NCBI GenBank assembly: GCA_024743255.1
Contig: JANSWY010000001.1
Span: 62,001-126,000 of the forward strand
Direction: 5' to 3'
From: a bacterium
GTDB taxonomy: Bacteria; Bacteroidota; Bacteroidia; Cytophagales; Cyclobacteriaceae
DNA length: 64,000 nucleotides
A program made the translations under genes and the position numbers. Position 1 is the first letter of the stretch. Each line of letters opens with the position of its first letter. Shown one piece after another: positions 1 through 64,000 of this stretch. The notes under the pieces are model-generated. The model was not told where the DNA came from. It was given only the letters and a program-made list of their open reading frames with translations, and made no database searches.

Positions 1-155
1 TCCCATGCTTCCATTGCCAGCTCTCTTGCCTTCGCAGAATCTGCCTGATTCATGAAGACATCAGTATACTTTTTAAGAAAATCATCCTGAGTTTGGGCTG
101 CAGAATTAGTCCAGGAAATAAGGATAAATGGAAGGATATAGAGAATTCGTTTCAT
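1..155 (-). CDS. Secreted protein of unknown function, N-terminal part only
   Basis: Only the first 51 codons lie in the window; the gene runs off the left edge. The reading starts MKRILYILPFILISW and continues through TNSAAQTQDDF, a typical Sec signal peptide with a cleavage site near the Ala-Ala-Gln step, so the mature protein should leave the cytoplasm. After the signal comes a polar, helix-forming stretch rich in Lys, Asp and Ala. No domain can be recognised from this fragment. The downstream small gene on the other strand starts about 60 bases away, so the two are divergent. Confidence 0.75.
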   Translation of the reverse strand, partial: MKRILYILPFILISWTNSAAQTQDDFLKKYTDVFMNQADSAKARELAMEAW

Positions 156-212
156 TGGAAAAGCTGCGGTTATGGCCTGTAATAAAGCAATTAAGCCAAT
201 TTTGGCAGAATA

Positions 213-527
213 TTGAATGATTTTGGCAAATATCTAAATGTTAGGCTTGCTTACTTTATTATCACGAACGAACTAAAAAACTATCTCATTATGAATTCCA
301 GCCAAATAACGGGATATATCTGGTATGATCCTACAGTAGGGTTTTATCAGAAGGGCAGTAAAGTTGAATTCAATAAGTACTACCGAAACGACACTAAAAA
401 AATTGATTGTCAGATTATTTATGAAATGACTTCAGATACATCTGATAGTTTGATGCAAGTATTGGTGAATGAATTAAATGAAGCCAAAAGAGAGAGCATC
501 ACTACAAAGTATTGGAAAATAGTTTAA
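213..527 (+). CDS. Small hypothetical protein
   Basis: An open frame of 104 codons with no recognisable family. It has no signal peptide or clear membrane helix. The first 26 residues are less convincing than the rest; an internal ATG at 291 would give a 78-residue protein starting MNSSQITGYIWYD, which reads like a natural N-terminus. The C-terminal half (residues 55-104) is polar with several Glu and Lys and looks helical. It is divergent from the truncated secreted gene to the left and convergent with the DinB-like gene to the right. It is kept as a gene because nothing overlaps it, but its reality and start are uncertain. Confidence 0.45.
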   Translation: MNDFGKYLNVRLAYFIITNELKNYLIMNSSQITGYIWYDPTVGFYQKGSKVEFNKYYRNDTKKIDCQIIYEMTSDTSDSLMQVLVNELNEAKRESITTKYWKIV

Positions 528-542
528 GGTAGGACTAACCGG

Positions 543-1121
543 TTATTCACTCTGTTCCCCAGGCAAAAACTCATTAGTAAAATGTTCTCTGGATTTATCC
601 TTGGAGAACTTTTGCTTATTGTAATCTTCTGAACGAGATCGTGGTATAGATAAGCTTTGCCAAGCATCGCCAATTATTATTTTGCCTACGAACGCAATCT
701 GGCCAATGTGGTATGAATAGTGACAGAGTTGCCTGTTTATGGCTTCTGTCACTGTATGCCCTTGGTTGCGGATGTAAACAATTTTGTCCAGATCTTCTGC
801 CCCTAGTGCATCCAAGGCAGAAAATAAGCAATTCCATCCTTCCTCCCACTTCACTAAAATTTCTTCCCGGGTATTGAGATCATTTTCAAATTCAGCATCT
901 CTTTTACGCCATTCTTTTTCTCCATCAGAATTGAGAAAATCAGTCCACCTGGACATCATATTTCCCCACATGTGCTTGACAATGGTTGCAACACTGTTAC
1001 TCTCCTCATTGAATTGCCAGGTAAGCTTATCATCAGGGAGTTGATTGATTGTCTTGATACCGAGACTTTTGTAATACAGAAATTGCTGACGAACGCTATC
1101 CAGGTAGTTTTGATTATCCAT
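543..1121 (-). CDS. DinB-like DUF1572 family protein
   Basis: A 192-residue protein of the DinB/YfiT four-helix-bundle superfamily, best matching the DUF1572 branch common in Bacteroidota. Visible marks are an N-terminal helix with YLDSVRQQFLYYKSL, a first metal-ligand-type His in TIVKHMWGNM (about residue 49), and the pair of His residues in LCHYSYHIGQIAFVGK (about 133-137) that together form the usual three-His metal site. The family is induced or linked to stress in some relatives but its reaction is unknown. The next gene on the same strand, an MBL hydrolase, ends 42 bases upstream of this start, so co-transcription is possible. Confidence 0.85.
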   Translation of the reverse strand: MDNQNYLDSVRQQFLYYKSLGIKTINQLPDDKLTWQFNEESNSVATIVKHMWGNMMSRWTDFLNSDGEKEWRKRDAEFENDLNTREEILVKWEEGWNCLFSALDALGAEDLDKIVYIRNQGHTVTEAINRQLCHYSYHIGQIAFVGKIIIGDAWQSLSIPRSRSEDYNKQKFSKDKSREHFTNEFLPGEQSE

Positions 1122-1163
1122 GAAAAAAATGTTTAGAAGTCTCTATTACAACGCTGATATGTT

Positions 1164-2054
1164 CTAAGATTGTTCCGCTTTCTTAGTCCAGTATCTCACC
1201 AGACCAGCCACACTCATCCAGCTTGGATTTGCTGCTTCATAAACTTTTACTCCTTCCTCATCTACACCCAGGTCCAGTAATTGTTGAGTAGTGTACTTTG
1301 AGAATTCAGGTGTGAGCTCTTCAACAGTCTTTCCACTTTCCCAGCCTTTTTTGATCCAGTTAGCCCAGTCATCAAGCATCTCCTCAAGTGAGTTCAAATG
1401 GTAATCTATATTGGTGATTGCGTCAAAGTGTGTCAAGTATAGTTTCGATGGGTTAGCTTTTCTAAGTACCTGAATTGAATTCTTCCAGTCTTCTAAATTG
1501 ATATCTGGTGGTGGACAAGGAGGGACAACCGGACCATCTCCAATTTTGCAACCAGCTACATCTCCAGTAAAAATATTGTCTCCAATTTGCCAGGCTATAT
1601 GGTGTTTTGCATGACCTGGAGTGTACCACCCTTTGATGGTAATATCGCCAATTTGAAATTCTTCTTCATCCTGAACCTCGTGTAACAGATCGCCTGGAAT
1701 ATTCTTCATGGTTCCCCACAGCCTATCCATTTGATCTCCATAAATCCGGGTTGCGGATGACATTAATTTAGACGGGTCCTCCATATTTTTTGCTCCGAAA
1801 GGATGAACATAAATCTTAGCCCCATTTTCTGCAAATGCCCAGGCAGAACCAGCGTGATCCAGGTGAATGTGAGTAAGAAATACATGCTTGACATCCTGAA
1901 GAGTATATCCTTTGTTTTCCAATGCTTCCTTCATCGCTCCAATTGTACTGTATGGTCCGGTTTCAATTAGTACAGGTCCGTCAGAAGTTTTGATGAGGTA
2001 TGATGCAATTGCGCCTTCATAGCCCTGGAATTTAAGATCTATAAGTTCTATCAT
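1164..2054 (-). CDS. MBL-fold metallo-hydrolase
   Basis: A 296-residue metallo-beta-lactamase fold hydrolase. The zinc motif THIHLDHAG (His62, His64, Asp66, His67) is intact, followed by TPGHAKHH (His148) and FTGD (Asp165) as further ligands, and a late His in YLTHFDA. The N-terminus follows the family pattern of two strands and an acidic turn (LIETGPYST). This layout resembles the broad Zn-hydrolase group that includes glyoxalase II-like and lactonase-like enzymes; the substrate cannot be told from sequence. There is no signal peptide, so it is cytoplasmic. It is divergent from the thioesterase gene, with about 75 bases between the start codons. Confidence 0.88.
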   Translation of the reverse strand: MIELIDLKFQGYEGAIASYLIKTSDGPVLIETGPYSTIGAMKEALENKGYTLQDVKHVFLTHIHLDHAGSAWAFAENGAKIYVHPFGAKNMEDPSKLMSSATRIYGDQMDRLWGTMKNIPGDLLHEVQDEEEFQIGDITIKGWYTPGHAKHHIAWQIGDNIFTGDVAGCKIGDGPVVPPCPPPDINLEDWKNSIQVLRKANPSKLYLTHFDAITNIDYHLNSLEEMLDDWANWIKKGWESGKTVEELTPEFSKYTTQQLLDLGVDEEGVKVYEAANPSWMSVAGLVRYWTKKAEQS

Positions 2055-2128
2055 TTTGGTTCAATTCGGTTGTAGACCAAATGTACTATAAAGTGCTTAT
2101 AATTGTGTCACAAATAAACAAGTCAAAG

Positions 2129-2623
2129 ATGAGTAGTGTAGACAGTAAATTTTTTCAGGATCACATGCATGAAAATGTGTGCTTTGGATGTGGAATTCAA
2201 AACCCGGAAGGGCTTCAAATCAAAAGTTTCTGGGAGGGTGATGAGTCAGTTTGCATCTTTAATTCTGAAGAAAAATATCATGGCTGGTCCAACCTAATGA
2301 ACGGTGGGATCATTGCTACTGTAATTGACTGTCACTGCATGGGAACGGCCATGGCAGAAGCATACAAAAGAGAAGACAGAGGACTGGACACTTTGCCAGA
2401 ATACAGATACGCTACAGGTACTTTGAATGTAAAGTATTTAAAACCTACTCCAAACGACAAGCCTCTTGAATTACGGGCACGAATCACTGAAGTAAAAAAC
2501 AGAAAGACTGTGATGCACTGTGATGCGATATCGGAAGGAGTAAAGGTTGCCGAAGCAGAAGTAATTGCTATCCGAGTTTTTGATAGTAGTCAGGATGCCG
2601 GTGGCAATGCATTTAAATCTTAA
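2129..2623 (+). CDS. Hotdog-fold thioesterase (PaaI-like)
   Basis: A 164-residue hotdog-fold protein of the PaaI/acyl-CoA thioesterase type. The N-terminus carries NVCFGCGIQNPEGLQIK, a CxxC-bearing motif often seen in this subgroup, then WSNLMNGGIIATVIDCHC, the hotdog helix with the conserved Asn-Gly-Gly and Asp, and later ATGTLNVKYLKPTP, the substrate-lining strand. The open frame continues to an ATG at 2081, but MSSVDSKFFQDHMHENV at 2129 fits relatives better and leaves a promoter region clear of the divergent MBL gene. Its last bases TTAA also form the stop codon of the convergent PhnD-like gene. The exact acyl substrate is unknown. Confidence 0.85.
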   Translation: MSSVDSKFFQDHMHENVCFGCGIQNPEGLQIKSFWEGDESVCIFNSEEKYHGWSNLMNGGIIATVIDCHCMGTAMAEAYKREDRGLDTLPEYRYATGTLNVKYLKPTPNDKPLELRARITEVKNRKTVMHCDAISEGVKVAEAEVIAIRVFDSSQDAGGNAFKS

Positions 2624-4476
2624 GGTCGCTTTTTGAGGATGTTCATGATTTGAAGGAATTCTTTCTCTGTGATCTTATTATCTCTCACAATCTCTTCAAT
2701 TTCATTTTTCTGATCTTCTGTAAGCTTTATTTCATGTGGTTCAACTCCATCCATGAGATTCTGAACATCTGCAATTCTATTCTTTAGTATCAGGAATTGA
2801 TTCTCATTAATCGTTCCTTTATCCAGTAAAGCACTGATATACTCCTTTTGCTCAATGATCTTGGCTTCCATTTCATAGTGACCGTTGACATACTCTTTGA
2901 TTAATTCATTTGTACGATAGAGTAAATCTTTGAATCGAGCCTTTTTCTTGCTTTGGATATATCTACCCACTATACCAGAGATTAAAGCACCTATAACAGC
3001 AAACATTATTCCCAGCTTATCCCAGTAATTTGTCTTCCAGAAAGCAGCAGAAAATATATTGTAAGTATCCACTGCTGTTGGATCATCTAATTCAATTGTA
3101 ACTTCTTTCTCTGGTCTGTAATTAACCAGTACAGGCATTTCCTTCTTGAATTTTGGATCATTCGCAAAATGTGTGTTCACTTCAGTCAATTTACTTACAT
3201 CAGATCCTTTTAGAATAAAACTGCTTGCAGTTTCCGGGTTAAATACAAATTCATAATCTTCAAGATTGATACCATCGTGTTTACCATAGGTGAGGAACCA
3301 GTCTTTCCCATTGAAATACAGATTACCTCGAATCGGAATATTTCTGAGGATATCATCCTTAATTTTCCGAGGCAGATAACCAACCAACTCACCCACCGGA
3401 ATATCTTCGCCTTCATCGATTAAGATATCATTTAATAGTACCTGATAGTGATATACTTCTTTTCCTACCTGGTAGAGGTTCATTGTTACTTTCTCAAAGA
3501 ACTTCTGGTTAGTGTATTCATCGGTACTGAATCTTCCTGAACTCTGAAGGCCAAGTCTGATTTTACTAGTCATTAATTGCAACAAATCACTATCCCCGCT
3601 AAGTTCTTCCTTGGCCTTACCCCAAGGGTGAATATCCAGGTTTAATGCTGGTTTTACCCTGGTAATTCTTAAATACCTTCTAATGATATTATAGTAATTA
3701 TCATCTTCTGGAATAACGCTGGTTACATTCAGTGGATTCTTGAATATCTTTTTCGCTTTAGGGTCCTTATGTGCGTTGAATAGGATTTTATGTATTTGTT
3801 CTTCCTCCGGCTTAGTAACTTCAGGAGATAATACATAAGCATGATAAGGCACCTTATAATTGGCCAACTCTATATAATCGTTCTTGTCAATATCATCTCT
3901 ACTTTCAAAATAAGACTGATTAATTGCTATTCCGTCTACGGTTTCATTAATCAATGAATCAAGTGATGCGTTGTGATCGTAAGTGAAGTCGTAAGTGAAA
4001 AAGTCATCATCCACATCCAGGTCATTTTCATTAAATATGCCCTTCGGGTATTTAAATCCAGAAGTAGAAGTTGGTTTTACAAATAGAAACTGACCGTTTT
4101 CCAGATGATGTAAATCAACAATACCTGAAGTCTTTTTAACCAGAATAGATCCATTATAGAAGTCCTGATTATTGACTGTATGGGTTGCAAAAACATGCAG
4201 TTCAGGGAAATCGCTTTTAGTTTTTAGGTATGGAAAGACTGTGAACAATCCAATATCATAATCATGATTGATCAGGTGAAATCCAAGATCATCGTCCTTA
4301 ACAATTTCCAATTCCAAGGTTCGCCCCATTTTGTCTGCGACATACTGAAAAAGTGGAGTAAAAGTTTCTTTTACCTTCTCCTCGGATTTGAATTTAATGA
4401 TACCTACCCTCAGTGGTTCCTGAGCAAAAGTAGATAGGCATAGACATACTAATATACAGCTGGCTAAAGCTCTCAT
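2620..4476 (-). CDS. PhnD-like periplasmic binding protein with membrane anchor and coiled coil
   Basis: A 618-residue protein. A signal peptide (MRALASCILVCLCLSTFAQ) is followed by a PhnD-type phosphate/phosphonate periplasmic-binding domain (about 20-260; note RVGIIKFKSEE and YDIGLFTVFPYL). The middle region to about 480 is of unknown fold. One membrane helix near 485-505 (LGIMFAVIGALISGIVGRYI) leads into a short cytoplasmic, coiled-coil-like tail rich in Glu and Lys. The plan is a ligand sensor with one transmembrane pass but without a kinase, cyclase or methyl-accepting domain, so the output is not evident. No ABC transporter genes sit beside it. Function in phosphonate sensing is inference from the fold. 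Confidence 0.75.
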   Translation of the reverse strand: MRALASCILVCLCLSTFAQEPLRVGIIKFKSEEKVKETFTPLFQYVADKMGRTLELEIVKDDDLGFHLINHDYDIGLFTVFPYLKTKSDFPELHVFATHTVNNQDFYNGSILVKKTSGIVDLHHLENGQFLFVKPTSTSGFKYPKGIFNENDLDVDDDFFTYDFTYDHNASLDSLINETVDGIAINQSYFESRDDIDKNDYIELANYKVPYHAYVLSPEVTKPEEEQIHKILFNAHKDPKAKKIFKNPLNVTSVIPEDDNYYNIIRRYLRITRVKPALNLDIHPWGKAKEELSGDSDLLQLMTSKIRLGLQSSGRFSTDEYTNQKFFEKVTMNLYQVGKEVYHYQVLLNDILIDEGEDIPVGELVGYLPRKIKDDILRNIPIRGNLYFNGKDWFLTYGKHDGINLEDYEFVFNPETASSFILKGSDVSKLTEVNTHFANDPKFKKEMPVLVNYRPEKEVTIELDDPTAVDTYNIFSAAFWKTNYWDKLGIMFAVIGALISGIVGRYIQSKKKARFKDLLYRTNELIKEYVNGHYEMEAKIIEQKEYISALLDKGTINENQFLILKNRIADVQNLMDGVEPHEIKLTEDQKNEIEEIVRDNKITEKEFLQIMNILKKRP

Positions 4477-4555
4477 AGGTGTGGTACTTAATTCTAAAGT
4501 AAAATTTAAGGAATTTATTGGTCTTCCTTACTAAGAGACAGAGGATAATTCTGTC

Positions 4556-4723
4556 CTAGCTTTTTCGATCCGTAACAACCAACCAAATAGCATGAATCAT
4601 ACCTGGCACACCGCCAATAAGCGTCAAAATTATATTGATTAACAAGTGTATGGAGAATCCTACTTGTAAAAATGCTGCAATGGGAGGAAGAAAAATGGCA
4701 AGTATTAATTTAAGTATTTGCAT
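4556..4723 (-). CDS. Pmp3/YqaE-family small membrane protein
   Basis: A 55-codon gene too short for most gene callers. It begins MQILKLILAIFLPPIAAFL and ends MIHAIWLVVTDRKS. The whole chain is two membrane helices: the first holds the family mark ILAIFLPPIAAFLQVG, the second LLINIILTLIGGVPGMIHA with its Gly-Gly-x-Pro-Gly. This is the UPF0057 (Pmp3) family of 50-60 residue membrane proteins, tied in yeast and plants to membrane potential and salt stress. It lies alone between the PhnD-like gene and the oxidoreductase, all on the minus strand, 35 bases after the oxidoreductase stop, so it could be co-transcribed with it. Confidence 0.93.
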   Translation of the reverse strand: MQILKLILAIFLPPIAAFLQVGFSIHLLINIILTLIGGVPGMIHAIWLVVTDRKS

Positions 4724-4758
4724 AGTTTGTGGATTTAGATAGATGCTAAAATATGAAG

Positions 4759-5727
4759 TTATTGCATATTTCCATCTACAGTTACTACAACTTTTCCATC
4801 GTGCTTTCCCTCTCCGAAATAAGCAATTAATCGCGGAATCTCCTCAAAGGCATATGGACCATCAATTATCGGCTTGATTTTACCCTGGTGATAAAGATCA
4901 TGAATGAAGTCCAGGTCCTTATTAGGTTTGAGGGCTACTACTTGCATATTTTTTGCACCAAACTTAGTCCGAAGTGCAAAGCGAATTATTTTACCTAAGT
5001 CTCCTCCTACAGTAGCGTAATAACCATCTTTCTTCAAAGCCCTTTTGATATGTTTTGGTGGTCGTGTGGATTTAGCATCTAGTATTATATCATATTCCAC
5101 ACCTCTCAATGTAAAGTCTTCCTGCTTGTAATCAATGATATGATCAAACCCAATCTCCTTCATAGTTTCAAGCTTCATACCTGAATCAACTCCAGTGACT
5201 TCACAGTTCATGCTTTTCGCGATTTGTAAACCAAACATACCCATTCCACCTCCTGCTCCGTTGATTAAAACCTTTTGACCTTCTTTGATCCCAGCATAAT
5301 CTACCAAACCCTGATACGCCAACATGGATGCATGAGAAATGGTGACAGCTTCATCAAAACCCATCCCTTCTGGGATTTTGACAATTGATTTTTGTTTGAC
5401 GCAAGCATATTCAGCATATGTCCCCCAACCAAACTCTGAAATATCGCCATATACTCTATCTCCTTCTTTAAACTCAGTTACCTCATTACCTACAGATTCT
5501 ACAATACCTGCTAGTTCTATTCCCGGGACTGGTGTTTTTGGTTTTGTGATACCAAACAGCAGACGATAAATGCCGGGTTTCCCAGTTACTAAACTCCAAT
5601 CAAAATCATTAATGGTAGTCGCTGCAATTTTGACTAATACTTCATCCGGCTTAAGCGTGGGTACTGGAATATCTTCCAGTTTAAGTTTTGAGGGAGGTCC
5701 GTAATTGTGGCAGAGGAAAGCTTTCAT
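4759..5727 (-). CDS. NAD(P)-dependent alcohol dehydrogenase / quinone reductase family (MDR)
   Basis: A 322-residue zinc-free medium-chain dehydrogenase/reductase. The N-terminal GroES-like half has PDEVLVKIAATTINDFDW and the PGIELAGIVESVG stretch of the family; the Rossmann half has VLINGAGGGMGMFGLQIAKS as nucleotide-binding loop. The catalytic-zinc cysteine is absent, as in quinone oxidoreductases and enoyl reductases. It is a full-length cytoplasmic enzyme that probably reduces an activated double bond or quinone with NADPH; the substrate is not evident. It follows 37 bases after an unknown membrane protein gene on the same strand and may be the last or second last gene of that operon. Confidence 0.88.
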   Translation of the reverse strand: MKAFLCHNYGPPSKLKLEDIPVPTLKPDEVLVKIAATTINDFDWSLVTGKPGIYRLLFGITKPKTPVPGIELAGIVESVGNEVTEFKEGDRVYGDISEFGWGTYAEYACVKQKSIVKIPEGMGFDEAVTISHASMLAYQGLVDYAGIKEGQKVLINGAGGGMGMFGLQIAKSMNCEVTGVDSGMKLETMKEIGFDHIIDYKQEDFTLRGVEYDIILDAKSTRPPKHIKRALKKDGYYATVGGDLGKIIRFALRTKFGAKNMQVVALKPNKDLDFIHDLYHQGKIKPIIDGPYAFEEIPRLIAYFGEGKHDGKVVVTVDGNMQ

Positions 5728-5764
5728 ATGTTAATATAGTCGGAATGGAATAAAAATTATTGCA

Positions 5765-6430
5765 CTAAGCTGAACCTATTGACCTACCTAAGTCTCTCAT
5801 TACTTCCGACATGGTCAGGTTTTGATCCTGGAATGAATCTAGTTCTATTTCAGAAAAATCAACTGGCTTGACTTTATGTTTCTCCAGAATATCGATCATT
5901 TCGTCCATTTTGATTTTCATCCCAGAGAATTTTGGCTTGAATAGTATATAGACAAAACCAAACTCAGTGCATCTTGGTAAAAATCGAATTCTAAAATCTT
6001 CATTCCCAGAACTAGAATACAACCGCCTCAACGCAAATCTGATTTTTAAATGGACATGATGAATATTCATTAGGTAAGCTTGAGAATTTGATTCTCCATG
6101 TTCACTACGCCAGGAAATTGTCACAGGATATCCTCTGTAAATCCCGGCTACACCCCAGTCAAGGTTAATAAAGCCCAATGATTCAAATTGTGAAAGAGGT
6201 TTTTTTGTACCTACTCGAATTTGATTCTTTCTCCATACACTAGCCAATGCATAGACGAGTCCAATCAGGAAACTTCCTCCGTTTAGAAAAATGAAAATGA
6301 ACTCAAAAGTATGATTAACCGGTTCTCCCCAAAATAGAATCAGTAGCCCAAACATTAATGAAAACAAAACAAAAGTTGTAAGCCAGATTAATAACAGAAC
6401 TATAATAGGTTTGACTTGGCTAAGTTTCAT
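5765..6430 (-). CDS. Hypothetical two-helix membrane protein
   Basis: A 221-residue protein that I do not recognise. Two membrane helices lie at about 10-32 (IIVLLLIWLTTFVLFSLMFG) and 43-64, separated by a short loop, and the rest is a soluble domain of mixed strands and helices that should face the cytoplasm. The soluble part has a region around residues 88-100 with GFINLDWGVAGIYRGYPV that looks like a beta-hairpin. Its start codon overlaps the stop of the preceding 82-residue gene (ATGA), so the two are translated together. It belongs to a run of four unknown genes on the minus strand that ends at the oxidoreductase gene. Confidence 0.7.
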   Translation of the reverse strand: MKLSQVKPIIVLLLIWLTTFVLFSLMFGLLILFWGEPVNHTFEFIFIFLNGGSFLIGLVYALASVWRKNQIRVGTKKPLSQFESLGFINLDWGVAGIYRGYPVTISWRSEHGESNSQAYLMNIHHVHLKIRFALRRLYSSSGNEDFRIRFLPRCTEFGFVYILFKPKFSGMKIKMDEMIDILEKHKVKPVDFSEIELDSFQDQNLTMSEVMRDLGRSIGSA

Positions 6431-6675
6431 GAGAACTCTTTTTTTCTAATATTTACAATGATTACTGAGGCAACAACTGAAATTCCCACTACCAGGCATC
6501 CATATTGAACGAATCCAATTAACGCATGCCACTCCAGACTTGTCCCTGTTCCAATTCTTTTAGTCTTGGCCAAGAACTCATTTATGCGAACAGACTCTTT
6601 CATATAGAAGAAAATGGCAATCAATAAGAAGCCAAGAAATAGTAGCAGTAATGACTTAAGGAGTCTCATTCCCAA
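6427..6675 (-). CDS. Small hypothetical membrane protein
   Basis: An 82-residue protein with two clear membrane helices: residues 5-24 (LLKSLLLLFLGFLLIAIFFY) and 52-72 (FVQYGCLVVGISVVASVIIV). Between them is a polar loop of about 25 residues and the tail ends in basic RKKEFS. There is no recognised domain. The 3' end overlaps the start of the next gene by four bases and the upstream gene ends 14 bases before, so it is an internal gene of a tight operon. A role as partner of the neighbouring membrane proteins is plausible but only from position. Confidence 0.7.
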   Translation of the reverse strand: MGMRLLKSLLLLFLGFLLIAIFFYMKESVRINEFLAKTKRIGTGTSLEWHALIGFVQYGCLVVGISVVASVIIVNIRKKEFS

Positions 6676-6689
6676 ATGATTTATTTTTA

Positions 6690-7319
6690 TTATCTGGTCT
6701 GATCATCAATTTTCAACCAAGCTGTGAATCGTTTTACCTCGCTTTTTAAGACAAGAGTAATTGGTTGCTTATATGATTCATCCTCAATTGTAATCCTGAC
6801 TTTGTCTTTGTCAGCACTCCATGCTTTGATTTTTGCCTTGCCTAAATCTGTAGACGTATTTCTTTTATACACCTCAATAGGAAGTGCGTATACATTTTTA
6901 CCACTTCTCCCAATTCCATTTAACACAAAAGAGTCCATTGATAAAATGATATCCGCCTTTTCGAAATCGTAGATACTTACACTGAAATTAAAATATTTCT
7001 TTTTAGAAAAAAGATCGAACCCTAATACTGTAACCTCTAAGTCGTGCAACACCAGCTTCTTACCATTTAATTGATGATAGGCCTTCCCTCCTGCCCTATA
7101 TTGTTGGTAAAGAATATTATACATAAACAACTTTTGAAGTGTCCCCCCCACAACGAAAAAAGCTATTCCAACTGCCATCACATGAAATGGTTCATCTCTC
7201 TCAAGGTAGATAACCAGACCAATCATTATAAGTAAGCCCATGTTATAGATCCACCCAAAATTGATAGGAGGTCTTGATTTTAATACAAATTGCCAAAATG
7301 TGTATGGATGATAACTCAT
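6690..7319 (-). CDS. Hypothetical membrane protein
   Basis: A 209-residue protein without a recognised family. The first 75 residues hold two hydrophobic segments (about 24-38 and 48-66, MAVGIAFFVVGGTLQ); the rest is a soluble region rich in beta strands (LVLHDLEVTVLGFDLFSKK, then KVRITIEDES), perhaps a PH-like sandwich. It starts four bases after the stop of the lipoprotein gene and ends 14 bases before the 82-residue gene. With its two downstream neighbours it forms a set of three membrane proteins of unknown job, probably acting together in the inner membrane. Confidence 0.68.
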   Translation of the reverse strand: MSYHPYTFWQFVLKSRPPINFGWIYNMGLLIMIGLVIYLERDEPFHVMAVGIAFFVVGGTLQKLFMYNILYQQYRAGGKAYHQLNGKKLVLHDLEVTVLGFDLFSKKKYFNFSVSIYDFEKADIILSMDSFVLNGIGRSGKNVYALPIEVYKRNTSTDLGKAKIKAWSADKDKVRITIEDESYKQPITLVLKSEVKRFTAWLKIDDQTR

Positions 7320-7322
7320 AAT

Positions 7323-8000
7323 TTAGTTCAGCTCTCCCTTATTACCTTCCTTATCAAACCATCCAATCAATTTCTGATTACCACTATCATAATCAAATTT
7401 CGCTATTGCAAACTCTTTCTGTAATTCTCCCTCTCCATCCATGAACCACAATTCAACAACTCTATCATTCTCATCATAGATATATCTTGTTATTGGGGTT
7501 GTTTCGAAATCAGGAGATATGAATTCAGTCTCATTTTTGAAACACCGAATCTCAAATAACCTTCCTTTATCATCATACAAGTATTTTGAAATAGCGATGT
7601 TGAAGGAGTATGGTTTCACAATTCCATCAGTTGCTTTTCCTGTAATCTCTTTGATTTTCCCCTCTTCATTGTACTCAAAATATTGGTACTTCGCTCCAAA
7701 GAATTCATCCCCCATTGTTACTTTTTCAGGTTCCCCAAAATCATTAAATATTGTATCATTTGGAGGGACTTTACCAAAGGACATATTTGGTAGGTAAGTG
7801 GAATCTTTCATTAACTTATCAAATTCCCGAAAAAGGATTACCGAAGAATCATTTTCATTATCAAGGTAAATTGTATCTATTCGATCCTTAGATTGAAAAA
7901 TCAGATATTCTTGTTTCTCCTTTTCAGGCTTACATGAGAACACTAATAAGCCATGGAAAATAATTCCAGCCAAAATAGAGATGGTTCGATGGTTTTGCAT
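7323..8000 (-). CDS. Lipoprotein with YD-like repeats
   Basis: A lipoprotein of 225 residues when started at the ATG at 8000 (MQNHRTISILAG), which puts the signal helix at the very N-terminus; an upstream ATG at 8036 adds 12 residues. The lipobox LVFSC anchors it in a membrane after cleavage. The C-terminal half has four loose repeats, YFEYNEEGKIKEI, YLYDDKGRLFEIR, YIYDENDRVVEL and KFDYDSGNQKL, which follow the YD-type beta-strand pattern seen in secreted Rhs-like and other surface proteins of this phylum. It heads the four-gene unknown operon on the minus strand and is divergent from the AlkB-type gene. Confidence 0.72.
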   Translation of the reverse strand: MQNHRTISILAGIIFHGLLVFSCKPEKEKQEYLIFQSKDRIDTIYLDNENDSSVILFREFDKLMKDSTYLPNMSFGKVPPNDTIFNDFGEPEKVTMGDEFFGAKYQYFEYNEEGKIKEITGKATDGIVKPYSFNIAISKYLYDDKGRLFEIRCFKNETEFISPDFETTPITRYIYDENDRVVELWFMDGEGELQKEFAIAKFDYDSGNQKLIGWFDKEGNKGELN

Positions 8001-8062
8001 GACAGCAATAGAATAAAAACTTGTACATTTATCCAAATTAATAATTCAAAATTCTCGACTTC

Positions 8063-8070
8063 TATCTTTG
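8063..8070 (+). promoter_or_regulatory. Candidate -7 element TATCTTTG
   Basis: TATCTTTG matches the Bacteroidota -7 consensus TAnnTTTG and ends 7 bases before the ATG of the AlkB-type gene, so the message would be almost leaderless. No good TTG is seen 19 bases upstream, which weakens the call. Confidence 0.4.
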
Positions 8071-8077
8071 ATACCTT

Positions 8078-8617
8078 ATGAGCAGTGAATCGGTTAATTC
8101 ATTGAATGACATAATCTTGAAAGAGAGTTTCGTTTCTAACTCTGTTCATTTGTTTGACTTCCTCCTCACAAATGTTAATTGGGACTCCAGAATGAAAGCC
8201 CGCAAAACAGCCAGTTATGGTGTGGCATACAATTACTCTCAGATGAGTTATCCTTATCAGGAATTTCTTCCTGAACTATCAGAATTGAATCATGCTATTG
8301 CTGAAGAACTTGGATTTAATCCTAACAATTGCCTGATCAACTATTACCCTGATGGTAAGTCCAAAATGGGATTTCATTCTGATCAAACAGATATCTTATT
8401 GGAGAATACAGGAGTTGCTATTATCTCACTTGGAGATACAAGAATATTGAGGTTTCGAAGTATTTCTAATCATGATGAAGTAGTTGATTACCAACTTCCA
8501 TCAGGATCACTGTTTTATATGTCACACAAGATTCAGGACGAATGGCAACATGCAATTCCAAAGTCAGATTCCGAATATGGTCGGATTAGTTTAACTTTCC
8601 GGCATATTTTGAGCTAA
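8078..8617 (+). CDS. alkB: AlkB-type 2-oxoglutarate/Fe(II) dioxygenase
   Basis: A 179-residue member of the AlkB family of 2OG/Fe(II) dioxygenases, which remove methyl groups from alkylated DNA or RNA bases. All active-site marks are present: NYYPDGKSKMGFHSD gives the N-x-Y motif and iron ligands His100 and Asp102, His158 in WQHAIP is the third ligand, and Arg169 with Arg175 in RISLTFR match the 2OG-binding pair. It is shorter than E. coli AlkB (216) and closer in length to the compact AlkB forms of Bacteroidota. There is no signal peptide. The symbol marks the family only; the preferred substrate is not decided by sequence. Confidence 0.88.
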   Translation: MSSESVNSLNDIILKESFVSNSVHLFDFLLTNVNWDSRMKARKTASYGVAYNYSQMSYPYQEFLPELSELNHAIAEELGFNPNNCLINYYPDGKSKMGFHSDQTDILLENTGVAIISLGDTRILRFRSISNHDEVVDYQLPSGSLFYMSHKIQDEWQHAIPKSDSEYGRISLTFRHILS

Positions 8618-8645
8618 CAACCAAGTTTAAATTTATCCGTTAGCG
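8612..8645. repeat. Inverted repeat GCTAAC / GTTAGC at a gene junction
   Basis: The arms GCTAAC (from 8613) and GTTAGC (to 8644) lie 20 bases apart between the AlkB-type and SRPBCC genes; the left arm contains the AlkB stop codon. It may be a weak terminator or the scar of a cassette junction; no T-run follows. Confidence 0.4.
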
Positions 8646-8654
8646 TGTTGTAGA

Positions 8655-9158
8655 ATGCCGAGAATCGTTTTAAAAACAATCATAAACGCCCCTATAGAGC
8701 GATGTTTTGATCTTTCCAGGAGTGTCGACTTACATGAGATTTCCACTGCTCAAACTAATGAGAAGGCCATTGACGGAGTTATCTCCGGGTTAATTGGTGT
8801 GGGAGAATCTGTGACCTGGAAGGCCAAGCACTTTGGTATTTATCACACACTTACCTCAGAAATTACTCAACTAAATTCACCTGTATTCTTTCAGGACGAA
8901 ATGACAAAGGGCATATTTAAACGATTTGTTCACGAACACCATTTCAGAAAAGTAAGCGTAGCAAGGACCGAAATTATAGATGTTTTCGAGTTTGAAAGTC
9001 CATTGTGGGCACTTGGCAAAATAGCAGATAAATATTTTGTCAGAAAACATATGCTGGGCTTACTGGTCAGAAGAAGCGAGGTAATTAAATTCTATGCTGA
9101 AACTGAAAAGTGGAAAAAGATATTAGGAAAGCCTACTAAGTCAAAAGAGAAGAAATAA
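8655..9158 (+). CDS. SRPBCC-family (START-like) protein
   Basis: A 167-residue protein of the SRPBCC ligand-binding superfamily. It opens with IVLKTIINAPIERCFDLSR, the typical first strand and helix of the fold, and continues through DGVISGLIGVGESVTWKAKHFG, where the Thr-Trp-Lys strand is a mark of the cell-division-inhibitor-like subgroup. The C-terminal helix carries the RRSEVIKFYAETEKW stretch. Members bind hydrophobic ligands or act as cyclases, but this subgroup has no known reaction. It starts 37 bases after the AlkB-type gene on the same strand and could share its transcript, though a small inverted repeat separates them. Confidence 0.85.
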   Translation: MPRIVLKTIINAPIERCFDLSRSVDLHEISTAQTNEKAIDGVISGLIGVGESVTWKAKHFGIYHTLTSEITQLNSPVFFQDEMTKGIFKRFVHEHHFRKVSVARTEIIDVFEFESPLWALGKIADKYFVRKHMLGLLVRRSEVIKFYAETEKWKKILGKPTKSKEKK

Positions 9159-9166
9159 AGTAAGCC

Positions 9167-9724
9167 CTAAATTTCTTCACGTTTCATCAAATATTTCACA
9201 GGCACTTCTTCAGTTAACCATACCCCATTCTCAGAAACAAAAAATTGGTAACCATCTTTATGCATATCGCCTGAAAAAACTTCCAGAATGGATAGTTTAC
9301 CATGTCTAACACCTACTTTGGATGCTGTTTCCAGGTCCTTGCTAAGGTGCACATTATGCCTGTTTTGTTTCTTTAGTCCATCCTTAAAAATCCCCTCAAT
9401 AAATCTGGTGGCAGTTCCGTGATATAAAGTATTGGGTGGCTCAACAGGCTCCAATTCCAGATTCACTTTCACAGAATGCCCCTGATTTGCCCTGATCTTC
9501 TTCATATCATCGCTGAAGGCGAATCTCTTTTTATTATTGGTTTCTACCACATGCTGTAAAGTCTCCAGGTCGATTTTGTGACCATGAATATTCATGGCGG
9601 TAATAAGTTTTTCAACGCTAACCCATCCACTTTCATCAAGTTCAATCCTGATAGTTTGGGGCTGATGGCGTAGTACAAGACTAAGGAACTTGCTCAGTTT
9701 TGTAGTTTGTTTTTCATCAATCAT
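9167..9724 (-). CDS. kptA: RNA 2'-phosphotransferase (KptA/Tpt1 family)
   Basis: A 185-residue Tpt1/KptA enzyme, which moves an internal 2'-phosphate from RNA to NAD+, giving ADP-ribose 1'',2''-cyclic phosphate and nicotinamide. The conserved marks are KFLSLVLRHQPQ (Arg19-His20), Arg67 in KKRFAF, RANQGHSV, LYHGTA, HVHLS and Arg140 in VGVRHGKL; Arg-His-Arg-Arg form the known active-site tetrad, and spacing of the first three matches yeast Tpt1. The N-terminal winged helix and C-terminal NAD-binding lobe are both complete. Bacteria lack the tRNA splicing route that makes the usual substrate, so its role here is open. The adjacent SRPBCC gene is convergent, 8 bases away. Confidence 0.93.
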   Translation of the reverse strand: MIDEKQTTKLSKFLSLVLRHQPQTIRIELDESGWVSVEKLITAMNIHGHKIDLETLQHVVETNNKKRFAFSDDMKKIRANQGHSVKVNLELEPVEPPNTLYHGTATRFIEGIFKDGLKKQNRHNVHLSKDLETASKVGVRHGKLSILEVFSGDMHKDGYQFFVSENGVWLTEEVPVKYLMKREEI

Positions 9725-9894
9725 TTTAATGTCTTTTAAGTAATAAATAATTCAATGACCGATCCTAGATGGTTTGATTTGACAGATAATCTGAAGTGCT
9801 CAGATTGGTTTTTGACGGTCAATGATGGGGTAAAGGTAATATATGCTTTTTGTGATTTCAAGATACAACGAAATCTAAAAGCCCAGCAGCTTAA

Positions 9895-10572
9895 TTATCT
9901 ATTAACTTCCTGCGTATTGATAAACTCAGCTACTTCCTTTTCACCATAGGATTCCACTGTTCCTTTATCAGTCTGATACATCATGATAGAGTTGATCACC
10001 CGATCAGATCCATTTGATTTTTCGGGGACTTCTCCTCTGTGAAACATTCCGAAAGAAGGTTGGTTAAATGATTTCGCATTGTTCAGAATTACCAGACGAT
10101 AAGTGTCTTTTGGGAATGGGGTCAATTCGGTAACATATGGTTCGATCTCTTTTTCGTCTCTTGCAGTATTGATATCATCACCGCCAAAATACTCAATCAT
10201 GGATATCCCTTTATCCTCAACCAACTTACTAAAATCCGCAAGAAACACCCGGCTGTCAATAGTAGTAGGTTCATACCCAAGCATCAAAACAGAATTAGGA
10301 TCAGCGCTATCCCGGTGAAAACCGCTTGTGTGTTGATGATCAAATCTGCCTAGCCAATGATAATTAAGCTGGTGATCAGTATTTTTATTCACTAGTTCAG
10401 TCAATCCTTCCTTAAGCTCAACCATAACCGCCCTAAAATCTTCAGAGCCAATGTCCTTACCAAAATCCTTAAAGAAGAACCCCGGTTGGGCAGTAGAATC
10501 CCTGAATACATTTTTGTAAATCTCTTCTAACTCATGAATCGAGAATGCTGGAGTTTTGATTGCAGTTGGCAT
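9895..10572 (-). CDS. Putative 2OG/Fe(II)-dependent oxygenase-like protein
   Basis: A 225-residue protein not matched with confidence to a named family. It shows a set of residues expected for a double-stranded beta-helix oxygenase: His86 and Asp88 in TSGFHRDSA, a distal His178 in FGMFHRGEV, and Arg191 in GSDRVINSIMMY at the place used for 2-oxoglutarate. The spacing of about 90 residues between the HxD motif and the distal His fits the fold. There is no signal peptide. It stands alone: the KptA gene lies 170 bases downstream on the same strand. The enzyme class is inference; a non-catalytic relative is possible. Confidence 0.6.
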   Translation of the reverse strand: MPTAIKTPAFSIHELEEIYKNVFRDSTAQPGFFFKDFGKDIGSEDFRAVMVELKEGLTELVNKNTDHQLNYHWLGRFDHQHTSGFHRDSADPNSVLMLGYEPTTIDSRVFLADFSKLVEDKGISMIEYFGGDDINTARDEKEIEPYVTELTPFPKDTYRLVILNNAKSFNQPSFGMFHRGEVPEKSNGSDRVINSIMMYQTDKGTVESYGEKEVAEFINTQEVNR

Positions 10573-10699
10573 ATTGATTTTGAATTGAAATATATACCAA
10601 TATTAAATGGTTTGGTAGAATTATGGTGATGTAAGAATTTAATAAATAGATCGAAGTGCAATGGGGAATACATTATTCTTCCATTGCATCCGGTACTCA

Positions 10700-11338
10700 T
10701 TAATAAATCCTCAGGAAATAGATGACTTGTATCAAAAAGGAAATTAACCCCGATAAAAACATATATGAACCCAGTGTCCGATACTTCTTTGTATACATAT
10801 AGTATCTATTCCCATCAGTTCCTCTTGCTTTTCCCTGCCAGTAATAATAGCCAGCAATTAGTCCTATATAACCACCGGCTAGGGCCAGTAGCCACATAAC
10901 GTAGAATAGCGCTTTTTTAGGTTCAGTTCCGGCTTTATCCTGCGAGATTTTGTCATCTCTGGTCTTCTTTACATCTGCCTCATCTACTTCAGTACCTCTT
11001 TTACTCAATTCTTTCTTTGCGCCGGAAACAAAATCCGGATGCCAATCATCTGGGTTCAGCACCATTTCTTTGAGTTCTTCTACCGAGTAATCACTCATGG
11101 ACACCTCCTGGGTTGCAGACTCATTATCATAAGAGAAAACCAGTTGACGCGCTACTTCATACTGATCTTCCTGAACTTCAATTATAAAAGGTTGGGAGGT
11201 TCCCTGGCCAAAAGCAGAATTTAAGTGGGATTCAGGGGTTTGGATTTGATATTGAATCTGATTCCCACTTAAGATTGCTTCGGTTTTAACAAGTGCATCC
11301 TTGTCCAGGTATTCTCCAAGTACTATCCAATTGCTCAT
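10700..11338 (-). CDS. DUF2007-type protein with C-terminal membrane helices
   Basis: A 212-residue protein. Residues 1-70 (NWIVLGEYLDKDALVKTEAI) match the DUF2007 signal-transducing-like domain, a ferredoxin-like fold found in many Bacteroidota proteins. A short acidic linker with YSVEELKEMVLNPDDWHP follows, then a polar lysine-rich stretch, and two membrane helices at about 145-165 (LFYVMWLLALAGGYIGLIAG) and 190-210. The cytoplasmic N-terminal domain would face the membrane anchor. The reading frame is isolated: the genes on both sides are 37 bases or more away, both on the same strand. Molecular role is unknown. Confidence 0.75.
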   Translation of the reverse strand: MSNWIVLGEYLDKDALVKTEAILSGNQIQYQIQTPESHLNSAFGQGTSQPFIIEVQEDQYEVARQLVFSYDNESATQEVSMSDYSVEELKEMVLNPDDWHPDFVSGAKKELSKRGTEVDEADVKKTRDDKISQDKAGTEPKKALFYVMWLLALAGGYIGLIAGYYYWQGKARGTDGNRYYMYTKKYRTLGSYMFLSGLISFLIQVIYFLRIY

Positions 11339-11376
11339 TAATCTCTTATTTGTTCAATGAGCAATATGCATAATTA

Positions 11377-12852
11377 TTAGATTTTTTGCCTAACGGAATC
11401 GCCCTCATGCACCACCATCTCCAACAAATCATATTTGCTTCCAACTTCCTTCATGTTCGCTGATGCATCCATTTTCAAATGTTTGTCAAAGAAAGTAGTC
11501 ACCACGTTGTTGATGATTTCGGTTCCCATGTAAGGATCAATTTCTCCTGTTCCTGCAATTGCACTTATTGGAATCATGAAAGGAATATCCATGAAGTCGG
11601 GGTGACCCGATTTTAGAAGCTTGGTTTCATAGAAGTAATTAGTGCTTTTATTGATGTAAACATGTGAATTGATATCCTCGTGTTCTGCCGGCCAATCTGC
11701 GGACATATATAAGTATGGAATCTGATATACCGTATCGATCATGTTTCCCCATTGAATTCCATCTAGGTTGGCTGCCGCTTTAATTCTGGAATCTTTGATA
11801 GCTACTTTCCCTGCAGTTCCTCCTCCTACAGAGTGCCCAAGCACACCTATTTTATCCAAATCGATTTTTCCTTTTAATGGCCCTTCCTGATTCCATTCTT
11901 GCAACAGGTCTATTGTATAAATGACATCATTGGCCCATCGGTCTTCAATGTGTCCTTCGAAGTAGTTAATAACCGATTCTCTGACAATTGGATGTCTTTC
12001 TTCATAAGATAAGCCATCTTTAAATGCATTTATCAATGGCTGAACAACATCCATTGAACCATCCGCAATTTCTCTTTGAAAGTCATAGTTAAAATAAGTG
12101 ATTCTTCCATCAGGAAATGTGGCTCCCAGGCTTTCATGAGTATGATTCATGTTGATGATGATATACCCCTGACTAGCCAATTCGGTCAGAATTGCGTAGT
12201 AGCCGGTCGCTTTTGAGCCGTATCCATGTGAGAATAGTAAAACCGGGAAAGGCCCATCAGCCACAGAAATATTTGGGTACACATGAGTGTCTACATGATC
12301 CAGGTAGTTTAGAGCATTTGGTGGAAGTCCGTATTTAGTGGCAAATCCCATTCTGCTCCCATTATCGATGTAAAAATCACTTTCTTTATCCGATACATCT
12401 TCCTGGCTTGGGTACCAGATTTTGTACATTAATTCTCTTTTGTCAGACGGGTCCCTAGTGATGGTCTCATCTATAGAAGTTTTTAGGTAAATCGTTTCTG
12501 TTCCAACCTGATATTGACCTTGCGGTTCAGGAAGTGTGAATACTGGTAATGCATTTGGTAAAAGCCAGCCAAAGAAGAGAAGTATGACAATCCCTAAAAA
12601 ACCGATTATCCTAAGGAATGAAAACCTAGCTTTTTGAGAAGTATCAATCATTAGAATTCTCCAAAGAAGGATTATCGTGACTAGATAAGCTGGTATCATC
12701 TGCCAGCGGATTCCTTCCAGCAAAAGCTGAATTAGTACGATAGCACCTGGAACAATGAGTAGTTGTTTTGGTGTGAGATATTTGGTTATTGATCTTTTGA
12801 AAAAGGGTAAAATGGTGATCGTCACCAGAAGAATAATTTCGAAAGTCCTCAT
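11377..12852 (-). CDS. PAF-acetylhydrolase-like / dienelactone-type esterase with membrane N-terminus
   Basis: A 491-residue protein when started at the ATG at 12852; an ATG at 12882 adds ten residues. Three or four membrane helices fill the first 110 residues, then comes an alpha/beta-hydrolase domain of the platelet-activating-factor acetylhydrolase type. In the longer numbering the nucleophile is Ser351 in VLGHSVGGG, the acid Asp374 in NLDGIQWGN and the base His427 in KSGHPDF; the gaps of 23 and 53 residues match the family. The oxyanion region is LLFSHGYGSKATG. It should hydrolyse short acyl esters or oxidised lipids at the membrane, by analogy only. It is a single gene with its own upstream space. 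Confidence 0.82.
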   Translation of the reverse strand: MRTFEIILLVTITILPFFKRSITKYLTPKQLLIVPGAIVLIQLLLEGIRWQMIPAYLVTIILLWRILMIDTSQKARFSFLRIIGFLGIVILLFFGWLLPNALPVFTLPEPQGQYQVGTETIYLKTSIDETITRDPSDKRELMYKIWYPSQEDVSDKESDFYIDNGSRMGFATKYGLPPNALNYLDHVDTHVYPNISVADGPFPVLLFSHGYGSKATGYYAILTELASQGYIIINMNHTHESLGATFPDGRITYFNYDFQREIADGSMDVVQPLINAFKDGLSYEERHPIVRESVINYFEGHIEDRWANDVIYTIDLLQEWNQEGPLKGKIDLDKIGVLGHSVGGGTAGKVAIKDSRIKAAANLDGIQWGNMIDTVYQIPYLYMSADWPAEHEDINSHVYINKSTNYFYETKLLKSGHPDFMDIPFMIPISAIAGTGEIDPYMGTEIINNVVTTFFDKHLKMDASANMKEVGSKYDLLEMVVHEGDSVRQKI

Positions 12853-12977
12853 TAGAAATTTAAGTTTTAATGTGAACCACAAAACTTCAATGAGGCATCT
12901 GAAATGTCAATGTAGAATCCGTACGTAAATCTGTTATTTACATCCAAATGTGCCTTTCAATTCAAATAACAAAGGAC

Positions 12978-13646
12978 TTACTTGAGAATCTCAATAATCG
13001 CGTTCCCCCATTCTCTCCTCTTTTCACCTACTCCCTCACTGGTTTCTACTCTCAAATCCAATAATAGCTTATTAGCTTTTTCTTCATCGTTACCAATATA
13101 TCTGAGAAAAGCATAGCCAATCATTCCGGTCCTGTGAATACCAGCTGAACAGTGCAAATAAATTCGCCCTTCACTTTCCAAAACTTTCTTCATATTCCGG
13201 AATAATTCAGTGACTTCAGTATTTCTATCTTCTGTTGGTGGTTCTGCCGACTCCATTGGGAACCAAAGCCAATTCAAACCATTTTTCTTAGTCAGAGCTT
13301 CAATCTTTCTGGCGTCTTCTTTTTCAGATAGCAAAGTCAGAATGTGGGAAGCATTTTGAAGTCGGAGGTCATTGACGAATTTTGTAGCTGGTCTGTGACC
13401 AATTGCCAGGTAACCATTTCCAATCTTAACCCAATTCACCGCCTCAATTGATTTTAGAGCGTTCTGCGTTCCTTTGATCTTACCGATAAGAGCTCCAATT
13501 TCTTTTCTCGATGCTCCTTCTTGTTGCATTGCTGATTGGAGTTCTTTTAATAGTTCATTAGCATATTCAATTGTTTGGTCAATGTCTAAGGTAATTGGTG
13601 ACTTGAGCCAGTTTTCAACTTTGTTGGTGAGATCGTCATTTTGCAT
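12978..13646 (-). CDS. Dual-specificity-type protein phosphatase
   Basis: A 222-residue protein with a cysteine-phosphatase domain in its C-terminal half. The signature loop IYLHCSAGIHRTGMIGYAF gives Cys166 and Arg172 of the CX5R motif, followed by the Thr that polarises the thiol. The N-terminal 60 residues are helical and do not belong to the catalytic fold. The likely general acid lies in FPMESAEPP (Met-Glu-Ser, where most have Asp), so the Glu may replace it. Substrate could be phosphotyrosine/serine or a phospho-nucleotide. Its start overlaps the 3' end of the DUF418 gene by 11 bases, so the two are probably co-translated. Confidence 0.85.
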   Translation of the reverse strand: MQNDDLTNKVENWLKSPITLDIDQTIEYANELLKELQSAMQQEGASRKEIGALIGKIKGTQNALKSIEAVNWVKIGNGYLAIGHRPATKFVNDLRLQNASHILTLLSEKEDARKIEALTKKNGLNWLWFPMESAEPPTEDRNTEVTELFRNMKKVLESEGRIYLHCSAGIHRTGMIGYAFLRYIGNDEEKANKLLLDLRVETSEGVGEKRREWGNAIIEILK

Positions 13647-14907
13647 TATCTGTTGTTTTGAAACTTTTATAAGTCAATTTTCTCCAAATTGATTCTAAAG
13701 GTCCCTTATCCCATTTGATGAGAATCAATGAACTTAGTACCAATTGAATTATCCAGATAACTAAAATAATGCCAATCAACTCAAATCGTGAAAGCTTATT
13801 GAATTGACTTAGTCCATATCCATAGAAAATTAATCCCAACAGAATGTTTTGAAATATGTAGTTGCTCAGAGCCGTTCGGCCGATGTTGGAAATCAGTTTC
13901 AATTTTATGTTCTTCAAAAACTTTTGATAAATCCCGTTAAACAATAGAATATAGGCAATCCCCAAAGTCTCCTTTGGAAATGTAAACAGCCACTCCTTCC
14001 AGAAATTGGTGACCAGTTCAAAGTATTCATATGTCCAATGATGATATCTCAGGTAATTGATATAAAAGCCAATTGCCAATAAACCGATTGTAATCAACCA
14101 ATAATACTTCCAGTTTCTATAATCGCTAAAAATCCCCGACCTGTAAAGCACAATACCAACCAACATCAGCAGGATCGTTTTAAAGACGATGTTCTTGTAA
14201 TATAAAGTGCCTTTGTGGGCGCTTGCATGGTTGTAGGTTTCCTGAAGACCTTCAAGGTAAGTTTTCCTTTTCGGTTCAACCTGGGTGGTATCGGAAGACT
14301 GTTTTGTGGTCTTCTTTGTCCAGAATGAAATCCATTTTTGATCTCTTTCCGTTCGCTCTTCTTCTGGTTTACTGATCGCCTCAGTATAAGTATCTTGCCA
14401 ACCCTGCCTTTTCTTGACCATCAAATAAGAGAGATTGAGCTCAACCAGGCAGAGAATTACAATCACCAAAACCACATATTTCGTCTTGAAAGATCTAAAT
14501 GGAAATACCAAAAACCCACAAATAGCATAGTGATATAGCACATCACCATCCCAGATGAAATAGGCGTGAACAATCCCAATAATAAATAACCAAAGCAGTC
14601 TCCTTGCATATATATCCATTGCCTTAAGACCGATGTTCTTTTTCTCCAGACGCTCCAGAAAGATGTAAAATCCAACCCCAAAAAGCAGTGCAAACATGGA
14701 GTAGAATTTACCCTGAGTCAGGAAATAAATCCAGAACCTTGTTGAATGATCTATTTCTCCACTGAAGCCAAACCTGTAAGGACTCCAGGAATCTGGATAA
14801 GCAAAATTTTCAGCGTTGATAAATAGAATTCCAAGGATTGCAATTCCACGAAGAAAATCCAGTGATGGTATTCTGCTGGTAAGTTCAGTTGACTTTATTT
14901 CTGACAT
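13636..14907 (-). CDS. DUF418 domain membrane protein (YeiB-like)
   Basis: A 423-residue membrane protein of the DUF418 (COG2311) family. The start RIPSLDFLRGIAILGILFI is the family hallmark, shared with the wider acyltransferase-3-like group, and the C-terminal half carries ISNIGRTALSNYIFQNILLG, the DUF418 core. About nine or ten membrane helices are visible with a charged insertion between residues 165 and 215 rich in Lys, Glu and Thr. Function of the family is not settled; a role in envelope modification or transport is only suggested. It lies upstream of the phosphatase gene on the same strand. Confidence 0.85.
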   Translation of the reverse strand: MSEIKSTELTSRIPSLDFLRGIAILGILFINAENFAYPDSWSPYRFGFSGEIDHSTRFWIYFLTQGKFYSMFALLFGVGFYIFLERLEKKNIGLKAMDIYARRLLWLFIIGIVHAYFIWDGDVLYHYAICGFLVFPFRSFKTKYVVLVIVILCLVELNLSYLMVKKRQGWQDTYTEAISKPEEERTERDQKWISFWTKKTTKQSSDTTQVEPKRKTYLEGLQETYNHASAHKGTLYYKNIVFKTILLMLVGIVLYRSGIFSDYRNWKYYWLITIGLLAIGFYINYLRYHHWTYEYFELVTNFWKEWLFTFPKETLGIAYILLFNGIYQKFLKNIKLKLISNIGRTALSNYIFQNILLGLIFYGYGLSQFNKLSRFELIGIILVIWIIQLVLSSLILIKWDKGPLESIWRKLTYKSFKTTDNAK

Positions 14908-15025
14908 TCCGGTTAGGATAGTTTTAGGGTTTTAAACTTGAAGGTGGCTAAGCTATATGATTTGGAGTTATAAAAACTACAAAAGTGGTAAAAATATGAT
15001 ATATGTGTATGAGCCGTACTATGTG

Positions 15026-15256
15026 GTGATGTAAATCCTTTGTGCGGGGATGCAAGTTGCTTATGCAGATATGTAAATACTTTATGTAGTGATGTAAGTA
15101 GTTTATGCAGACATGTAAGGCCTTTATGCAATGATGTAAGATGTTTATGCAGTCACGTAAATCCTTTATGCAGTGATGTAAGTAGTCTATGCAGTCATGC
15201 AAGACCTTTATGCAATGATGTAATTTGCTTGTGCAGTACATTGAGTGCTTAATGCA
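15026..15256. repeat. Tandem array, 11 units of exactly 21 bases
   Basis: Eleven consecutive units begin at 15026, 15047, 15068, 15089, 15110, 15131, 15152, 15173, 15194, 15215 and 15236, each exactly 21 bases long. The strongest constant parts are an ATGTAA-like block at unit positions 4-9 and TTTATGCA at positions 14-21; positions 1-3 and 10-13 vary among units. The first and last units are most diverged. Because 21 is a multiple of three, translation gives seven-residue repeats in each frame, on the minus strand of the kinds CIKxLHH or LHKxxTS. There is no spacer-repeat contrast as in CRISPR. Confidence 0.92.
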
Positions 15257-15303
15257 AATTCCAAACCCATCAATCTCCAAAGTGAAATGGACTTCCTTAT
15301 ATT

Positions 15304-15331
15304 AGTGAGCTTAAGTTACAAATTTAAGCTA
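15304..15331. repeat. 28-base dispersed repeat, copy A
   Basis: Begins AGTGAGCTTAAG and ends TTTAAGCTA. It matches copy B at 16238-16265 at 24 of 28 positions. Each copy contains two TTAAG-type blocks eight bases apart. The two copies have the same orientation and bracket a single orphan gene. Confidence 0.7.
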
Positions 15332-15440
15332 TGGTTGGGCAGTGTACCTCTAACAATTTACTATGAGTACTTTTAAAAGTTTAGGAGGATAAATGTATGC
15401 CATGATATGGATATTTTGAAGATGAACGAAACCTGTAAAA

Positions 15441-16106
15441 ATGAAAGTTGGAGATATATATAGCTTCACAAACAATCGAATTCGAGTAATGATGTTTGAC
15501 GAAAAAGAGGTCTTTTATCTTACCATTAATAGCGATGACAGTTTCGTTTATGCGAAAAATAAAACTTTAAGCTATTATCGTATAACTAGGGAGTACTTTG
15601 ATAATAACTCAACTTTCATAAAGCATTTAACTTTAAACGAAAAGGAAACTGAAACTCACAGGCCTGATTTGCCCTTACGACTAAATTGCTTTTCTGGATT
15701 ATTTTGGAGTAGTAAGAACTTTGAGAATGAAAATGACTTACTTGATTTTTTGAAAATAGCTGAGATAGATATTGAAAAACTAGATGGCTTGAATAGTTCT
15801 AAAGTCGTGATATTTCCAACAAGTCAACAGCAATCTCAAAAGAAGTCAATTCTATTAGAAAATATAAAAGGACAATTTTCCGGAATAGAATTGATGCTTC
15901 AATGTTGTAATATGCAAAGTGAATACGTGAAACCTGAAAAGCAATATTTTTCTAGATTTAGATTAGTCCCAAATGGGCGTGAGGAGAAAAGACTTTCAGG
16001 AATAGGATTATATAGGTTAGGGATTAAAGGTAATGTTCCTTCCTATTATTTAGGTGGAGAAATTAGTATGATAGAATTAGAATCTGAAAGCCGTTATATT
16101 GTATAA
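15441..16106 (+). CDS. Hypothetical protein in cassette-like DNA
   Basis: A 221-residue protein that I do not recognise. It begins MKVGDIYSFTNNRIRVMMFD, suggesting a small beta-barrel at the N-terminus that reads like an Sm/SH3-type strand set, and continues with a mixed region that holds two neighbouring cysteines in MLQCCNMQSEY. There is no signal peptide or membrane helix. Base use is more AT-rich to the eye than in the flanking genes, and the gene is alone between two direct copies of a 28-base repeat 934 bases apart, upstream of a toxin-antitoxin pair. That context suggests acquired DNA. Confidence 0.7.
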   Translation: MKVGDIYSFTNNRIRVMMFDEKEVFYLTINSDDSFVYAKNKTLSYYRITREYFDNNSTFIKHLTLNEKETETHRPDLPLRLNCFSGLFWSSKNFENENDLLDFLKIAEIDIEKLDGLNSSKVVIFPTSQQQSQKKSILLENIKGQFSGIELMLQCCNMQSEYVKPEKQYFSRFRLVPNGREEKRLSGIGLYRLGIKGNVPSYYLGGEISMIELESESRYIV

Positions 16107-16118
16107 AAACCTTTAGCT

Positions 16119-16148
16119 GGCTTAAGTTACAGTTGCTAAACTAAAGCC
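16119..16148 (+). terminator. Hairpin after the orphan gene
   Basis: GGCTTAAGTT (16119-16128) and AACTAAAGCC (16139-16148) pair at nine of ten positions around a ten-base loop, 12 bases past the stop codon. A T-run is missing, so termination is only possible. Confidence 0.4.
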
Positions 16149-16237
16149 TGGCATTAATTAAAATGTAAAATTAGAGAAGTTTCTAACTTCGGTTCCTTCA
16201 GATAGTTCCAAAATAAATAAATGGTCTAGACTAATAT

Positions 16238-16265
16238 AGTGAACTTAAGCTATAAACTTAAGCTA
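16238..16265. repeat. 28-base dispersed repeat, copy B
   Basis: Begins AGTGAACTTAAG and contains ACTTAAGCTA twice with three bases between. It differs from copy A (15304-15331) at four positions, all transitions, and stands 68 bases before the antitoxin start. Confidence 0.7.
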
Positions 16266-16332
16266 GAGATGTTAAGCGACATTTTCAAATACACTCCAAC
16301 GATAATAGACTCACTATCGTTATCTTAGTAAG

Positions 16333-16521
16333 ATGGAAAGTAAACTGAAAGAACACTTAATCCAAATTGCAGATCAACTAACAAAGGAATCAACCCTTGA
16401 GGATGTCTATGAGCAACTTTCTCTATTGGCGGACATAGAAAAATCAGAAGTGCAATTTGAAAATGGTGAAACTTTTACACAGACAGAAGCCGAGCAGAGG
16501 TCGAAAGAATGGCTCAAGTAA
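16333..16521 (+). CDS. Antitoxin-like protein of a ParE/RelE system
   Basis: A 62-residue acidic protein with a helical N-terminus (LIQIADQLTKESTLEDVYEQL) and a C-terminal stretch with TFTQTEAEQRSKEWL. It has no clear DNA-binding domain and resembles short antitoxins in which the whole protein wraps the toxin. Its last 13 bases overlap the start of the toxin gene, the normal arrangement for such pairs, and this position is the best evidence for the call. It should bind and block the toxin, and perhaps repress the operon with it. Confidence 0.8.
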   Translation: MESKLKEHLIQIADQLTKESTLEDVYEQLSLLADIEKSEVQFENGETFTQTEAEQRSKEWLK

Positions 16522-16814
16522 TTTGGACTAAAAAGGCGCTTGGGCAACTTGAACGGGCTGTCAAATACATTCGAGAAGAACAAGGTCTATCATACGCAGA
16601 AATAGTATTAAAGAAAGTCTTTAAATCAACCAGTCTTTTAGAATCCTCCCCAGAGATGGGGACGATAGAACCCTTACTAGCTCACAAAAAAACTCAATAT
16701 CGGTATCTTGTTGTATGGAGTTATAAAATCATCTATAGAATCGCTGCAGATAAAATTGTAATCTCCAGAGTATTTCACACATCACGCAACCCGAAAAAAC
16801 TTAAAGGCATATAA
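16509..16814 (+). CDS. ParE/RelE-family toxin
   Basis: A 101-residue protein of the RelE/ParE superfamily. The hallmarks are the N-terminal VIWTKKALGQLERAVKYI helix pair, SPEMGTIEPLL in the middle, and the C-terminal strands YRYLVVWSYKIIYRI and ISRVFHTSRNPKKL; the VFHTSRNP ending is typical for the ParE-like branch, which acts on gyrase, rather than mRNA-cleaving RelE. Toxin choice between these two cannot be settled by eye. The pair sits in DNA flanked by short repeats, consistent with movement as a unit. Confidence 0.88.
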   Translation: MAQVIWTKKALGQLERAVKYIREEQGLSYAEIVLKKVFKSTSLLESSPEMGTIEPLLAHKKTQYRYLVVWSYKIIYRIAADKIVISRVFHTSRNPKKLKGI

Positions 16815-16971
16815 AAAAGCAGAAGATAATACTTCTTTCAGATGATCTATTTGCGGTTACAATCGACCTGTTACAATTCAACCTACCTTAACGACGGTCC
16901 AACAGAAATGACTTCAGAAGCTAGCTGCTTGAGTTGATATTGCACACATATCAATTCAAACAGAAAGAAAA

Positions 16972-18489
16972 ATGAAAGCTCTAAAAAAATTAATCTTCGT
17001 ATCCGTATTACTATTGTTACTTGTCCTTTCAAACGGGCAGTATTCTGTCTTTTTTGCTATTTGGTTGGCAGTTCCAATGCTTCTTTTTGCTGTTAGGAAA
17101 TTAAAAAGATGGCAAGGATTCTTGTTTGCGTTTTTAACGTTAGCGGTTAGCTATTACATAGGTTTTGATGTTGTACCATTTTTACCAGTTGCTGTTTCAA
17201 TAGTGATCGCTGGCATTTTTGGTCTATTTGCCTCTTTACCTTATCTGATAGATTCTTTTTTCTCAAAAAACAGAAGTTCATTTCTGAGCACACTTATATT
17301 TCCTTGTGCCGCAGTTTTGATTGAATATGCTTATCACTCAATCAATCAATATGGAACCTGGGGTCATTTCGCCTATTCACAGGAATCACTTGAACTTTTA
17401 CTTCAATCTATCTCAGTTTTTGGAATGGGATACATTACGTTTTTAATATTTTGGTTTGCCGCAGTTGTCAATTGGGTATATGAGCAACGTCTTCATCAGC
17501 AAAACATCAAAGTGGGAGTACTTGCCTATAGCGTAGTGTTGAGTTTGACCTTAATGTATGGTGGTTATAGAATCATGATTCAAAACCCTAATTCCGAAAC
17601 TGTTCATATCGCTTCGATATCTGCATCAGATGATTATGCACTTAATTTTTACCTGGAAGGTCTTAATGACGAGGAAAAAGGACATGAGAATAAAATTGAA
17701 GCACAGAGACAGATAACAAGAGCGAATCAGCATCTATTTGACAGAAGTGTTGCTATGGCAAAGGCTGGCGCCAAAATAGTCTTTTGGGCAGAAGGAAATG
17801 GTGCTGTATTAAAAGAAGACGAGCAAGAACTTTATAGAACAGCAAGTAAGTTGGCAGCTGATCAGAATATCTATTTAGGCATGGCTGTGGCAGTGCTCGA
17901 TCATACTAATGCTAAATATCTGGAGAACAAATTCGTAATGTTTGACACCACTGGAAACAAAGTGATTGATTACTGGAAAGGCATCTCTGTTCCGGGTGGT
18001 GAAGCTGAGATCAGCAATAATAAGGCTACCGGAATTCAAAAGATAGAAACACCATATGGAACAATTGCAGGAGCAATCTGCTTTGACTTAGATTTTCCCA
18101 AATACCTAAGCCAAGCAGCAGGAGCAGATATTCTTTTGGCCCCTAGCAATGACTGGAAAGAAATAGACCCAACCCATACGGATATGGCGAGGTTCAGAGC
18201 GATTGAGCAAGGTTTTAACCTGATTCGTCAAACCAGCCATGGACTATCAGTAGGAACCGACTACTCCGGAAAAGTAATGACTGAAATGGACCACTTTGCA
18301 GATAATGATAAAACGATGATCACCCAACTGCCAACAGAAGGAGTTGCCACCATTTACTCTGTGATTGGAGATAGTTTTATCGCTTTTTGTTTCGTTGTGC
18401 TGGTATTTTCAGGTGTGGCTCTTAAAAAATGGAATCCTGCTGGTTTGGAAAGGCAGGAAGGTAATTTGCATTCAGCTGTTGCTGCATAA
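16972..18489 (+). CDS. Apolipoprotein N-acyltransferase-like nitrilase-domain membrane protein
   Basis: A 505-residue protein with five or six membrane helices in the first 200 residues, a carbon-nitrogen hydrolase domain at about 210-460, and a last membrane helix near 460-485. The catalytic set Glu274 (VFWAEGNG), Lys336 (YWKGISVPGGE) and Cys370 (GAICFDLDF) is complete and matches the Glu-Lys-Cys of Lnt, which adds the third acyl chain to lipoproteins. Overall plan and length match Lnt, but sequence around the sites departs from proteobacterial Lnt, so a paralogue with another acyl acceptor is possible. It is a single-gene unit followed by a hairpin terminator. Confidence 0.8.
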   Translation: MKALKKLIFVSVLLLLLVLSNGQYSVFFAIWLAVPMLLFAVRKLKRWQGFLFAFLTLAVSYYIGFDVVPFLPVAVSIVIAGIFGLFASLPYLIDSFFSKNRSSFLSTLIFPCAAVLIEYAYHSINQYGTWGHFAYSQESLELLLQSISVFGMGYITFLIFWFAAVVNWVYEQRLHQQNIKVGVLAYSVVLSLTLMYGGYRIMIQNPNSETVHIASISASDDYALNFYLEGLNDEEKGHENKIEAQRQITRANQHLFDRSVAMAKAGAKIVFWAEGNGAVLKEDEQELYRTASKLAADQNIYLGMAVAVLDHTNAKYLENKFVMFDTTGNKVIDYWKGISVPGGEAEISNNKATGIQKIETPYGTIAGAICFDLDFPKYLSQAAGADILLAPSNDWKEIDPTHTDMARFRAIEQGFNLIRQTSHGLSVGTDYSGKVMTEMDHFADNDKTMITQLPTEGVATIYSVIGDSFIAFCFVVLVFSGVALKKWNPAGLERQEGNLHSAVAA

Positions 18490-18526
18490 GGTCAAAGAAT
18501 TATTTAGAGCGAAACATTAACTTTAG

Positions 18527-18560
18527 CGCCCAGATGAGCTCACTTGAGTTTAACTGGGCG
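18527..18560 (+). terminator. Hairpin terminator after the Lnt-like gene
   Basis: CGCCCAG (18527-18533) pairs with CTGGGCG (18554-18560) across a 20-base loop, followed by TTTCATTT. It stands 37 bases after the stop. The stem is GC-rich against an AT-rich setting, which supports a terminator. Confidence 0.6.
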
Positions 18561-18713
18561 TTTCATTTGATTGCTTCGCCAATACTTTAAAAAATCAGCT
18601 ATCTCCTAAAGCCTCTCATCCTTACATCATAAAATCTGCTATCGAATATTGTCCAAATAGGACCACTCCCTTGTTTAACCGGAAGCTATAATTGCAATTT
18701 AAGACTAGCTCCC

Positions 18714-19943
18714 ATGAAAAAAATTAGCATCAATAAACCCGTAACCTTTTTAATTGCCATAGTGACATTGGCATTTTCAGGCTGTCAAATGTTCGAATTT
18801 GGTCCGAACGCTTTTGAGCGATTACCTGAAAAAACTGCTGTTGACAAACAATATAAATATACGGGCAAGGTCATTATTATTGGAGCTGGTGCTTCCGGAT
18901 TAGCTGCAGCCAAAATTCTTGAGCAAAACAACATCGACTATCAAATTCTGGAAGCAACTGACAGATATGGTGGACGGTTAAAGAAAGTAGAAGGTTTCGC
19001 GGATTTCCCAATAGATATTGGAGCTGAATGGATTCACAATAAGCCACAAGTATTAAATAAACTAAAAGGGAAAAAAGATAATGAGATTACAGAAGAATTA
19101 ATTTCATATCGTCTGGAATCAAGTGCTCTCTGGGATGGGAAAGCTTTGAAACCAGTATCGAAGAAAAAACTAGACGATTACTTCGAAGGCTTTACTGAAT
19201 ACAAATTCAAAAACTCTACCTGGTTTGATTTCGTGGATAAAAACTTCGCTCAAGAAGTAAAACATAAAATTCAATACAATAGTCCAGTAATCGCAATCGA
19301 TTATTCGAAAGACAAAGTAGAGCTAACCATTAAAGGTGGACAAAAAGTAATTGCTGACAAGGTACTTGTTACAGTTTCAGTGGGAGTATTAAAATCCGGA
19401 GCTATTAAATTCACTCCAAATCTTGACTCAAAGAAAATGCAGGCTATTCAATCTGTCAGTTACTTACCAGGGTTCAAACTTGCCCTCAAGTTTTCACAGA
19501 CCTTCTACCCAAATGTTGTCTCATGTAAAACTGAAAAAGGAGACAAAGAATTTTATGACTATGCATATAAAAAGGATTCAAAAAACCATATCCTTGGGCT
19601 TCTTTCTACCGGATCTTCGGCAGAAGAGTACTATAAGCTAGAGACTCAGGAAGCTATTGTTGATTCTGTATTAAGCGAGCTTAATCTTATGTTTGATGGG
19701 AAAGCGTCAAAATACTATACAGGAGAATTCTTATATCAAGACTGGGGAAATCATCAACACACTTTAGGAACATGGTCTACTTCTCTATTTAATAGGTCCA
19801 TACTTGAGGAACTTAACAGACCTTTGGGTCAAAAAATATATTTCGCGGGTGGAGCAAATGATATGTACAGACAAGGAGGAGTTCCGGGTGCAATAATGTC
19901 GGGGTATACTGCAATTGATCGACTATTTATTGATGTAAACTAA
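18714..19943 (+). CDS. Flavin amine oxidase, predicted lipoprotein
   Basis: A 409-residue FAD-dependent amine oxidase. An N-terminal signal helix with lipobox FSGC (Cys24) anchors it to a membrane. The dinucleotide-binding loop VIIIGAGASGLAAAKIL (about 53-69), the YGGRLKKV step, the FPIDIGAEWIH stretch and the C-terminal GVPGAIMSGYTAIDRL are all characteristic of the monoamine/polyamine oxidase family. It should oxidise an amine and make hydrogen peroxide outside the cytoplasm; substrate not known. Export of a flavoprotein through a Sec-type lipoprotein signal without a twin-arginine motif is unusual. It is convergent with the DUF1330 gene. Confidence 0.87.
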   Translation: MKKISINKPVTFLIAIVTLAFSGCQMFEFGPNAFERLPEKTAVDKQYKYTGKVIIIGAGASGLAAAKILEQNNIDYQILEATDRYGGRLKKVEGFADFPIDIGAEWIHNKPQVLNKLKGKKDNEITEELISYRLESSALWDGKALKPVSKKKLDDYFEGFTEYKFKNSTWFDFVDKNFAQEVKHKIQYNSPVIAIDYSKDKVELTIKGGQKVIADKVLVTVSVGVLKSGAIKFTPNLDSKKMQAIQSVSYLPGFKLALKFSQTFYPNVVSCKTEKGDKEFYDYAYKKDSKNHILGLLSTGSSAEEYYKLETQEAIVDSVLSELNLMFDGKASKYYTGEFLYQDWGNHQHTLGTWSTSLFNRSILEELNRPLGQKIYFAGGANDMYRQGGVPGAIMSGYTAIDRLFIDVN

Positions 19944-19993
19944 AAGATACGATCGTGCTTTCCTCGCTTCAAGTTAGCTGTGAATTTTCTGCT

Positions 19994-20010
19994 GTCTATT
20001 GGGAATAGAC
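19994..20010. terminator. Short hairpin between convergent genes
   Basis: GTCTATT and AATAGAC pair perfectly around GGG, 50 bases after the amine oxidase stop. A second AGGTGT/ACACCT pairing overlaps the DUF1330 stop codon at about 20018-20041. Either may end the converging transcripts. Confidence 0.45.
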
Positions 20011-20028
20011 AAAATAGAAGGTGTAGCC

Positions 20029-20460
20029 TCAAACCACACCTAATGTACTCTTATTCATTGGAAGCAATCTTGAATCTTCCAGCGCGGCTGTTCTATGGCC
20101 GGCTGTCCTTAAGTAATCTTGGTTTTGTGAGAAAGCTATGAACTTCTCAACAGATTCGTGTTCAACTAATAATACTGCATCCCAGCTTTCACCTTCAGGG
20201 CCAATCAGAAAATTTTTGCTTTCGCCATGAAATAATAGTTTACTTCCAGCTTTTTCTAACTCTGGCAGTGTGTATTTCATGTATAATTCATAGGCCTCCT
20301 TTCCTGATATTTCGGTTTGGGGTTTCAGGTTCTCAAGGTTCGTATAGTCTGCAATTGGTTTATACTTGAGTAAATTAAGCATCACAACCTTCCCTTTTTG
20401 ATGGAAATTCATGTAAAAATCTCGCCCAGCTTCTTGAGTTGATTGAAGGTATTTATTCAT
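20029..20460 (-). CDS. DUF1330 family protein
   Basis: A 143-residue DUF1330 protein from the ATG at 20460; an ATG at 20475 adds five residues. The dimeric ferredoxin-like fold is visible in VVMLNLLKYKPIADYTN, the GKEAYELYMKYTLPELEKAG helix and LLVEHESVEKFIAFSQNQDY, a typical set for this group of small stand-alone enzymes of unknown reaction. It starts 53 bases after the stop of the Crp-like regulator on the same strand, so it may be under its control. Confidence 0.85.
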   Translation of the reverse strand: MNKYLQSTQEAGRDFYMNFHQKGKVVMLNLLKYKPIADYTNLENLKPQTEISGKEAYELYMKYTLPELEKAGSKLLFHGESKNFLIGPEGESWDAVLLVEHESVEKFIAFSQNQDYLRTAGHRTAALEDSRLLPMNKSTLGVV

Positions 20461-20512
20461 GTTCTTTTTGTGCAAAAATCTGAAATACAGATCAAAATTT
20501 CATTGATGTACA

Positions 20513-21079
20513 TCAAGAACGAGATGCAATGACATTTCTAATTCTACTAACAGTTTCAGGACTAACATTCAGGTATGATGCAATTTCATATTGAGGAATC
20601 TCATTGATTACTCTTTTGTTGAGTTTTACCAGTTTGAGATACCTCTCTTCTGCGCTTAGAAGTTTCAAGTCTTCAAGTTTTTTGGCGGTTGATAAAAATA
20701 GCCTTTCAGATATTTGTCTTGCTATTGATTCAATAAAGGCATGATCAATTGCTAATTCTTCAAGCTTCTTCCGTGTGATTACTCTTAAAACTGAATCCTT
20801 AAGGCAGACTAATTCTTTGTTCGACTTTTCTCGATTTAAGAAACTATAGTAGTTGGCCACAAATTGATTTTCAAATGCAAAATCATCCACAATTGACTTA
20901 CCATTTCCCATGAGAGTACATTTCAATAAACCTTTTTCGATGAAGCCTACCTTATTACACACCTGTCCATAATCAATGAATTTTTCTCCCTTCTTTATAG
21001 ATATTCTGTCGAAGGAGGATGAAAATAAGTCAGCTTCAGCTGAAGAGATATTGAAATTTTTAATTAGAAATTCGTGCAT
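20513..21079 (-). CDS. Crp/Fnr-family transcriptional regulator
   Basis: A 188-residue Crp/Fnr regulator from the ATG at 21079 (MHEFLIKNFNISSAEADLF). The open frame extends to 21139 but that part overlaps a terminator hairpin of the upstream permease gene, so the shorter start is preferred. The cyclic-nucleotide-type beta roll shows as FIDYGQVCNKVGFIEKGLL, and the helix-turn-helix as YEIASYLNVSPETVSRIRNVI near the C-terminus. No cysteine cluster typical of FNR is seen, and the effector is unknown. It lies upstream of the DUF1330 gene, its probable target. Confidence 0.88.
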   Translation of the reverse strand: MHEFLIKNFNISSAEADLFSSSFDRISIKKGEKFIDYGQVCNKVGFIEKGLLKCTLMGNGKSIVDDFAFENQFVANYYSFLNREKSNKELVCLKDSVLRVITRKKLEELAIDHAFIESIARQISERLFLSTAKKLEDLKLLSAEERYLKLVKLNKRVINEIPQYEIASYLNVSPETVSRIRNVIASRS

Positions 21080-21133
21080 GGTTATTCCACAAATACTGCA
21101 ATATGTATTAAAAGAATGGTGAATTAAACTCCA

Positions 21134-21165
21134 GAACATCCACTCCTAAGCAGGAATGAATGTTC
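21134..21165 (-). terminator. Strong hairpin after the FtsX permease gene
   Basis: Two 14-base arms (21134-21147 and 21152-21165) pair around a four-base loop; twelve are Watson-Crick pairs and two become G-U pairs in the minus-strand RNA. It lies 16 bases past the permease stop. The following T-run is short. Confidence 0.6.
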
Positions 21166-21180
21166 CAAAGCAAGTAAAAT

Positions 21181-23808
21181 TTACTCGTACCTCAAAGACT
21201 TAATCGGATTGGTACTTGAGGCTTTTAGCGTATGGTAAGCAATTGTCAACATAGCGATAATAAATGTTGCCAACCCTCCTGCTACGAACATCAATGGGTT
21301 TAGTGATACCCTGAAAGCATAACTATCCAACCATTCTGCCAGGAAGTAATAAGTAATTGGGGCGGCTACCAAGAATGATATCAGGATTAACCATGCGAAG
21401 TTTTTGGAGATTAACACCAATAACTGGGAATGTTGTGCTCCTAATACCTTTCTTATTCCTATTTCTTTGATTCTCCTTTCTACAGAAATTGCGGATAACC
21501 CGAATAACCCAAGACTACCAATCAAAATAGATAAGACCGCCATTATGGAAATTACAGAGCTCATTTGCTTATCAGATGTGTAGAGTTCTTCAAAATGCTC
21601 ATCCAAAAATGAATAAGTCAGTGGATAGCCAGGAACCATTTCTTCCCAGATTCTTTCTACATCGCTAATTCCAGCTTGTAGATTTTCCGGGCTCAGCTTA
21701 ATCGACATTTCATCATAATTCCACTCTGAATGCACGACCATGGATAGCGTGTTCACTTTGTAATGAAGAGAGTTAAAATTAAAATCCTTAGTTACTCCGA
21801 TGATAGTTCCGAGTGAGTCATTAGGATACCAGCTATGCCCTACACTTTGGCCGATTGGATCTTCATAACCAAGCTCTTTGGCAAATGACTCATTGATCAC
21901 AAATGCCAATCCGTCATCTTTTGCATAATCTTTGGAGAATCCTCTTCCTGCAATTAGCTCTATTCCATAAACATCCAGATAATCGAATTCTACAAGGACA
22001 TTAGATGGTGTTACATTTACAATTCCTGTGTCAACTGCCGCTTTGAATCCCCATTGGTGGAAGTTGTTTCCAAGTCTTTGTCCGGAGGCTGTAACCCCAA
22101 GTACACTACTACTTTTCAATAACTCCTGCTTCATTACATCGAATTTGTCATTTGCGGTTTGATTCATATCCACAAGGAGAATGTGGTCCTTGTCAAAACC
22201 AATATCCTTTGATTTCATAAAGTTCAATTGCTGAAGAACAACCAGGGTCGCCACAATCATGGCCAGTACCATGCTAAATTGTGTCACTATTAATGAGCTT
22301 CTAAAGATTGATTTCTTACCTGATTTCTCTATCCCCTTTAATACCTGAACTGTTTTGAACGAAGAAAGGTAAATGGATGGATAGAGTCCAGCTATGACGC
22401 CAAGGAACAGAGTCATTGCTATTACTGCCAGAATTACGGTTGTGCTATCCAATAATGAAAGCATTGATAATGTTCTTCCTATCAAATTATTGAGGAATGG
22501 AACGCTTATTACATCAATGATTACCGCAAATAATAACGCTATCAGGGCAAGTACAATGGATTCCGTCACAAACTGCCAGAAGAGTTGATTTCTCATGGCT
22601 CCAACAGATTTCCTCACACCCACTTCTTTGGCTCTTGCGCTAGACCTTGCAGTGGTGAGATTCATAAAGTTTACTGCTGCTATAATAATTATGAATATGC
22701 CTACCAAAGTGAAAATCTCAAGATATGATCCATTGAATTTTCTGTAGTTATGATAGTCATGTTCAATGTCCATGGAATTTAAGTGAACCTCACTAAGGGG
22801 CTGAAGAAATAATTTATAGTAATCGTTAACCTCTTCATTGCCAGTATTTCTCACCAGGTATTCTGGATATTTCTCAGCCATAGAGGATAAGTTGGCTCCC
22901 GGAACAAGTTCCAAATATGTGTTGAGGTAATTAGATCCAAACTCAGAATTAAAATCCGGGTTTTCTCTTGTGATTGAAAGCATAGACATCATGATGTCAA
23001 ATTGCATATGAGATGTCTCAGGAACATTCTCCAGAATCCCGGCAATTTTGAAACTCTCATCATCCAGTTTCAAGGTCTCTCCAATGATATCTATTGATCC
23101 AAAAATTGTCTTGGCCAGCTTTTCGGTAACCAGGATATTATTAGGTTCATTTAAAACAGTCTCTCTATCTCCACTTATCAAAGGAAAATCAAACAACTTG
23201 AGGAATGTACTATCAACTCTTGCTGTTACATCTACCTTGAATCGGTTATCTCCCTTCGTCCAAAGCCAGTTTCTTCTTGCGAAGTACCGGGTATAGCTTT
23301 TTACTTCTGGAAAATCAGCAAGGAAAGTTGGACCCATTCCTGGCATTGATAGCGCTACTTTTTGAGTATTTGTACCAGGGAAACTCTGTATTTCGCAGAG
23401 TCTATAAAGGTTATCCTTTCTCGAGTGCTGGCTATCAAACGCCTTTTCATCAGAAATGAATAAATAAATCACCAGGCACGCCGCTATTCCAATGGCGAGA
23501 CTTAGGATATTAATCGAAGTGTGAAATTTGTGCTTGGAAAGATTCCTAAACGCCACAAATAAATAGTTCTTGATCATGATTGTTGCTTTTGAGTATTTTG
23601 AGTTATATCGACGGATGGCGAATGGTCTTATATAATTGATTACCTGAAACCAGTAATTCTTATCGGCTTTAAACTTTGACCCTGCCGACAATAAGCGGTA
23701 ATGCTTTTCCTCCAGGTCTCCTGCAATTTCTTCAGCGAATTCTTCATTCAAGAACCAATCCAGTAGCCTGGATGCGAGTTTAGGCGGTGCTTGATGTTGA
23801 TTACTCAC
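21181..23808 (-). CDS. FtsX/MacB-type ABC transporter permease with prefix domain
   Basis: An 875-residue permease. The first 75 residues are a permease prefix domain 2 (LASRLLDWFLNEEFAEEIAG and a WFQVINYIRPF motif), then comes the MacB-type core: an initial membrane helix near residue 100 (NILSLAIGIAACLVIYLF), a large periplasmic domain, three helices with FMNLTTARSSARAKEVGVRK, a second periplasmic domain, and C-terminal helices with IKEIGIRKVLGAQ. Both FtsX coupling helices are present. No ATPase gene is near, so it must borrow one. The gene is preceded by a PadR regulator 9 bases upstream, the standard pair for this class, so the system is probably induced by a toxic compound. Confidence 0.92.
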   Translation of the reverse strand: MSNQHQAPPKLASRLLDWFLNEEFAEEIAGDLEEKHYRLLSAGSKFKADKNYWFQVINYIRPFAIRRYNSKYSKATIMIKNYLFVAFRNLSKHKFHTSINILSLAIGIAACLVIYLFISDEKAFDSQHSRKDNLYRLCEIQSFPGTNTQKVALSMPGMGPTFLADFPEVKSYTRYFARRNWLWTKGDNRFKVDVTARVDSTFLKLFDFPLISGDRETVLNEPNNILVTEKLAKTIFGSIDIIGETLKLDDESFKIAGILENVPETSHMQFDIMMSMLSITRENPDFNSEFGSNYLNTYLELVPGANLSSMAEKYPEYLVRNTGNEEVNDYYKLFLQPLSEVHLNSMDIEHDYHNYRKFNGSYLEIFTLVGIFIIIIAAVNFMNLTTARSSARAKEVGVRKSVGAMRNQLFWQFVTESIVLALIALLFAVIIDVISVPFLNNLIGRTLSMLSLLDSTTVILAVIAMTLFLGVIAGLYPSIYLSSFKTVQVLKGIEKSGKKSIFRSSLIVTQFSMVLAMIVATLVVLQQLNFMKSKDIGFDKDHILLVDMNQTANDKFDVMKQELLKSSSVLGVTASGQRLGNNFHQWGFKAAVDTGIVNVTPSNVLVEFDYLDVYGIELIAGRGFSKDYAKDDGLAFVINESFAKELGYEDPIGQSVGHSWYPNDSLGTIIGVTKDFNFNSLHYKVNTLSMVVHSEWNYDEMSIKLSPENLQAGISDVERIWEEMVPGYPLTYSFLDEHFEELYTSDKQMSSVISIMAVLSILIGSLGLFGLSAISVERRIKEIGIRKVLGAQHSQLLVLISKNFAWLILISFLVAAPITYYFLAEWLDSYAFRVSLNPLMFVAGGLATFIIAMLTIAYHTLKASSTNPIKSLRYE

Positions 23809-23817
23809 AATGAATGA

Positions 23818-24165
23818 TTATGCCAGTACAAATTTCAGCTTGCCTTCAGCAAATGCCGGGAATTGCTTCCACAGCGTCAATCGGAAATCCCGCACGTTAG
23901 CCAAAGCTCTGTGGCCACTTGCTGTGATGGAGTAGATACGCTTTCTTCTTCCACCTCTTTCAGCGGTTGCTCCTCCCATTTCTGAGGTTAGGAAACCTTT
24001 CTTTTCTAGTCTGTTGAGTGTAGTGTGTACTGCCCCAATTGCTACTTTTCTATCAGCTTGAGCTTCGTACTCTTCTGTGATATTGAGTGCGTAAGCCTTC
24101 TCTTCCAAAATTCCGACAATAAGCATGAGAACCTCTTCAAGTTCCCCTAATCTATTTTCTGACAT
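23818..24165 (-). CDS. PadR-family transcriptional regulator
   Basis: A 115-residue PadR repressor. The winged-helix reads LGELEEVLMLIVGILEEKAY, then IGAVHTTLNRLEKKGFLTSE (recognition helix) and RGGRRKRIYSITASGHRALA (wing). The PadR dimerisation tail is short, as in subfamily 2. The permease gene follows after nine bases and must be in the same transcript. Just upstream lies a perfect 15+15 base palindrome that overlaps the putative -7 element, so repression of its own operon is expected. Confidence 0.92.
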   Translation of the reverse strand: MSENRLGELEEVLMLIVGILEEKAYALNITEEYEAQADRKVAIGAVHTTLNRLEKKGFLTSEMGGATAERGGRRKRIYSITASGHRALANVRDFRLTLWKQFPAFAEGKLKFVLA

Positions 24166-24175
24166 ATGTTTAAGG

Positions 24176-24220
24176 ATTGTAGAACAAATATACGGAGGAA
24201 ATAATTATTTGTTCTACAAT
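24176..24220 (-). promoter_or_regulatory. PadR operator and promoter
   Basis: The arms ATTGTAGAACAAATA (24176-24190) and TATTTGTTCTACAAT (24206-24220) are exact complements with 15 bases between. On the minus strand TATATTTG (24192-24185) matches the -7 consensus TAnnTTTG and sits within the arm next to the gene, about 20 bases before the PadR start codon. A repressor bound here would block the promoter. Confidence 0.8.
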
Positions 24221-24287
24221 GTTGTATAAAATGGCTTGGGCCTGATACAGATTTGCTTGACTTCTAGAATTAATTCATATTTATGGC

Positions 24288-25121
24288 ATGAGAATACTAT
24301 TAGTAATTTCGGCTCTAATTCTGGGTGTTTGGGATACTTCAAATACAAATCAAAATGGTTCCGGAAACTCGATTTATATAGGATTAGTTGATAAATTTTA
24401 CGATCAGGATGAGTTTCATGTCCCTCTGTTTTTCAAAGAAGGGTATGATTATGCAATTATAGATAAGTTAAAAGATTCAGACTCTAAAGTCATATTTAGA
24501 GGTGAATTCAGCAGGCGAACAAAGCTTTATGAATCGCAATGCAAGCTGTATTTGGAGAGTAAAAACCTGGATACTATGCTGGTACTTAACAAACTGCAAC
24601 AAGTTGTAGATACAGTTTTCAGAAATCACTTTGAACATTATGATGCTGAAATACAATCAAGTTTGATTGCTTCATACAAGATTGATCCAGGCAAAAAGCC
24701 CTTTATGCTAATCAGTAAGTCCGGTTTGAACAGGTCAGATTTGAAACCAGGGATTTCATTTACGGTTGATACTACTTATAGAAACAACGTATTAGAATCA
24801 AACAATCAATTTTCATCTTATTCATGGGCCTCTGGTAAGATGTCTGTGAATGACAATATTATTTCTTATACCTCATTTGGAGACTATAATGCAAGAAAGG
24901 AGTGTTTGTATTTCTACAAAAATGGCATTCCCACAGATTCAGTTATCAATGATTATTTGATTCGTGAATTATATCCTGTACCGATACAGGATTCTGATCA
25001 TATGTTATATATGGCATCAGGATTCCTCCCGGAAACAGATATCACATGGGATATGCTTATAGGAATTAATCCGGCAACTGGGAAAATCAAGTATTACAGA
25101 GGAAACAGGTTGAAACAGTAA
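24288..25121 (+). CDS. Hypothetical exported protein
   Basis: A 277-residue protein without a family I can name. The first 15 residues (MRILLVISALILGVW) form a short signal helix, followed by polar sequence, so it is probably exported or anchored. The body is a mixed alpha/beta domain with little repeat structure. It is divergent from the PadR operon, so its promoter shares the region with the PadR operator and could be influenced by it. The downstream PP2C-like gene follows 43 bases after its stop, on the same strand. Confidence 0.68.
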   Translation: MRILLVISALILGVWDTSNTNQNGSGNSIYIGLVDKFYDQDEFHVPLFFKEGYDYAIIDKLKDSDSKVIFRGEFSRRTKLYESQCKLYLESKNLDTMLVLNKLQQVVDTVFRNHFEHYDAEIQSSLIASYKIDPGKKPFMLISKSGLNRSDLKPGISFTVDTTYRNNVLESNNQFSSYSWASGKMSVNDNIISYTSFGDYNARKECLYFYKNGIPTDSVINDYLIRELYPVPIQDSDHMLYMASGFLPETDITWDMLIGINPATGKIKYYRGNRLKQ

Positions 25122-25164
25122 TACATTTCATATTTTTGTGATACCCTGTGCTTGCAGGGATTGC

Positions 25165-25902
25165 ATGAACATATACACACTACTACAAATTGGAGAATTC
25201 CATATCAACCATTGTGAAGATTTTCTAATAACCGAACCAATCGGGACTAACAAACAGGTCATAGCCGTATTTGATGGCTGTACGATGGGAAGAGAATCCG
25301 TTTTTGCCTCCATACTTTATGGGAAAGTCATCCGAAACACTGCGCGGAAGTTCTATAATCAAAGTTTTATAGAAAGATCTGAATGGGATCCTAAGTCGAT
25401 TCTAAAGGCACTTTTTCAGGAGACGTTTACCCAGCTTGCATCTTTAAAAAATAATCTGGGATTGGATACAGATGAATTGTTATCAACCGCTGTTGTTGGA
25501 ATAATTGATGAAGAAAAAAGACAAGGGAAATTCTTAACAGTTGGTGATGGACTAATTTTCCATGATGGAGTATCACATGAATTTGAGCAAGAAGACAAAC
25601 CTGATTATTTAGGTTACCATCTTGGCGAAGAGTTTGACAGCTGGTATTCTAAGCAAACGCAGTTTCTTGAAATAAATGAATTCCAGGATTTGTCGATTTG
25701 CACTGATGGAATTTTCACATTTAAAAATCTTTCCCGGAGTAATAATCAATTGAGTGAGCAAGACATTATTGATCACTTTCTGGTGAACAATGAACACTCA
25801 GAGAATAATAATTTTCTGGAAAGAAAGGTAAGAATGTTAAAGGACGAATTAGATTATGTAGTGACTGATGATTTGGCTATCGTGAGAATAATGCTCCAAT
25901 AA
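25165..25902 (+). CDS. PP2C-like protein phosphatase
   Basis: A 245-residue PPM/PP2C-type domain from the ATG at 25165; a GTG at 25138 adds nine residues but reads poorly. Marks of the fold are FLITEPIG and VIAVFDGCTMG (Asp of the VFDG motif), LLSTAVVGIIDEE, TVGDGLIFHDG and DLSICTDGIFTF, which place the metal-binding aspartates in order. It is a stand-alone phosphatase that would act on Ser/Thr phosphate in the cytoplasm. The chain has no other domain. Neighbour is the hypothetical exported gene upstream. Confidence 0.87.
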   Translation: MNIYTLLQIGEFHINHCEDFLITEPIGTNKQVIAVFDGCTMGRESVFASILYGKVIRNTARKFYNQSFIERSEWDPKSILKALFQETFTQLASLKNNLGLDTDELLSTAVVGIIDEEKRQGKFLTVGDGLIFHDGVSHEFEQEDKPDYLGYHLGEEFDSWYSKQTQFLEINEFQDLSICTDGIFTFKNLSRSNNQLSEQDIIDHFLVNNEHSENNNFLERKVRMLKDELDYVVTDDLAIVRIMLQ

Positions 25903-25928
25903 AAAGTAACCCATTTAGGAATGAAGTA

Positions 25929-25973
25929 GTGAGGACAGGATAAATTATGAATCATCGAAACCCTGCCCTCCAC
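25929..25973. terminator. Imperfect hairpin between convergent genes
   Basis: GTGAGGACAGG (from 25929) pairs with CCTGCCCTCCAC (to 25973), with one bulge and one mismatch and a loop of about 22 bases. It lies between the PP2C gene and the barrel gene and may serve both strands. Confidence 0.4.
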
Positions 25974-25976
25974 AAC

Positions 25977-27101
25977 TTATTTAAACTTATACGTCAGTCC
26001 GGTTTCAACCAACGAATTAAAGTATCCCCTGAATCCCCTTGCAGCTGGGTCAGGGTTGTTAGATAATCTGTCAACTACATTAAGCTTTGTATATCCCTGA
26101 ATTTTTGATGTTACTTCATAAGTCATTTTTACATTGGTACGGATGTATTGATAAACCAATTGTAAATCATCGTTATCCTCCCCAGGTGTAAGTCCTGGAT
26201 AATATCTATATGAATATCTGAGCGATGCATCTATTCCAATTTTACCAAAATCAGAACTCCACTTCACACCAGGAGATGCTTCGTGATAAGTATTGGTTTG
26301 TGCCTGGTCTAGTCTGGAGATTTGGTATAAACCAAAGGTCATGCTTCTTGAGTCCTTCTTATTACTGAATTCGACACTGTTCCTAAGGAAATTCCAGTTT
26401 CTGGTTTTCTCTTCTAGTTCACCATCAGAATCGAATTCCAGTTCTTCATATGTTCTCAATTGAAGCCCGGAGTTGAATGTAAGTTTCTGAACTGATGACC
26501 CAACCCATTTTTTCGAAAAGCTCACAGTTGCAAACGGAGATTTGTAAACCAGTGCCTCCTCCTCAATCATTCTATCATAATGCTTATACAAATACCCAAC
26601 CTGAGTCTTAACCCACATCTTATTCCCCATATAAAAATCAAAATGCAAAGGCAGATATAATCTCCCAAAGGAGAAAGGAGTCCTCAGCACAGCATCCGCA
26701 ATGTTTACCCCTTCTCTCTTTAAGCGCTGATACTCCGGGGCAAATTCGAAGTATTTCTTACTATTGTATTTTGTTCTGTAAGAAGCCTTCAGATAATATT
26801 CAAATCTGTTCGCATCATTTTGAGTCTGGTATATTCCCAGGCTTCCATTTGCGACAAGCTTGAGGCGATGTTCGCCTTTCTCAATTTTCCAGGAGTTCTT
26901 TGAAGATAAAGACTGGAAAGTGCCATTATCCCAAAGATCGAATCGATCAAGTTCCTCTTCTTCGGATTCCAGATAGGATGGGTTAAGGAAGACATTCCAT
27001 TCATGGCCCAGTCCCACTCCTACGCTGTTGTTACTGGTTGTTTGTGCAAATAGAGATTGTGTGATGTAGAAGGTTATAGCTAGTGTGATTAACTTTTTCA
27101 T
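25977..27101 (-). CDS. Predicted outer-membrane beta-barrel protein
   Basis: A 374-residue protein of unknown family with a signal peptide (MKKLITLAITFYITQSLFAQ). The mature part is made of alternating strands with aromatic girdles, such as YYLKASYRTKYNSKKYFEF and RNSVEFSNKKDSRSMTFGLY, and ends in ETGLTYKFK, an aromatic C-terminal strand typical of outer-membrane barrels. The start codon overlaps the stop of the upstream 58-residue gene (ATGA). It is the last gene of an operon with a transglutaminase-like membrane protein and an ATP-grasp ligase, so it is probably the outer-membrane partner or product target of that system. Confidence 0.75.
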   Translation of the reverse strand: MKKLITLAITFYITQSLFAQTTSNNSVGVGLGHEWNVFLNPSYLESEEEELDRFDLWDNGTFQSLSSKNSWKIEKGEHRLKLVANGSLGIYQTQNDANRFEYYLKASYRTKYNSKKYFEFAPEYQRLKREGVNIADAVLRTPFSFGRLYLPLHFDFYMGNKMWVKTQVGYLYKHYDRMIEEEALVYKSPFATVSFSKKWVGSSVQKLTFNSGLQLRTYEELEFDSDGELEEKTRNWNFLRNSVEFSNKKDSRSMTFGLYQISRLDQAQTNTYHEASPGVKWSSDFGKIGIDASLRYSYRYYPGLTPGEDNDDLQLVYQYIRTNVKMTYEVTSKIQGYTKLNVVDRLSNNPDPAARGFRGYFNSLVETGLTYKFK

Positions 27102-27274
27102 TTTTTACTGATGATTTGTAGAGCCTGAAGCTCAGTTGTTTCTTGTTGATTTTCTTTTTTTGAAAGTTTGATTTCCAGTTTGTTGGAGCTTTCAAAGTGA
27201 TTGTCTGCTATCGCTAATGAGAATAATCCCAGCAATATGATTAAGTATGGGGTTCCAAATTTTTTAAGTTTCAT
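27098..27274 (-). CDS. 58-residue membrane peptide of the ATP-grasp operon
   Basis: A short gene (58 residues) joined by ATGA overlaps on both sides: its ATG at 27274 overlaps the ligase stop, and its stop overlaps the barrel-gene ATG. The chain begins MKLKKFGTPYLIILLGLFSL, one membrane helix or signal, then an outside tail rich in Lys, Glu, Gln and Ser (NKLEIKLSKKENQQETTEL) and ends in IISKK. No family is known. The tight coupling implies it is made in fixed ratio with both neighbours. It could be a substrate, a tag peptide or a chaperone; the sequence does not decide. Confidence 0.85.
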   Translation of the reverse strand: MKLKKFGTPYLIILLGLFSLAIADNHFESSNKLEIKLSKKENQQETTELQALQIISKK

Positions 27275-28152
27275 GATTTTGATTGTTGTTGTTTAATGAC
27301 TGATTTTAATCCTTGTTTATTCGCCAGCTGTATTCCTAATCCGGGCCTCACATTCACTTCCATGACCATTGGGCCAAGGTGCTCATCAATGACCAGATCA
27401 ACTCCAATGAAATTGAGTGGAAAGTGTCTAGCAGTTTCTATCGAAAGGGTCAGAATATCCAACCAATATGGCAATACCACCCCTTCGATTTTATTACCAC
27501 TATCAGGATGGGTTTTCATGAAGTTTTTGCCATCATAAGCTTCCTTGAGCTTACCATTGACCATGTTCACTCCAATTCCCAAACCTCCCTGGTGAAGGTT
27601 GGCTTTACCACCAGATTGGTTGGTTGGCATTCTAAGCATGGCCATAATTGGCTCCTGATCCAGGACTATTACTCTGATATCCGGTACGCCATCATTATAG
27701 ATTTCCTTAAAACAGGGGTGCGGCCTAACGTAAGATTCAATTAATGCCACATCGTTATCACCAAAAGAAAATATCCCGAAAATGATATTAGCAATATGTG
27801 TGAAGATGTGGTTCTCTGCTATGACCTGCCCCCCTTTGTACCACAGACCCTGCTGTTTCTTAAGAATCATAATGCCTTTGCCTCCAGCACCTTTCGCAGG
27901 TTTGATAACCAATTCATTCCATTGGCTCACTACATTCCAGGTCTCCTCAATTTCCGCTACACTAGAGATACAGGCATATGTTTTTGGACAAGCAATTCCG
28001 TTTTGTTCCAGAATCTCTTTTGCGAGATACTTGTCGTCTGCGTATTTGTAATTTCTCTTGGGATTATTGGGGTAAATCAACTCCAAATTCCTCTGGTTCA
28101 ATCCCATCACCTGCTGGTGAATGGATCGAAGTTTATTCCATATTTTGATCAT
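27271..28152 (-). CDS. RimK-like ATP-grasp ligase (alpha-L-glutamate ligase-like)
   Basis: A 293-residue ATP-grasp enzyme, the type named alpha-L-glutamate ligase-like and known to occur beside 7TM-transglutaminase genes. Marks are ELVIKPAKGAGGKGIMIL (ATP lid), VALIESYVRPHP, PDIRVIVLDQEPIMAML, the substrate region GGKANLHQGGLGIGVNM, and the Mg/ATP motif PMVMEVNVRPGLGIQLAN. It should join an amino acid or peptide to a carboxylate using ATP, in the cytoplasm. Partner genes on both sides suggest an envelope peptide-modifying system. The small peptide gene starts at its stop by ATGA overlap, and the transglutaminase gene ends nine bases upstream. Confidence 0.9.
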   Translation of the reverse strand: MIKIWNKLRSIHQQVMGLNQRNLELIYPNNPKRNYKYADDKYLAKEILEQNGIACPKTYACISSVAEIEETWNVVSQWNELVIKPAKGAGGKGIMILKKQQGLWYKGGQVIAENHIFTHIANIIFGIFSFGDNDVALIESYVRPHPCFKEIYNDGVPDIRVIVLDQEPIMAMLRMPTNQSGGKANLHQGGLGIGVNMVNGKLKEAYDGKNFMKTHPDSGNKIEGVVLPYWLDILTLSIETARHFPLNFIGVDLVIDEHLGPMVMEVNVRPGLGIQLANKQGLKSVIKQQQSKS

Positions 28153-28161
28153 GATGATTGA

Positions 28162-29703
28162 TTATGAGTTTAAGACTTTTGCAAATCGATGGTATTCCAG
28201 CACTCTTAGTCCAAGCCATTTTCCCAGTTTCAGACTTAGACCCGCGACAATAAGAATCGACTCTGGGAAAGTGACCACAAAATGCTGTAGATAATCAGCT
28301 GCTAGTATAAAGTAGATTAATACCGTTACCAGTGCAGTACTTAGAAAAAGCGTAACCGCTGCAATCAGTCCTTCTTCTTCTACTTTCTTGGCAAACTTTT
28401 CACTGATGATTGTGAGAATGATTATTGGAAAGAACAATGGTGTAGTTGGGTCCAGCCATTGTGTTTGGTGTAACAGTTTGATTGCCAACAAGGCGGTAAC
28501 AACTACTGCAATCAGCATCAAACCAATCTTTGCATTGTATTGAACTCCCAGCTTCTCCAGAGGAAAGTTTACTAATGAAACTACCATCACAAGGCTTGAG
28601 AAAAGTATTAGTCCGGAAACAAGTCCGGTTTTAAGCAATATCAGACTGATCAACACTGGAAGAAATACTCCATAAGTTTTTATTCCCACTACATTCTTGA
28701 ATATCGCTACCAGAAAAGCGCCAATTGGAAGTAGTAGCAACACTTTCATCATACCGAAAGGAAGATTTGCTTCATCAATTAATCCCCATAGGTTGAAAGA
28801 AGAGTATTTAGTATAATTATTGACTCTCTTTTGTTCAATCACGTAGTTGTAATCAAATTCCAGATCAGCGCTTCTTTTGATCAGGAATTCATCTCCTGTA
28901 TATAATTGCATGTAGTGAGAAGGAAGGAATGCAAAGTGTCCATTCAATGCGTCAAATGGCACCCAGTGACCTTCAATCATAATTTCAACCCATAGGTGAG
29001 AAGTCCTCTTAGTGGTTTCCTCAAGAATTAAACCTCCTGTCACTCTTGCCGGAATTCCTTTGTTTCTGCACAACGCAACAAGTAATCGACTTTTGCCATT
29101 GCAGGATGCCTTTTGGTTTTCATAAGCCATGACTGCATCTGTGAGCTCACTGGTTTTTGCCGATGGAATTTCATTCACGTAGTTGAAAAACGAAGTGATA
29201 ACGTCATTCAGATACTTTTGATCAGCAGCTAAAGAATCTGCAAGTGCTGCTATTCTCTCATCCTGAGACTGAATAAGTTCCGTAGGTTCAGTATAATCGG
29301 CGAATAACCGAGAATAAATTTCAACCTTTGGAATCTCAGGCCCTAGCTGGTATGAAAGGTCCATTCCGGAATAGTCAAAAGAGAAAGTGATATGCTGACT
29401 GCTATCCAGGAACCCTTCCCACCGGGCCAATTTATTTTCTCCCTTTAAAAGAATCGTGCTGGGAGAATCCGTTTCTGAGGATAGCATGATTTGCTGTCTT
29501 TTATTATTGACAGGCAAGTAGCTATCTACTTTGTAATTTCCATCTCCCGCGAGATCAAACTGATAAGTGATTGTGTAGTTATGCGATGGGGTTAGGTCTT
29601 CATCGTTTGAATTAACATAAACCCGCAACAGAATCATGAAGATTGGGCATAATATTAACGTAGCTGCGATGATATTTACCGTTTTATGATGATTCATTTT
29701 CAT
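28162..29703 (-). CDS. Transglutaminase-7TM membrane protein with intact catalytic triad
   Basis: A 513-residue protein: one N-terminal membrane helix (about 9-27), an extracytoplasmic region with a beta-rich part to 130 and a transglutaminase-like domain at about 140-270, then six or seven membrane helices from about 320 to the end. The Pfam families for this plan are called inactive transglutaminase with 7TM, but here Cys201 (QKASCNGKSRLL), His236 (TSHLWVEI) and Asp251 (PFDALNG) form a complete Cys-His-Asp set. It precedes a RimK-like ligase by nine bases, matching the recurrent gene pair. A zinc protease, often the third member elsewhere, is not present. Confidence 0.9.
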   Translation of the reverse strand: MKMNHHKTVNIIAATLILCPIFMILLRVYVNSNDEDLTPSHNYTITYQFDLAGDGNYKVDSYLPVNNKRQQIMLSSETDSPSTILLKGENKLARWEGFLDSSQHITFSFDYSGMDLSYQLGPEIPKVEIYSRLFADYTEPTELIQSQDERIAALADSLAADQKYLNDVITSFFNYVNEIPSAKTSELTDAVMAYENQKASCNGKSRLLVALCRNKGIPARVTGGLILEETTKRTSHLWVEIMIEGHWVPFDALNGHFAFLPSHYMQLYTGDEFLIKRSADLEFDYNYVIEQKRVNNYTKYSSFNLWGLIDEANLPFGMMKVLLLLPIGAFLVAIFKNVVGIKTYGVFLPVLISLILLKTGLVSGLILFSSLVMVVSLVNFPLEKLGVQYNAKIGLMLIAVVVTALLAIKLLHQTQWLDPTTPLFFPIIILTIISEKFAKKVEEEGLIAAVTLFLSTALVTVLIYFILAADYLQHFVVTFPESILIVAGLSLKLGKWLGLRVLEYHRFAKVLNS

Positions 29704-29830
29704 TTAATTTTCACCTATATCCGGTAATTCAGAATTCACCCCACCCTCTTTAAAAAAAATTTATTTGATCTTCCTGCTTTATATTTAATCAGTCATATTT
29801 GACGTTCATCTATTCTATAATTATTGTCCT

Positions 29831-30346
29831 TTGACAGAAGACAACAAAAATGACGTTTGCCATGAGTCTGTGTATGAGAGGCTCTTCAGAGATTTAGCTC
29901 CTAACCTTCGCAGCTTTCTGATCTTTAAGTTCAGAAATGTAGAGAGGGCTGAGGATATGGTGCAGGAAGCGTTCTACATCATGTGGCAAAACTGTAAGAA
30001 GGTCTCGCAGGAATTGGCTAAGGCCTATTTATATCGGGTGGCCCAAAATCAATTCATTAAACTTCTGGATAAAGACAAAGTCCGTTCAAAGTACATTTCA
30101 CTTCAGGATGAGCAATTAGATGATCAGGATCCTAGTTTTGAATTGGAGTATCAGGAAATGAGATCCAATCTATTGAGTGCCATTGATCAATTGCCGGAAG
30201 GTCAGCGAGAGGTGTTTTTGATGAATAGAATGGATAAACTCACTTATGTGGAAATAGCGGAAGTTTTAGGTGTGAGCGTAAAGGCTGTGGAGAAAAGAAT
30301 GCACAAGGCTTTGGTGAAGCTGAGAAAACTTTGTAAAAATATTTGA
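29831..30346 (+). CDS. ECF-family RNA polymerase sigma factor
   Basis: A 171-residue sigma-70 of the ECF group, starting at TTG 29831 because no in-frame ATG precedes conserved sequence. Region 2 shows LAPNLRSFLIFKFRNVERAEDMVQEAFYIMW broken over residues 22-52 and region 4 shows LPEGQREVFLMNRMDKLTY followed by EIAEVLGVSVKAVEKRMHKAL, the helix-turn-helix that reads the -35 element. It belongs to the FecI-like class that works with FecR and a TonB receptor, both encoded downstream. The gene is divergent from the transglutaminase operon across 127 bases. Confidence 0.9.
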   Translation: MTEDNKNDVCHESVYERLFRDLAPNLRSFLIFKFRNVERAEDMVQEAFYIMWQNCKKVSQELAKAYLYRVAQNQFIKLLDKDKVRSKYISLQDEQLDDQDPSFELEYQEMRSNLLSAIDQLPEGQREVFLMNRMDKLTYVEIAEVLGVSVKAVEKRMHKALVKLRKLCKNI

Positions 30347-30390
30347 TAAAGGGGGTAGGGTGTGTTGAAAACAGACGTATATAAGGTCAA

Positions 30391-31320
30391 ATGAACTGGG
30401 AAAACGATGAAACATATTTAAGTCGGTGGCTCAATGATGAGCTGAATGCACAGGAGAAAGAAGCTTTTGAAAATTCTCCTGAGGGGAAAGAATTCATTGC
30501 TTTGATCAAGGCTTCTGAAGATCTTAGAATGTCTGACTACAATGTTGATTCCGCTTTAGATGGGCTCAGAGATAAAATCGATAATCACGAAGCTCCGAAG
30601 CAAAAGCAAATCTGGTTCAATCCAATATTTCAGATTGGTAGTGCTGCTGCAGTGTTGATCATTGCTTTTTTTGTATTTCTCTATCCAGATGGTGATACTT
30701 CAGTTGTTACCGCTTTTGGGCAGCAGGAGGTTGTTAATCTGCCAGATGGGTCTACCGTGAGGTTGAATGCCAACAGTCAGCTTTCTTATGATGAAGATGA
30801 ATTCCTTAATGATAGGTTACTCAAATTAGAAGGAGAAGCTTTTTTTGAAGTTGAAAAAGGATCTAAGTTTCAGGTAAATACTGATATAGGAACAATCCAG
30901 GTTTTGGGAACCAGTTTTAATGTGAAATCAAGACCGGAGCAGTTTGAGGTACTTTGTTTTACTGGAAAGGTTCAAGTTGATGCTAGTAGCCAGACTACAA
31001 TTCTTACAAAAGGACTTTCTGCGGTACTCAAGAATAATACTTTGGAAACATCCAATCACACTGGAGAATCTGAACCTGGTTGGTTAAAGGGAATTATCAC
31101 ACTTAATGATGTATCAGTTCAAACTGCGCTATCTGAATTAACCAATCAATTCGGAATTGAAATTACGGTGGAGGCACCAATGAATCAGATGCAGTATACT
31201 GGTTCGTTCCCAACTTCCAATGCAAAATCAGCTGTATCACTAGTACTAGATCCATTGAATATTAGTTATACTTACAATCATCAGGAAAAATCATTGGTGA
31301 TTCATGGTATAAATGAATGA
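30391..31320 (+). CDS. FecR-like anti-sigma factor
   Basis: A 309-residue FecR-type transmembrane regulator. Residues 1-75 form the cytoplasmic anti-sigma part, a membrane helix lies at about 83-102 (GSAAAVLIIAFFVFLYP), and the periplasmic FecR core holds VVNLPDGSTVRLNANSQL, LKLEGEAFFEVEKG and VLGTSFNVKSR. The C-terminal region (about 225-305) is the DUF4974-type domain with YTGSFPTSNAKSAVSLVL, which resembles the STN fold and docks the receptor. Its stop overlaps the receptor start codon (ATGA). It should hold the upstream sigma factor until the TonB receptor signals substrate. Confidence 0.92.
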   Translation: MNWENDETYLSRWLNDELNAQEKEAFENSPEGKEFIALIKASEDLRMSDYNVDSALDGLRDKIDNHEAPKQKQIWFNPIFQIGSAAAVLIIAFFVFLYPDGDTSVVTAFGQQEVVNLPDGSTVRLNANSQLSYDEDEFLNDRLLKLEGEAFFEVEKGSKFQVNTDIGTIQVLGTSFNVKSRPEQFEVLCFTGKVQVDASSQTTILTKGLSAVLKNNTLETSNHTGESEPGWLKGIITLNDVSVQTALSELTNQFGIEITVEAPMNQMQYTGSFPTSNAKSAVSLVLDPLNISYTYNHQEKSLVIHGINE

Positions 31321-33926
31321 TTCGATACGCTACTCTACTTATACTGCTACTCCCATTTTCAATATTTGCTCAAACCAATATCTCTTTCCAGGCAAATAAC
31401 AAGCCCCTTATTGAGGTTTTCAAACAGCTTGAGAAAGAATACGAGTTGTATTTCGCTTATTCTACCGAGCAGATTTCGGAGATTGAAGTTTCCATTGATG
31501 CCGACAATGAAACTCTGGATGCATTTCTAAAGCGATTGCTGGAGCCGGTTGGTTTTTCATATGAATTACTGGAAGGGAAGTTTGTTGCCATCAAAAGCAA
31601 AGCAAGTGTTGTTATCAACCTGCAGATTATTGATAAGGAAAGTTCAGAGCCCCTTTCTTTTGCATTGGCTCAAATCAAAGGCACTCAAAAAGGAGCTATT
31701 GCTGATCAGGATGGTCGATTTAACACTGTTTGGAAAGGTTCCGCAGCTGATACTATTGTATTTTCTTTCCTGGGATATGAGGATTTGGAAGTTCCAATCG
31801 GTCAGATTGAATCCATGGGGAAGAAGTTGGAAATGACGTTTGCCAATCAAAAACTTGGGGAATATGTGGTGCAAGAATATATCAATACAGGGATTACTTC
31901 CACTAGTCTTAACAATGGAATTTCCATCACTCCGGATGATTTAGATATTCTCCCGGGACTTGCTGAAAGAGATGTCTTATTATCCGCTCAGCAGATTGCA
32001 GGAGTGAGTTCAAATGATGAATCTGCAGCTGGAATCAATATCAGAGGAAGCTCAAGAGCCAATACTTTTATCTATTGGAACAACATTCCCATTTATCATC
32101 CTGCGCACTATTTTGGGAATATCTCTTCTTTTATTCCTTCAACAATTGGGCAGGTCAATGTTTATAAGAATTTCATCCCAACAGAATTTGGCGGATCAAG
32201 CGCTGGATTGATCACCATGACTTCCAAGGTAAATGAGAACAGAAAATTTACCGGGGAAGCGAGTTTAAACCTAACTCATGCTGATCTGATGCTTTCTACT
32301 CCAGTTGGTGAAAAGAGCTCTTTGATGTTTGCTACAAGAAGGTCATTTAATGATTTCTTGGCCACTCCAACATTCAATTCATTAAGCGAGAAACTATTTG
32401 AAGGTAGCATCACACAGTCTGTGCAGGAGGAAATCAATGAGGATGAAGATTTCCAATATAATAGCAAACTAGCATTCACTGACTTTAATGTGGTTTGGGA
32501 CTTAAACCCAAGTGACCGGACCAACATCAGATTTAGTGCTCTAAGATCGGAGAGCGTTTTGGATTTCAATACGATCGATGATGAAGAGCTTAACGAATCA
32601 GATCAAACGCATAATATCACCAACCTGGGAGGAAATATAACCTGGAATCAGAATTGGAGTAGCTCATATTCAAGCCAATTGAGCGGTTCTGTCGCCAGAT
32701 ATAATATGGAATACCAACTATTCAATTTCAGGGATAATGATGATGGCAGTGATGGTGATTTTCAATCGAGGTTTAATGAATTTACGAATGTTGAGATTCG
32801 ATTTACCAACAATCTTGAGTTAAGTGACAGGCACCTTCTTACATTCGGAGCACAATACAATTTTCTGGATTTGAACTTTTCAATTAATGAGGATTTCTTT
32901 TTTGAAGAGGAATATGATGAAGCTATAATCAGCAGTGGCAACACGTTTGGGGCTTTTGCGAAATCTGAGAATAGAATTGGTGATAAGCTGGAATCCGTTT
33001 TATCCGCCAGGTTTAATTACTTTCCGATTTTGGGAGAATATGTAATTGATCCACAATTGAGAATTCAATATGCTTTGACCAACGACTTATTTCTGAAAAC
33101 CTCAGTTGGCAAATACCATCAATATATCAATACCATCCAGGAACCCGAATTTAATTTTTCCAACACCATCGAGCAGCATTGGATTACTGCAGATGAAGAT
33201 GAAGGAATACCAGTTTTGTCAAATACTCAATTTGTAGTTGGAGCGTATTTTGAAAAGAAAGGGTGGCTAATCGATCTGGACCTTTTCCAAAAACGGGTAG
33301 ATGGTATTCTGTCTAGAAGAATTTTTAGTCTGGAACTTGATGAAGGCCTGCAGATTGGAAATGAAACAATCCTGGGACTTGATCTCATGATCCGAAAAAG
33401 ATGGAAATATCTAAGAACCTGGATCAACTACAGCCACCTCGACTCAGATGTGGAAATCCCCGAATCGGAACTATTTGGATTTAGCTCCAACACCAGCATC
33501 CGTCACCAGATGCAAATCACACAAACCGCTACGACTAAAAATCTGGAGTTGTCATTGGGTTATACCTTCAGAACAGGTCCGTTTTTCACGAATGCTGTAG
33601 GCTTGGATTTTATAAGTGATCCTGATGGTGAAGATCCAGATGAATTTGAACCCTACTATGAAATAGAATATGGACCAATCAACGAAGAATTACTACCCAA
33701 CTACCACAGAATAGACCTTTCCGCCTGGTACAAGCTCCCAAAAACCAAAACCCGAAATTTTCACACAGAATTTGGCCTGACAATCTTAAACGTCCTCAAC
33801 CGAACCAATGTATTCACCAGATCCTTCAGAGTTGAGGAATTTGAAAATGAGAATGTGGGGATATTGGAGAGTGAGAAGTATTTGATTGGGATCGCTCCGA
33901 ATTTGAGTATGAGGGTTAGGTTTTAG
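31317..33926 (+). CDS. TonB-dependent receptor with STN domain (signalling type)
   Basis: An 869-residue outer-membrane receptor. After a signal peptide (MIRYATLLILLLPFSIFAQ) come an STN domain at about 25-90 (secretin/TonB N-terminal, for talking to FecR), a carboxypeptidase-regulatory-like strand domain at about 95-170, the plug at about 200-305 (LSAQQIAGVSSNDESAAGIN), and a 22-strand barrel to the end, closing with LSMRVRF. The STN plus FecR plus sigma order makes this a self-regulated uptake system. No SusD-like partner gene is present, so the substrate is more likely a siderophore, cofactor or peptide than a polysaccharide; that is inference. Confidence 0.93.
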   Translation: MIRYATLLILLLPFSIFAQTNISFQANNKPLIEVFKQLEKEYELYFAYSTEQISEIEVSIDADNETLDAFLKRLLEPVGFSYELLEGKFVAIKSKASVVINLQIIDKESSEPLSFALAQIKGTQKGAIADQDGRFNTVWKGSAADTIVFSFLGYEDLEVPIGQIESMGKKLEMTFANQKLGEYVVQEYINTGITSTSLNNGISITPDDLDILPGLAERDVLLSAQQIAGVSSNDESAAGINIRGSSRANTFIYWNNIPIYHPAHYFGNISSFIPSTIGQVNVYKNFIPTEFGGSSAGLITMTSKVNENRKFTGEASLNLTHADLMLSTPVGEKSSLMFATRRSFNDFLATPTFNSLSEKLFEGSITQSVQEEINEDEDFQYNSKLAFTDFNVVWDLNPSDRTNIRFSALRSESVLDFNTIDDEELNESDQTHNITNLGGNITWNQNWSSSYSSQLSGSVARYNMEYQLFNFRDNDDGSDGDFQSRFNEFTNVEIRFTNNLELSDRHLLTFGAQYNFLDLNFSINEDFFFEEEYDEAIISSGNTFGAFAKSENRIGDKLESVLSARFNYFPILGEYVIDPQLRIQYALTNDLFLKTSVGKYHQYINTIQEPEFNFSNTIEQHWITADEDEGIPVLSNTQFVVGAYFEKKGWLIDLDLFQKRVDGILSRRIFSLELDEGLQIGNETILGLDLMIRKRWKYLRTWINYSHLDSDVEIPESELFGFSSNTSIRHQMQITQTATTKNLELSLGYTFRTGPFFTNAVGLDFISDPDGEDPDEFEPYYEIEYGPINEELLPNYHRIDLSAWYKLPKTKTRNFHTEFGLTILNVLNRTNVFTRSFRVEEFENENVGILESEKYLIGIAPNLSMRVRF

Positions 33927-33965
33927 GAAGAGGGGGGTGCCGATTGATCCAATAAAACTACGAAA

Positions 33966-34128
33966 CGTCATTCCTGAATTTCTTGAATGAAATGGAAGAA
34001 ATATCCGGAATCCCATCAATGGTTTGAGGTCACGAATTTCGTGAGTGCAAAGTGTACTCCTCCGCTCCACTCCGGCGTAAACTGTAACGGGATTCCTGAT
34101 CTCCGCTTTGCTGCGTGCAGGAATGACG
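33966..34128. repeat. Dispersed ~160-base element, copy 1
   Basis: A 163-base element with perfect 11-base terminal inverted repeats CGTCATTCCTG and CAGGAATGACG. Inside are inverted pairs GGAATCCC and GGGATTCC and a TTTGAGGTCACG block shared with copies 2 and 3. It starts about 40 bases after the TonB receptor stop. Open frames that cross it are translation of the repeat, not genes. Confidence 0.9.
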
Positions 34129-34202
34129 AAACGCTTTGAAAGGAAAGACGGGTCATAAGGGTTCAAGAAGGAAGGACGGTCCGCATAGAAGGTTACTTAG
34201 TC

Positions 34203-34502
34203 CTAAACGTAATCTCTTACCTCTTCATATAAATCATTCATCTCAGGATTAATGGATCGAATCAGTTCTTCTTTCCATTCCCGTTTCCATTTCTTTATTC
34301 TTTTCTCTTCCTCAATAGCTTCATCGATGGTTGGGAAAAATTTGTAATAAATCAGATCATGACAATTATACTCCTCAGTGAATCCTGATCCATTTCCAAA
34401 CCTGTGTTCCCACGTTCTTCTTGAAAGACTATTGGTAACACCGATATAAAAAGTTGTTCGATGATGGTTACTCATGACATAAACATATCCTCCTTTGGTC
34501 AT
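34203..34502 (-). CDS. GIY-YIG nuclease-family protein
   Basis: A 99-residue GIY-YIG domain protein from the ATG at 34502; an ATG at 34526 adds eight residues but lies 14 bases from the repeat. The fold is complete: GYVYVMSNHHRTTFYIGVTN (GIY-YIG strands), the catalytic Arg in LSRRTWEHRFG, LIYYKFFPTIDEAIEEEKRI and the Glu-rich helix with EKRIKKWKREWKEELI, closing with Asn-Pro-Glu in RSINPEMNDL. Stand-alone members are widespread and often lie near repeats; what they cut is unknown. Here two copies of a 160-base repeat flank it, ending 74 bases downstream and starting 39 bases upstream of the start codon. Confidence 0.93.
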   Translation of the reverse strand: MTKGGYVYVMSNHHRTTFYIGVTNSLSRRTWEHRFGNGSGFTEEYNCHDLIYYKFFPTIDEAIEEEKRIKKWKREWKEELIRSINPEMNDLYEEVRDYV

Positions 34503-34540
34503 TGATGAATTTGATTTATGTGTCAAACAAAAATAAGAAA

Positions 34541-34698
34541 CGTCATTCCGGAATTTCTGGAATGTAATGCAGGGAATATCCGGAATCCATCAATGGTTTG
34601 AGGTCACGGAGTTCGTGAGTGCAAAAATCCACATTCGTTAAAGCTGCAGTGGGTACTTCGGGATTCCTGATCTCCGCTTTGCTGTTTCAGGAATGGCG
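34541..34698. repeat. Dispersed ~160-base element, copy 2
   Basis: A 158-base copy in the same orientation as copies 1 and 3, from CGTCATTCCGG to CAGGAATGGCG. The right arm has one base changed. It holds the GGTTTGAGGTCACGGAG block and the right-hand hairpin with GATTCCTGATCTCCGC. It lies between the GIY-YIG gene and the membrane protein, so the region from 34503 to 34815 has no other gene. Confidence 0.88.
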
Positions 34699-34815
34699 GT
34701 ACGCCCGTGATAAAAATACACTTTACAACAGGTATAAGTGATAACCATAAAAGCAACCACTTTTTTCAATGTCCGTTTTTATTTTAATAACCACTCTGAC
34801 TTTTATATGGGCTAC

Positions 34816-35646
34816 ATGGGATTCGGAATGAGAAAGGAAGTTTACAAACGTAAACCAAAGAAGTCTTTCCTCAAGCTGAAAGAAGTTTATGGGAATGACA
34901 CACCAAAAGTAAAACATCACCCAAGCGCGCCTAAACTCACTTCTGATGACGTCTTAAACAAACCTAGATTTAGATCTATCCATGACACCAAATTCTTTCA
35001 GATAGTTAAGCTTCTACTGATTTTTACAGTTATTGGCCTATTTCTCAACTTCGCATTTATACAGCCATGGCTGTTTGAACACAGGTTTTTAGCTCTCAGA
35101 AAGAATCTAATTGAATCCTACTCTGATGATCATAAATTCCTTCTCAGCTCAGGTGAGCACCTGAACTTGCACTATTTCAAATTTGACTCGTCAGATAACT
35201 CTTCAATAACAGCAAAGAAGGGAATAAACTTCTCAGGAAGAGGGAGCCATATTGATCGACCTTATGTAGCAAAGATTGGAACCAGGAACCCTAATGCTTT
35301 TAACATAGTAATGACTAATGATGCCATGCATGTTAGTAGAAATGATTCTATTCAAGTTTTGAAGGAAACATGGGTTCTAATATTTGATAGTGATACCATT
35401 GACAACAGATATAATCGAATATTTAGCCAACTCTCCATCGATCTGGAATATATTGAAGAGTTGAGAAGGAAATTGAGAGTTAAAAATATCAGCGAAGTGA
35501 AATTTGAAGATTCATGTACTTCCATTCAGGTGGCGGATCACAGAGATTATGGTGTTTACGAATATGTAAGATGTGGTAAAGCACTCAGGGAAAACGAAAA
35601 CATGATCAAATTAGATAGCCTGACTTATCTTCGAAGAAGATATTAA
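34816..35646 (+). CDS. Hypothetical membrane protein with basic N-terminus
   Basis: A 276-residue protein from the ATG at 34816 (MGFGMRKEVYKRKPKKSFLK); ATGs at 34807 and 34738 extend it but are less likely. The first 75 residues are polar and basic, then one membrane helix at about 65-90 (VKLLLIFTVIGLFLNFAFI), and a soluble C-terminal region that would be outside the cytoplasm. The opening resembles a small conserved Bacteroidota protein with a basic N-terminus, but I cannot assign a function. It lies between repeat copies 2 and 3. Confidence 0.65.
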   Translation: MGFGMRKEVYKRKPKKSFLKLKEVYGNDTPKVKHHPSAPKLTSDDVLNKPRFRSIHDTKFFQIVKLLLIFTVIGLFLNFAFIQPWLFEHRFLALRKNLIESYSDDHKFLLSSGEHLNLHYFKFDSSDNSSITAKKGINFSGRGSHIDRPYVAKIGTRNPNAFNIVMTNDAMHVSRNDSIQVLKETWVLIFDSDTIDNRYNRIFSQLSIDLEYIEELRRKLRVKNISEVKFEDSCTSIQVADHRDYGVYEYVRCGKALRENENMIKLDSLTYLRRRY

Positions 35647-35735
35647 AATCTTAATAAAGCCGAGATGTACCCTAGTTTTGGAATCGCTCATTTCTTCAAT
35701 TATTCTCCAGAAAGAGGTTCCACAAAACTAAGAAA

Positions 35736-35895
35736 CGTCATTCCGGAATTTATGGAATGAAATGGAGGGAATATCCGGAATCCCAAAAATGGTTTGAGGT
35801 CAGGGAGTTCGTGATTGCAAAACACCCACCTTCGCTAAAGCTGCGGTGTGCACTGCGGGATTCCTGATCTTCGTTTCACTTCGTCAGGAATGACG
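35736..35895. repeat. Dispersed ~160-base element, copy 3
   Basis: A 160-base copy from CGTCATTCCGG to CAGGAATGACG, with internal GGGATTCCTGATCTTCG. It lies between the membrane protein gene and the convergent cysteine synthase gene, in a 298-base gap that otherwise shows nothing. A further AAAACTAAGAAA leader before the left end is shared in part by the other copies. Confidence 0.9.
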
Positions 35896-35944
35896 GCTCG
35901 CGAGGGGAGAAATAATTAGAAACGGTTCGCTGAATAGTTTGTGT

Positions 35945-36823
35945 CTACCCAAACAAATCACTACTCAAATACCGATCACCTCGATCACAAGTAATACAAA
36001 CAATCAAACCTTCTTCCAACTCCTCAGAAAGCTTCATCGCGGCTGCCAAAGCTCCTCCGCTGCTCATTCCTGCGAGGATTCCTTCTTCTTTAGCCATTCT
36101 TCTGGTCATTTCTGTGGCTTCTTCCTGGCTTACATCTATGATCCTATCTACTCTTTCTTTCTCATAGATCTTCGGTAAAAACTCCGGAGACCATCTTCTG
36201 ATACCAGGTATTCTTGAGCCATCTGTAGGTTGAGTTCCTACAATCTGTATATCTGGATTTTGTTCTTTCAGGTATCTTGAAACTCCCATGATGGTGCCGG
36301 TTGTTCCCATTGCTGAGACGAAGTGTGTTACTTTTCCATCAGTATCTTTCCAAATCTCAGGTCCTGTAGATTTATAGTGCATTTTCCAGTTATCATCATT
36401 CGCAAATTGGTTGAGAATGAAATAACCTTCTTTTTCTGCCATCTCTTCAGCGAGTTCTCTTGAATATTCAATTGTTCTCTCTGACGGAGTTAAGATTACT
36501 TTAGCACCGTATGCCTCCATGGATAGCACTCGTTCCTTAGTTGAGTTATCTGGCATTATCAATGTCATATTCACTCCCAGCACTTTTGATACCATTGCCA
36601 AAGCAATTCCGGTATTCCCACTGGTTGCTTCTACCAACTTGTCGCCAGGCTTGATATCTCCTCGTTCCAAAGCACTTTTGATCATGTTATATGCCGCTCG
36701 ATCTTTCACACTACCACCTGGGTTTTGGCCTTCCAGCTTCGCGAAGATCTTTACATTTTTATTAGTAGGAATAGAGGTTAACTCCACCTGAGGGGTGTTT
36801 CCTATTAAACTGAATAAATCCAT
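35945..36823 (-). CDS. cysM: Cysteine synthase (CysM type)
   Basis: A 292-residue PLP enzyme of the O-acetylserine sulfhydrylase family. PLP lysine is Lys40 in NPGGSVKDRAAY, the phosphate loop is EATSGNTGIALAM, and the cofactor pocket region is SAMGTTGTIMGVSRYL. The ending VCITCDRGDRYLSSDLFG is typical of CysM-type enzymes, which accept sulfide and often thiosulfate. It turns O-acetylserine into cysteine. The serine acetyltransferase gene ends three bases upstream, so enzymes for two successive steps are made from one message. Confidence 0.93.
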   Translation of the reverse strand: MDLFSLIGNTPQVELTSIPTNKNVKIFAKLEGQNPGGSVKDRAAYNMIKSALERGDIKPGDKLVEATSGNTGIALAMVSKVLGVNMTLIMPDNSTKERVLSMEAYGAKVILTPSERTIEYSRELAEEMAEKEGYFILNQFANDDNWKMHYKSTGPEIWKDTDGKVTHFVSAMGTTGTIMGVSRYLKEQNPDIQIVGTQPTDGSRIPGIRRWSPEFLPKIYEKERVDRIIDVSQEEATEMTRRMAKEEGILAGMSSGGALAAAMKLSEELEEGLIVCITCDRGDRYLSSDLFG

Positions 36824-36826
36824 TGA

Positions 36827-37660
36827 TTAATTTTCTTTGTAGACGTAAATGTCTGTTTGTTCCGTATCGCTGTTGTGCATTTTTGCCTGGTAGTAGATTT
36901 TGGTGTTGGCAGGAATACTCCTTGTGAGCCAAACATTTCCTCCCACCACACTATTAGCTCCAATCGTAGTATTTCCACCCAAAATTGTCGCTCCTGCATA
37001 AATGACTACATTGTCTTCAATTGTTGGATGCCTTTTAGTCTCTGCATCCTTCTTATCAACACTCAAAGCTCCCAGAGTAACACCCTGATAAACCTTCACG
37101 TTGTTTCCTATTATAGTGGTCTCGCCAATTACAACTCCAGTTCCATGATCTATGCAAAAATGCTCTCCAATTTGAGCTCCTGGGTGAATATCAATTCCTG
37201 TCTTACTGTGAGCATGTTCCGTGATGATCCTTGGAATTACTTTCACTCCATGCGAATGAAGAACATGAGCAACTCGATAAGCCGCTATTGCATAAAACCC
37301 TGGATAAGTCCTGATTACCTCACTTCTACTTTTGGCAGCCGGGTCTCCCTGATACATCGCTGTGATATCATCAAGGATTCTCTCGTGTATAGCCGGTAAC
37401 TCATTAAAGAAGCTTTCAGCCACATCTTCCAGATCTACCTCTCCATGCATGGGATTTCTTGTCAGCATTTCATCAAGCTCAATCTTCAACTTGTTGAGAT
37501 GCAGTTCCAATTCTTTCTGAGAAGAAAAGGTCTTCTTAGAAAAATCTGGAAACAATGTTTGCATCAGGTCAACAAAGAATTGTGAAATGACCACAGGGGA
37601 TGGACACTTTGGGCACTCCTGATGACTTTGATATAACTTCTTATAAAATGAATCAGTCAT
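36827..37660 (-). CDS. cysE: Serine O-acetyltransferase
   Basis: A 277-residue serine acetyltransferase that makes O-acetylserine from serine and acetyl-CoA. The N-terminal helical domain has RTYPGFYAIAAYRVAHVLH, a signature of the EpsC/CysE branch, and the C-terminal left-handed helix is built of hexapeptides such as TGIDIHPGAQIGEHFCIDHG, with His172 next to the active site (DHGTGVVIGE), and NVKVYQGVTLGALS. It is longer than gut-type CysE because of a polar N-terminal extension with a CPKCP pair. It stands just upstream of cysM in the same operon. Confidence 0.93.
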   Translation of the reverse strand: MTDSFYKKLYQSHQECPKCPSPVVISQFFVDLMQTLFPDFSKKTFSSQKELELHLNKLKIELDEMLTRNPMHGEVDLEDVAESFFNELPAIHERILDDITAMYQGDPAAKSRSEVIRTYPGFYAIAAYRVAHVLHSHGVKVIPRIITEHAHSKTGIDIHPGAQIGEHFCIDHGTGVVIGETTIIGNNVKVYQGVTLGALSVDKKDAETKRHPTIEDNVVIYAGATILGGNTTIGANSVVGGNVWLTRSIPANTKIYYQAKMHNSDTEQTDIYVYKEN

Positions 37661-37680
37661 AAACCTTCAATCGGATTTGA

Positions 37681-37693
37681 GAACAAATTGTTC
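37681..37693. promoter_or_regulatory. Palindrome upstream of cysE
   Basis: GAACAAATTGTTC is a perfect 6+1+6 palindrome 20 bases before the cysE start, at the place of a core promoter or operator. No known binding protein can be named. Confidence 0.35.
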
Positions 37694-37790
37694 CATTATT
37701 GGGTCAGAATGTGAATATAGGGTCGCGGAAGTTAGAATGAAAGGATGAGTGGTGATTTGGGAAGTAAATTGAATTAAGCTGACAATTGAA

Positions 37791-38516
37791 CTAGTCTGCA
37801 ATAGAAGAAATAAGTGCCTCAGCCTGCTTCCCAAGTTCAGTATCAGGATCTATAAGTTTGAGATAATACTGAGCTTTTTCCCAATCTTCCAATTTTATGT
37901 AGCATAATCCGAGATACCATTGCGTTTGTTGATGGTAGATGCTTTCAGACAATATTGATTCAAAATTGGTAATTGCAGATCGCATATCTCCTGCACCCAT
38001 ATAGGAAACACCTAAATAAAACTTATTCTTTGGTATGTTAAGTTGTTCTTTAGCTAATCTCTGAAAACTTTCAACCGCCTCTTTATAATTTCGATTTACA
38101 TAACTTCTGTAGGCCGTCCCCAGGTCATCTAGGTTTGCCTCACCACGTGGAGCTCCAAGGTAGGGATAAGGCTCAAAATACTCTGCAAATAGCAATTGCC
38201 TGTCAGAATTATTCTGAAATACCAGGTTAAAAGAGATAATCAAAATTATGGATGCAGCTATTCCAGACAATAAATAGGCAGTATAGTTTGGCTTGGTGGC
38301 CGATTCCTGAAACTTTTTACTATTCTGTTTCAGGTTATTTCTAAAATGAAAACTTTTAATGCCCGCTCGTACTTGTCGTACAGATTCAACCTGTTTGTTG
38401 AGCTCCTCATCTGAGTCCATGTTTTTAAGAAATACATCATGCTCCTCTTTAGACATATTACCGTCCAGATAAGCATCAATTTTTTCTAATATGTCCTCAT
38501 CCAATTCTTTCATCAT
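37791..38516 (-). CDS. Anti-sigma-like membrane protein with TPR repeats
   Basis: A 241-residue protein that overlaps the ECF sigma gene by four bases (ATGA). Residues 1-65 form a zinc-less anti-sigma-like helical domain (EKIDAYLDGNMSKEEHDVF), then a membrane helix at about 85-103 (LLSGIAASIILIISFNLVF). The C-terminal part holds tetratricopeptide-type repeats, YRSYVNRNYKEAVESFQRLA, NKFYLGVSYMGAGDMRSAI and WYLGLCYIKLEDWEKAQYYL, which would face the periplasm. It is likely to hold the partner sigma factor and release it when the TPR part binds an envelope signal. Confidence 0.8.
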   Translation of the reverse strand: MMKELDEDILEKIDAYLDGNMSKEEHDVFLKNMDSDEELNKQVESVRQVRAGIKSFHFRNNLKQNSKKFQESATKPNYTAYLLSGIAASIILIISFNLVFQNNSDRQLLFAEYFEPYPYLGAPRGEANLDDLGTAYRSYVNRNYKEAVESFQRLAKEQLNIPKNKFYLGVSYMGAGDMRSAITNFESILSESIYHQQTQWYLGLCYIKLEDWEKAQYYLKLIDPDTELGKQAEALISSIAD

Positions 38517-39109
38517 GCATAGAAACTCTCCTGAGTAACTCTATTTTGTTCAAAAACTGTTACAAGATTTTTCATGCAACGATATTTCTTTGTTTTTGCA
38601 GATTGTTCATTCTTGAGCCCTTCGAATCGCATTTGAATTTCCTTCATGCTCAAAGATTCATAATAAGCATACTTCAGAATCTTTTGGCACTCTTGTGATA
38701 ACTTCTCAAAAAGCGAGTAAAACAACTGCATATTGCTTATCTCCACAGTAGCAGGATCAGAATCCATCTCACTTTTTACAACCTCCATATGCAACATCTC
38801 CTTGTTTTTTCTCCGAAGAGAATTCATCCAAAGGTTCTTTGCAATACTAAAAATATAAGTACTTATTGATGAATCTCCTTTGAATTTGTCTTGCTGAATC
38901 TTGTCATAAAAGACTATGAGAACCTCCTGAAAGAGATCTGCCGCCTCATCCTCGGTTCCCGAGTTCTTTCCAATATATGATTTGATTGATTTCCAATTGC
39001 TATTGTATAAATACTGAATAACCTTATTCTGAGATTTCTCATCTGATGATTTAAGAACCTGCAAAACCTCGGTATCTGAGTAAGACTTGGATCTGAAAGT
39101 AATTCGCAT
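38513..39109 (-). CDS. ECF-family sigma factor
   Basis: A 198-residue ECF sigma factor from the ATG at 39109 (MRITFRSKSYSDTEVLQ); an ATG at 39190 adds 27 unlikely residues. Region 2 is around KSIKSYIGKNSGTEDEAADL and LFQEVLIVFYDKI, and region 4 around LSQECQKILKYAYYESLSMK. The C-terminus carries RVTQESFYA. The downstream gene is a membrane anti-sigma with TPRs and no receptor gene follows, so this is a different ECF class from the FecI-like factor at 29.8 kb. It may control genes elsewhere, for example for envelope stress. Confidence 0.88.
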   Translation of the reverse strand: MRITFRSKSYSDTEVLQVLKSSDEKSQNKVIQYLYNSNWKSIKSYIGKNSGTEDEAADLFQEVLIVFYDKIQQDKFKGDSSISTYIFSIAKNLWMNSLRRKNKEMLHMEVVKSEMDSDPATVEISNMQLFYSLFEKLSQECQKILKYAYYESLSMKEIQMRFEGLKNEQSAKTKKYRCMKNLVTVFEQNRVTQESFYA

Positions 39110-39316
39110 AGACTTCAAATTGACCTCACAAATATAACGAACCTGCAACAATAAAGGATGTCTTTGCTGTGCCCGAAAAAAATATTTCAATTTTTCTGTC
39201 TACCAAATAGTTGAAACCGACACTAACTATTGAAAACGCTTAAAAGCAAAAGAAATTAAAGATGTAATAACCGTCTGGATTTAACTAAATCCTATTTTTC
39301 ATCTAATCTATCTGTC

Positions 39317-39345
39317 GGTGTGGTTCCCTTTTTAGGGGCCACACC
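39317..39345 (-). terminator. Hairpin after the VOC gene
   Basis: GGTGTGG and CCACACC pair exactly with an inner CCC/GGG pairing around a short T-rich loop. It lies six bases past the VOC stop, separating it from the sigma gene. Confidence 0.7.
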
Positions 39346-39351
39346 AAATCA

Positions 39352-39771
39352 CTAAACTATTCCATCCCTATAGAATTCGGTCTCTGAAACAATTATCGTT
39401 GTGAGCTCAACAGTATGGTCATCGGGATCTTTTAGATAAATAGATTCAAAATAATGATGGTCCTGAATTTCATAATTGATTCCATGTTGGTCAAAATGCT
39501 TCTTAGCTAAATCGTAATTTTCACGACTTACATTGAAAGCGAAATGATCAATTTTAACATTCTTTGATGCTACATCGATCTCAGGGTGATCTGTGTTTGC
39601 AGGGAATATGGCTACTCCGGTTTTGCCTGAGAGCATAAAAACAGGAAAAGCTCCCCATTCAGGGAGCTTGTATTTTTTTAATCCTAATACCTCCTCGTAC
39701 CATTTGATTGATACTTCCATTTCTTTTACACGGATAGCCACATGGTCCAGGAAGTCGATTTTGAATGACAT
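39352..39771 (-). CDS. Glyoxalase / VOC-family protein
   Basis: A 139-residue VOC-fold protein made of two beta-alpha-beta-beta-beta modules. Metal-ligand candidates are His in FLDHVAIRVKEM, KIDHFAFNV and the Glu in HTVELTTI, an arrangement typical of the glyoxalase and dioxygenase-like superfamily. The substrate is unknown. Its start codon shares one base with the stop of the peptidase gene upstream (TAATG), so the two are translationally coupled. Confidence 0.87.
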   Translation of the reverse strand: MSFKIDFLDHVAIRVKEMEVSIKWYEEVLGLKKYKLPEWGAFPVFMLSGKTGVAIFPANTDHPEIDVASKNVKIDHFAFNVSRENYDLAKKHFDQHGINYEIQDHHYFESIYLKDPDDHTVELTTIIVSETEFYRDGIV

Positions 39772-42041
39772 TATTTGCTTGGGCTACTTGAAACCGGAAC
39801 TTTCTCCATCAAATAATTAGTAATCAAACCAAATAAGTGCCTTCTGGTATTCCTTCCTTCATAAATACCATGAGATCTATTCGGATAGATCATAATATCG
39901 AATTGCTTGTTTTGAGCTACTAACTCATCAATTAGCATCTCCATTCCCTGATAATGTACATTGTCATCACCTGTACCATGAATGATCAGCAGATTTCCTT
40001 CCAGATTCTTCGCATAAGTTATCGGTGATCCATTTACAAAATCATCCATATTCTCCTGAGGTAATCCCATGTATCTTTCCTGGTAGATGTTGTCATAGAT
40101 CAATTGGTTTGATACAGCTGCAACTGAAATTCCTGTTTTATAGATTTCAGGGTATTTGAACATGAGGTTTAATGTCATGGAACCTCCACCACTCCAACCC
40201 CAAACTGCAGTTCTGGTTTCATCTGCATAGTCAAGCTTTAAAAACTCTTTTGCCGCCTGTGCCTGATCTCTGGCGTTAATATCTCCAATTTTTCTGTAGA
40301 TGCTTTTTCTCCAGGCACTTCCTTTCAGACAAGGTGTTCCTCTATTGTCCATATCCACCACCAGGTATCCTTGTTGAGCCAACATAATATTCCACATTCC
40401 TACCCAACTATCAGTAGCAACCTGCCCCCATGGTTCACCATATACATGGAAGAAAACAGGATATTTCTTATTTGGATCGAAATTGATTGGTTTGATCACT
40501 CTTACATCAATCTCCATGCCCTCCTCAGTAGTCACTTTTGTGAATTCAATTTCAGGCATCTTGATTTTACTAAGCTTCTCAATGAAAGCCTTATTCTCAA
40601 CTAGTTTAGCAATTACTTTATGACCCGGTAGGCTAACCAAATTGTGGGTAGTAGGAGTAGCAGCAGTCGAGTTTCTTTGGATTGCATATTTTCCATTTGG
40701 GGAGCAGTTGTAAACATTCACCCCTGAAATAGAAGCCGGTGTTAGTCTCTGTGCTTTTCCACTTCCTTTTATGTCAACTCTGTATAGATATCTCTGAGTG
40801 CTATTGTCTGGAGATGCATGGAAGTAAGCGTATTTTGAAGTTGTTACAATCAATGATGCTACATCATAGTCACCGGGAGTTAGGAGTTTTTTGGAGCCAT
40901 TAGTAATGTTCACTTTATACAGATGTCTCCATCCATCGTTTTCAGTTAGTCTTAAGAATGACTTGCCATTGTCAACAACCTTCAGCGTGTTGTCTCCCCA
41001 ACCATTTGCTGACACATCAGGATATTGAATATCAACCCAGGTCTCTTCTGTTTCAGTGTAGATTTTTTTAAGCTCTTTGGAAGTGATGTTGTATTTCCAT
41101 ACGATAAGTTTATTCTGATGTCGGTTTAGCTGCTGAATTAGTAACTCACCGCTGTTCAGCCATTGCATACTTGGTATATAATTCTGGATTTTTGATCCTT
41201 CCAAAGGAATCCAGGTAATTTGTTTGTCACCAATTCCTACAATTCCTACTTCACATTTTGAAGGATCCTGGCCTACTTTAGGGTATTGTAGTGGAAGCGG
41301 TTCAGAATAAACTGAGTCGGTGTTATTGATCATGTAGAATGTTCCTATTTTAGAAGCATCCAATCTCCAGAAAGCAATATTGGCACCATCAGGGCTCCAG
41401 CTGAATCCATCTCTGTTACCAAATTCCTCCTCATAGGCCCAGTCGAATGTTCCATTGATAATACCATCACCACCGTCATTTGTGAGCTGAGCAACTTCAT
41501 TAGATGCTAAATCCTGTACGTATACATTGAATTTCTGCACAAATGCAACCTTTGAGTTGTCTGATGAGAATTTAGCAAACATCAGGCTTGAAGGTTCAAA
41601 ATCTGCTCCAATCTGCGTTAGTTTTTTGGTTTCCAGGTCCAGCATCCAGTAATCGCCTTTGGTGTTGGCTCTCCAGACTCTGGACGAATTGGTGAAGATT
41701 AGAATCTTGGATTCATCTTTGGAAAAAGTAAAGCTCTCCACTCTAATGGAACCTTTTCGGTCTTCCGGAATTAGTTGATCATTAGGAACAAGCACTGAAC
41801 GCTCGTTTGTTGCGGATTCATACCTTGCAAGTTCCTGTAGTTTGTTTTCATTGTTTTCAACTCTTACATAGCTGTTGCCATTGTTCATCCACTGCAAAGG
41901 AGCCAAATACTCCTGACGGAATTCGGAAGAAGCATAGATGCGATCAATGGTGAGAAGAGAAGGGTCAGTTTCGGATTGGGAAAATGCTACTTGCGATAGT
42001 CCGATCACAAGAAGACACACAATTACGGATCTCATGTTCAT
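39771..42041 (-). CDS. S9-family dipeptidyl peptidase (DPP IV-like)
   Basis: A 756-residue secreted serine peptidase. The signal peptide is MNMRSVIVCLLVIGLSQVAF; the propeller part spans about 90-490 with the S9B mark DWAYEEEFGNRDGFSWSP, whose Glu204-Glu205 hold the substrate amino end. The catalytic domain has Ser617 in GWSGGGSM, Asp692 in HGTGDDNVHYQ and His724 in NRSHGIY, spaced as in human DPP IV. It should cut X-Pro or X-Ala dipeptides from peptide N-termini in the periplasm or outside, supporting protein feeding. It shares a message with the VOC gene. Confidence 0.94.
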   Translation of the reverse strand: MNMRSVIVCLLVIGLSQVAFSQSETDPSLLTIDRIYASSEFRQEYLAPLQWMNNGNSYVRVENNENKLQELARYESATNERSVLVPNDQLIPEDRKGSIRVESFTFSKDESKILIFTNSSRVWRANTKGDYWMLDLETKKLTQIGADFEPSSLMFAKFSSDNSKVAFVQKFNVYVQDLASNEVAQLTNDGGDGIINGTFDWAYEEEFGNRDGFSWSPDGANIAFWRLDASKIGTFYMINNTDSVYSEPLPLQYPKVGQDPSKCEVGIVGIGDKQITWIPLEGSKIQNYIPSMQWLNSGELLIQQLNRHQNKLIVWKYNITSKELKKIYTETEETWVDIQYPDVSANGWGDNTLKVVDNGKSFLRLTENDGWRHLYKVNITNGSKKLLTPGDYDVASLIVTTSKYAYFHASPDNSTQRYLYRVDIKGSGKAQRLTPASISGVNVYNCSPNGKYAIQRNSTAATPTTHNLVSLPGHKVIAKLVENKAFIEKLSKIKMPEIEFTKVTTEEGMEIDVRVIKPINFDPNKKYPVFFHVYGEPWGQVATDSWVGMWNIMLAQQGYLVVDMDNRGTPCLKGSAWRKSIYRKIGDINARDQAQAAKEFLKLDYADETRTAVWGWSGGGSMTLNLMFKYPEIYKTGISVAAVSNQLIYDNIYQERYMGLPQENMDDFVNGSPITYAKNLEGNLLIIHGTGDDNVHYQGMEMLIDELVAQNKQFDIMIYPNRSHGIYEGRNTRRHLFGLITNYLMEKVPVSSSPSK

Positions 42042-42143
42042 ATTTTGGGTTTGGTTATTACTCCAATGGAGCTAAGATACTTCTTTAGATGGTTATATTA
42101 TTTATTAGTAAGGATAACCTGCATTTTTCCCTACTTTCGCTAA

Positions 42144-42785
42144 ATGGAATCTGTTCTTAGATACATCCGTCAGCTTTTATGGGTAGCTATTTTTATTGTT
42201 GCAATCCTGATAGAACAATACATTCCCACGTCAATAACTCGAACTATAGTCATAACACTATATGTGGTCGGTATAATTGAAATAATCTACAAAAGGTTTG
42301 GGCCATTTGAAGGAATTAGAATTAGTTCAATTAATCATACCTCTCAATTATTTGGCACCTTTGCAATGGGGGTAGTACCATTTGGACTTTTCGTAGTGAT
42401 GTTCACCACCCCCAGAGATCGTCTTTGGCTTACAACATTTGAATATTACGCCTGGTTATTGTCCCTGGGGTTCTTCGGTATAATATACTTGCTGCATGCT
42501 ATACTTCACTTCCCGCGAGGCTATATCAAAAAAGCAGGGACAGATTCGATAAAGGTTTCTGGGATTAGAAAAGCTATCAATATACAGGATATCGAAGTAT
42601 TTAAATTCCACATGCAATACATACGCATCAAGTTAAACTCGGACCATTTTTTAAAGTCAGAGAGATACTATTTTGATAAAGAGAAGGTCGAGCAACTGGT
42701 AAATTTTCTTGTTGACAAGTTACCAACTGAATACATCCAATTCAGTGAGGAATTAAAAGAAGCAATAACTCTAGAAACAGCATGA
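42144..42785 (+). CDS. Hypothetical membrane protein
   Basis: A 213-residue protein with about four membrane helices in its first 135 residues (WVAIFIVAILIEQYIPTS, ITRTIVITLYVVGIIEIIY, FGTFAMGVVPFGLFVVMFT and ILHFPRGY region). The C-terminal part (from about 140) is a soluble PH-like stretch with YIRIKLNSDHFLKSERYYF. I do not recognise the family. It overlaps the hotdog gene by four bases (ATGA), so they form a two-gene operon of membrane protein plus soluble protein. Confidence 0.7.
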   Translation: MESVLRYIRQLLWVAIFIVAILIEQYIPTSITRTIVITLYVVGIIEIIYKRFGPFEGIRISSINHTSQLFGTFAMGVVPFGLFVVMFTTPRDRLWLTTFEYYAWLLSLGFFGIIYLLHAILHFPRGYIKKAGTDSIKVSGIRKAINIQDIEVFKFHMQYIRIKLNSDHFLKSERYYFDKEKVEQLVNFLVDKLPTEYIQFSEELKEAITLETA

Positions 42786-43294
42786 AACTCTATCCAACAG
42801 ATAGATCAGAAGACCTCAATTCCAGATGGAAAAGGTTCATCTTCAACATTTTCCCTTCCTATCGAAGAACTGGTGCCAGAATCAAATTCATTTCTTCAGA
42901 CTTCTACGAAATGCATTTATCTCTAAAGCTCAAGCTTTCAACGAGAAACTATGTGGGGAGTGTATTTGGCGGTAGCATATTCGGAGCTTTGGATCCGCTG
43001 TATATGGTTCAGTTAATTTACCTGCTCCGTAATGATTATATCGTTTGGGATAAGAGCGGAACTATCAGATTCTTTAGACCAATCAAAGGAAAAGTGAAAG
43101 CTCGTTTTCTCATTACTGATGAGTTACTTGATGAGATCAAAACTAAGATTGCATCTGACTCAGAAATGGAAATTGATCTACCTGCACATTTTGAAGATGA
43201 GAATGGAGTGAAGTATGCTGAACTTGTAAAAACGCTGTATATAGCCGATAAACAGCATTATAAAGAGAAGAGAAAAAGAAAGGCAGCTAAATAG
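42782..43294 (+). CDS. DUF4442 family hotdog protein
   Basis: A 170-residue protein with the DUF4442 signature: RTGARIKFISSDFYEMHLSL, then SVFGGSIFGALDPLYMVQLI and VWDKSGTIRFFRPIKGKVKA. This family has a hotdog fold and may act on acyl-CoA or thioesters; it lacks known catalytic residues. The tail is very basic (KEKRKRKAAK). The stop codon lies in a bidirectional hairpin terminator. It is likely to act with the membrane protein encoded just before it. Confidence 0.85.
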   Translation: MKLYPTDRSEDLNSRWKRFIFNIFPSYRRTGARIKFISSDFYEMHLSLKLKLSTRNYVGSVFGGSIFGALDPLYMVQLIYLLRNDYIVWDKSGTIRFFRPIKGKVKARFLITDELLDEIKTKIASDSEMEIDLPAHFEDENGVKYAELVKTLYIADKQHYKEKRKRKAAK

Positions 43295-43299
43295 CTGCC
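43282..43299. terminator. Bidirectional hairpin terminator overlapping a stop codon
   Basis: GGCAGCTA and TAGCTGCC pair exactly around AA; the stop codon of the hotdog gene lies in the right arm. Minus-strand RNA continues into a T-rich run, so it serves the convergent gene too. Confidence 0.75.
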
Positions 43300-43307
43300 A
43301 TTATATT

Positions 43308-43994
43308 TTATAGTTCCAGATAGGATTTTGCTGATTTAATATCAGTGATGTCAATTGTGATCAAACCTTTATGTTCTGCCGGAACCATTGCTCCACTGTA
43401 TAGCTCGGTCCATTTGTCCCAGGTGAATGAAAGACCACCAAGTGGCAACATCTGAACCCACATTTCCCATTTATATGGTTTTCCTTCTTCGTCCAAATAC
43501 CATAGATAACTATCACCGGGTGTAACCCCTCCTGAACTGTAAAAAACTAAGAGAGCATCTCCCTCATCGGTCTTTACAATTGCTCTTGTTGTGCCTGGAT
43601 CGAAAGCTTTGTAGTGTGCGTAAAGCCAGAAGCTATCATTAGCAAAATAGGCATATGCCTTGGTGAGTAATTCAGCTTCATCAGCGTTTGATGGGTTTTG
43701 GAGGACTCGGCCTTCCCTGGTATTGGGATCAACTACTACTTCTGTTCCGTCCCATTTTACATTTACCTGGTTGTTTTCTTTATCCCAGATGAATGTATGC
43801 AGTCCTTTAAATGTCCATTGAACTACTTTGGTAGTGTCCCAGGCTGCTTTGTTCATGGCCAGTTCCATTTTTCTGGCAAGTGCATCAGCTTCAGGTCCAA
43901 CAACGCCTTCTGGTTTAGGTTTATCAGCTATCCAGAAAACAATTGCGAACAAGACAATAATGACGATCAGTCCAATTCCAATCTTTTTAATCAT
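43308..43994 (-). CDS. Hypothetical exported or membrane-anchored protein
   Basis: A 228-residue protein with an N-terminal helix (KIGIGLIVIIVLFAIVFWIA) that either anchors it or is removed. The body has a run of beta strands with the motif FTWDKWTELYSGAMVPAEHKG near the C-terminus and WDGTEVVVDPNTREG in the middle. No family can be assigned. It starts 22 bases after the stop of the M14 peptidase gene upstream on the same strand, so it may share its transcript. Confidence 0.72.
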   Translation of the reverse strand: MIKKIGIGLIVIIVLFAIVFWIADKPKPEGVVGPEADALARKMELAMNKAAWDTTKVVQWTFKGLHTFIWDKENNQVNVKWDGTEVVVDPNTREGRVLQNPSNADEAELLTKAYAYFANDSFWLYAHYKAFDPGTTRAIVKTDEGDALLVFYSSGGVTPGDSYLWYLDEEGKPYKWEMWVQMLPLGGLSFTWDKWTELYSGAMVPAEHKGLITIDITDIKSAKSYLEL

Positions 43995-44016
43995 AAGGTG
44001 TTTAGGTTGGTTAATA

Positions 44017-46527
44017 TTAGTTTCCTACAATGAAAAGGGCATTACTAAACAAGACCTTTCCTTCATACCAAAAGCTCCTGAAAAGTGGATCATCCACAAA
44101 ATAAACGATCGATCCTCTTCCAACTTCCTCAACGCCAAAAACCAGCGTCTCAGCTAAGCGCTTTTGTAAGTCTGAACCCACAAACCCGCTCATTAGGTTG
44201 CCTGAGCTTTCAATTCTTCCGGCATTCGTGCCATCAGATAAATAACTGTATCGTGTTGCGCTTGTTTTCAAAGAGTAATAATCCCCTTCCAGTCCAAACG
44301 TAAATGGATGCGATAAATCAAGATCAACTTTGTAAATAGATCCAGGAGTCTGGCCTTTTAGCCACTCTCTGGTACCACTTCCATAATTCATTAATGCTTC
44401 TTCTTTATCATTATCAGCTGGCCCAAAAAGGTCCTCTTCATCATCATCGAAGTAAGTCGACAAAGAAGTATTATTCCCATCCTTGAATTTATTTAAAGCT
44501 CCTTGTATCAAAATCAATTTCCCTCCTGCTTTAGTCCAATCGATCAATTTTGTAACAGCATCAGATCCCAGACTTCCATAATATCCTGATGGTAGAATGA
44601 TAACATTGTATTTATCCAGATCAACAGAATTAAAATAATCGAGTCTCAAAATGGTATATGGATATTCGAGCTCCTGTTCAATAAAATGCCTAACAGCTCC
44701 GTAAGAAAGCGAAGAAACTCCACGTCCTCCTAATAAGGCTACTTTTGGTTTTTTCAGTAAGCCAACTGATGAAGAACCCATATCCGGACCATAATCGGAG
44801 AAACCCGATTCTACTGAGATCAGCATTCTATTATGCTTATTAGCAATTCTTGTGATTTCACCTTGATAATTTTCTGGGTTCCCTACTTTGGTAATTACAA
44901 TGGAAGGCCCAACTTCATTACCATCAAAACTTGCATTCCTTGTAAGGAATCTAACCTTAAAATTGTGTTTATGAAGATCGGCCAGAAACGCAGCATCATT
45001 TACACTATTCCATTTTGAAATATATGCGTAAGGGGATTTATCTGGAGCCTGTAAGTCAAATGTCAGAACAGGTTCTTTTTTGACTACATCCAAAGTTACA
45101 TCATTGGCATAAGCCTCCAATCCATAAAAATATGGAGCACCCCAGGCTGTGATATCGTAGGTAAGACTATCTGTTAGTTTAGTCGTAGGTTCGAATAGAA
45201 TGTGGGCTAATACTCCCTTTGGCTGGTTTGCCGGAACCACCAGGTCACTTGCTGTTAAAGTGTAATTCTTTGAAGTTTTTGATTGGTAGTGGTAACCTCT
45301 CATGTTTCCGATAGTGTTGACCTTTCCATATTCAATTCCGTTTTTGTCGAGCCATTCCATCAAATGGTTGATTCTGTCCTCATTCGTATTCTTAATCACA
45401 AATGACTTGTATTTACCCAATGATCCACTATTCGACTTCTCAAAGAAGCTTTCAAAATTCTCCAGTAGCCGATCTGAACTCAGAGAAGCAATCTCAACAG
45501 TTGAAAGTCCGGTTGTTCTGTGGTGAGCTATTCTATCCTTCAAAGTAAGCAACTGACCATCTTCCAATTGGATCCCTAGTCCTGCCATTCCATGTCCTCC
45601 CTGCTCGTAAGTCATACCAATAGCTCCATTAAAAGTTGGATATGTATCACCATAACTAGGGTAAAGTAAATCGAAGAACTCGCCTGTGAAGTACAGCCAA
45701 CCCTGCTCGTCAAAATATCTTGCGTGGTTTCTTCCAATTTCTTGTTGGAAACTTCTTTGCCATGGAGAAATCAATTCGTGGTAAGGTGCTGCTGCAGGAG
45801 CAAAATAGTAAGGTTCATTTGGTCCTTGCTCGTGGAAATCCACATGAATCTGTGGCATCCATTTATTGTATTGTTTAATTCTTTGCTGTGACTCCACCTG
45901 ACTTTGCCATGCCCAGTCTCTATTCAAATCGAAATAATAGTGATTCGCTCTTCCTCCAGGCCACAATTCTCTGTGCTCAGCATCATCCACAAAAGGATTG
46001 AAAGGCATATTTCCCCATTCCTCGTAATAATGCACATATCGCTCTCTTCCATCAGGATTTAAACATGGATCAATGATGACAATTGTATTTTCCAAAAACT
46101 GACTGAATGCGCTATTTTGATTTAGTAATGCATGGGCTGTAATCATGGAAGCCTCAGAGGAACTACTCTCATTTCCATGAACATTATAGCTTAACCAAAC
46201 GATTGGCACATTAGTGGAAGGAGTACCACTTTCGATTTTCGCTCTTTTCAGGTTATCCAATCTGATATCATCCAGCTTGCTTAGATTTTCATCAGAAGAA
46301 AGAATTGCCAGCATTAATGGTCTTCCTTCATAAGTTTTACCATACTCTCTAAGGAATATATTTTCAGATTCAGATTCTAAGTGCTTGAAGTAATCCAATA
46401 TTTGATGATGGTGGCTAAACTTTGTTCCGAGCTCATAACCAAGAAATTCACTTGGTGATTGCATCTGAGCTTTCAGGAGTATTGGGAATCCAATGAAAAT
46501 AAAGATTAGAGCAGAATTAAGGCGCAT
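44017..46527 (-). CDS. M14-family zinc carboxypeptidase
   Basis: An 836-residue secreted peptidase from the ATG at 46527; an ATG at 46536 adds three residues. The signal peptide ends around LLKAQ. The M14 domain has zinc ligands His120 and Glu123 (VHGNESSS) and His235 (VDFHEQG), Arg206 in LNRDWAW, and the catalytic Glu311 in MTYEQGG (numbered from the longer start). The C-terminal region (about 600-830) is a glutamine-amidotransferase-like part with SSLSYGAVRHFIEQE. It probably trims peptides in the periplasm. A second, lipoprotein-like gene follows it by 22 bases. Confidence 0.92.
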   Translation of the reverse strand: MRLNSALIFIFIGFPILLKAQMQSPSEFLGYELGTKFSHHHQILDYFKHLESESENIFLREYGKTYEGRPLMLAILSSDENLSKLDDIRLDNLKRAKIESGTPSTNVPIVWLSYNVHGNESSSSEASMITAHALLNQNSAFSQFLENTIVIIDPCLNPDGRERYVHYYEEWGNMPFNPFVDDAEHRELWPGGRANHYYFDLNRDWAWQSQVESQQRIKQYNKWMPQIHVDFHEQGPNEPYYFAPAAAPYHELISPWQRSFQQEIGRNHARYFDEQGWLYFTGEFFDLLYPSYGDTYPTFNGAIGMTYEQGGHGMAGLGIQLEDGQLLTLKDRIAHHRTTGLSTVEIASLSSDRLLENFESFFEKSNSGSLGKYKSFVIKNTNEDRINHLMEWLDKNGIEYGKVNTIGNMRGYHYQSKTSKNYTLTASDLVVPANQPKGVLAHILFEPTTKLTDSLTYDITAWGAPYFYGLEAYANDVTLDVVKKEPVLTFDLQAPDKSPYAYISKWNSVNDAAFLADLHKHNFKVRFLTRNASFDGNEVGPSIVITKVGNPENYQGEITRIANKHNRMLISVESGFSDYGPDMGSSSVGLLKKPKVALLGGRGVSSLSYGAVRHFIEQELEYPYTILRLDYFNSVDLDKYNVIILPSGYYGSLGSDAVTKLIDWTKAGGKLILIQGALNKFKDGNNTSLSTYFDDDEEDLFGPADNDKEEALMNYGSGTREWLKGQTPGSIYKVDLDLSHPFTFGLEGDYYSLKTSATRYSYLSDGTNAGRIESSGNLMSGFVGSDLQKRLAETLVFGVEEVGRGSIVYFVDDPLFRSFWYEGKVLFSNALFIVGN

Positions 46528-46595
46528 AATTAACAATTTGGGGTCATTCGTAAAGGATCGGTAATATACTGTAAAATAGTTTTACTCCATTTTGT

Positions 46596-46625
46596 TTGAA
46601 GGTCTTTCACTGTTGGGTAGATTTG
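46596..46625 (+). promoter_or_regulatory. Promoter of tpx
   Basis: TTG (46596-46598), 19 bases, then TAGATTTG (46618-46625): an exact match to the Bacteroidota TTG-N19-TAnnTTTG promoter. The expected start of transcription is near 46632, leaving a short leader of about 17 bases before the ATG. Confidence 0.85.
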
Positions 46626-46648
46626 GTAAAAACTAAATCAACTAAAAA

Positions 46649-47149
46649 ATGGCAGAAGTAACACTAAAAGGTACACCCGCCCATACTTCTGGTGAGCTAC
46701 CGGCAGTTGGAAGTAAAGCACCAGATTTCAAACTAGTAAAATCAGATCTTTCGGAAGTTCAATTATCAGACTATGCAGGCAAGAAAGTCATTCTGAACAT
46801 TTTCCCAAGTGTGGATACAGGAACTTGCGCAATGTCAGTAAGACAATTCAATGAAAAAGCCTCTTCAATGGAAAATGCCGTTGTGCTTTGCATCAGCATG
46901 GATCTACCATTTGCCATGGCAAGATTTTGTGGAGCAGAAGGATTGACTAATGTTGTGAACTTATCTGCATTCAGAGACAAAGGTCAGTTCCAATATGATT
47001 ATGGAGTAGGCATGATAGATGGGCCATTGGCAGGATTGAATGCAAGATCTGTTGTAGTTATTGACGAAGAAGGAAAAGTAATCTACAATCAGCTTGTTAG
47101 TGAGATTGTTGATGAGCCAGATTATGATTCTGCGTTAGCGGTTATCTAA
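46649..47149 (+). CDS. tpx: Thiol peroxidase (Tpx)
   Basis: A 166-residue atypical 2-Cys peroxiredoxin of the Tpx family. Peroxidatic Cys60 is in [14 protein letters not shown] and resolving Cys94 in ARFCGAEGL, the same spacing as in E. coli Tpx (61 and 95). It reduces lipid and hydrogen peroxides with thioredoxin. The N-terminus [18 protein letters not shown] also matches the family. The following membrane protein gene starts two bases after its stop, so the transcript may run on. Confidence 0.95.
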
Positions 47150-47150
47150 A

Positions 47151-48359
47151 ATGAATAATACACTAGAATATAGTGACAAAGGAAGGAGGATGGGCTGTGC
47201 GCTCATCTTCTTTATGATCTTTGGAATTTTGGTCACTGCAGGTTGTGTGGGGTTTCTTGTCCTTGTGCATTTTACGGAAGGACTAAACTCCAAGCAGATA
47301 TCCTTTACAATGGCGCCACTTTCTTTTGGGCTATTAGCTATTTTCAGTGTATTAAGAAACTTAAAATTCAGTCACAAATACACCGTCATCCTCGACAAGC
47401 AAAAGGAGGTTTTGACATTCTACAAAGAAGATCCAAATCAACATCTGGAAATTCCATTTTCGGAATTTCTAAAAGTGCGATTAATCGAGACTTATGAAAC
47501 CAGTTCAGGGTCCAGCAATAACACCCGCAAAACCTATTATCAAACATTTCTCATTCTCAAAGACGGATCTCAATTCTGGCTACATTCCACCACCAGCAGA
47601 TCCGCATTGGAAGAAGAGGCACAAAAACTTAAATCCTATCTGGATATCAATATTGAGGATGAAACTGATTCAAATTTGAATCATGAGGGATCAGCGAATT
47701 ACACCAAAGGAGAGCGATCTAAAATCTATGACCCTTCCAGGTTTGTGCAGATAGAAAACCTTGGTTTGGAGAAATTACTCTCTATCAAAAAACCGACTTA
47801 CCTGGTTGATGAAATTGTAAAGCTGCTCTTGTTGGTGTTTTTGGGAAGTCTGCTTTCTATTGCAGTCAATGTGCTTACAGATAGCCCAACGGTAGTTCAG
47901 ATCATGGTAGCGATCATCTTTGGAGGTTTCTTCATGTTGATCCTGGTCTTTGTAATTCTGATTAACAGTAAAAAGTATCAGGTTTTAGTATCTGAAAATG
48001 AATTAGTGATCAGCCTGCGGTTTCCATGGAAGTTTCTGGATGATAAATTGGGTAAAACAATTCCTATCCCGAAAGAAAATATCAAGCAAATCCGGACCTC
48101 AAGGCTGCATGAAGGTCATTTCTGGTTATCATGTGTGACTACCACTCCATTCTCTTTATTTGACAAAGTACTGTTTGGGATGGGCGCATTTGCCAAAAGC
48201 AAAATTAAGCAGCTGGATTCTAGTGAGCATGTGATTGGTCTTTGGGAAGTTCCTAATTATGCCAAGCACAATGATATGGCCAACTTCCAGGATCTTTACT
48301 ACATAGAGCAATGGTTGCAAGAGCAACTAGGCCTTCAAGAAGTTGAACTCGACAAATAA
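47151..48359 (+). CDS. Hypothetical membrane protein
   Basis: A 402-residue protein that I do not recognise. Membrane helices lie at about 14-38 (CALIFFMIFGILVTAGCVGF), 44-60, and a pair near 225-245 and 250-272 (IMVAIIFGGFFMLILVFVIL), each pair followed by a soluble stretch. The soluble parts are PH-like, with KYTVILDKQKEVLTFYKED and KYQVLVSENELVISLRF as matching strands, so the protein looks like an internal duplication of the unit two helices plus one strand-rich domain. It starts two bases after the tpx stop and ends in overlap with the GDSL gene. Confidence 0.72.
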   Translation: MNNTLEYSDKGRRMGCALIFFMIFGILVTAGCVGFLVLVHFTEGLNSKQISFTMAPLSFGLLAIFSVLRNLKFSHKYTVILDKQKEVLTFYKEDPNQHLEIPFSEFLKVRLIETYETSSGSSNNTRKTYYQTFLILKDGSQFWLHSTTSRSALEEEAQKLKSYLDINIEDETDSNLNHEGSANYTKGERSKIYDPSRFVQIENLGLEKLLSIKKPTYLVDEIVKLLLLVFLGSLLSIAVNVLTDSPTVVQIMVAIIFGGFFMLILVFVILINSKKYQVLVSENELVISLRFPWKFLDDKLGKTIPIPKENIKQIRTSRLHEGHFWLSCVTTTPFSLFDKVLFGMGAFAKSKIKQLDSSEHVIGLWEVPNYAKHNDMANFQDLYYIEQWLQEQLGLQEVELDK

Positions 48360-49443
48360 TAAGCAGGACGTGAAAAACGTACTTACCATATCCTTGCCTG
48401 CCCTTTTGATTTTCCTGATCATTTTGGAAATCATTCTGAGAACTGTTTATACACCCATCAATCTTGAAGAGTTAACAGGAACTGTTCCCACACCAGATCC
48501 TATGTCAGAATGGGCAATGAATGATCCATATGCTGCATTTACAGGAATTCCAGGTGAATTTGCTACTGACAAGACAATTAACTCTCATGGTTTTATTTCA
48601 ACTCCGGAGATTAAAAAAGAAAAGGATTCTTCGGTTTTACGAATTGTGGTTTTGGGAGAAAGCTCTAGTGCCGGAACAGGATACATCCTCAAAGACCAGG
48701 AAAGCTGGCCCTGGATATTATCGGGGATTTTAAATGACTCCCTGGATCAAAAAGTAGAAGTGATTAATGCTGCAATGGGAGCTTATACCTCATTTGAATC
48801 TTATGGCAGACTATGGAGTAGAATCAGGTTTTTCAACCCTGATGTGGTGATTGTCAATCATGGATGGAATGAAATGTATTACTTCAATGACGAGATGGCC
48901 AGCAATCCTACCGGAGCAAAAAAGCCAGGCTGGACTGTCAATCAGCCAATAAAGGTTAGGACGATTGAGCGAAAAGCATTGGATGGTGCACTAAGTTGGT
49001 CTCAAATCTATTCACGATTGAGATCAATGACTGGAACTCCGATTAATAATGGGGAAGTCGCTGAACCAAAAGAATTACTTAGCAGCTTCAATCCAATTGG
49101 TCTTGAAATTTGGAGAGAAAACCTAAAGCTGATCAAGGAATTTTGTCTCAACAGAAATATCAAACTATTAGTATTTCAACAGCCTACCTTAATCACTGAA
49201 TCCACAAAATCAGAAGATCAAAAGCGATGTAAAATAAGCAATCATGGCTTTGATTATGATGCTCATGTAGATGCCTATAAGGCGATCTATAAAGTAGTTG
49301 ACGATGAAATTGAATTTGTAATAGATGGCACATCCATCTCTGGAAAAGGAAGCTATTTTTACGATCATGTGCACCCAACTCCTGAGGGATCGCAAGCTAT
49401 TGCTAACTTAGCAGCACAGAAGTTATTAACCATATTAGAGTAA
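48343..49443 (+). CDS. GDSL/SGNH-family hydrolase with N-terminal membrane helix
   Basis: A 366-residue protein read from TTG at 48343, with a GTG at 48370 as alternative. One membrane helix comes first (VLTISLPALLIFLIILEIIL), then an SGNH esterase domain: block I VVLGESSSAGTG with the nucleophile Ser, block II region INAAMGAYTSFESYG, block III NHGWNEMYYF, and block V YDHVHPTPEG with the Asp-His pair. It should remove acyl groups from surface glycans or lipids outside the cytoplasm. The start overlaps the end of the preceding gene by 17 bases if TTG is used. Confidence 0.85.
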   Translation: MNSTNNKQDVKNVLTISLPALLIFLIILEIILRTVYTPINLEELTGTVPTPDPMSEWAMNDPYAAFTGIPGEFATDKTINSHGFISTPEIKKEKDSSVLRIVVLGESSSAGTGYILKDQESWPWILSGILNDSLDQKVEVINAAMGAYTSFESYGRLWSRIRFFNPDVVIVNHGWNEMYYFNDEMASNPTGAKKPGWTVNQPIKVRTIERKALDGALSWSQIYSRLRSMTGTPINNGEVAEPKELLSSFNPIGLEIWRENLKLIKEFCLNRNIKLLVFQQPTLITESTKSEDQKRCKISNHGFDYDAHVDAYKAIYKVVDDEIEFVIDGTSISGKGSYFYDHVHPTPEGSQAIANLAAQKLLTILE

Positions 49444-49929
49444 ATGGAGATCATTAAAACCGAACCATCGCAATACCAGGAAGTAGCAGATTTAGCCTAT
49501 AAAATCTGGAGAGAGCATTACACCCCGATCATTGGGCCAGAGCAGGTGGAATATATGTTGGAGAAGTATCAATCTGTAGATGCTATCAATCAACAAATTG
49601 CAGATGGATATGAGTATTACAACTTTGTTTATGAAGAGCAATTAGTTGGTTACTTATGCATTAAAGAGGAAACTGGCCTGGTTTTTATCAGTAAAATCTA
49701 TGTCGACAGCTCCATGAGAGGAAAAGGTTTTGGTAGAAAAGGTCTGGAGTTTGTAGATCAAATTGCCAAAGACCGGAAGCTCAATAAGATCCGGTTGACT
49801 GTCAATAAATACAATACTGGTTCCATAGCGGCTTATGAGAAAATCGGGTTTGTGAAAAATCAGGCAATTGTGATGGACATTGGGAGTGGCTATGTGATGG
49901 ATGATTATGAGATGATTAAGGAGGTTTGA
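49444..49929 (+). CDS. GNAT-family N-acetyltransferase
   Basis: A 161-residue acetyltransferase with the GNAT fold. The acetyl-CoA loop is IYVDSSMRGKGFGRKGLEF, with the R-x-x-G-x-G pattern, followed by IRLTVNKYNTGSIAAYEKIG, the C-terminal motif of the fold. It probably acetylates an amine substrate that cannot be named. Its ATG follows directly after the GDSL stop codon, so it is in the same operon. Confidence 0.92.
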   Translation: MEIIKTEPSQYQEVADLAYKIWREHYTPIIGPEQVEYMLEKYQSVDAINQQIADGYEYYNFVYEEQLVGYLCIKEETGLVFISKIYVDSSMRGKGFGRKGLEFVDQIAKDRKLNKIRLTVNKYNTGSIAAYEKIGFVKNQAIVMDIGSGYVMDDYEMIKEV

Positions 49930-49971
49930 TATGAGAGGACTGGTGATGAATAAGCTGTCAACTTAATACTT

Positions 49972-50502
49972 ATGAAAAATCTAGCAATCCAGTCAATCAT
50001 AGAAAAAGGAAATAATTGGATCAATAATTTATATTCCAATGAGGATATAGTCTTACTGGAAAATGGCATGAAGGAATACACTTTTTGTTATGCCTTTCTA
50101 TGGTGTAAAAGATCTGAAATCAACCTAACCTGGGAAAAAAGGGCTACATGGTTAGGTGTAGGAAGATTGTTAGTTAGTAAAGATGGTAAAACATGTGAGT
50201 TGGAAGGATCCAATCCATCCATTGATTGGGTACACCATTTTGAACTTAAGGTCCAAGAGCTCGAGGAATATTGGTATCTGGAAATACCGTATTCCAAAGA
50301 AAATATTTCAAAATTAAAGGCTATTTTGAAAGTATCTACACCTGGTTTACTGAAAATGTTAAACGAGGATAAAAAAATCATTTATACCGCTATTAAAGAT
50401 TGGATGGGACACTTCCCAGATTTTTATGAAATAGCCTTTGATTTAAAAAAAGCAGGTGTCGAAGTTTTGTTTGAAGTCAAACAAAGAAGTATCACAAAAT
50501 GA
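49972..50502 (+). CDS. Hypothetical cytoplasmic protein
   Basis: A 176-residue protein that I do not recognise. It has no signal or membrane helix. A short strand run RATWLGVGRLLVSKDGKTCE and the SNPSIDWVHHFE stretch resemble small immunity-like domains, but only faintly. The gene lies after the GNAT gene by about 40 bases on the same strand. No function is proposed. Confidence 0.7.
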   Translation: MKNLAIQSIIEKGNNWINNLYSNEDIVLLENGMKEYTFCYAFLWCKRSEINLTWEKRATWLGVGRLLVSKDGKTCELEGSNPSIDWVHHFELKVQELEEYWYLEIPYSKENISKLKAILKVSTPGLLKMLNEDKKIIYTAIKDWMGHFPDFYEIAFDLKKAGVEVLFEVKQRSITK

Positions 50503-50546
50503 TTAATCTGTAAAACAAATTGAGTAAATGACCCGTGCAATAAATT

Positions 50547-50816
50547 ATGGGAGCAGGAATCGGATTTGTTAGAGATGCACAAAACAGTGCTCGTCAAAAT
50601 AGAGATCAACTTAAGAACAAAAGTAGTTTTGATAAGTCCTTGGCTGGGAAAGGTCATTCAAAACCATTGAAGTTTAAAGAAGCCACACCTGAACAAATGG
50701 AAAAGCTTCGTAATGAACTGGTGGAAACAAGAAAGAAAGAAACCCTTAGAATGATTATTGTTGGTACCATGCTGGTGGTAATCTGCACTCTTACTATTTG
50801 GTTTCTAATATCATGA
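50547..50816 (+). CDS. Small hypothetical protein with C-terminal membrane helix
   Basis: An 89-residue protein with a basic, polar N-terminal half (SARQNRDQLKNKSSFDKSLA) and a single C-terminal membrane helix (MIIVGTMLVVICTLTIWFLI). It would be a tail-anchored inner-membrane protein. It follows the preceding gene on the same strand by 44 bases. A proline-rich helix EATPEQMEKLRNELVETRKKE lies just before the helix. Function unknown. Confidence 0.7.
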   Translation: MGAGIGFVRDAQNSARQNRDQLKNKSSFDKSLAGKGHSKPLKFKEATPEQMEKLRNELVETRKKETLRMIIVGTMLVVICTLTIWFLIS

Positions 50817-50874
50817 AAATAAGAAAACCAGATTCCAAAACAATCCGGAACCTGGTTCAATAATTAATTATTTC

Positions 50875-51729
50875 CTAATTCACCTCACTCAATAACTTCA
50901 ACAAAGCCTCTCCCACACCGGTAGACGATTTATTATTCTGTCCAGTCACCAATTCTCTATCCACAACCACGTGAACTGCCCAGTCTTCTTTCGCTTTTGA
51001 ATACTTACCACCTGCATAAGTGATTGCATTCTGTGGCCAGTAAGGTAGCTCATCACCTCCCAGGTAATATTTGGTTGCAATGGTCTCTTCTGAGTTGCTG
51101 AATACAGTCATGTTATAACCTTCATAAATCCAGCCTTTTCCTGGCTTAGCAGCTTTTCCGGCTTTCATTTGTGCTTCAAATTCCTTGCTATTTGGCAATG
51201 AAGAAAGCAATGCAACGGGACCATGACAAACCAGACCAGTTGGTTTCGCTTCAGCGTGAAAATGATTTAAAAACTTGCTTACATAATCATTAGCTACCAG
51301 ATCACCCAATGGCGCATGACCACCTGGGAAAAATATGGCATCAAAATTCTCAATGCCTATCTGATCCACGCGGGCAAAACTGATTACCGGACTGCTTTTC
51401 TCATCATTTAGCATCAATAAATTAAATAGCGCTCTATGAGCATCATAATTCTCCTGAGTTGTATTCAGAAAATGATCTGGAGTTTCAGATACCGGATCTA
51501 TGGTAGGTGCCAATCCATTTGGTGTAGCAAAAGTCACATTGTGACCTGCATCCATAAAGATCTTTACCGGTTCCATTAATTCATTGAAATAAACGCCGGT
51601 CTTGTAGTTGTATCCATTCTTCAATTTCATCTCAGAAACCTCAGATATCACTACCAATATATTAGCTGCAAACACTGCCTGGAAATTGACCAGAGCAGTT
51701 AATACGAATAGAAATATTAACTTTTTCAT
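50875..51729 (-). CDS. DJ-1/PfpI-type glutamine amidotransferase-like protein, secreted
   Basis: A 284-residue protein from the ATG at 51729, where MKKLIFLFVLTALVNFQAVF forms a signal peptide; an earlier ATG at 51756 adds nine residues. The class I amidotransferase-like fold carries the nucleophile Cys168 in GLVCHGPVALLSS, next to a His, the acidic residue in GVYFNELMEP and IFFPGGHAPLGDL as its oxyanion loop. This places it with Hsp31-like DJ-1 proteins. Secretion is unusual for the family. It is convergent with the small gene to the left. Confidence 0.85.
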   Translation of the reverse strand: MKKLIFLFVLTALVNFQAVFAANILVVISEVSEMKLKNGYNYKTGVYFNELMEPVKIFMDAGHNVTFATPNGLAPTIDPVSETPDHFLNTTQENYDAHRALFNLLMLNDEKSSPVISFARVDQIGIENFDAIFFPGGHAPLGDLVANDYVSKFLNHFHAEAKPTGLVCHGPVALLSSLPNSKEFEAQMKAGKAAKPGKGWIYEGYNMTVFSNSEETIATKYYLGGDELPYWPQNAITYAGGKYSKAKEDWAVHVVVDRELVTGQNNKSSTGVGEALLKLLSEVN

Positions 51730-51798
51730 AACTCTATATTTTCTACTATTAAACATTTAAATAATCTAGCTGGTAGGCCAAAAAGGCCCTGAAAAGAT

Positions 51799-52524
51799 CT
51801 ACCAGGCAATTTCTTCGCCGTTGTGGACGAACTTACCTGTGAAGTCGGCAGATGATAGACTTACTGATGTCTTAGCTCCCTCTGGTGCTTCCAGTGGTGC
51901 ATTCTTTCCTCCCAGATCAGTCTTCACCCAACCTGGATGTGCAGAATTCACTTTGATATTGGTATCCTTCAAAGCAGCTGCTAAATGGACGGTAAATGAA
52001 TTCAAAGCGGACTTTGATGCATTGTATGCAAATGGTTTAATGCTACTCCATGGAGAAGTCTCATCGCTCTGCACTGTATTAGATCCCAGAATACTGGATA
52101 CATTGATAATTCTTGCAGATTCACTCTTCTTAAGGAGTGGTAACATCTTTTGTGTAAGACTTACCAAACTGAAGAAATTGACATCAAACGTCTCTTTTAA
52201 CACATCTGCTTTTACAATTTCTGCTGTGTTTACACCTGTTGGTTCTCCACTGTGCATGATTCCAGCATTGTTGACCAATACATCTAGTTTGCCATAAGTG
52301 GAATCTATATGTTTTACCAAAGAATCAATTTCGTCTTCTTTAGTCACTTCCAGCTGTACAAATTGTACATCCAGACCTTCTTCTTTCAATTTCTTAACAG
52401 CTTCCGTTCCTTTCTCTACATTTCGGGAAGCCATTAAGACTGTTACTCCCTCTTCTGCCAGCTGTCGGGCTGTTTCAAAGCCAAGCCCTTTATTTGCTCC
52501 TGTTACTAATGCTATTTTACTCAT
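51799..52524 (-). CDS. Short-chain dehydrogenase/reductase
   Basis: A 241-residue SDR. The NAD(P) loop is TGANKGLG (residues 8-15), the central strand NNAG is at 85-88, and the catalytic set Ser143 or Ser144 (NVSSILG), Tyr167 and Lys171 (YNASKSALN) is complete. The loop with Asn-Lys-Gly suggests NADPH. It resembles carbonyl reductases of the CBR1 type (pattern ANKGLGFETARQLAEEG). A LysR regulator is transcribed divergently 97 bases away, so it is probably its target. Confidence 0.92.
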   Translation of the reverse strand: MSKIALVTGANKGLGFETARQLAEEGVTVLMASRNVEKGTEAVKKLKEEGLDVQFVQLEVTKEDEIDSLVKHIDSTYGKLDVLVNNAGIMHSGEPTGVNTAEIVKADVLKETFDVNFFSLVSLTQKMLPLLKKSESARIINVSSILGSNTVQSDETSPWSSIKPFAYNASKSALNSFTVHLAAALKDTNIKVNSAHPGWVKTDLGGKNAPLEAPEGAKTSVSLSSADFTGKFVHNGEEIAW

Positions 52525-52587
52525 TTGACTATGATTTTAAATTTGATAAAACAAGAGTAGCAAATCCCTGATATTAAATGAAATAGC

Positions 52588-52624
52588 TTGTTTTACGTCA
52601 TGATATAAGTATTTTTATATCATG
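52588..52624 (+). promoter_or_regulatory. LysR promoter inside a perfect palindrome
   Basis: CATGATATAA (52599-52608) and TTATATCATG (52615-52624) are perfect complements around GTATTT. A TTG (52588-52590), 19 bases and TATTTTTA (52610-52617) form a near-consensus promoter inside the palindrome, and the last three bases are the LysR start codon. The whole looks like a self-regulated operator. Confidence 0.65.
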
Positions 52625-53500
52625 GTAAATCTGGAATGGTATAGAACTTTCAAAGCGGTTTATAAACACCGCAATTATTCCAAGGCTGCAGAGGAGCTTT
52701 TTATGAGTCAGCCGGCTGTTAGTAATCAGATGGGAATGCTGGAGGCTTATATTGGCCACAAGCTATTTTTAAGGAAATCCAAAGGTGTCGAAGCTACAGA
52801 AAATGCAAAGTTCCTAAACAACCTCATCATAGAATCTCTTGATACGCTGGAGGAAGTAGAAGCCATGTATGCCCGAAACGTGAAGAAGGAAGATAAAATG
52901 TATGTTTTGGGAATCAGTGAGCATCTGTATAAAAGCTTCCTTTCAAACAAACTGACCGATTTCAAATATTTAGACATCCGCTTTGAGGAGCAGCATGAAG
53001 TGCTTTTTGACCTGGTAAACCAACAGGAAATTGATGCTGCCATTGTTCATCATGAAGTGGAGACTTTTGATACTTTGTCTCATAAGGTTCTGAGTTCTCC
53101 GCTTGTTGTGGTGGGGCATCCCAATGTTGATACTGCTGAATTTGATGAGCATATCAAGAATGATGATATTCCTAAAATTCAAAGCTGGTTGGAGCACCAG
53201 GTCTGGTTTTCTCATATGTCAACCAATCCATTTATTAAACTCTTCTGGCTTCATTGCTTTAATAAAAGGCGGCCAAAGGTTTTTACTAACTACGTCATTC
53301 CAAATGAATACTTCATGCTCCAGGAAATGACCAAAGTAGAAGGAATTGCTGTGACGCTTTTAGAAAATGCCAGGGAGTTTCTTGAAAATGGATCATTGAA
53401 ACTGATTTGGCAATCGGATAAATATCCTAACCGGAATTATTACTTGATTGCACACAAGAAGCAGAAGGGATTTTTTGAGTTGATGAAGAATCAGTTTTAG
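52622..53500 (+). CDS. LysR-family transcriptional regulator
   Basis: A 292-residue LysR regulator. The N-terminal helix-turn-helix reads LEWYRTFKAVYKHRNYSKAA and ELFMSQPAVSNQMGMLEAYI, and the effector domain spans about 90-290. Its final hydrophobic end is short. The divergent SDR gene is its likely target and the protein probably represses its own gene, because the palindrome overlaps its promoter. The inducer is unknown. Confidence 0.92.
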   Translation: MVNLEWYRTFKAVYKHRNYSKAAEELFMSQPAVSNQMGMLEAYIGHKLFLRKSKGVEATENAKFLNNLIIESLDTLEEVEAMYARNVKKEDKMYVLGISEHLYKSFLSNKLTDFKYLDIRFEEQHEVLFDLVNQQEIDAAIVHHEVETFDTLSHKVLSSPLVVVGHPNVDTAEFDEHIKNDDIPKIQSWLEHQVWFSHMSTNPFIKLFWLHCFNKRRPKVFTNYVIPNEYFMLQEMTKVEGIAVTLLENAREFLENGSLKLIWQSDKYPNRNYYLIAHKKQKGFFELMKNQF

Positions 53501-53521
53501 AAAATTATTCGTTAGCCAAAT

Positions 53522-54016
53522 ATGAAATTAAAACATCATCTATTTCTCATTTCCACTTTAATAGTAATTCTATTTAGCCAGTGTGCTACTAGAGAAGATT
53601 CTGATATACTAAAAGGAGAACTTGCATTTAAGTTGATCGGAACTTTTACGTTCTATGGAGTTCCCGATTCGGTTTCACAACCCTTCATGTCAATGATTGA
53701 TAGCATCTCAAATGATCCTTCAAGCTCAAACAATGATAGTTCGGCGGCTGTGTTTTTTAAAACATTGGAGAAGAATGGACTTTTACATGAGCCCTACTTT
53801 AATATATTACTAGGAGACTCTTCACAGATGTCAATGGTAATAGTCGATGAAAATGAATACAAAAAGATTGAACAGTATAAACTCAATGATTTAGAGCGGA
53901 ATAACCAAAAAGTGAAACTATCTATACGCGGAAAGCTAATGCCCTATGGATATATTGATTGCCAGGAAATCATAAGTGTAGATCTTGTTAAGGGAGAAAC
54001 TTACTGGGAGAAGTGA
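53522..54016 (+). CDS. Hypothetical lipoprotein
   Basis: A 164-residue lipoprotein with signal MKLKHHLFLISTLIVILFSQC, in which the Cys of FSQC would be acylated. The mature part is polar with a serine-rich stretch (SNDPSSSNNDSSA) and no known domain. It starts 21 bases after the LysR stop on the same strand, but a GTTAGCC motif lies between. Anchored on the periplasmic side or surface. No function is proposed. Confidence 0.75.
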   Translation: MKLKHHLFLISTLIVILFSQCATREDSDILKGELAFKLIGTFTFYGVPDSVSQPFMSMIDSISNDPSSSNNDSSAAVFFKTLEKNGLLHEPYFNILLGDSSQMSMVIVDENEYKKIEQYKLNDLERNNQKVKLSIRGKLMPYGYIDCQEIISVDLVKGETYWEK

Positions 54017-54086
54017 GCTTTGGCTAATGGCTACAAATTCCGCTATTGAATATCTACTAAATTTGTCCAACAAAAATTAAATATCA

Positions 54087-54377
54087 ATGTTCATCATAAA
54101 CATCACTTACAAAGTAGAGCTCGAAAAGGTTGAGCAACACATCCAGGCGCATATTGAATTCCTGGACGAACAATACAAACAGGGAACCTTTCTCGCATCT
54201 GGCCGCAAAGTTCCAAGAACAGGGGGCATCATTCTGGCAAAAGTTGAATCTAAATCCAAACTGGAAGCAATCATTGATCAGGATCCTTTTAAAAGGTATG
54301 ATCTTGCAGACATTGAAATCATAGAGTTTGTTGCTAGTAAGGCCCATGAAGAACTTGGCTTTTTGATTGAGAATTAA
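54087..54377 (+). CDS. YciI-like protein
   Basis: A 96-residue YciI family protein of ferredoxin-like fold: FIINITYKVELEKVEQHI, the conserved His22 in HIEFLDEQYKQG, and the SGRKVPRTGG turn, then DPFKRYDLADIEIIEF. Members of the family may act as hydrolases or dechlorinases, with His and Asp as active residues; the true role is not known. The GNAT gene follows its stop after four bases, so both are probably co-translated. Confidence 0.9.
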   Translation: MFIINITYKVELEKVEQHIQAHIEFLDEQYKQGTFLASGRKVPRTGGIILAKVESKSKLEAIIDQDPFKRYDLADIEIIEFVASKAHEELGFLIEN

Positions 54378-54381
54378 GAGC

Positions 54382-54810
54382 ATGCCTACTATTAAAATTC
54401 AACCTTGTAATAAAGAAAACATCCAAACCATCGTAAAGGGGATAAATGATTACAACTTAGACCAAGTTGCTGCATTATCTGAAACCTGGACACCATTGGA
54501 GTTTGTTGCCACGGATGACAATGGTGAAGAAATTGGGGGAATCCTGGGAGGCATTGGTTATTGGAAAGGGCTTGAAATAAAGATATTATGGGTCAAAGAA
54601 AGCCATAGAAATAAAGGGATTGGGACTCAAATATTGAAATACGCAGAAGATGAGGCCATAAAAAAAGGAGCTACCATTTCAATGCTGGATACCTTCGATT
54701 TTCAAGCCGAGGGGTTTTATTTGAAAAATGGTTATTCTGTTGTTGGGGAAATCAATGATTTCCCAAAAGGTCATAAACGTATTTACTTTTCGAAAAAATT
54801 AATCAGTTAA
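54382..54810 (+). CDS. GNAT-family N-acetyltransferase
   Basis: A 142-residue acetyltransferase started at the ATG at 54382; an upstream TTG would add five residues. The acetyl-CoA loop is VKESHRNKGIGTQILKYAED, with R-x-x-G-x-G, and the C-terminal motif is SMLDTFDFQAEGFYLKNGY. The N-terminal strand (IQPCNKENIQTIVKGINDY) is longer than usual. It sits four bases after the YciI gene. The substrate is unknown. Confidence 0.9.
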   Translation: MPTIKIQPCNKENIQTIVKGINDYNLDQVAALSETWTPLEFVATDDNGEEIGGILGGIGYWKGLEIKILWVKESHRNKGIGTQILKYAEDEAIKKGATISMLDTFDFQAEGFYLKNGYSVVGEINDFPKGHKRIYFSKKLIS

Positions 54811-54840
54811 ATGTAAATTTATTGGGCTAACAACAGTACC

Positions 54841-55413
54841 ATGAAATCTGCTCAAATCCTAACTATCTTAATTGCACTTGGAATACTAAGCTGTAACTCT
54901 CCTGCAAATCATAACACATCCCAAACTGAAGAAGTCTCAGCTGATTCACAAGAATATTCCACTTCCATGGAAGAATATATCACTCAATTGTCTACCACAG
55001 AATTTTGGTTTCCATTAGTTAAGCAGGATTCATCAGAAGTTTATGTTACTCATTGTGCCGGTGGATCGGTTAATTTTAAAATTGATGCCCAGGGGCAAGA
55101 AGTCTTCATGGATTTTACTCAAATCAATTACTATTGGAGATTTAAAGTTGAGGACATTAGTGAGCAAAATGATGTCAATACCTTGAAGCTGTTGGATACT
55201 AAAACTGGTAACAACTATTCTCTTTCCTATTCTAAAATCTCCAAGGACCGAATCAACATGTTGGATTTAGAAGTTTTAAATCAAGTGGAAGGATTAACAC
55301 TGGATTCTGCCTATTTTCCAAATCTTAAGAATGTATCGTTTGTGTCATTTGAAGATTTCAACAATTATGGGAAGGTGTTTGCTTACAATGAGGACTGTGA
55401 TGAAATGTGGTAA
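54841..55413 (+). CDS. Hypothetical lipoprotein
   Basis: A 190-residue lipoprotein: signal helix ILTILIALGILSC with lipobox ILSC, then a Ser/Glu-rich linker (SQTEEVSADSQEYSTSMEEY) and a small beta domain with VYVTHCAGGSVNFKID. Two Cys near the end of the chain (EDCDEMW) could pair. No domain is recognised. It lies between the GNAT gene and the AraC regulator; a GGCTAAC repeat sits nine bases before its start. Confidence 0.75.
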   Translation: MKSAQILTILIALGILSCNSPANHNTSQTEEVSADSQEYSTSMEEYITQLSTTEFWFPLVKQDSSEVYVTHCAGGSVNFKIDAQGQEVFMDFTQINYYWRFKVEDISEQNDVNTLKLLDTKTGNNYSLSYSKISKDRINMLDLEVLNQVEGLTLDSAYFPNLKNVSFVSFEDFNNYGKVFAYNEDCDEMW

Positions 55414-55429
55414 TTCTACAACCAACTAA

Positions 55430-56536
55430 ATGATTGATACCTCCCTTACCTCTTCCAATTTCTATTTCCTCATTGCTGTTGTACAGGGGTTAATTCTGGC
55501 ATTCATTATTGTTTTCAAAAGGCCAGTTCGGAAAAGTAATATCTTCTTTGGGTTACTAATTCTGTTCTGCTCACTGTCGTTGTTACATCTTATTTTAGAG
55601 GAATCCATCCATGCCTTCAATTCTAAGTTTCCAGTACCCATGGAATTTAGCCTGTCATATGGGCCATTGGCATACTTACATATTCTTTACATCAAAGACC
55701 CCTTAAGAAAATTCAGAGCAAAAGATCTACTTCATTTTCTACCGTCATTTCTACTCGATGGTGTGTTTTTCACATCGATATTTTTGTGGATAGGAAACAA
55801 CATGGAATGGGCACAACAGAATATTCCATTAATTCAAACAGTGGCACTCTTTATTGCCTTATTTGGCGCGATTCAATTGGCTTGCTATGCCTATCTGATC
55901 TATCGGGAATCCAAGGAAGCAAAAAGAGTTCTGCGAGATTTTGAAAAGATAAAGACATGGCTCAATTACCTTATTTCGTTTTGGAGTGTGCTGATAGTAT
56001 TTCTTTTTATCGCAGTACCAATTGCTTTAAGTGTGATTGAACAAGTAGATGAAAACTCCGAATTCCTATACAAACCACTGGGAAGTATCATCGCCCTATT
56101 CATTTATGTCACAGGATACTTATACGTTCTGAAATACTCAAAACTTGTAGAGACCTATTCCGATCGGATCTCAAAATTCTCATTCTCAACAGATGAGCTA
56201 TCCGATAAAAAGGATGAAATACTTAAAGTGCTCTCAGAAGAAAAAATCTATCAGGATCCCGGACTAACAATTGCAAAAATGGCTCGACAATTGAATTGGC
56301 CCATCAACAATGTTTCCAGAATAATCAATGAATCACTTCATACCAATTTCAACGATTTGATCAATCACCATCGCATCATTGCATTCAAGGAAAGAATCGT
56401 TCAACCTGAAAGTGAGAAGTACTCAATAGTGGGTTTAGGACAGGAAGTTGGCTTTAGTTCCAAGGCATCTTTTTATCGTGCTTTCAAGAAAGAAACAGGC
56501 ATGACACCATCCGAATTTATGAAAAATCAGGTCTAA
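55430..56536 (+). CDS. AraC-family regulator with 7TM-like sensor
   Basis: A 368-residue membrane-bound regulator. Seven hydrophobic segments cover residues 10-235 (for example FLIAVVQGLILAFIIVFK and LIALLIALFGAIQLACYAY-like regions), followed by an AraC DNA-binding domain at about 265-368: LTIAKMARQLNWPINNVSRI and VGLGQEVGFSSKASFYRAFK, each a helix-turn-helix. It ends in KKETGMTPSEFMKNQV. The hydrolase gene starts 80 bases downstream on the same strand and is a probable target. Ligand unknown. Confidence 0.88.
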   Translation: MIDTSLTSSNFYFLIAVVQGLILAFIIVFKRPVRKSNIFFGLLILFCSLSLLHLILEESIHAFNSKFPVPMEFSLSYGPLAYLHILYIKDPLRKFRAKDLLHFLPSFLLDGVFFTSIFLWIGNNMEWAQQNIPLIQTVALFIALFGAIQLACYAYLIYRESKEAKRVLRDFEKIKTWLNYLISFWSVLIVFLFIAVPIALSVIEQVDENSEFLYKPLGSIIALFIYVTGYLYVLKYSKLVETYSDRISKFSFSTDELSDKKDEILKVLSEEKIYQDPGLTIAKMARQLNWPINNVSRIINESLHTNFNDLINHHRIIAFKERIVQPESEKYSIVGLGQEVGFSSKASFYRAFKKETGMTPSEFMKNQV

Positions 56537-56616
56537 TGGGTTTCAAATGGCCATCTGAGACTACCTCATTTTGATATTCTTCAAGTTCCCGCACTCCTTT
56601 GGGAAAAAACATAAAA

Positions 56617-58089
56617 ATGAAAAGAATATCAATAACAACAATCTTATTACTAACAATCAACTTCTACATCAACGCACAAGCACGATTAGTAAATGTTAAA
56701 TCAAAAACTTTCAAGACTTCCTCTGGTGTTGAGCTTCAAGGTCAAGTTGGATTCCTTGAAGTTCCGGAAAACAGAAATAATCCCGATAGCCGAAAGATCA
56801 AAATGAAATTTGTTCATGTAAAGAGTCTTGCAGAGAATCCTTCAACTCCTGTTATTTATCTGGAAGGAGGAGGCGGTACAAGTACCTGGGAAGTAAATAG
56901 CCCAAGAGATCTCAATGATCGAATGGAATTTTTCGAAGTTTCCGACTTCATCTATCTGGACAGACGAGGAGCGAATGATCGAACATTAATGCATATCTGG
57001 AGAGATGATTATCCATCAGAATTTTTTATCTCAGAAGAAAAGGCCACAGAACACTATCAAAAAATGGCCGAACAGGCATTAGCCCAATTCGAAAAAAAGA
57101 AAATTGACATCACAGGATACAATATCGAAGAGCACGCTCAGGATGTAAATGATTTGGCTTCAGCTTTAGGTTTTGATAAATACACAATTTTTGGGTTTAG
57201 CTATGGATCACACATTGGTATGACAGTGATGAATCTTTTTCCAGAAAAAGTCGAAAGAGCAATTCTTGTAGGAGCAGATGCCCCAAATCAATCCCTGAAT
57301 TTCCCGAGCCACCTGGGTCAACACATTGAGAAGATTAGCACGATGGTTGCCAATGACAGCATTCTAAGTGAAACCATCCCCGATTTTAAATCACTGGTTT
57401 ACGAAACAATGGAGAAACTGGAAAAGAATCCAATTACAGTTACTGTCAAAAATCCTCTGAATAAGAAAAATGTGGATTTGAAAATTGGGCCTTTTGGGTT
57501 CGCTGTAGTCTTAAGACTGGATATTGATGATGCTAATGATATTCCGGTAATTCCAAGGTTGGTTTATTCCGTCAATCAGGGAGATAATTCCATGCTTACC
57601 TGGTTTGTTCAGAAGAGAATGGTGTTTGCATTGGGTTTTCCCGGACAAGGAATCAATCAGCAATTAGCTACTGGAACAAGTGATTCCAGGTGGAGTACTA
57701 TTTTGAAGGAAGCCGATGAAAGTCCTTTTGGCAATGTGGTGAACTTTCCATTCTCCGCAGTTAAAGAAACCTGGATTTCAAGCAACATTTCAAATGATTA
57801 TACTACTCCTCTCAAGACAGATATCCCAACCCTTTTTGTAACTGGTGAATTAGATTGCAGAACTCCGGTTCAGCAAGTAGAAGAAACTATGAAAGGCTTC
57901 AGTAATGCAGTCCATATCAAAGTAGAAAGCGCAGGTCACGAGCAAGCACAATGGAGCTGGAAAGTGGCAAATGAAATCATACCATCATTCATGAAAGGAG
58001 AAATTATTGAGCCTCAGGGATCCAGATATGGTAAGATTGAGTTTATTCCTGTTACTGGTGATGTGATGGGGCATCCTTCGATTGAGTGA
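56617..58089 (+). CDS. Secreted alpha/beta hydrolase (S33 / TAP-like)
   Basis: A 490-residue hydrolase from the ATG at 56617; an upstream ATG adds six residues. It has a signal peptide (MKRISITTILLLTINFYI), an alpha/beta-hydrolase core with EGGGGTSTWEVNSP, the nucleophile Ser201 (longer numbering) in IFGFSYGSHIGM, an Asp in FVTGELDCRTPVQQ and a His in ESAGHEQAQW. This layout fits the tripeptidyl-aminopeptidase-like S33 group. It probably cuts proline-rich peptides in the periplasm. The AraC regulator is encoded just upstream. Confidence 0.88.
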   Translation: MKRISITTILLLTINFYINAQARLVNVKSKTFKTSSGVELQGQVGFLEVPENRNNPDSRKIKMKFVHVKSLAENPSTPVIYLEGGGGTSTWEVNSPRDLNDRMEFFEVSDFIYLDRRGANDRTLMHIWRDDYPSEFFISEEKATEHYQKMAEQALAQFEKKKIDITGYNIEEHAQDVNDLASALGFDKYTIFGFSYGSHIGMTVMNLFPEKVERAILVGADAPNQSLNFPSHLGQHIEKISTMVANDSILSETIPDFKSLVYETMEKLEKNPITVTVKNPLNKKNVDLKIGPFGFAVVLRLDIDDANDIPVIPRLVYSVNQGDNSMLTWFVQKRMVFALGFPGQGINQQLATGTSDSRWSTILKEADESPFGNVVNFPFSAVKETWISSNISNDYTTPLKTDIPTLFVTGELDCRTPVQQVEETMKGFSNAVHIKVESAGHEQAQWSWKVANEIIPSFMKGEIIEPQGSRYGKIEFIPVTGDVMGHPSIE

Positions 58090-58167
58090 TGTACTGTTTG
58101 TAGATAGTTATAGAATAATGCATCTTTCGGTTCTTCTAACAAATCATATTGATCAAATCATAGTCTT

Positions 58168-58899
58168 ATGACCAATGAAACCTGGCAACAATGGAATCAA
58201 AAGTGGAACTGGATCATTGAGAATGCAAAAAAAAAGCAATGGTGGTATAAGGATATAGAAACCCTCCCGACTATTTCGCTATCGGAATTGGAATCATTGG
58301 AAAAAAATGCTGGTATGCGATTTCCAAAAGATTTTAAGGTAATCCTGGAAAATTATGCCGGAGGTGTGATAATGGGTTGGCAAATAGGTGATACAAATTT
58401 TGAAGGAGAGTTTAAGAGTATCTTCTCCGGAGCAGGAGGGTTTCACCAATCCACAAATCCATACCTTTGGAATTTTCATGATCTAAATAGAATTCATGAG
58501 GTTTACATTGGCTGGATTACCAACTGTTATGACGACCCCAATGATGATTATGGTAAACACTATTATGATAAAACACCATTTCTTGAAGTTCCCAATGGAG
58601 ATATGATCGCGTTTAATGATATGGGAAATGTAGTTTATTTAAGTCATGATGACGGGCCATTACATGGAGCGAAACTTGCAGACTCCTTTGAAGAGTTTAT
58701 CAGCCTCTGGACTAACATAGCATGTATAGGAACTGAAAGTGAGCAACTTCAGGTATTATATGATTTTCAGAGGGAGAAGCTTTTGAAGAATGGAGATAAA
58801 AAAGATCGTTGGATGCAGTTGTTTGAGAGTGAAGAAAACTCTGTAAAACAATCATCAAAAAGTAGCCAGCAAAAGTCATGGTGGAAATTTTGGTCTTAG
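58168..58899 (+). CDS. SMI1/KNR4-family protein
   Basis: A 243-residue SMI1/KNR4 (SUKH) domain protein: LPTISLSELESLEKNAGM and FPKDFKVILENYAGG start the fold, and DTNFEGEFKSIFSG, DMIAFNDMGNVVYLSHDDG follow. In many bacteria these are immunity proteins for polymorphic toxins, but stand-alone members exist. No toxin gene is near. The C-terminus is basic and carries KSWWKFWS. Function is not decided. Confidence 0.88.
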   Translation: MTNETWQQWNQKWNWIIENAKKKQWWYKDIETLPTISLSELESLEKNAGMRFPKDFKVILENYAGGVIMGWQIGDTNFEGEFKSIFSGAGGFHQSTNPYLWNFHDLNRIHEVYIGWITNCYDDPNDDYGKHYYDKTPFLEVPNGDMIAFNDMGNVVYLSHDDGPLHGAKLADSFEEFISLWTNIACIGTESEQLQVLYDFQREKLLKNGDKKDRWMQLFESEENSVKQSSKSSQQKSWWKFWS

Positions 58900-58922
58900 G
58901 TTGTGCATAAGATAACTGAATT

Positions 58923-59249
58923 ATGGAGCGAATCATGTACATCGAAAATAAGTCTGAGGGGTTAGTGGGTAAAGCCAGAATTGGATTGGTGAAATTTTCC
59001 AAGTCTCGAAAATCTATCCATTACAAAGGACAGACATTCCACACTTTGAAAGGAGCCGGCCATAAATCCAACTATTACGACAATGAAACGGAAGAAGAGT
59101 ATTGGATATCTGGCTGCAAAAAGGATGGCACTGACAGGCTCTATGGTGAACGATTACCAATTCATATTGATCCTGATATTCAGGAGGAGTATTGGGTAGA
59201 AATCAGAAATCAACCTGAAAAAGTGGGGACTTTAGTGATTAACAGATAG
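58923..59249 (+). CDS. Conserved hypothetical protein
   Basis: A 108-residue protein of a small family that I recall from related genomes without a known job. An ATG at 58935 (MYIENKSEGLVGKARIG) fits better than the first one. The chain has KSRKSIHYKGQTFHTLKGAG and EEYWISGCKKDGTDRLYGE, with a lone Cys. There is no signal or membrane helix. It follows the SMI1/KNR4 gene by 23 bases. No function is proposed. Confidence 0.8.
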   Translation: MERIMYIENKSEGLVGKARIGLVKFSKSRKSIHYKGQTFHTLKGAGHKSNYYDNETEEEYWISGCKKDGTDRLYGERLPIHIDPDIQEEYWVEIRNQPEKVGTLVINR

Positions 59250-59293
59250 CACCATGAAAATTGACGCAAGTACAAATTGAGCCTTGATTTAGT

Positions 59294-59929
59294 TTATGGC
59301 CCGCAACACCTCATAGGGTTATTCCTTCCATTAGCATCCAAATAAATCATGAGGTTATTCGGTGGATTTTGATCACAATTTTCGGCATCATCAGGCATTG
59401 TCCAAAGTCTGGCGTCAACATTGCCGTCATTATTGAGATCGGATTCTATAATAATCTTATCTGTCCATTGTGAAATTGGAGCCACAGATTGAAAGTCATC
59501 GTCAATATTTGCTCCTACAAAGCAAACAATACTTTGCGCCTCCGAGATTGCTTTTGGAAAAGTTCTGATCAATTGGTCTTTCCTAATCTTAATAAAACCA
59601 GTTGGACGAATTTGGATTCCCCCATCATTTTCACACCATAAATCCAACCTAAACATTAGCTCCTGCTGGAGCTCCGTAATCATACCTTCGTCATCAAAAA
59701 ATTGAAGAGTGCCATTAAAATTAAACTCACTGGTATTTCCATTCCTAAGCGAATTATACAAATCTTCCGGAGTGTTTTGTAGTCTTGGAGAAGGGAAAAC
59801 CACCTTTAGTTGATAAAAATCTTCATTGGATTCTTCCAGATAGGCGACACCAATTGAGTTTGGTTTTAATGTTGGTTCGTGCTGAATGCTTAAGAAACCA
59901 AATAACAAAAGAGTCAGTAGAAATTTCAT
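59294..59929 (-). CDS. Hypothetical secreted protein
   Basis: A 211-residue protein with signal MKFLLTLLLFGFLSIQH. The C-terminus has ESDLNNDGNVDARLWTMPDD, which reads like a calcium-binding loop, and ends in NNPMRCCGP with two Cys. No family is known. It overlaps the previous gene by four bases (ATGA) and is the last gene of a five-gene minus-strand operon. Confidence 0.72.
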   Translation of the reverse strand: MKFLLTLLLFGFLSIQHEPTLKPNSIGVAYLEESNEDFYQLKVVFPSPRLQNTPEDLYNSLRNGNTSEFNFNGTLQFFDDEGMITELQQELMFRLDLWCENDGGIQIRPTGFIKIRKDQLIRTFPKAISEAQSIVCFVGANIDDDFQSVAPISQWTDKIIIESDLNNDGNVDARLWTMPDDAENCDQNPPNNLMIYLDANGRNNPMRCCGP

Positions 59930-60540
59930 CCTTTCAAAGCAATTTTTGAATTACGATTTATTAATAAAATCCCAATTGAAAATACCCAAAAAGGAATTAA
60001 TACACCACTCTTGATGGCATGAATCATATCATGGCTACCAATGTGATTTAGCATTTCAAGTATTAATATGGAAGCTGGAAATGAGACCAAAAATCCCATA
60101 ATGGCGAATAACAGTACTTTCAGATTTGGTTGGATTTTAAAGAGTTTCAATACCAAATACACTCCAGCAGGGATGATAGGAATAAGCAATAGAAATGAAA
60201 CTTTATAGATCCTAAATAGCCATGAAGGTATTCCTTCTACAACAATTAGTTCGACGGGGTAGGAAACGTACAAATTATATGAGGAACTACTCAATAAAAA
60301 GGTAATTAATATGCCATAAATAATGGCTAAAAAATTGATCAGCAACCGTCTTTTTAAGCCCAGTTTCATTTGAAAATTTCCCCAAATAAGAAATAAAGCA
60401 AATCCGATGGGTATGGCGAAATGAAAATATGATAACCAAATGAGACCCTTCCAGCCGTGTAACTCTATTTCAGTTCTCCAAATAGCGCCGCAGAGTATGG
60501 ACAGAAAAATCAATGACAGATAAGACAAATGTTTATTCAT
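59926..60540 (-). CDS. Hypothetical membrane protein
   Basis: A 204-residue membrane protein with six hydrophobic segments spread over the full length, among them LIWLSYFHFAIPIGFALFLI, VSFLLLIPIIPAGVYLVLKL and LLFAIMGFLVSFPASILIL. No family is recognised. The tail has NRNSKIALKG. The gene overlaps the next by four bases and starts 36 bases after the 154-residue gene, so it is inside an operon. Confidence 0.72.
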   Translation of the reverse strand: MNKHLSYLSLIFLSILCGAIWRTEIELHGWKGLIWLSYFHFAIPIGFALFLIWGNFQMKLGLKRRLLINFLAIIYGILITFLLSSSSYNLYVSYPVELIVVEGIPSWLFRIYKVSFLLLIPIIPAGVYLVLKLFKIQPNLKVLLFAIMGFLVSFPASILILEMLNHIGSHDMIHAIKSGVLIPFWVFSIGILLINRNSKIALKG

Positions 60541-60576
60541 ACTTATTTCAACGTAAACTGGAAGAATTACTGATAT

Positions 60577-61041
60577 CTAAATGCCCAATTCCGATTTCTT
60601 CCTTTCAATAAATGCTCCCATAGAAGAAGCATCCGTTACCCCAAATCCAAAACTGATGTGCTCAGGTTGAGTAATAAAAAGATAAGTTTGGTCGTCATTC
60701 TTAATTTTCAACTTATACATTGGAGGCACCACAAACCGATACTGAGAGATATGCTCCACTTCCAGCCAATTAACAGCTTCAGTTTCATCTCCATAATCTA
60801 TGGTTATATTTTGTCCTCCAAGTCTAACTCTTACTATTCGGTCTTTTATGGTAATCCAAAAAATCAGGAACAACACAGCAATAGCTATAAAGATGCACAG
60901 TTCATAAACATCAAGTGTTCTGTTAGCTCCATTGATTGTGGTCTCATAAAAATATCCTCCTATACCAATGCCACTTATCTGGATTGCCATCAGCAAGAAA
61001 AAGTATTTTACGAAAGTGGTGTATCCCTTATTACTCTGCAT
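60577..61041 (-). CDS. Hypothetical membrane protein
   Basis: A 154-residue protein with two membrane helices at about 10-30 (KYFFLLMAIQISGIGIGGYF) and 45-65 (LCIFIAIAVLFLIFWIT), then a PH-like strand domain (RVRLGGQNITIDYGDETEAV) in the cytoplasm. It is unknown to me. It starts 23 bases after the stop of the M50-TPR gene and belongs to the same operon. Confidence 0.72.
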   Translation of the reverse strand: MQSNKGYTTFVKYFFLLMAIQISGIGIGGYFYETTINGANRTLDVYELCIFIAIAVLFLIFWITIKDRIVRVRLGGQNITIDYGDETEAVNWLEVEHISQYRFVVPPMYKLKIKNDDQTYLFITQPEHISFGFGVTDASSMGAFIERKKSELGI

Positions 61042-61064
61042 TGTTGAAAAATGAGCTATTCTGC

Positions 61065-62231
61065 TTAAGAGTTAATTTCATTTTCTGTTTCTGTGATCAA
61101 TTCAATCAAGCCATCTGTTTCAGGGTCCAGGTTTTTGGCTTTCAAAAAGAGTTTCATCGCCTCCTCTATTTCCCCTTTATCCTTATGGTAAATCCCCAGG
61201 TTTTTATATGCATAAGAGTTCTGATCGTCCAATTCCATTGACTTTTCAATATCATAAAGACCTTCATCCGCCCTGCCTAATTTTATCTTTGATAATCCAC
61301 GATTGTTATAAGCATAAGCGAATTCCGGATTTATCTCTATTGCTTTATCAAAATCTATTATCGCTTCTTCGTAACGATGCAGCAAATTCAAAGTATATCC
61401 TCTGTTGTTTAAGGAATAGAAAGTACTGGGATCTAGTTTTAATGATTCATCATACAATTCAAGTGCTTTCTGATGCTCCCCCAAACGAGAATGTGCCAGT
61501 CCATAATTACAGTATTCATCAGTATTTAATTCATATTTCTCTTTTAATTCCTGGAAGAGTTCAATGGCTCTTTCGTAGCTTTCTTTCTTCAAATAAAAGG
61601 CAATACCCCAGCGAAGAATATTAATATCTGGATGCTTAGAATATGTGGACTCAAATAATGATATACCTTTTTCGATTTCTTCCTGATCAAAGTATTCTCT
61701 CAATATTAAAAACTCTTTATAAACATCACGACTTTTCCTCAACTGGCGTAATGCCTGACCATCATTATAGGTAATTGATCCGTCATGAAGAAGAATCGGC
61801 TGTTCGTTTGGTACTATGTTTTGAATAAAATCAATAACAGAAGATACAAGAAATAACAATGCGGCCAATCTAATAGCACCGTGCACATCCAGATTAAAAA
61901 TATACAGACAAACAATAGCTAACAGAAGAGACGCCAATGGTCCTGCAAGAACAATAATGTAGGTTCTTATGAAGGACAATTGAGTAGCTTCCGTAACACA
62001 CAGCCCATGATCCCACAACACAGGATTATACTTAAAATGTATTTTTAACCTTCCTAGCATAAAATGTAATCCTTCTTCTGGGTCTCCATACGAACCTATG
62101 TATATCGCTATTTCTTCTTTCGTCAACAGAAGTCCCGCAATGGCATGGCCCAATTCATGTGGAATCGTTGTTAATACCCTTGTCACTCCCAGAAGGAAAA
62201 AGACACAGATAATTACTACTAGAAAATCCAT
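61065..62231 (-). CDS. M50-type zinc protease fused to TPR repeats
   Basis: A 388-residue protein. The N-terminal part has several membrane helices with the zinc motif TTIPHELGHAIAG (His25, Glu26, His29) and, about 135 residues on, NIVPNEQPILLHDG, which may correspond to the second M50 (site-2 protease) motif with the Asp ligand. The C-terminal half is a row of about six TPR repeats, such as YCNYGLAHSRLGEHQKALEL and YAYNNRGLSKIKLGRADEGL. A membrane-embedded protease with a cytoplasmic TPR arm is a sensible regulator or handler of a membrane target, but the target is unknown. Confidence 0.8.
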   Translation of the reverse strand: MDFLVVIICVFFLLGVTRVLTTIPHELGHAIAGLLLTKEEIAIYIGSYGDPEEGLHFMLGRLKIHFKYNPVLWDHGLCVTEATQLSFIRTYIIVLAGPLASLLLAIVCLYIFNLDVHGAIRLAALLFLVSSVIDFIQNIVPNEQPILLHDGSITYNDGQALRQLRKSRDVYKEFLILREYFDQEEIEKGISLFESTYSKHPDINILRWGIAFYLKKESYERAIELFQELKEKYELNTDEYCNYGLAHSRLGEHQKALELYDESLKLDPSTFYSLNNRGYTLNLLHRYEEAIIDFDKAIEINPEFAYAYNNRGLSKIKLGRADEGLYDIEKSMELDDQNSYAYKNLGIYHKDKGEIEEAMKLFLKAKNLDPETDGLIELITETENEINS

Positions 62232-62242
62232 GGTTGCTCAGG

Positions 62243-63091
62243 TTATTGCTCTATCAACGAATATTTCACTCTTTGTTTGAAGTTCATAACTCCAGTAGCC
62301 TCACCAGCCATAACCGCTTCAAATGAATGCCATTTCCCTTTAGTCAACGAAAACTCAGCAATACCCTTAAACCCAAAAGTCATCATAGTCGGTTTGGCAC
62401 CACCTTTGCCAAACATATTGGGCATATTAAAAATGCCATCTACATATTCCAACAAATCATATTTGAACACCGCGATTGTGTCATCTTCGGTGGTTTTCAG
62501 GTCGACAAACTTTACTTCGTTTTTATAGAAAGAAGAATCACAAACAAAATTTTGGTCATTACCAATAAGGTTTGTTGATAGTGACCAGGTATCACCAATT
62601 TCAATAGGTCTACCAGGTAATTCGAAAAGCATCGCTATCAAATTCTTTTGCTCCCTTTTTACCCAAAAACTGTGTATCGTTCCGTCTTCATTTATTGATC
62701 CTCGCAACATTATGCCTTTCATCATCTTTTGAAATTCCTTGAGCATTTCTTTTGCTTCACCAAGGGAATCCGGTAATGCAATTGGTAATTCCTGGCTGGA
62801 GGTAAACATTTCTATTTCTATGTGCTCTTGGCTTGATTTAAAAAGTCGAACCGCAAAATTCGTCCCCGAAATAGATTTGTTAAGCTCCTTCATCATTTGT
62901 TGGATTTTTAGAGCATCGTCATCCTCACTTTCTCCTCCAAAAGCAATATTAAAAATACTTGTGTCGATCTGTTCCATCACAGTTGAATAAATCAAGGTAT
63001 CGCCCTGCGGGACTTTCCATTTCAGTTCTATTGACTGACTCTGAAGATGGGTGAAGCTTAAAAATGAGATAAGGAATATTAAGTATTTCAT
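62243..63091 (-). CDS. Hypothetical secreted protein
   Basis: A 282-residue protein with signal MKYLIFLISFLSFTHLQS. The chain has KWKVPQGDTLIYSTVMEQ and a late strand run FGFKGIAEFSLTKGKWHSFE, which resembles the DUF6263-like exported proteins. It should leave the cytoplasm. It starts the five-gene operon that includes the M50-TPR gene 11 bases downstream, so it may be the substrate of the protease. Confidence 0.75.
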   Translation of the reverse strand: MKYLIFLISFLSFTHLQSQSIELKWKVPQGDTLIYSTVMEQIDTSIFNIAFGGESEDDDALKIQQMMKELNKSISGTNFAVRLFKSSQEHIEIEMFTSSQELPIALPDSLGEAKEMLKEFQKMMKGIMLRGSINEDGTIHSFWVKREQKNLIAMLFELPGRPIEIGDTWSLSTNLIGNDQNFVCDSSFYKNEVKFVDLKTTEDDTIAVFKYDLLEYVDGIFNMPNMFGKGGAKPTMMTFGFKGIAEFSLTKGKWHSFEAVMAGEATGVMNFKQRVKYSLIEQ

Positions 63092-63193
63092 TTCACAGAT
63101 TATGGTTGGTGAATTAATGGTGTAAATCTAATGGTTTATTATTTCTTTTGAACACATTATCTACTCTCAAAGTCACCAAACTATCTGGTAACC

Positions 63194-63742
63194 ATGAAAC
63201 CTGAAACAGAATACATCCAATTCAATATCTCCGATACTCAGAAGTTTTTGGATTGTGTAAGAGTATTTCAATTGCTCAAAGAATGCAGGGAATCTGAAAC
63301 TGAAAAAGAATATGAATATTGGATATCGCAATTTCCGGAATACTCACTTCAGGAATATATTTATTCCGATAAGACCCTTCAACCATTCGAAAAAATAAAA
63401 AATCAGGAGCATGGCTGGGAGTTTGAAGCAATCATAGATTATATGGTGTTTGATCTAGAGATAGATCTTATCTGTCTTGAGCAATTGACTGATGATACCG
63501 GCATCTTAAAATTTCAAGCCCAGGCATATCCATATGGAGGATTGTCTGTCATCATAGAATACCTGAGGACATTCGGATGCATGTCTTCTAAAGCTTTTGA
63601 TGGTGCCTATATCACAAACATTTATTGGATTGATGAATATCAGTGTAAATTTGAAGATGTTGGACCTACAGGGGAAAGACTGAATAAAAAATCTAGCTTA
63701 TTTTCGAGGATCATAAGCTGGTTAAAAAGGAAATCATCTTAA
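63194..63742 (+). CDS. Hypothetical cytoplasmic protein
   Basis: A 182-residue protein without signal or membrane helix and without a recognised family. It has a Tyr/Glu-rich stretch (ECRESETEKEYEYWISQFP), a QAQAYPYGGLSVIIEYLRTF strand-helix step and a basic end (RIISWLKRKSS). It is divergent from the secreted gene to the left. The QAYPYGGLSVIIEYL motif resembles small proteins linked to immunity in some genomes, but this is only a faint likeness. Confidence 0.72.
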   Translation: MKPETEYIQFNISDTQKFLDCVRVFQLLKECRESETEKEYEYWISQFPEYSLQEYIYSDKTLQPFEKIKNQEHGWEFEAIIDYMVFDLEIDLICLEQLTDDTGILKFQAQAYPYGGLSVIIEYLRTFGCMSSKAFDGAYITNIYWIDEYQCKFEDVGPTGERLNKKSSLFSRIISWLKRKSS

Positions 63743-63842
63743 ATTTTTGTAGTCATCAACTATATATCCTAAACCAATCAGCATGGCACTTTATTATTTA
63801 ATTGATAACGAATTAGTTCTTCAGGAGAATGAACATTAATTA

Positions 63843-64000
63843 ATGATGAAAAAGGTATTTCTAATTTTACTAATCGCATTAAGCTGCAGTCAGAACGGAG
63901 ATAACCAGCAAAAGCCGGTGCTCGACACGGTTAAACCAGAAGTTGTAAATCAAGAACCTGAGATTGAAGAATTGCTTTCATTTACCATATCCAGAAAAGA
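63843..64000 (+). CDS. Lipoprotein, N-terminal part only
   Basis: The window ends after 52 codons. The signal MMKKVFLILLIALSC has the lipobox IALSC, and the mature part begins SQNGDNQQKPVLDTVKPEV, a Gln/Lys-rich linker. A start at 63846 would drop one Met. No domain is visible in this part. Confidence 0.75.
   Translation, partial: MMKKVFLILLIALSCSQNGDNQQKPVLDTVKPEVVNQEPEIEELLSFTISRK

Follow-up and report, generated by a model that had tools for sequence, protein, structure and literature searches.

A minus-strand operon of four genes (25977-29703), together with a divergent trio of regulator genes that belongs with it (29831-33926, plus strand), forms a module that recurs in Bacteroidota. 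It looks like machinery, so far undescribed, with which the cell makes a peptide-like polymer and exports it. These coordinates refer to the window, a 64,000-nucleotide stretch of a draft Cyclobacteriaceae genome (192 contigs, estimated 100% complete). The parts of the module, their co-occurrence and a promoter-like motif are supported by sequence analysis. The polymer and its export we infer, at a probability of roughly 0.4: the module would span the envelope, produce and process a poly-amino-acid and export it to the cell surface, in analogy to synthase-dependent exopolysaccharide export. The best guess for the residue is glutamate or a similar acidic amino acid. To judge by titles and abstracts, literature searches returned no publication that deals with the module. 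Its features in the window are:

25977..27101, minus strand: predicted outer-membrane beta-barrel, modelled with 16 long strands; signal-peptide-like N-terminus (by eye)
27098..27274, minus strand: 58-aa single-span membrane peptide; 4-nt overlaps with both neighbours
27271..28152, minus strand: cytosolic ATP-grasp ligase, 293 aa; PF14397 E 4.6e-69, PF08443 E 1.4e-11
28162..29703, minus strand: transglutaminase (TGase)-7TM protein, 513 aa; PF01841 E 5.8e-16, PF14402 E 1.2e-36
29721..29745, minus strand: motif resembling a promoter, GGTGGGGT-N13-CCGG, upstream of the TGase gene
29831..30346, plus strand: ECF sigma factor, divergent from the operon; PF08281 E 2.4e-18
30391..31320, plus strand: FecR-type anti-sigma factor; PF04773 E 1.7e-20
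31317..33926, plus strand: STN / CarboxypepD_reg / Plug TonB-dependent receptor-like protein, likely a FecA-like signal transducer

The first-pass annotation of the window had described a four-gene minus-strand operon with ATGA joins, and this operon is real. Its coordinates and overlaps agree with ours, with 4-nt ATGA overlaps at the ligase/peptide and peptide/barrel junctions and a gap of 9 nt between the TGase and ligase genes. The regulator genes and the intact catalytic triad had been overlooked. The same gene order, again with a peptide of 58 aa, was found in another genome of the family (G003), which argues that the arrangement is not due to chance; the G003 contig ends within the barrel gene, and the remainder of a barrel lies on a second contig. 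The pairing of 7TM-TGase protein and ligase is said to originate, in all likelihood, with Iyer et al. 2009, on amidoligases.

Recurrence was measured in two ways. Among 395 genomes drawn from the phylum, the 7TM domain scored over its cut-off in six, with a seventh weak match, and strong barrel matches (E <= 3.3e-39) fell in the same six genomes; five other barrel matches were weak, at 5e-5 to 8e-4. A strong ligase and a strong barrel likewise occurred in the same two of 59 genomes, the window's own included. The second sample was a set of loci comprising 80 of 168 confirmed relatives, which is biased toward intact active sites because it was found with two TGase active-site patterns; a contig search with the whole TGase as query gave 32 candidates, none of them confirmed. 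The ligase gene adjoins the TGase gene in 78 of these 80 loci. The first-pass annotation had staked its proposal on conservation of the two extra genes beside the pair. For the barrel this was borne out, since it is present in 61 of the 65 loci whose sequence extends 2.6 kb or more downstream (L107, L110, L112 and L116 are without this barrel family) and lies nearby in 29 of 33 TGase clusters at 60% identity. The peptide was recovered in 22 of the 80 loci (Cytophagales, Balneola, Saprospiraceae and some Flavobacteriales). In the two largest TGase clusters, which together comprise 34 loci and are mostly Aquimarina and Allomuricauda-like, the peptide profile matched nothing significantly, so that the peptide appears dispensable there.

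In the proposed machine, the cytosolic ATP-grasp ligase would polymerise amino acids, as its family suggests, and the 7TM domain would pass the chain over the inner membrane. A TGase-fold cysteine enzyme at the periplasmic face, with catalytic residues identified by sequence, may then trim, transfer or crosslink the chain, replacing the Pseudomonas protease RloA. The 58-aa peptide, as a reduced membrane-anchored TPR protein, would help to keep the complex together, and the modelled 16-strand barrel would be the outer-membrane exit. The ECF sigma, FecR and TonB-receptor trio would turn the operon on through a putative motif, GGTAGGGT-N13-CCTGTTnTA. Export would be akin to that of alginate, PNAG or Pel, with the ligase standing in for the glycosyltransferase. 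Counted in favour of this proposal are the steady set of parts, the shared distribution of 7TM domain and barrel, the TPR character of the long forms of the peptide, the 16-strand barrel model, the motif, the retained triad and the published results on Pseudomonas Rlo. In synthase-dependent systems that glycosyltransferase belongs to family 2 and is often controlled by c-di-GMP; in this module an ATP-grasp ligase replaces it, and the four operon proteins contain no glycosyltransferase synthase domain. Synthesis in the cytosol or at the inner membrane, a periplasmic enzyme that modifies or cuts, and an outer-membrane barrel would be common to the module and the synthase-dependent systems, which are described in part in PMC9384988 and PMC9734138; a periplasmic TPR scaffold may be another likeness in loci with the long forms, whereas the window has only the 58-aa anchor. 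The PNAG, alginate, cellulose and Pel operons are each reported to encode a TPR protein (PMC9384988), whereas the TPR part of the module is N-terminally anchored and is 58 residues long here or missing.

If this reading is true, amino-acid polymers would join the substrates of exopolysaccharide-style export, and function-guided names could be given to the 16-strand barrel family and the small-peptide family, both without a Pfam match. With more hesitation, we suggest that Gram-negative bacteria may possess a machine for secreting amino-acid polymers made without the ribosome, consisting of ligase, 7TM/TGase protein, anchor or TPR bridge, barrel and ECF switch. It would be a counterpart of alginate or cellulose export; the Pseudomonas Rlo system would then be a branch of this machine, either reduced or divergent.

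The closest characterised relatives are RloB and RloC of the Pseudomonas aeruginosa rloABC operon. PMC12239564 describes the rlo genes as important for biofilm, antibiotic resistance and survival of osmotic stress; it reports that RloA cuts polyglutamate in vitro and that the effects of losing the proteases are rescued when rloB/rloC are lost too. Such a rescue is what a polymer that does harm in the periplasm would give, as described for AlgL and alginate (PMC8829089). Like rloABC, the window combines in one operon a 7TM protein with a periplasmic TGase-type domain and a cytosolic ATP-grasp ligase, and the RloB model NF052267 matches the window TGase with E 6.7e-30, at 104 bits against a cut-off of 900. 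Unlike RloB, whose transglutaminase domain is inactive, the window TGase keeps its triad. The module has, in addition, a peptide or TPR subunit, a 16-strand barrel and the ECF/FecR/TonB trio, and it was found here mainly in Bacteroidota, whereas 96% of RloB matches are reported from Proteobacteria (PMC12239564). The retropepsin RloA (PF05618) has no match in the window's genome and matches in two of 14 control genomes, in keeping with the earlier view of a recurrent ligase pair that here has extra genes and no protease. The usual partner had been named as a zinc protease; a protease it is, of the retropepsin-like aspartic kind according to PMC12239564, with zinc protease as its Pfam label. To the Pseudomonas picture the Bacteroidota module adds a periplasmic enzyme with catalytic residues, a candidate scaffold, a candidate outer-membrane exit and a dedicated switch. 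By supplying parts missing from the Pseudomonas operon, it offers a concrete idea of product and route.

The same kinship could instead indicate envelope homeostasis of the Rlo type, in which the ligase would add glutamates to an envelope component or make periplasmic chains that tune osmotic tolerance or wall synthesis, with no export and with the barrel as an accessory osmoporin. We consider this unlikely, yet it is the strongest of the alternatives. RloB and RloC are reported to affect morphology and ampicillin resistance and to show genetic interactions with proteases that are needed to tolerate hypoosmotic conditions (PMC12239564), and in Shewanella disruption of a 7TM gene with an inactive TGase is reported to raise vesicle production (PMC12096838); this vesicle effect of an RloB-type protein fits simple envelope maintenance equally. 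The barrel model, with 16 long strands by manual count (pLDDT 93.4, pTM 0.85), has as its best structural matches generic 16-18-strand porins, an osmoporin among them, which counts against the exporter reading. AlgE appeared only at Foldseek rank 48, PgaA, BcsC and PelB gave no stand-out match in the structure search, and no Pfam match was obtained at E<=1. Set against homeostasis is the Pseudomonas operon itself, which is described with three genes (PMC12239564) and without a barrel, TPR protein or ECF trio. In the Bacteroidota module the barrel is tied to the ligase pair, and a barrel gene unlinked to it (in G134) also has the promoter-like motif, 56 nt upstream.

The TGase-7TM protein is a predicted inner-membrane protein with an N-terminal helix, a periplasmic domain of TGase/cysteine-protease fold and then the 7TM domain (PF14402). 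The window TGase has the catalytic residues Cys201-His236-Asp251, and the triad is present in 85 of 89 aligned TGases, a set that counts two contigs twice (L035/L045 and L033/L062) and draws 24 members from one cluster, largely Aquimarina. By origin, the triad is found in 79 of 80 pattern-chosen loci and in six of nine others. Three of those nine (L031, L034 and L039) keep the operon without the catalytic Cys, so the activity is not always needed; the L118 TGase is without the Asp. Residues 40-296 of the TGase model match 3isr (Z 23.5, rmsd 3.0, 249 aligned), and human transglutaminase 3 also matches, with Z 11.2. The entry 3isr, the nearest fold to the domain, is itself only a putative cysteine protease. 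A fold capable of transfer as well as cleavage, together with a triad so widely intact in a set biased by active-site patterns, would suit surface modification or attachment, in which the TGase-fold enzyme would join ligase-made peptides to proteins or glycans bound for the outer membrane or surface. We regard this as improbable: the module showed no conserved gene for an acceptor, and the fold does not distinguish a protease from a transferase. The 7TM part of the model weakly matches RnfE (8ahx_E, Z 8.4, rmsd 3.6, 126 aligned), under the tool's safe level for helical bundles. PF14400 had no matches in the window's genome and none in the control genomes, and is hence uninformative.

Export of an amino-acid chain also recalls PgsBCA(E)/CapBCA, in which an amide ligase is combined with a polytopic membrane protein and, in some operons, a very small membrane protein, a likeness that the module shares. 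The PgsB ligase is Mur-ligase-like, whereas the window ligase has an ATP-grasp fold. In comparisons of the 7TM domain with CapC (PF14102), the hhalign score of 16.6 was reached by 12 of 150 block shuffles, with probabilities near 1% or below, and with HMMER filters off the best E among 87 database sequences was 0.0088; the motifs look alike by eye. As the relation is not significant, we make no claim that the 7TM protein is a CapC/PgsC relative. PF14102 had no match in the window's genome, and its weak matches, L124-L126, are probably transporters from a different family, to judge by two of them. The ligase scored 284 bits against TIGR02291 (alpha-L-glutamate ligase-like), under the 314-bit cut-off, and K84, E265 and N267 are invariant among six aligned ligases, the window's included. 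No residue in its sequence shows what is joined, which counts against assigning a polymer product. Through PF08443 it is a RimK-type ATP-grasp ligase of distant sequence similarity to RimK, which is reported to make poly-alpha-L-glutamate (PMC11957791). Unlike the window's module, RimK and RimB target RpsF, a ribosomal protein, and have no membrane parts; RimK is predicted to be cytosolic.

The 58-aa peptide had no Pfam match at E<=1 and one chance-level match in NCBIfam (E 0.029). In 26 aligned peptides the N-terminal anchor alone is conserved, and the tails differ in sequence and length. Searched against 771 ORF N-termini, the peptide profile gave two significant matches, both of them TPR proteins directly upstream of a TGase gene, and Pfam identified all nine tested long proteins from the operon or its flank as TPR proteins. 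At the sequence level, the peptide is thus tied to two TPR proteins as the short form of a family that also anchors such proteins. The conserved anchor, the variable tail and the presence in other loci of a TPR protein of the same family or position make it look like a subunit. Two observations count against the scaffold analogy: the larger TPR proteins are not significantly matched by the peptide profile, and the operon-linked TPR proteins are anchored at the N-terminus rather than outer-membrane-associated. The first-pass annotation had suggested that the pair builds or attaches a peptide tag, a claim that this pattern of conservation does not support. For the same pattern, with no conserved core, absence from many loci and fusion to TPR repeats, a tag or RiPP core was rejected as the main reading; the conserved leader and conserved or repeated modified core of a RiPP were not found in the peptide. 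Some peptides are matured by TGase-like proteases, and the small gene overlaps both the ligase and barrel genes, but on the above evidence it is very improbable that the peptide is a substrate, modified by the ligase, cleaved by the TGase and exported through the barrel.

The sigma factor, FecR and Plug matches exceed their cut-offs, and the receptor STN, at 26.3 bits, is just under 28.4. Of 67 loci that reach 4.6 kb or more upstream, 51 have the trio and 16 are without the regulators. The trio resembles FecIRA signalling in its ECF sigma factor, FecR and STN-bearing TonB-dependent receptor, and differs in that its apparent target is the operon of ligase and barrel, not genes for iron or glycan uptake. 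Although the receptor-like protein might suggest that it and the barrel import acidic peptides for processing by the ligase and TGase, we give uptake very little weight, since the receptor gene accompanies those for sigma factor and FecR, as is the case in FecIRA signalling, and an ATP-consuming ligase is not catabolic. Control of the operon by the trio is suggested by a correlation with the putative motif: where the sigma gene is present, the consensus lies upstream of the TGase gene in 55 of 60 loci, against four of 25 where that gene is absent (85 loci, excluding the second copies L033 and L035, and L111 and L116 with less than 300 nt upstream). Genome-wide, exact GGTRGGGT-N13-CCKG occurs at four sites, and the two reversed-pattern controls at none. 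One site belongs to this operon and two lie inside ORFs and are chance-like. In the remaining case (L148), the first base of the site is 51 nt ahead of an ORF that by eye resembles a haem peroxidase.

The first-pass annotation had described a four-gene minus-strand operon of a transglutaminase-7TM (TGase-7TM) protein, an ATP-grasp ligase, a small membrane peptide and a predicted barrel, and this was borne out, with all four genes at the places assigned to them; two of the junctions are ATGA overlaps and the third is a gap of 9 nt.

28162-29703, minus strand, TGase-7TM protein (Pfam PF01841 and PF14402)
27271-28152, minus strand, ATP-grasp ligase (Pfam PF14397)
27098-27274, minus strand, 58-aa ORF without a Pfam family
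25977-27101, minus strand, barrel of 374 aa without a Pfam family

The source genome is a 6.6-Mb draft in 192 contigs, and searches of it for the 7TM domain, ligase and barrel each gave a single match. Converging on the operon end, at 24288-25902 on the plus strand, are genes for a 277-aa protein without a Pfam match and a PP2C/SpoIIE-type phosphatase (PF13672, E 2.5e-10). A MacB/FtsX-type ABC permease-like protein, recognized by eye, lies behind a PadR-like regulator at 21181-24165 (minus strand).

The gene set is conserved well beyond this genome. Among 59 genomes, the source genome included, strong ligase matches were found in the source genome and in one member of its family (G003), with weak matches in 15 others; the barrel was found in the same pair, and G003 has an identical gene order with a peptide that is likewise 58 residues long. 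When named genomes were scanned with the TGase active-site region, 168 relatives were returned, 80 of which were analyzed (L041-L120). By record titles these loci are mostly from Cytophagales, Flavobacteriaceae, Saprospiraceae and other Bacteroidota, and also include three Spirochaetes, four Myxococcales or Deltaproteobacteria and one Caldithrix. They were chosen by active-site patterns, the set is rich in Aquimarina, and the neighbour-gene profiles were built from nine seed loci. The ligase adjoins the TGase gene in 78 of the 80, and in the other two (L046 and L090) the contig stops before the ligase position. The barrel is present in 61 of 65 loci having at least 2.6 kb of downstream DNA. 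Genes for a sigma factor, FecR and receptor, which in the window form a divergent trio (29831-33926, plus strand), are present in 51 of 67 loci having at least 4.6 kb of upstream DNA. Across 40 TGase clusters at 60% identity, the barrel was nearby in 29/33 and the regulators in 18/33.

Co-occurrence of the 7TM domain and the barrel was also seen across 395 genomes of the phylum, the two draws being taken as one set on the basis of size and shared handles. Among the matches listed, PF14402 was above the cut-off in six genomes (the source genome, G253, G309, G134, G231 and G258) and gave a weak match in one more (G127); a 37-sequence barrel profile matched strongly (E <= 3.3e-39) in those same six, with five weak matches elsewhere among those listed. 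By our own arithmetic, the chance of obtaining the same six twice is about 2e-13 under independence, an assumption that does not hold because three of the genomes belong to one family. Within the family of G134, the 7TM cut-off was passed in 5 of 92 genomes. The module is patchily distributed, in the way expected of an accessory one.

The predicted TGase-7TM structure (pLDDT 88.3, pTM 0.72) is matched over residues 40-296 by 3isr, a putative cysteine protease of Cytophaga hutchinsonii (Z 23.5, rmsd 3.0, 249 aligned). Cys201, His236 and Asp251 are present in the window protein, whereas the TGase domain of RloB, the Pseudomonas 7TM protein, is described as inactive (PMC12239564). The triad is found in 85 of 89 aligned proteins, a biased count (79/80 among pattern-chosen loci, 6/9 among loci found by other routes). 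The aligned Cys is absent in L031, L034 (which has a Cys two residues earlier) and L039, and the Asp in L118, so TGase activity appears to be usual rather than universal. In L034 (7809-9350) and L039 (7125-8672) the catalytic Cys is replaced, in L039 the His too, in operons that are intact and retain both the peptide and the barrel gene; these TGases have apparently lost activity, like that described for RloB. In L031 (3036-5306, genome G309) the TGase-7TM protein and ligase are fused into 756 aa with a barrel adjoining, and the TGase core is shortened and without Cys; this arrangement supports direct contact between ligase and 7TM protein. A profile search of the source genome found no PF05618 retropepsin, so the intact TGase may do the cutting performed in Pseudomonas by the retropepsin RloA. 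A comparison of the 7TM domain with the polyglutamate-capsule protein CapC failed statistically to link the two. The barrel model (pLDDT 93.4, pTM 0.85) has 16 long strands by our own count of the DSSP line, and in a structure search it resembled 16-18-strand porins generally; the predicted fold thus supports an outer-membrane pore without pointing to a particular class.

The peptide was found in 22 of the 80 loci. An alignment of 26 peptides (52-83 residues) shows a shared N-terminus that is short and positively charged, often K-S/P-x-x-P-Y, and a single membrane span, followed by variable tails. In L092, L100, L103, L115, L119, the Spirochaetes and two Deltaproteobacterial loci, a 625-997-residue protein with an N-terminal span replaces the peptide after the ligase (in L114 the post-ligase protein is cut off by the contig end), and TPR were found in 7/7 of these long proteins tested. 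In two Saprospiraceae loci (L072 and L086) a TPR protein of 339 or 342 aa is encoded immediately upstream of the TGase gene. Against 771 ORF N-termini the peptide profile was significant only for the latter two proteins (2.1e-6 and 3.7e-7), so the peptide is linked to them by sequence. Its relation to the larger TPR proteins is based on gene position and topology, the profile matching none of nine and reaching E 0.78 for L092 in the 771-ORF search. In the two largest TGase clusters (34 loci) the best peptide match had E 0.63. Spirochaete loci L107 (5713-7551) and L110 (2146-3987) encode a protein of 612 or 613 aa that overlaps the TGase start and has sub-threshold TPR matches; the C-terminal half in L107 is strand-rich by eye, and this protein may be a fusion of TPR and barrel like PgaA or BcsC.

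The operon is best read as encoding a trans-envelope machine that would make, process and export a poly-amino acid. RimK, a relative of the operon ligase, makes poly-alpha-L-glutamate (PMC11957791), and RloA retropepsins cleave polyglutamate in vitro (PMC12239564). When all three retropepsins are lost, removal of rloB or of the ligase gene rloC rescues the hypoosmotic defect fully and other defects partly (PMC12239564). RloA can be likened to AlgL, which clears periplasmic polymer and is required for viability while alginate is produced (PMC8829089). An outer-membrane-associated TPR protein is encoded in each of the PNAG, alginate, cellulose and Pel operons (PMC9384988), and AlgE-AlgK-AlgX has been proposed to form a complex for modification and secretion (PMC9734138). 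With its ligase, its 7TM protein bearing a periplasmic enzyme, its anchor or TPR subunit and its outer-membrane barrel, the gene set would follow the same exopolysaccharide-export plan, with an amino-acid polymer instead. The analysis shows which parts are present and in what order, how far they are conserved and occur together, their association with the motif described below, the catalytic residues and a barrel model; we infer the polymer, the transport direction and the role of each part. The reading can accommodate members whose enzyme is inactive. In Shewanella, disrupting an inactive-TGase 7TM gene alters vesicle amount and size uniformity (PMC12096838), a hint of an envelope role that is neutral among readings.

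A promoter-like motif, GGTAGGGT-N13-CCTGTTnTA, lies upstream of the TGase gene. Its strict first box is present in 60 of 89 loci vs 0.025 per equal-sized stretch of this DNA, a rate that includes the sites themselves. Among 85 loci having 300 nt or more of upstream DNA, which come from related genomes and are non-independent, the motif accompanies a sigma gene within 9 kb in 55/60 and occurs without one in 4/25. It keeps to the TGase gene even where the regulators are downstream (L032, L033, L040), and also where they are upstream on the same strand (L069, L090, L113). In G134 the barrel gene is on another contig (L160:5188-6306) rather than beside the TGase gene, and GGTAGGGT-N13-ACTGTTTTAT begins 56 nt ahead of its start codon; regulation, in addition to position, thus ties the barrel to the operon. 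The window copy is at 29721-29745, and the source genome has four exact sites. A motif copy also lies just ahead of another ORF of this genome (L148:1204-2442, G000:C51) whose product appears to be a haem-peroxidase-like lipoprotein; this gene may be a second target of the sigma factor.
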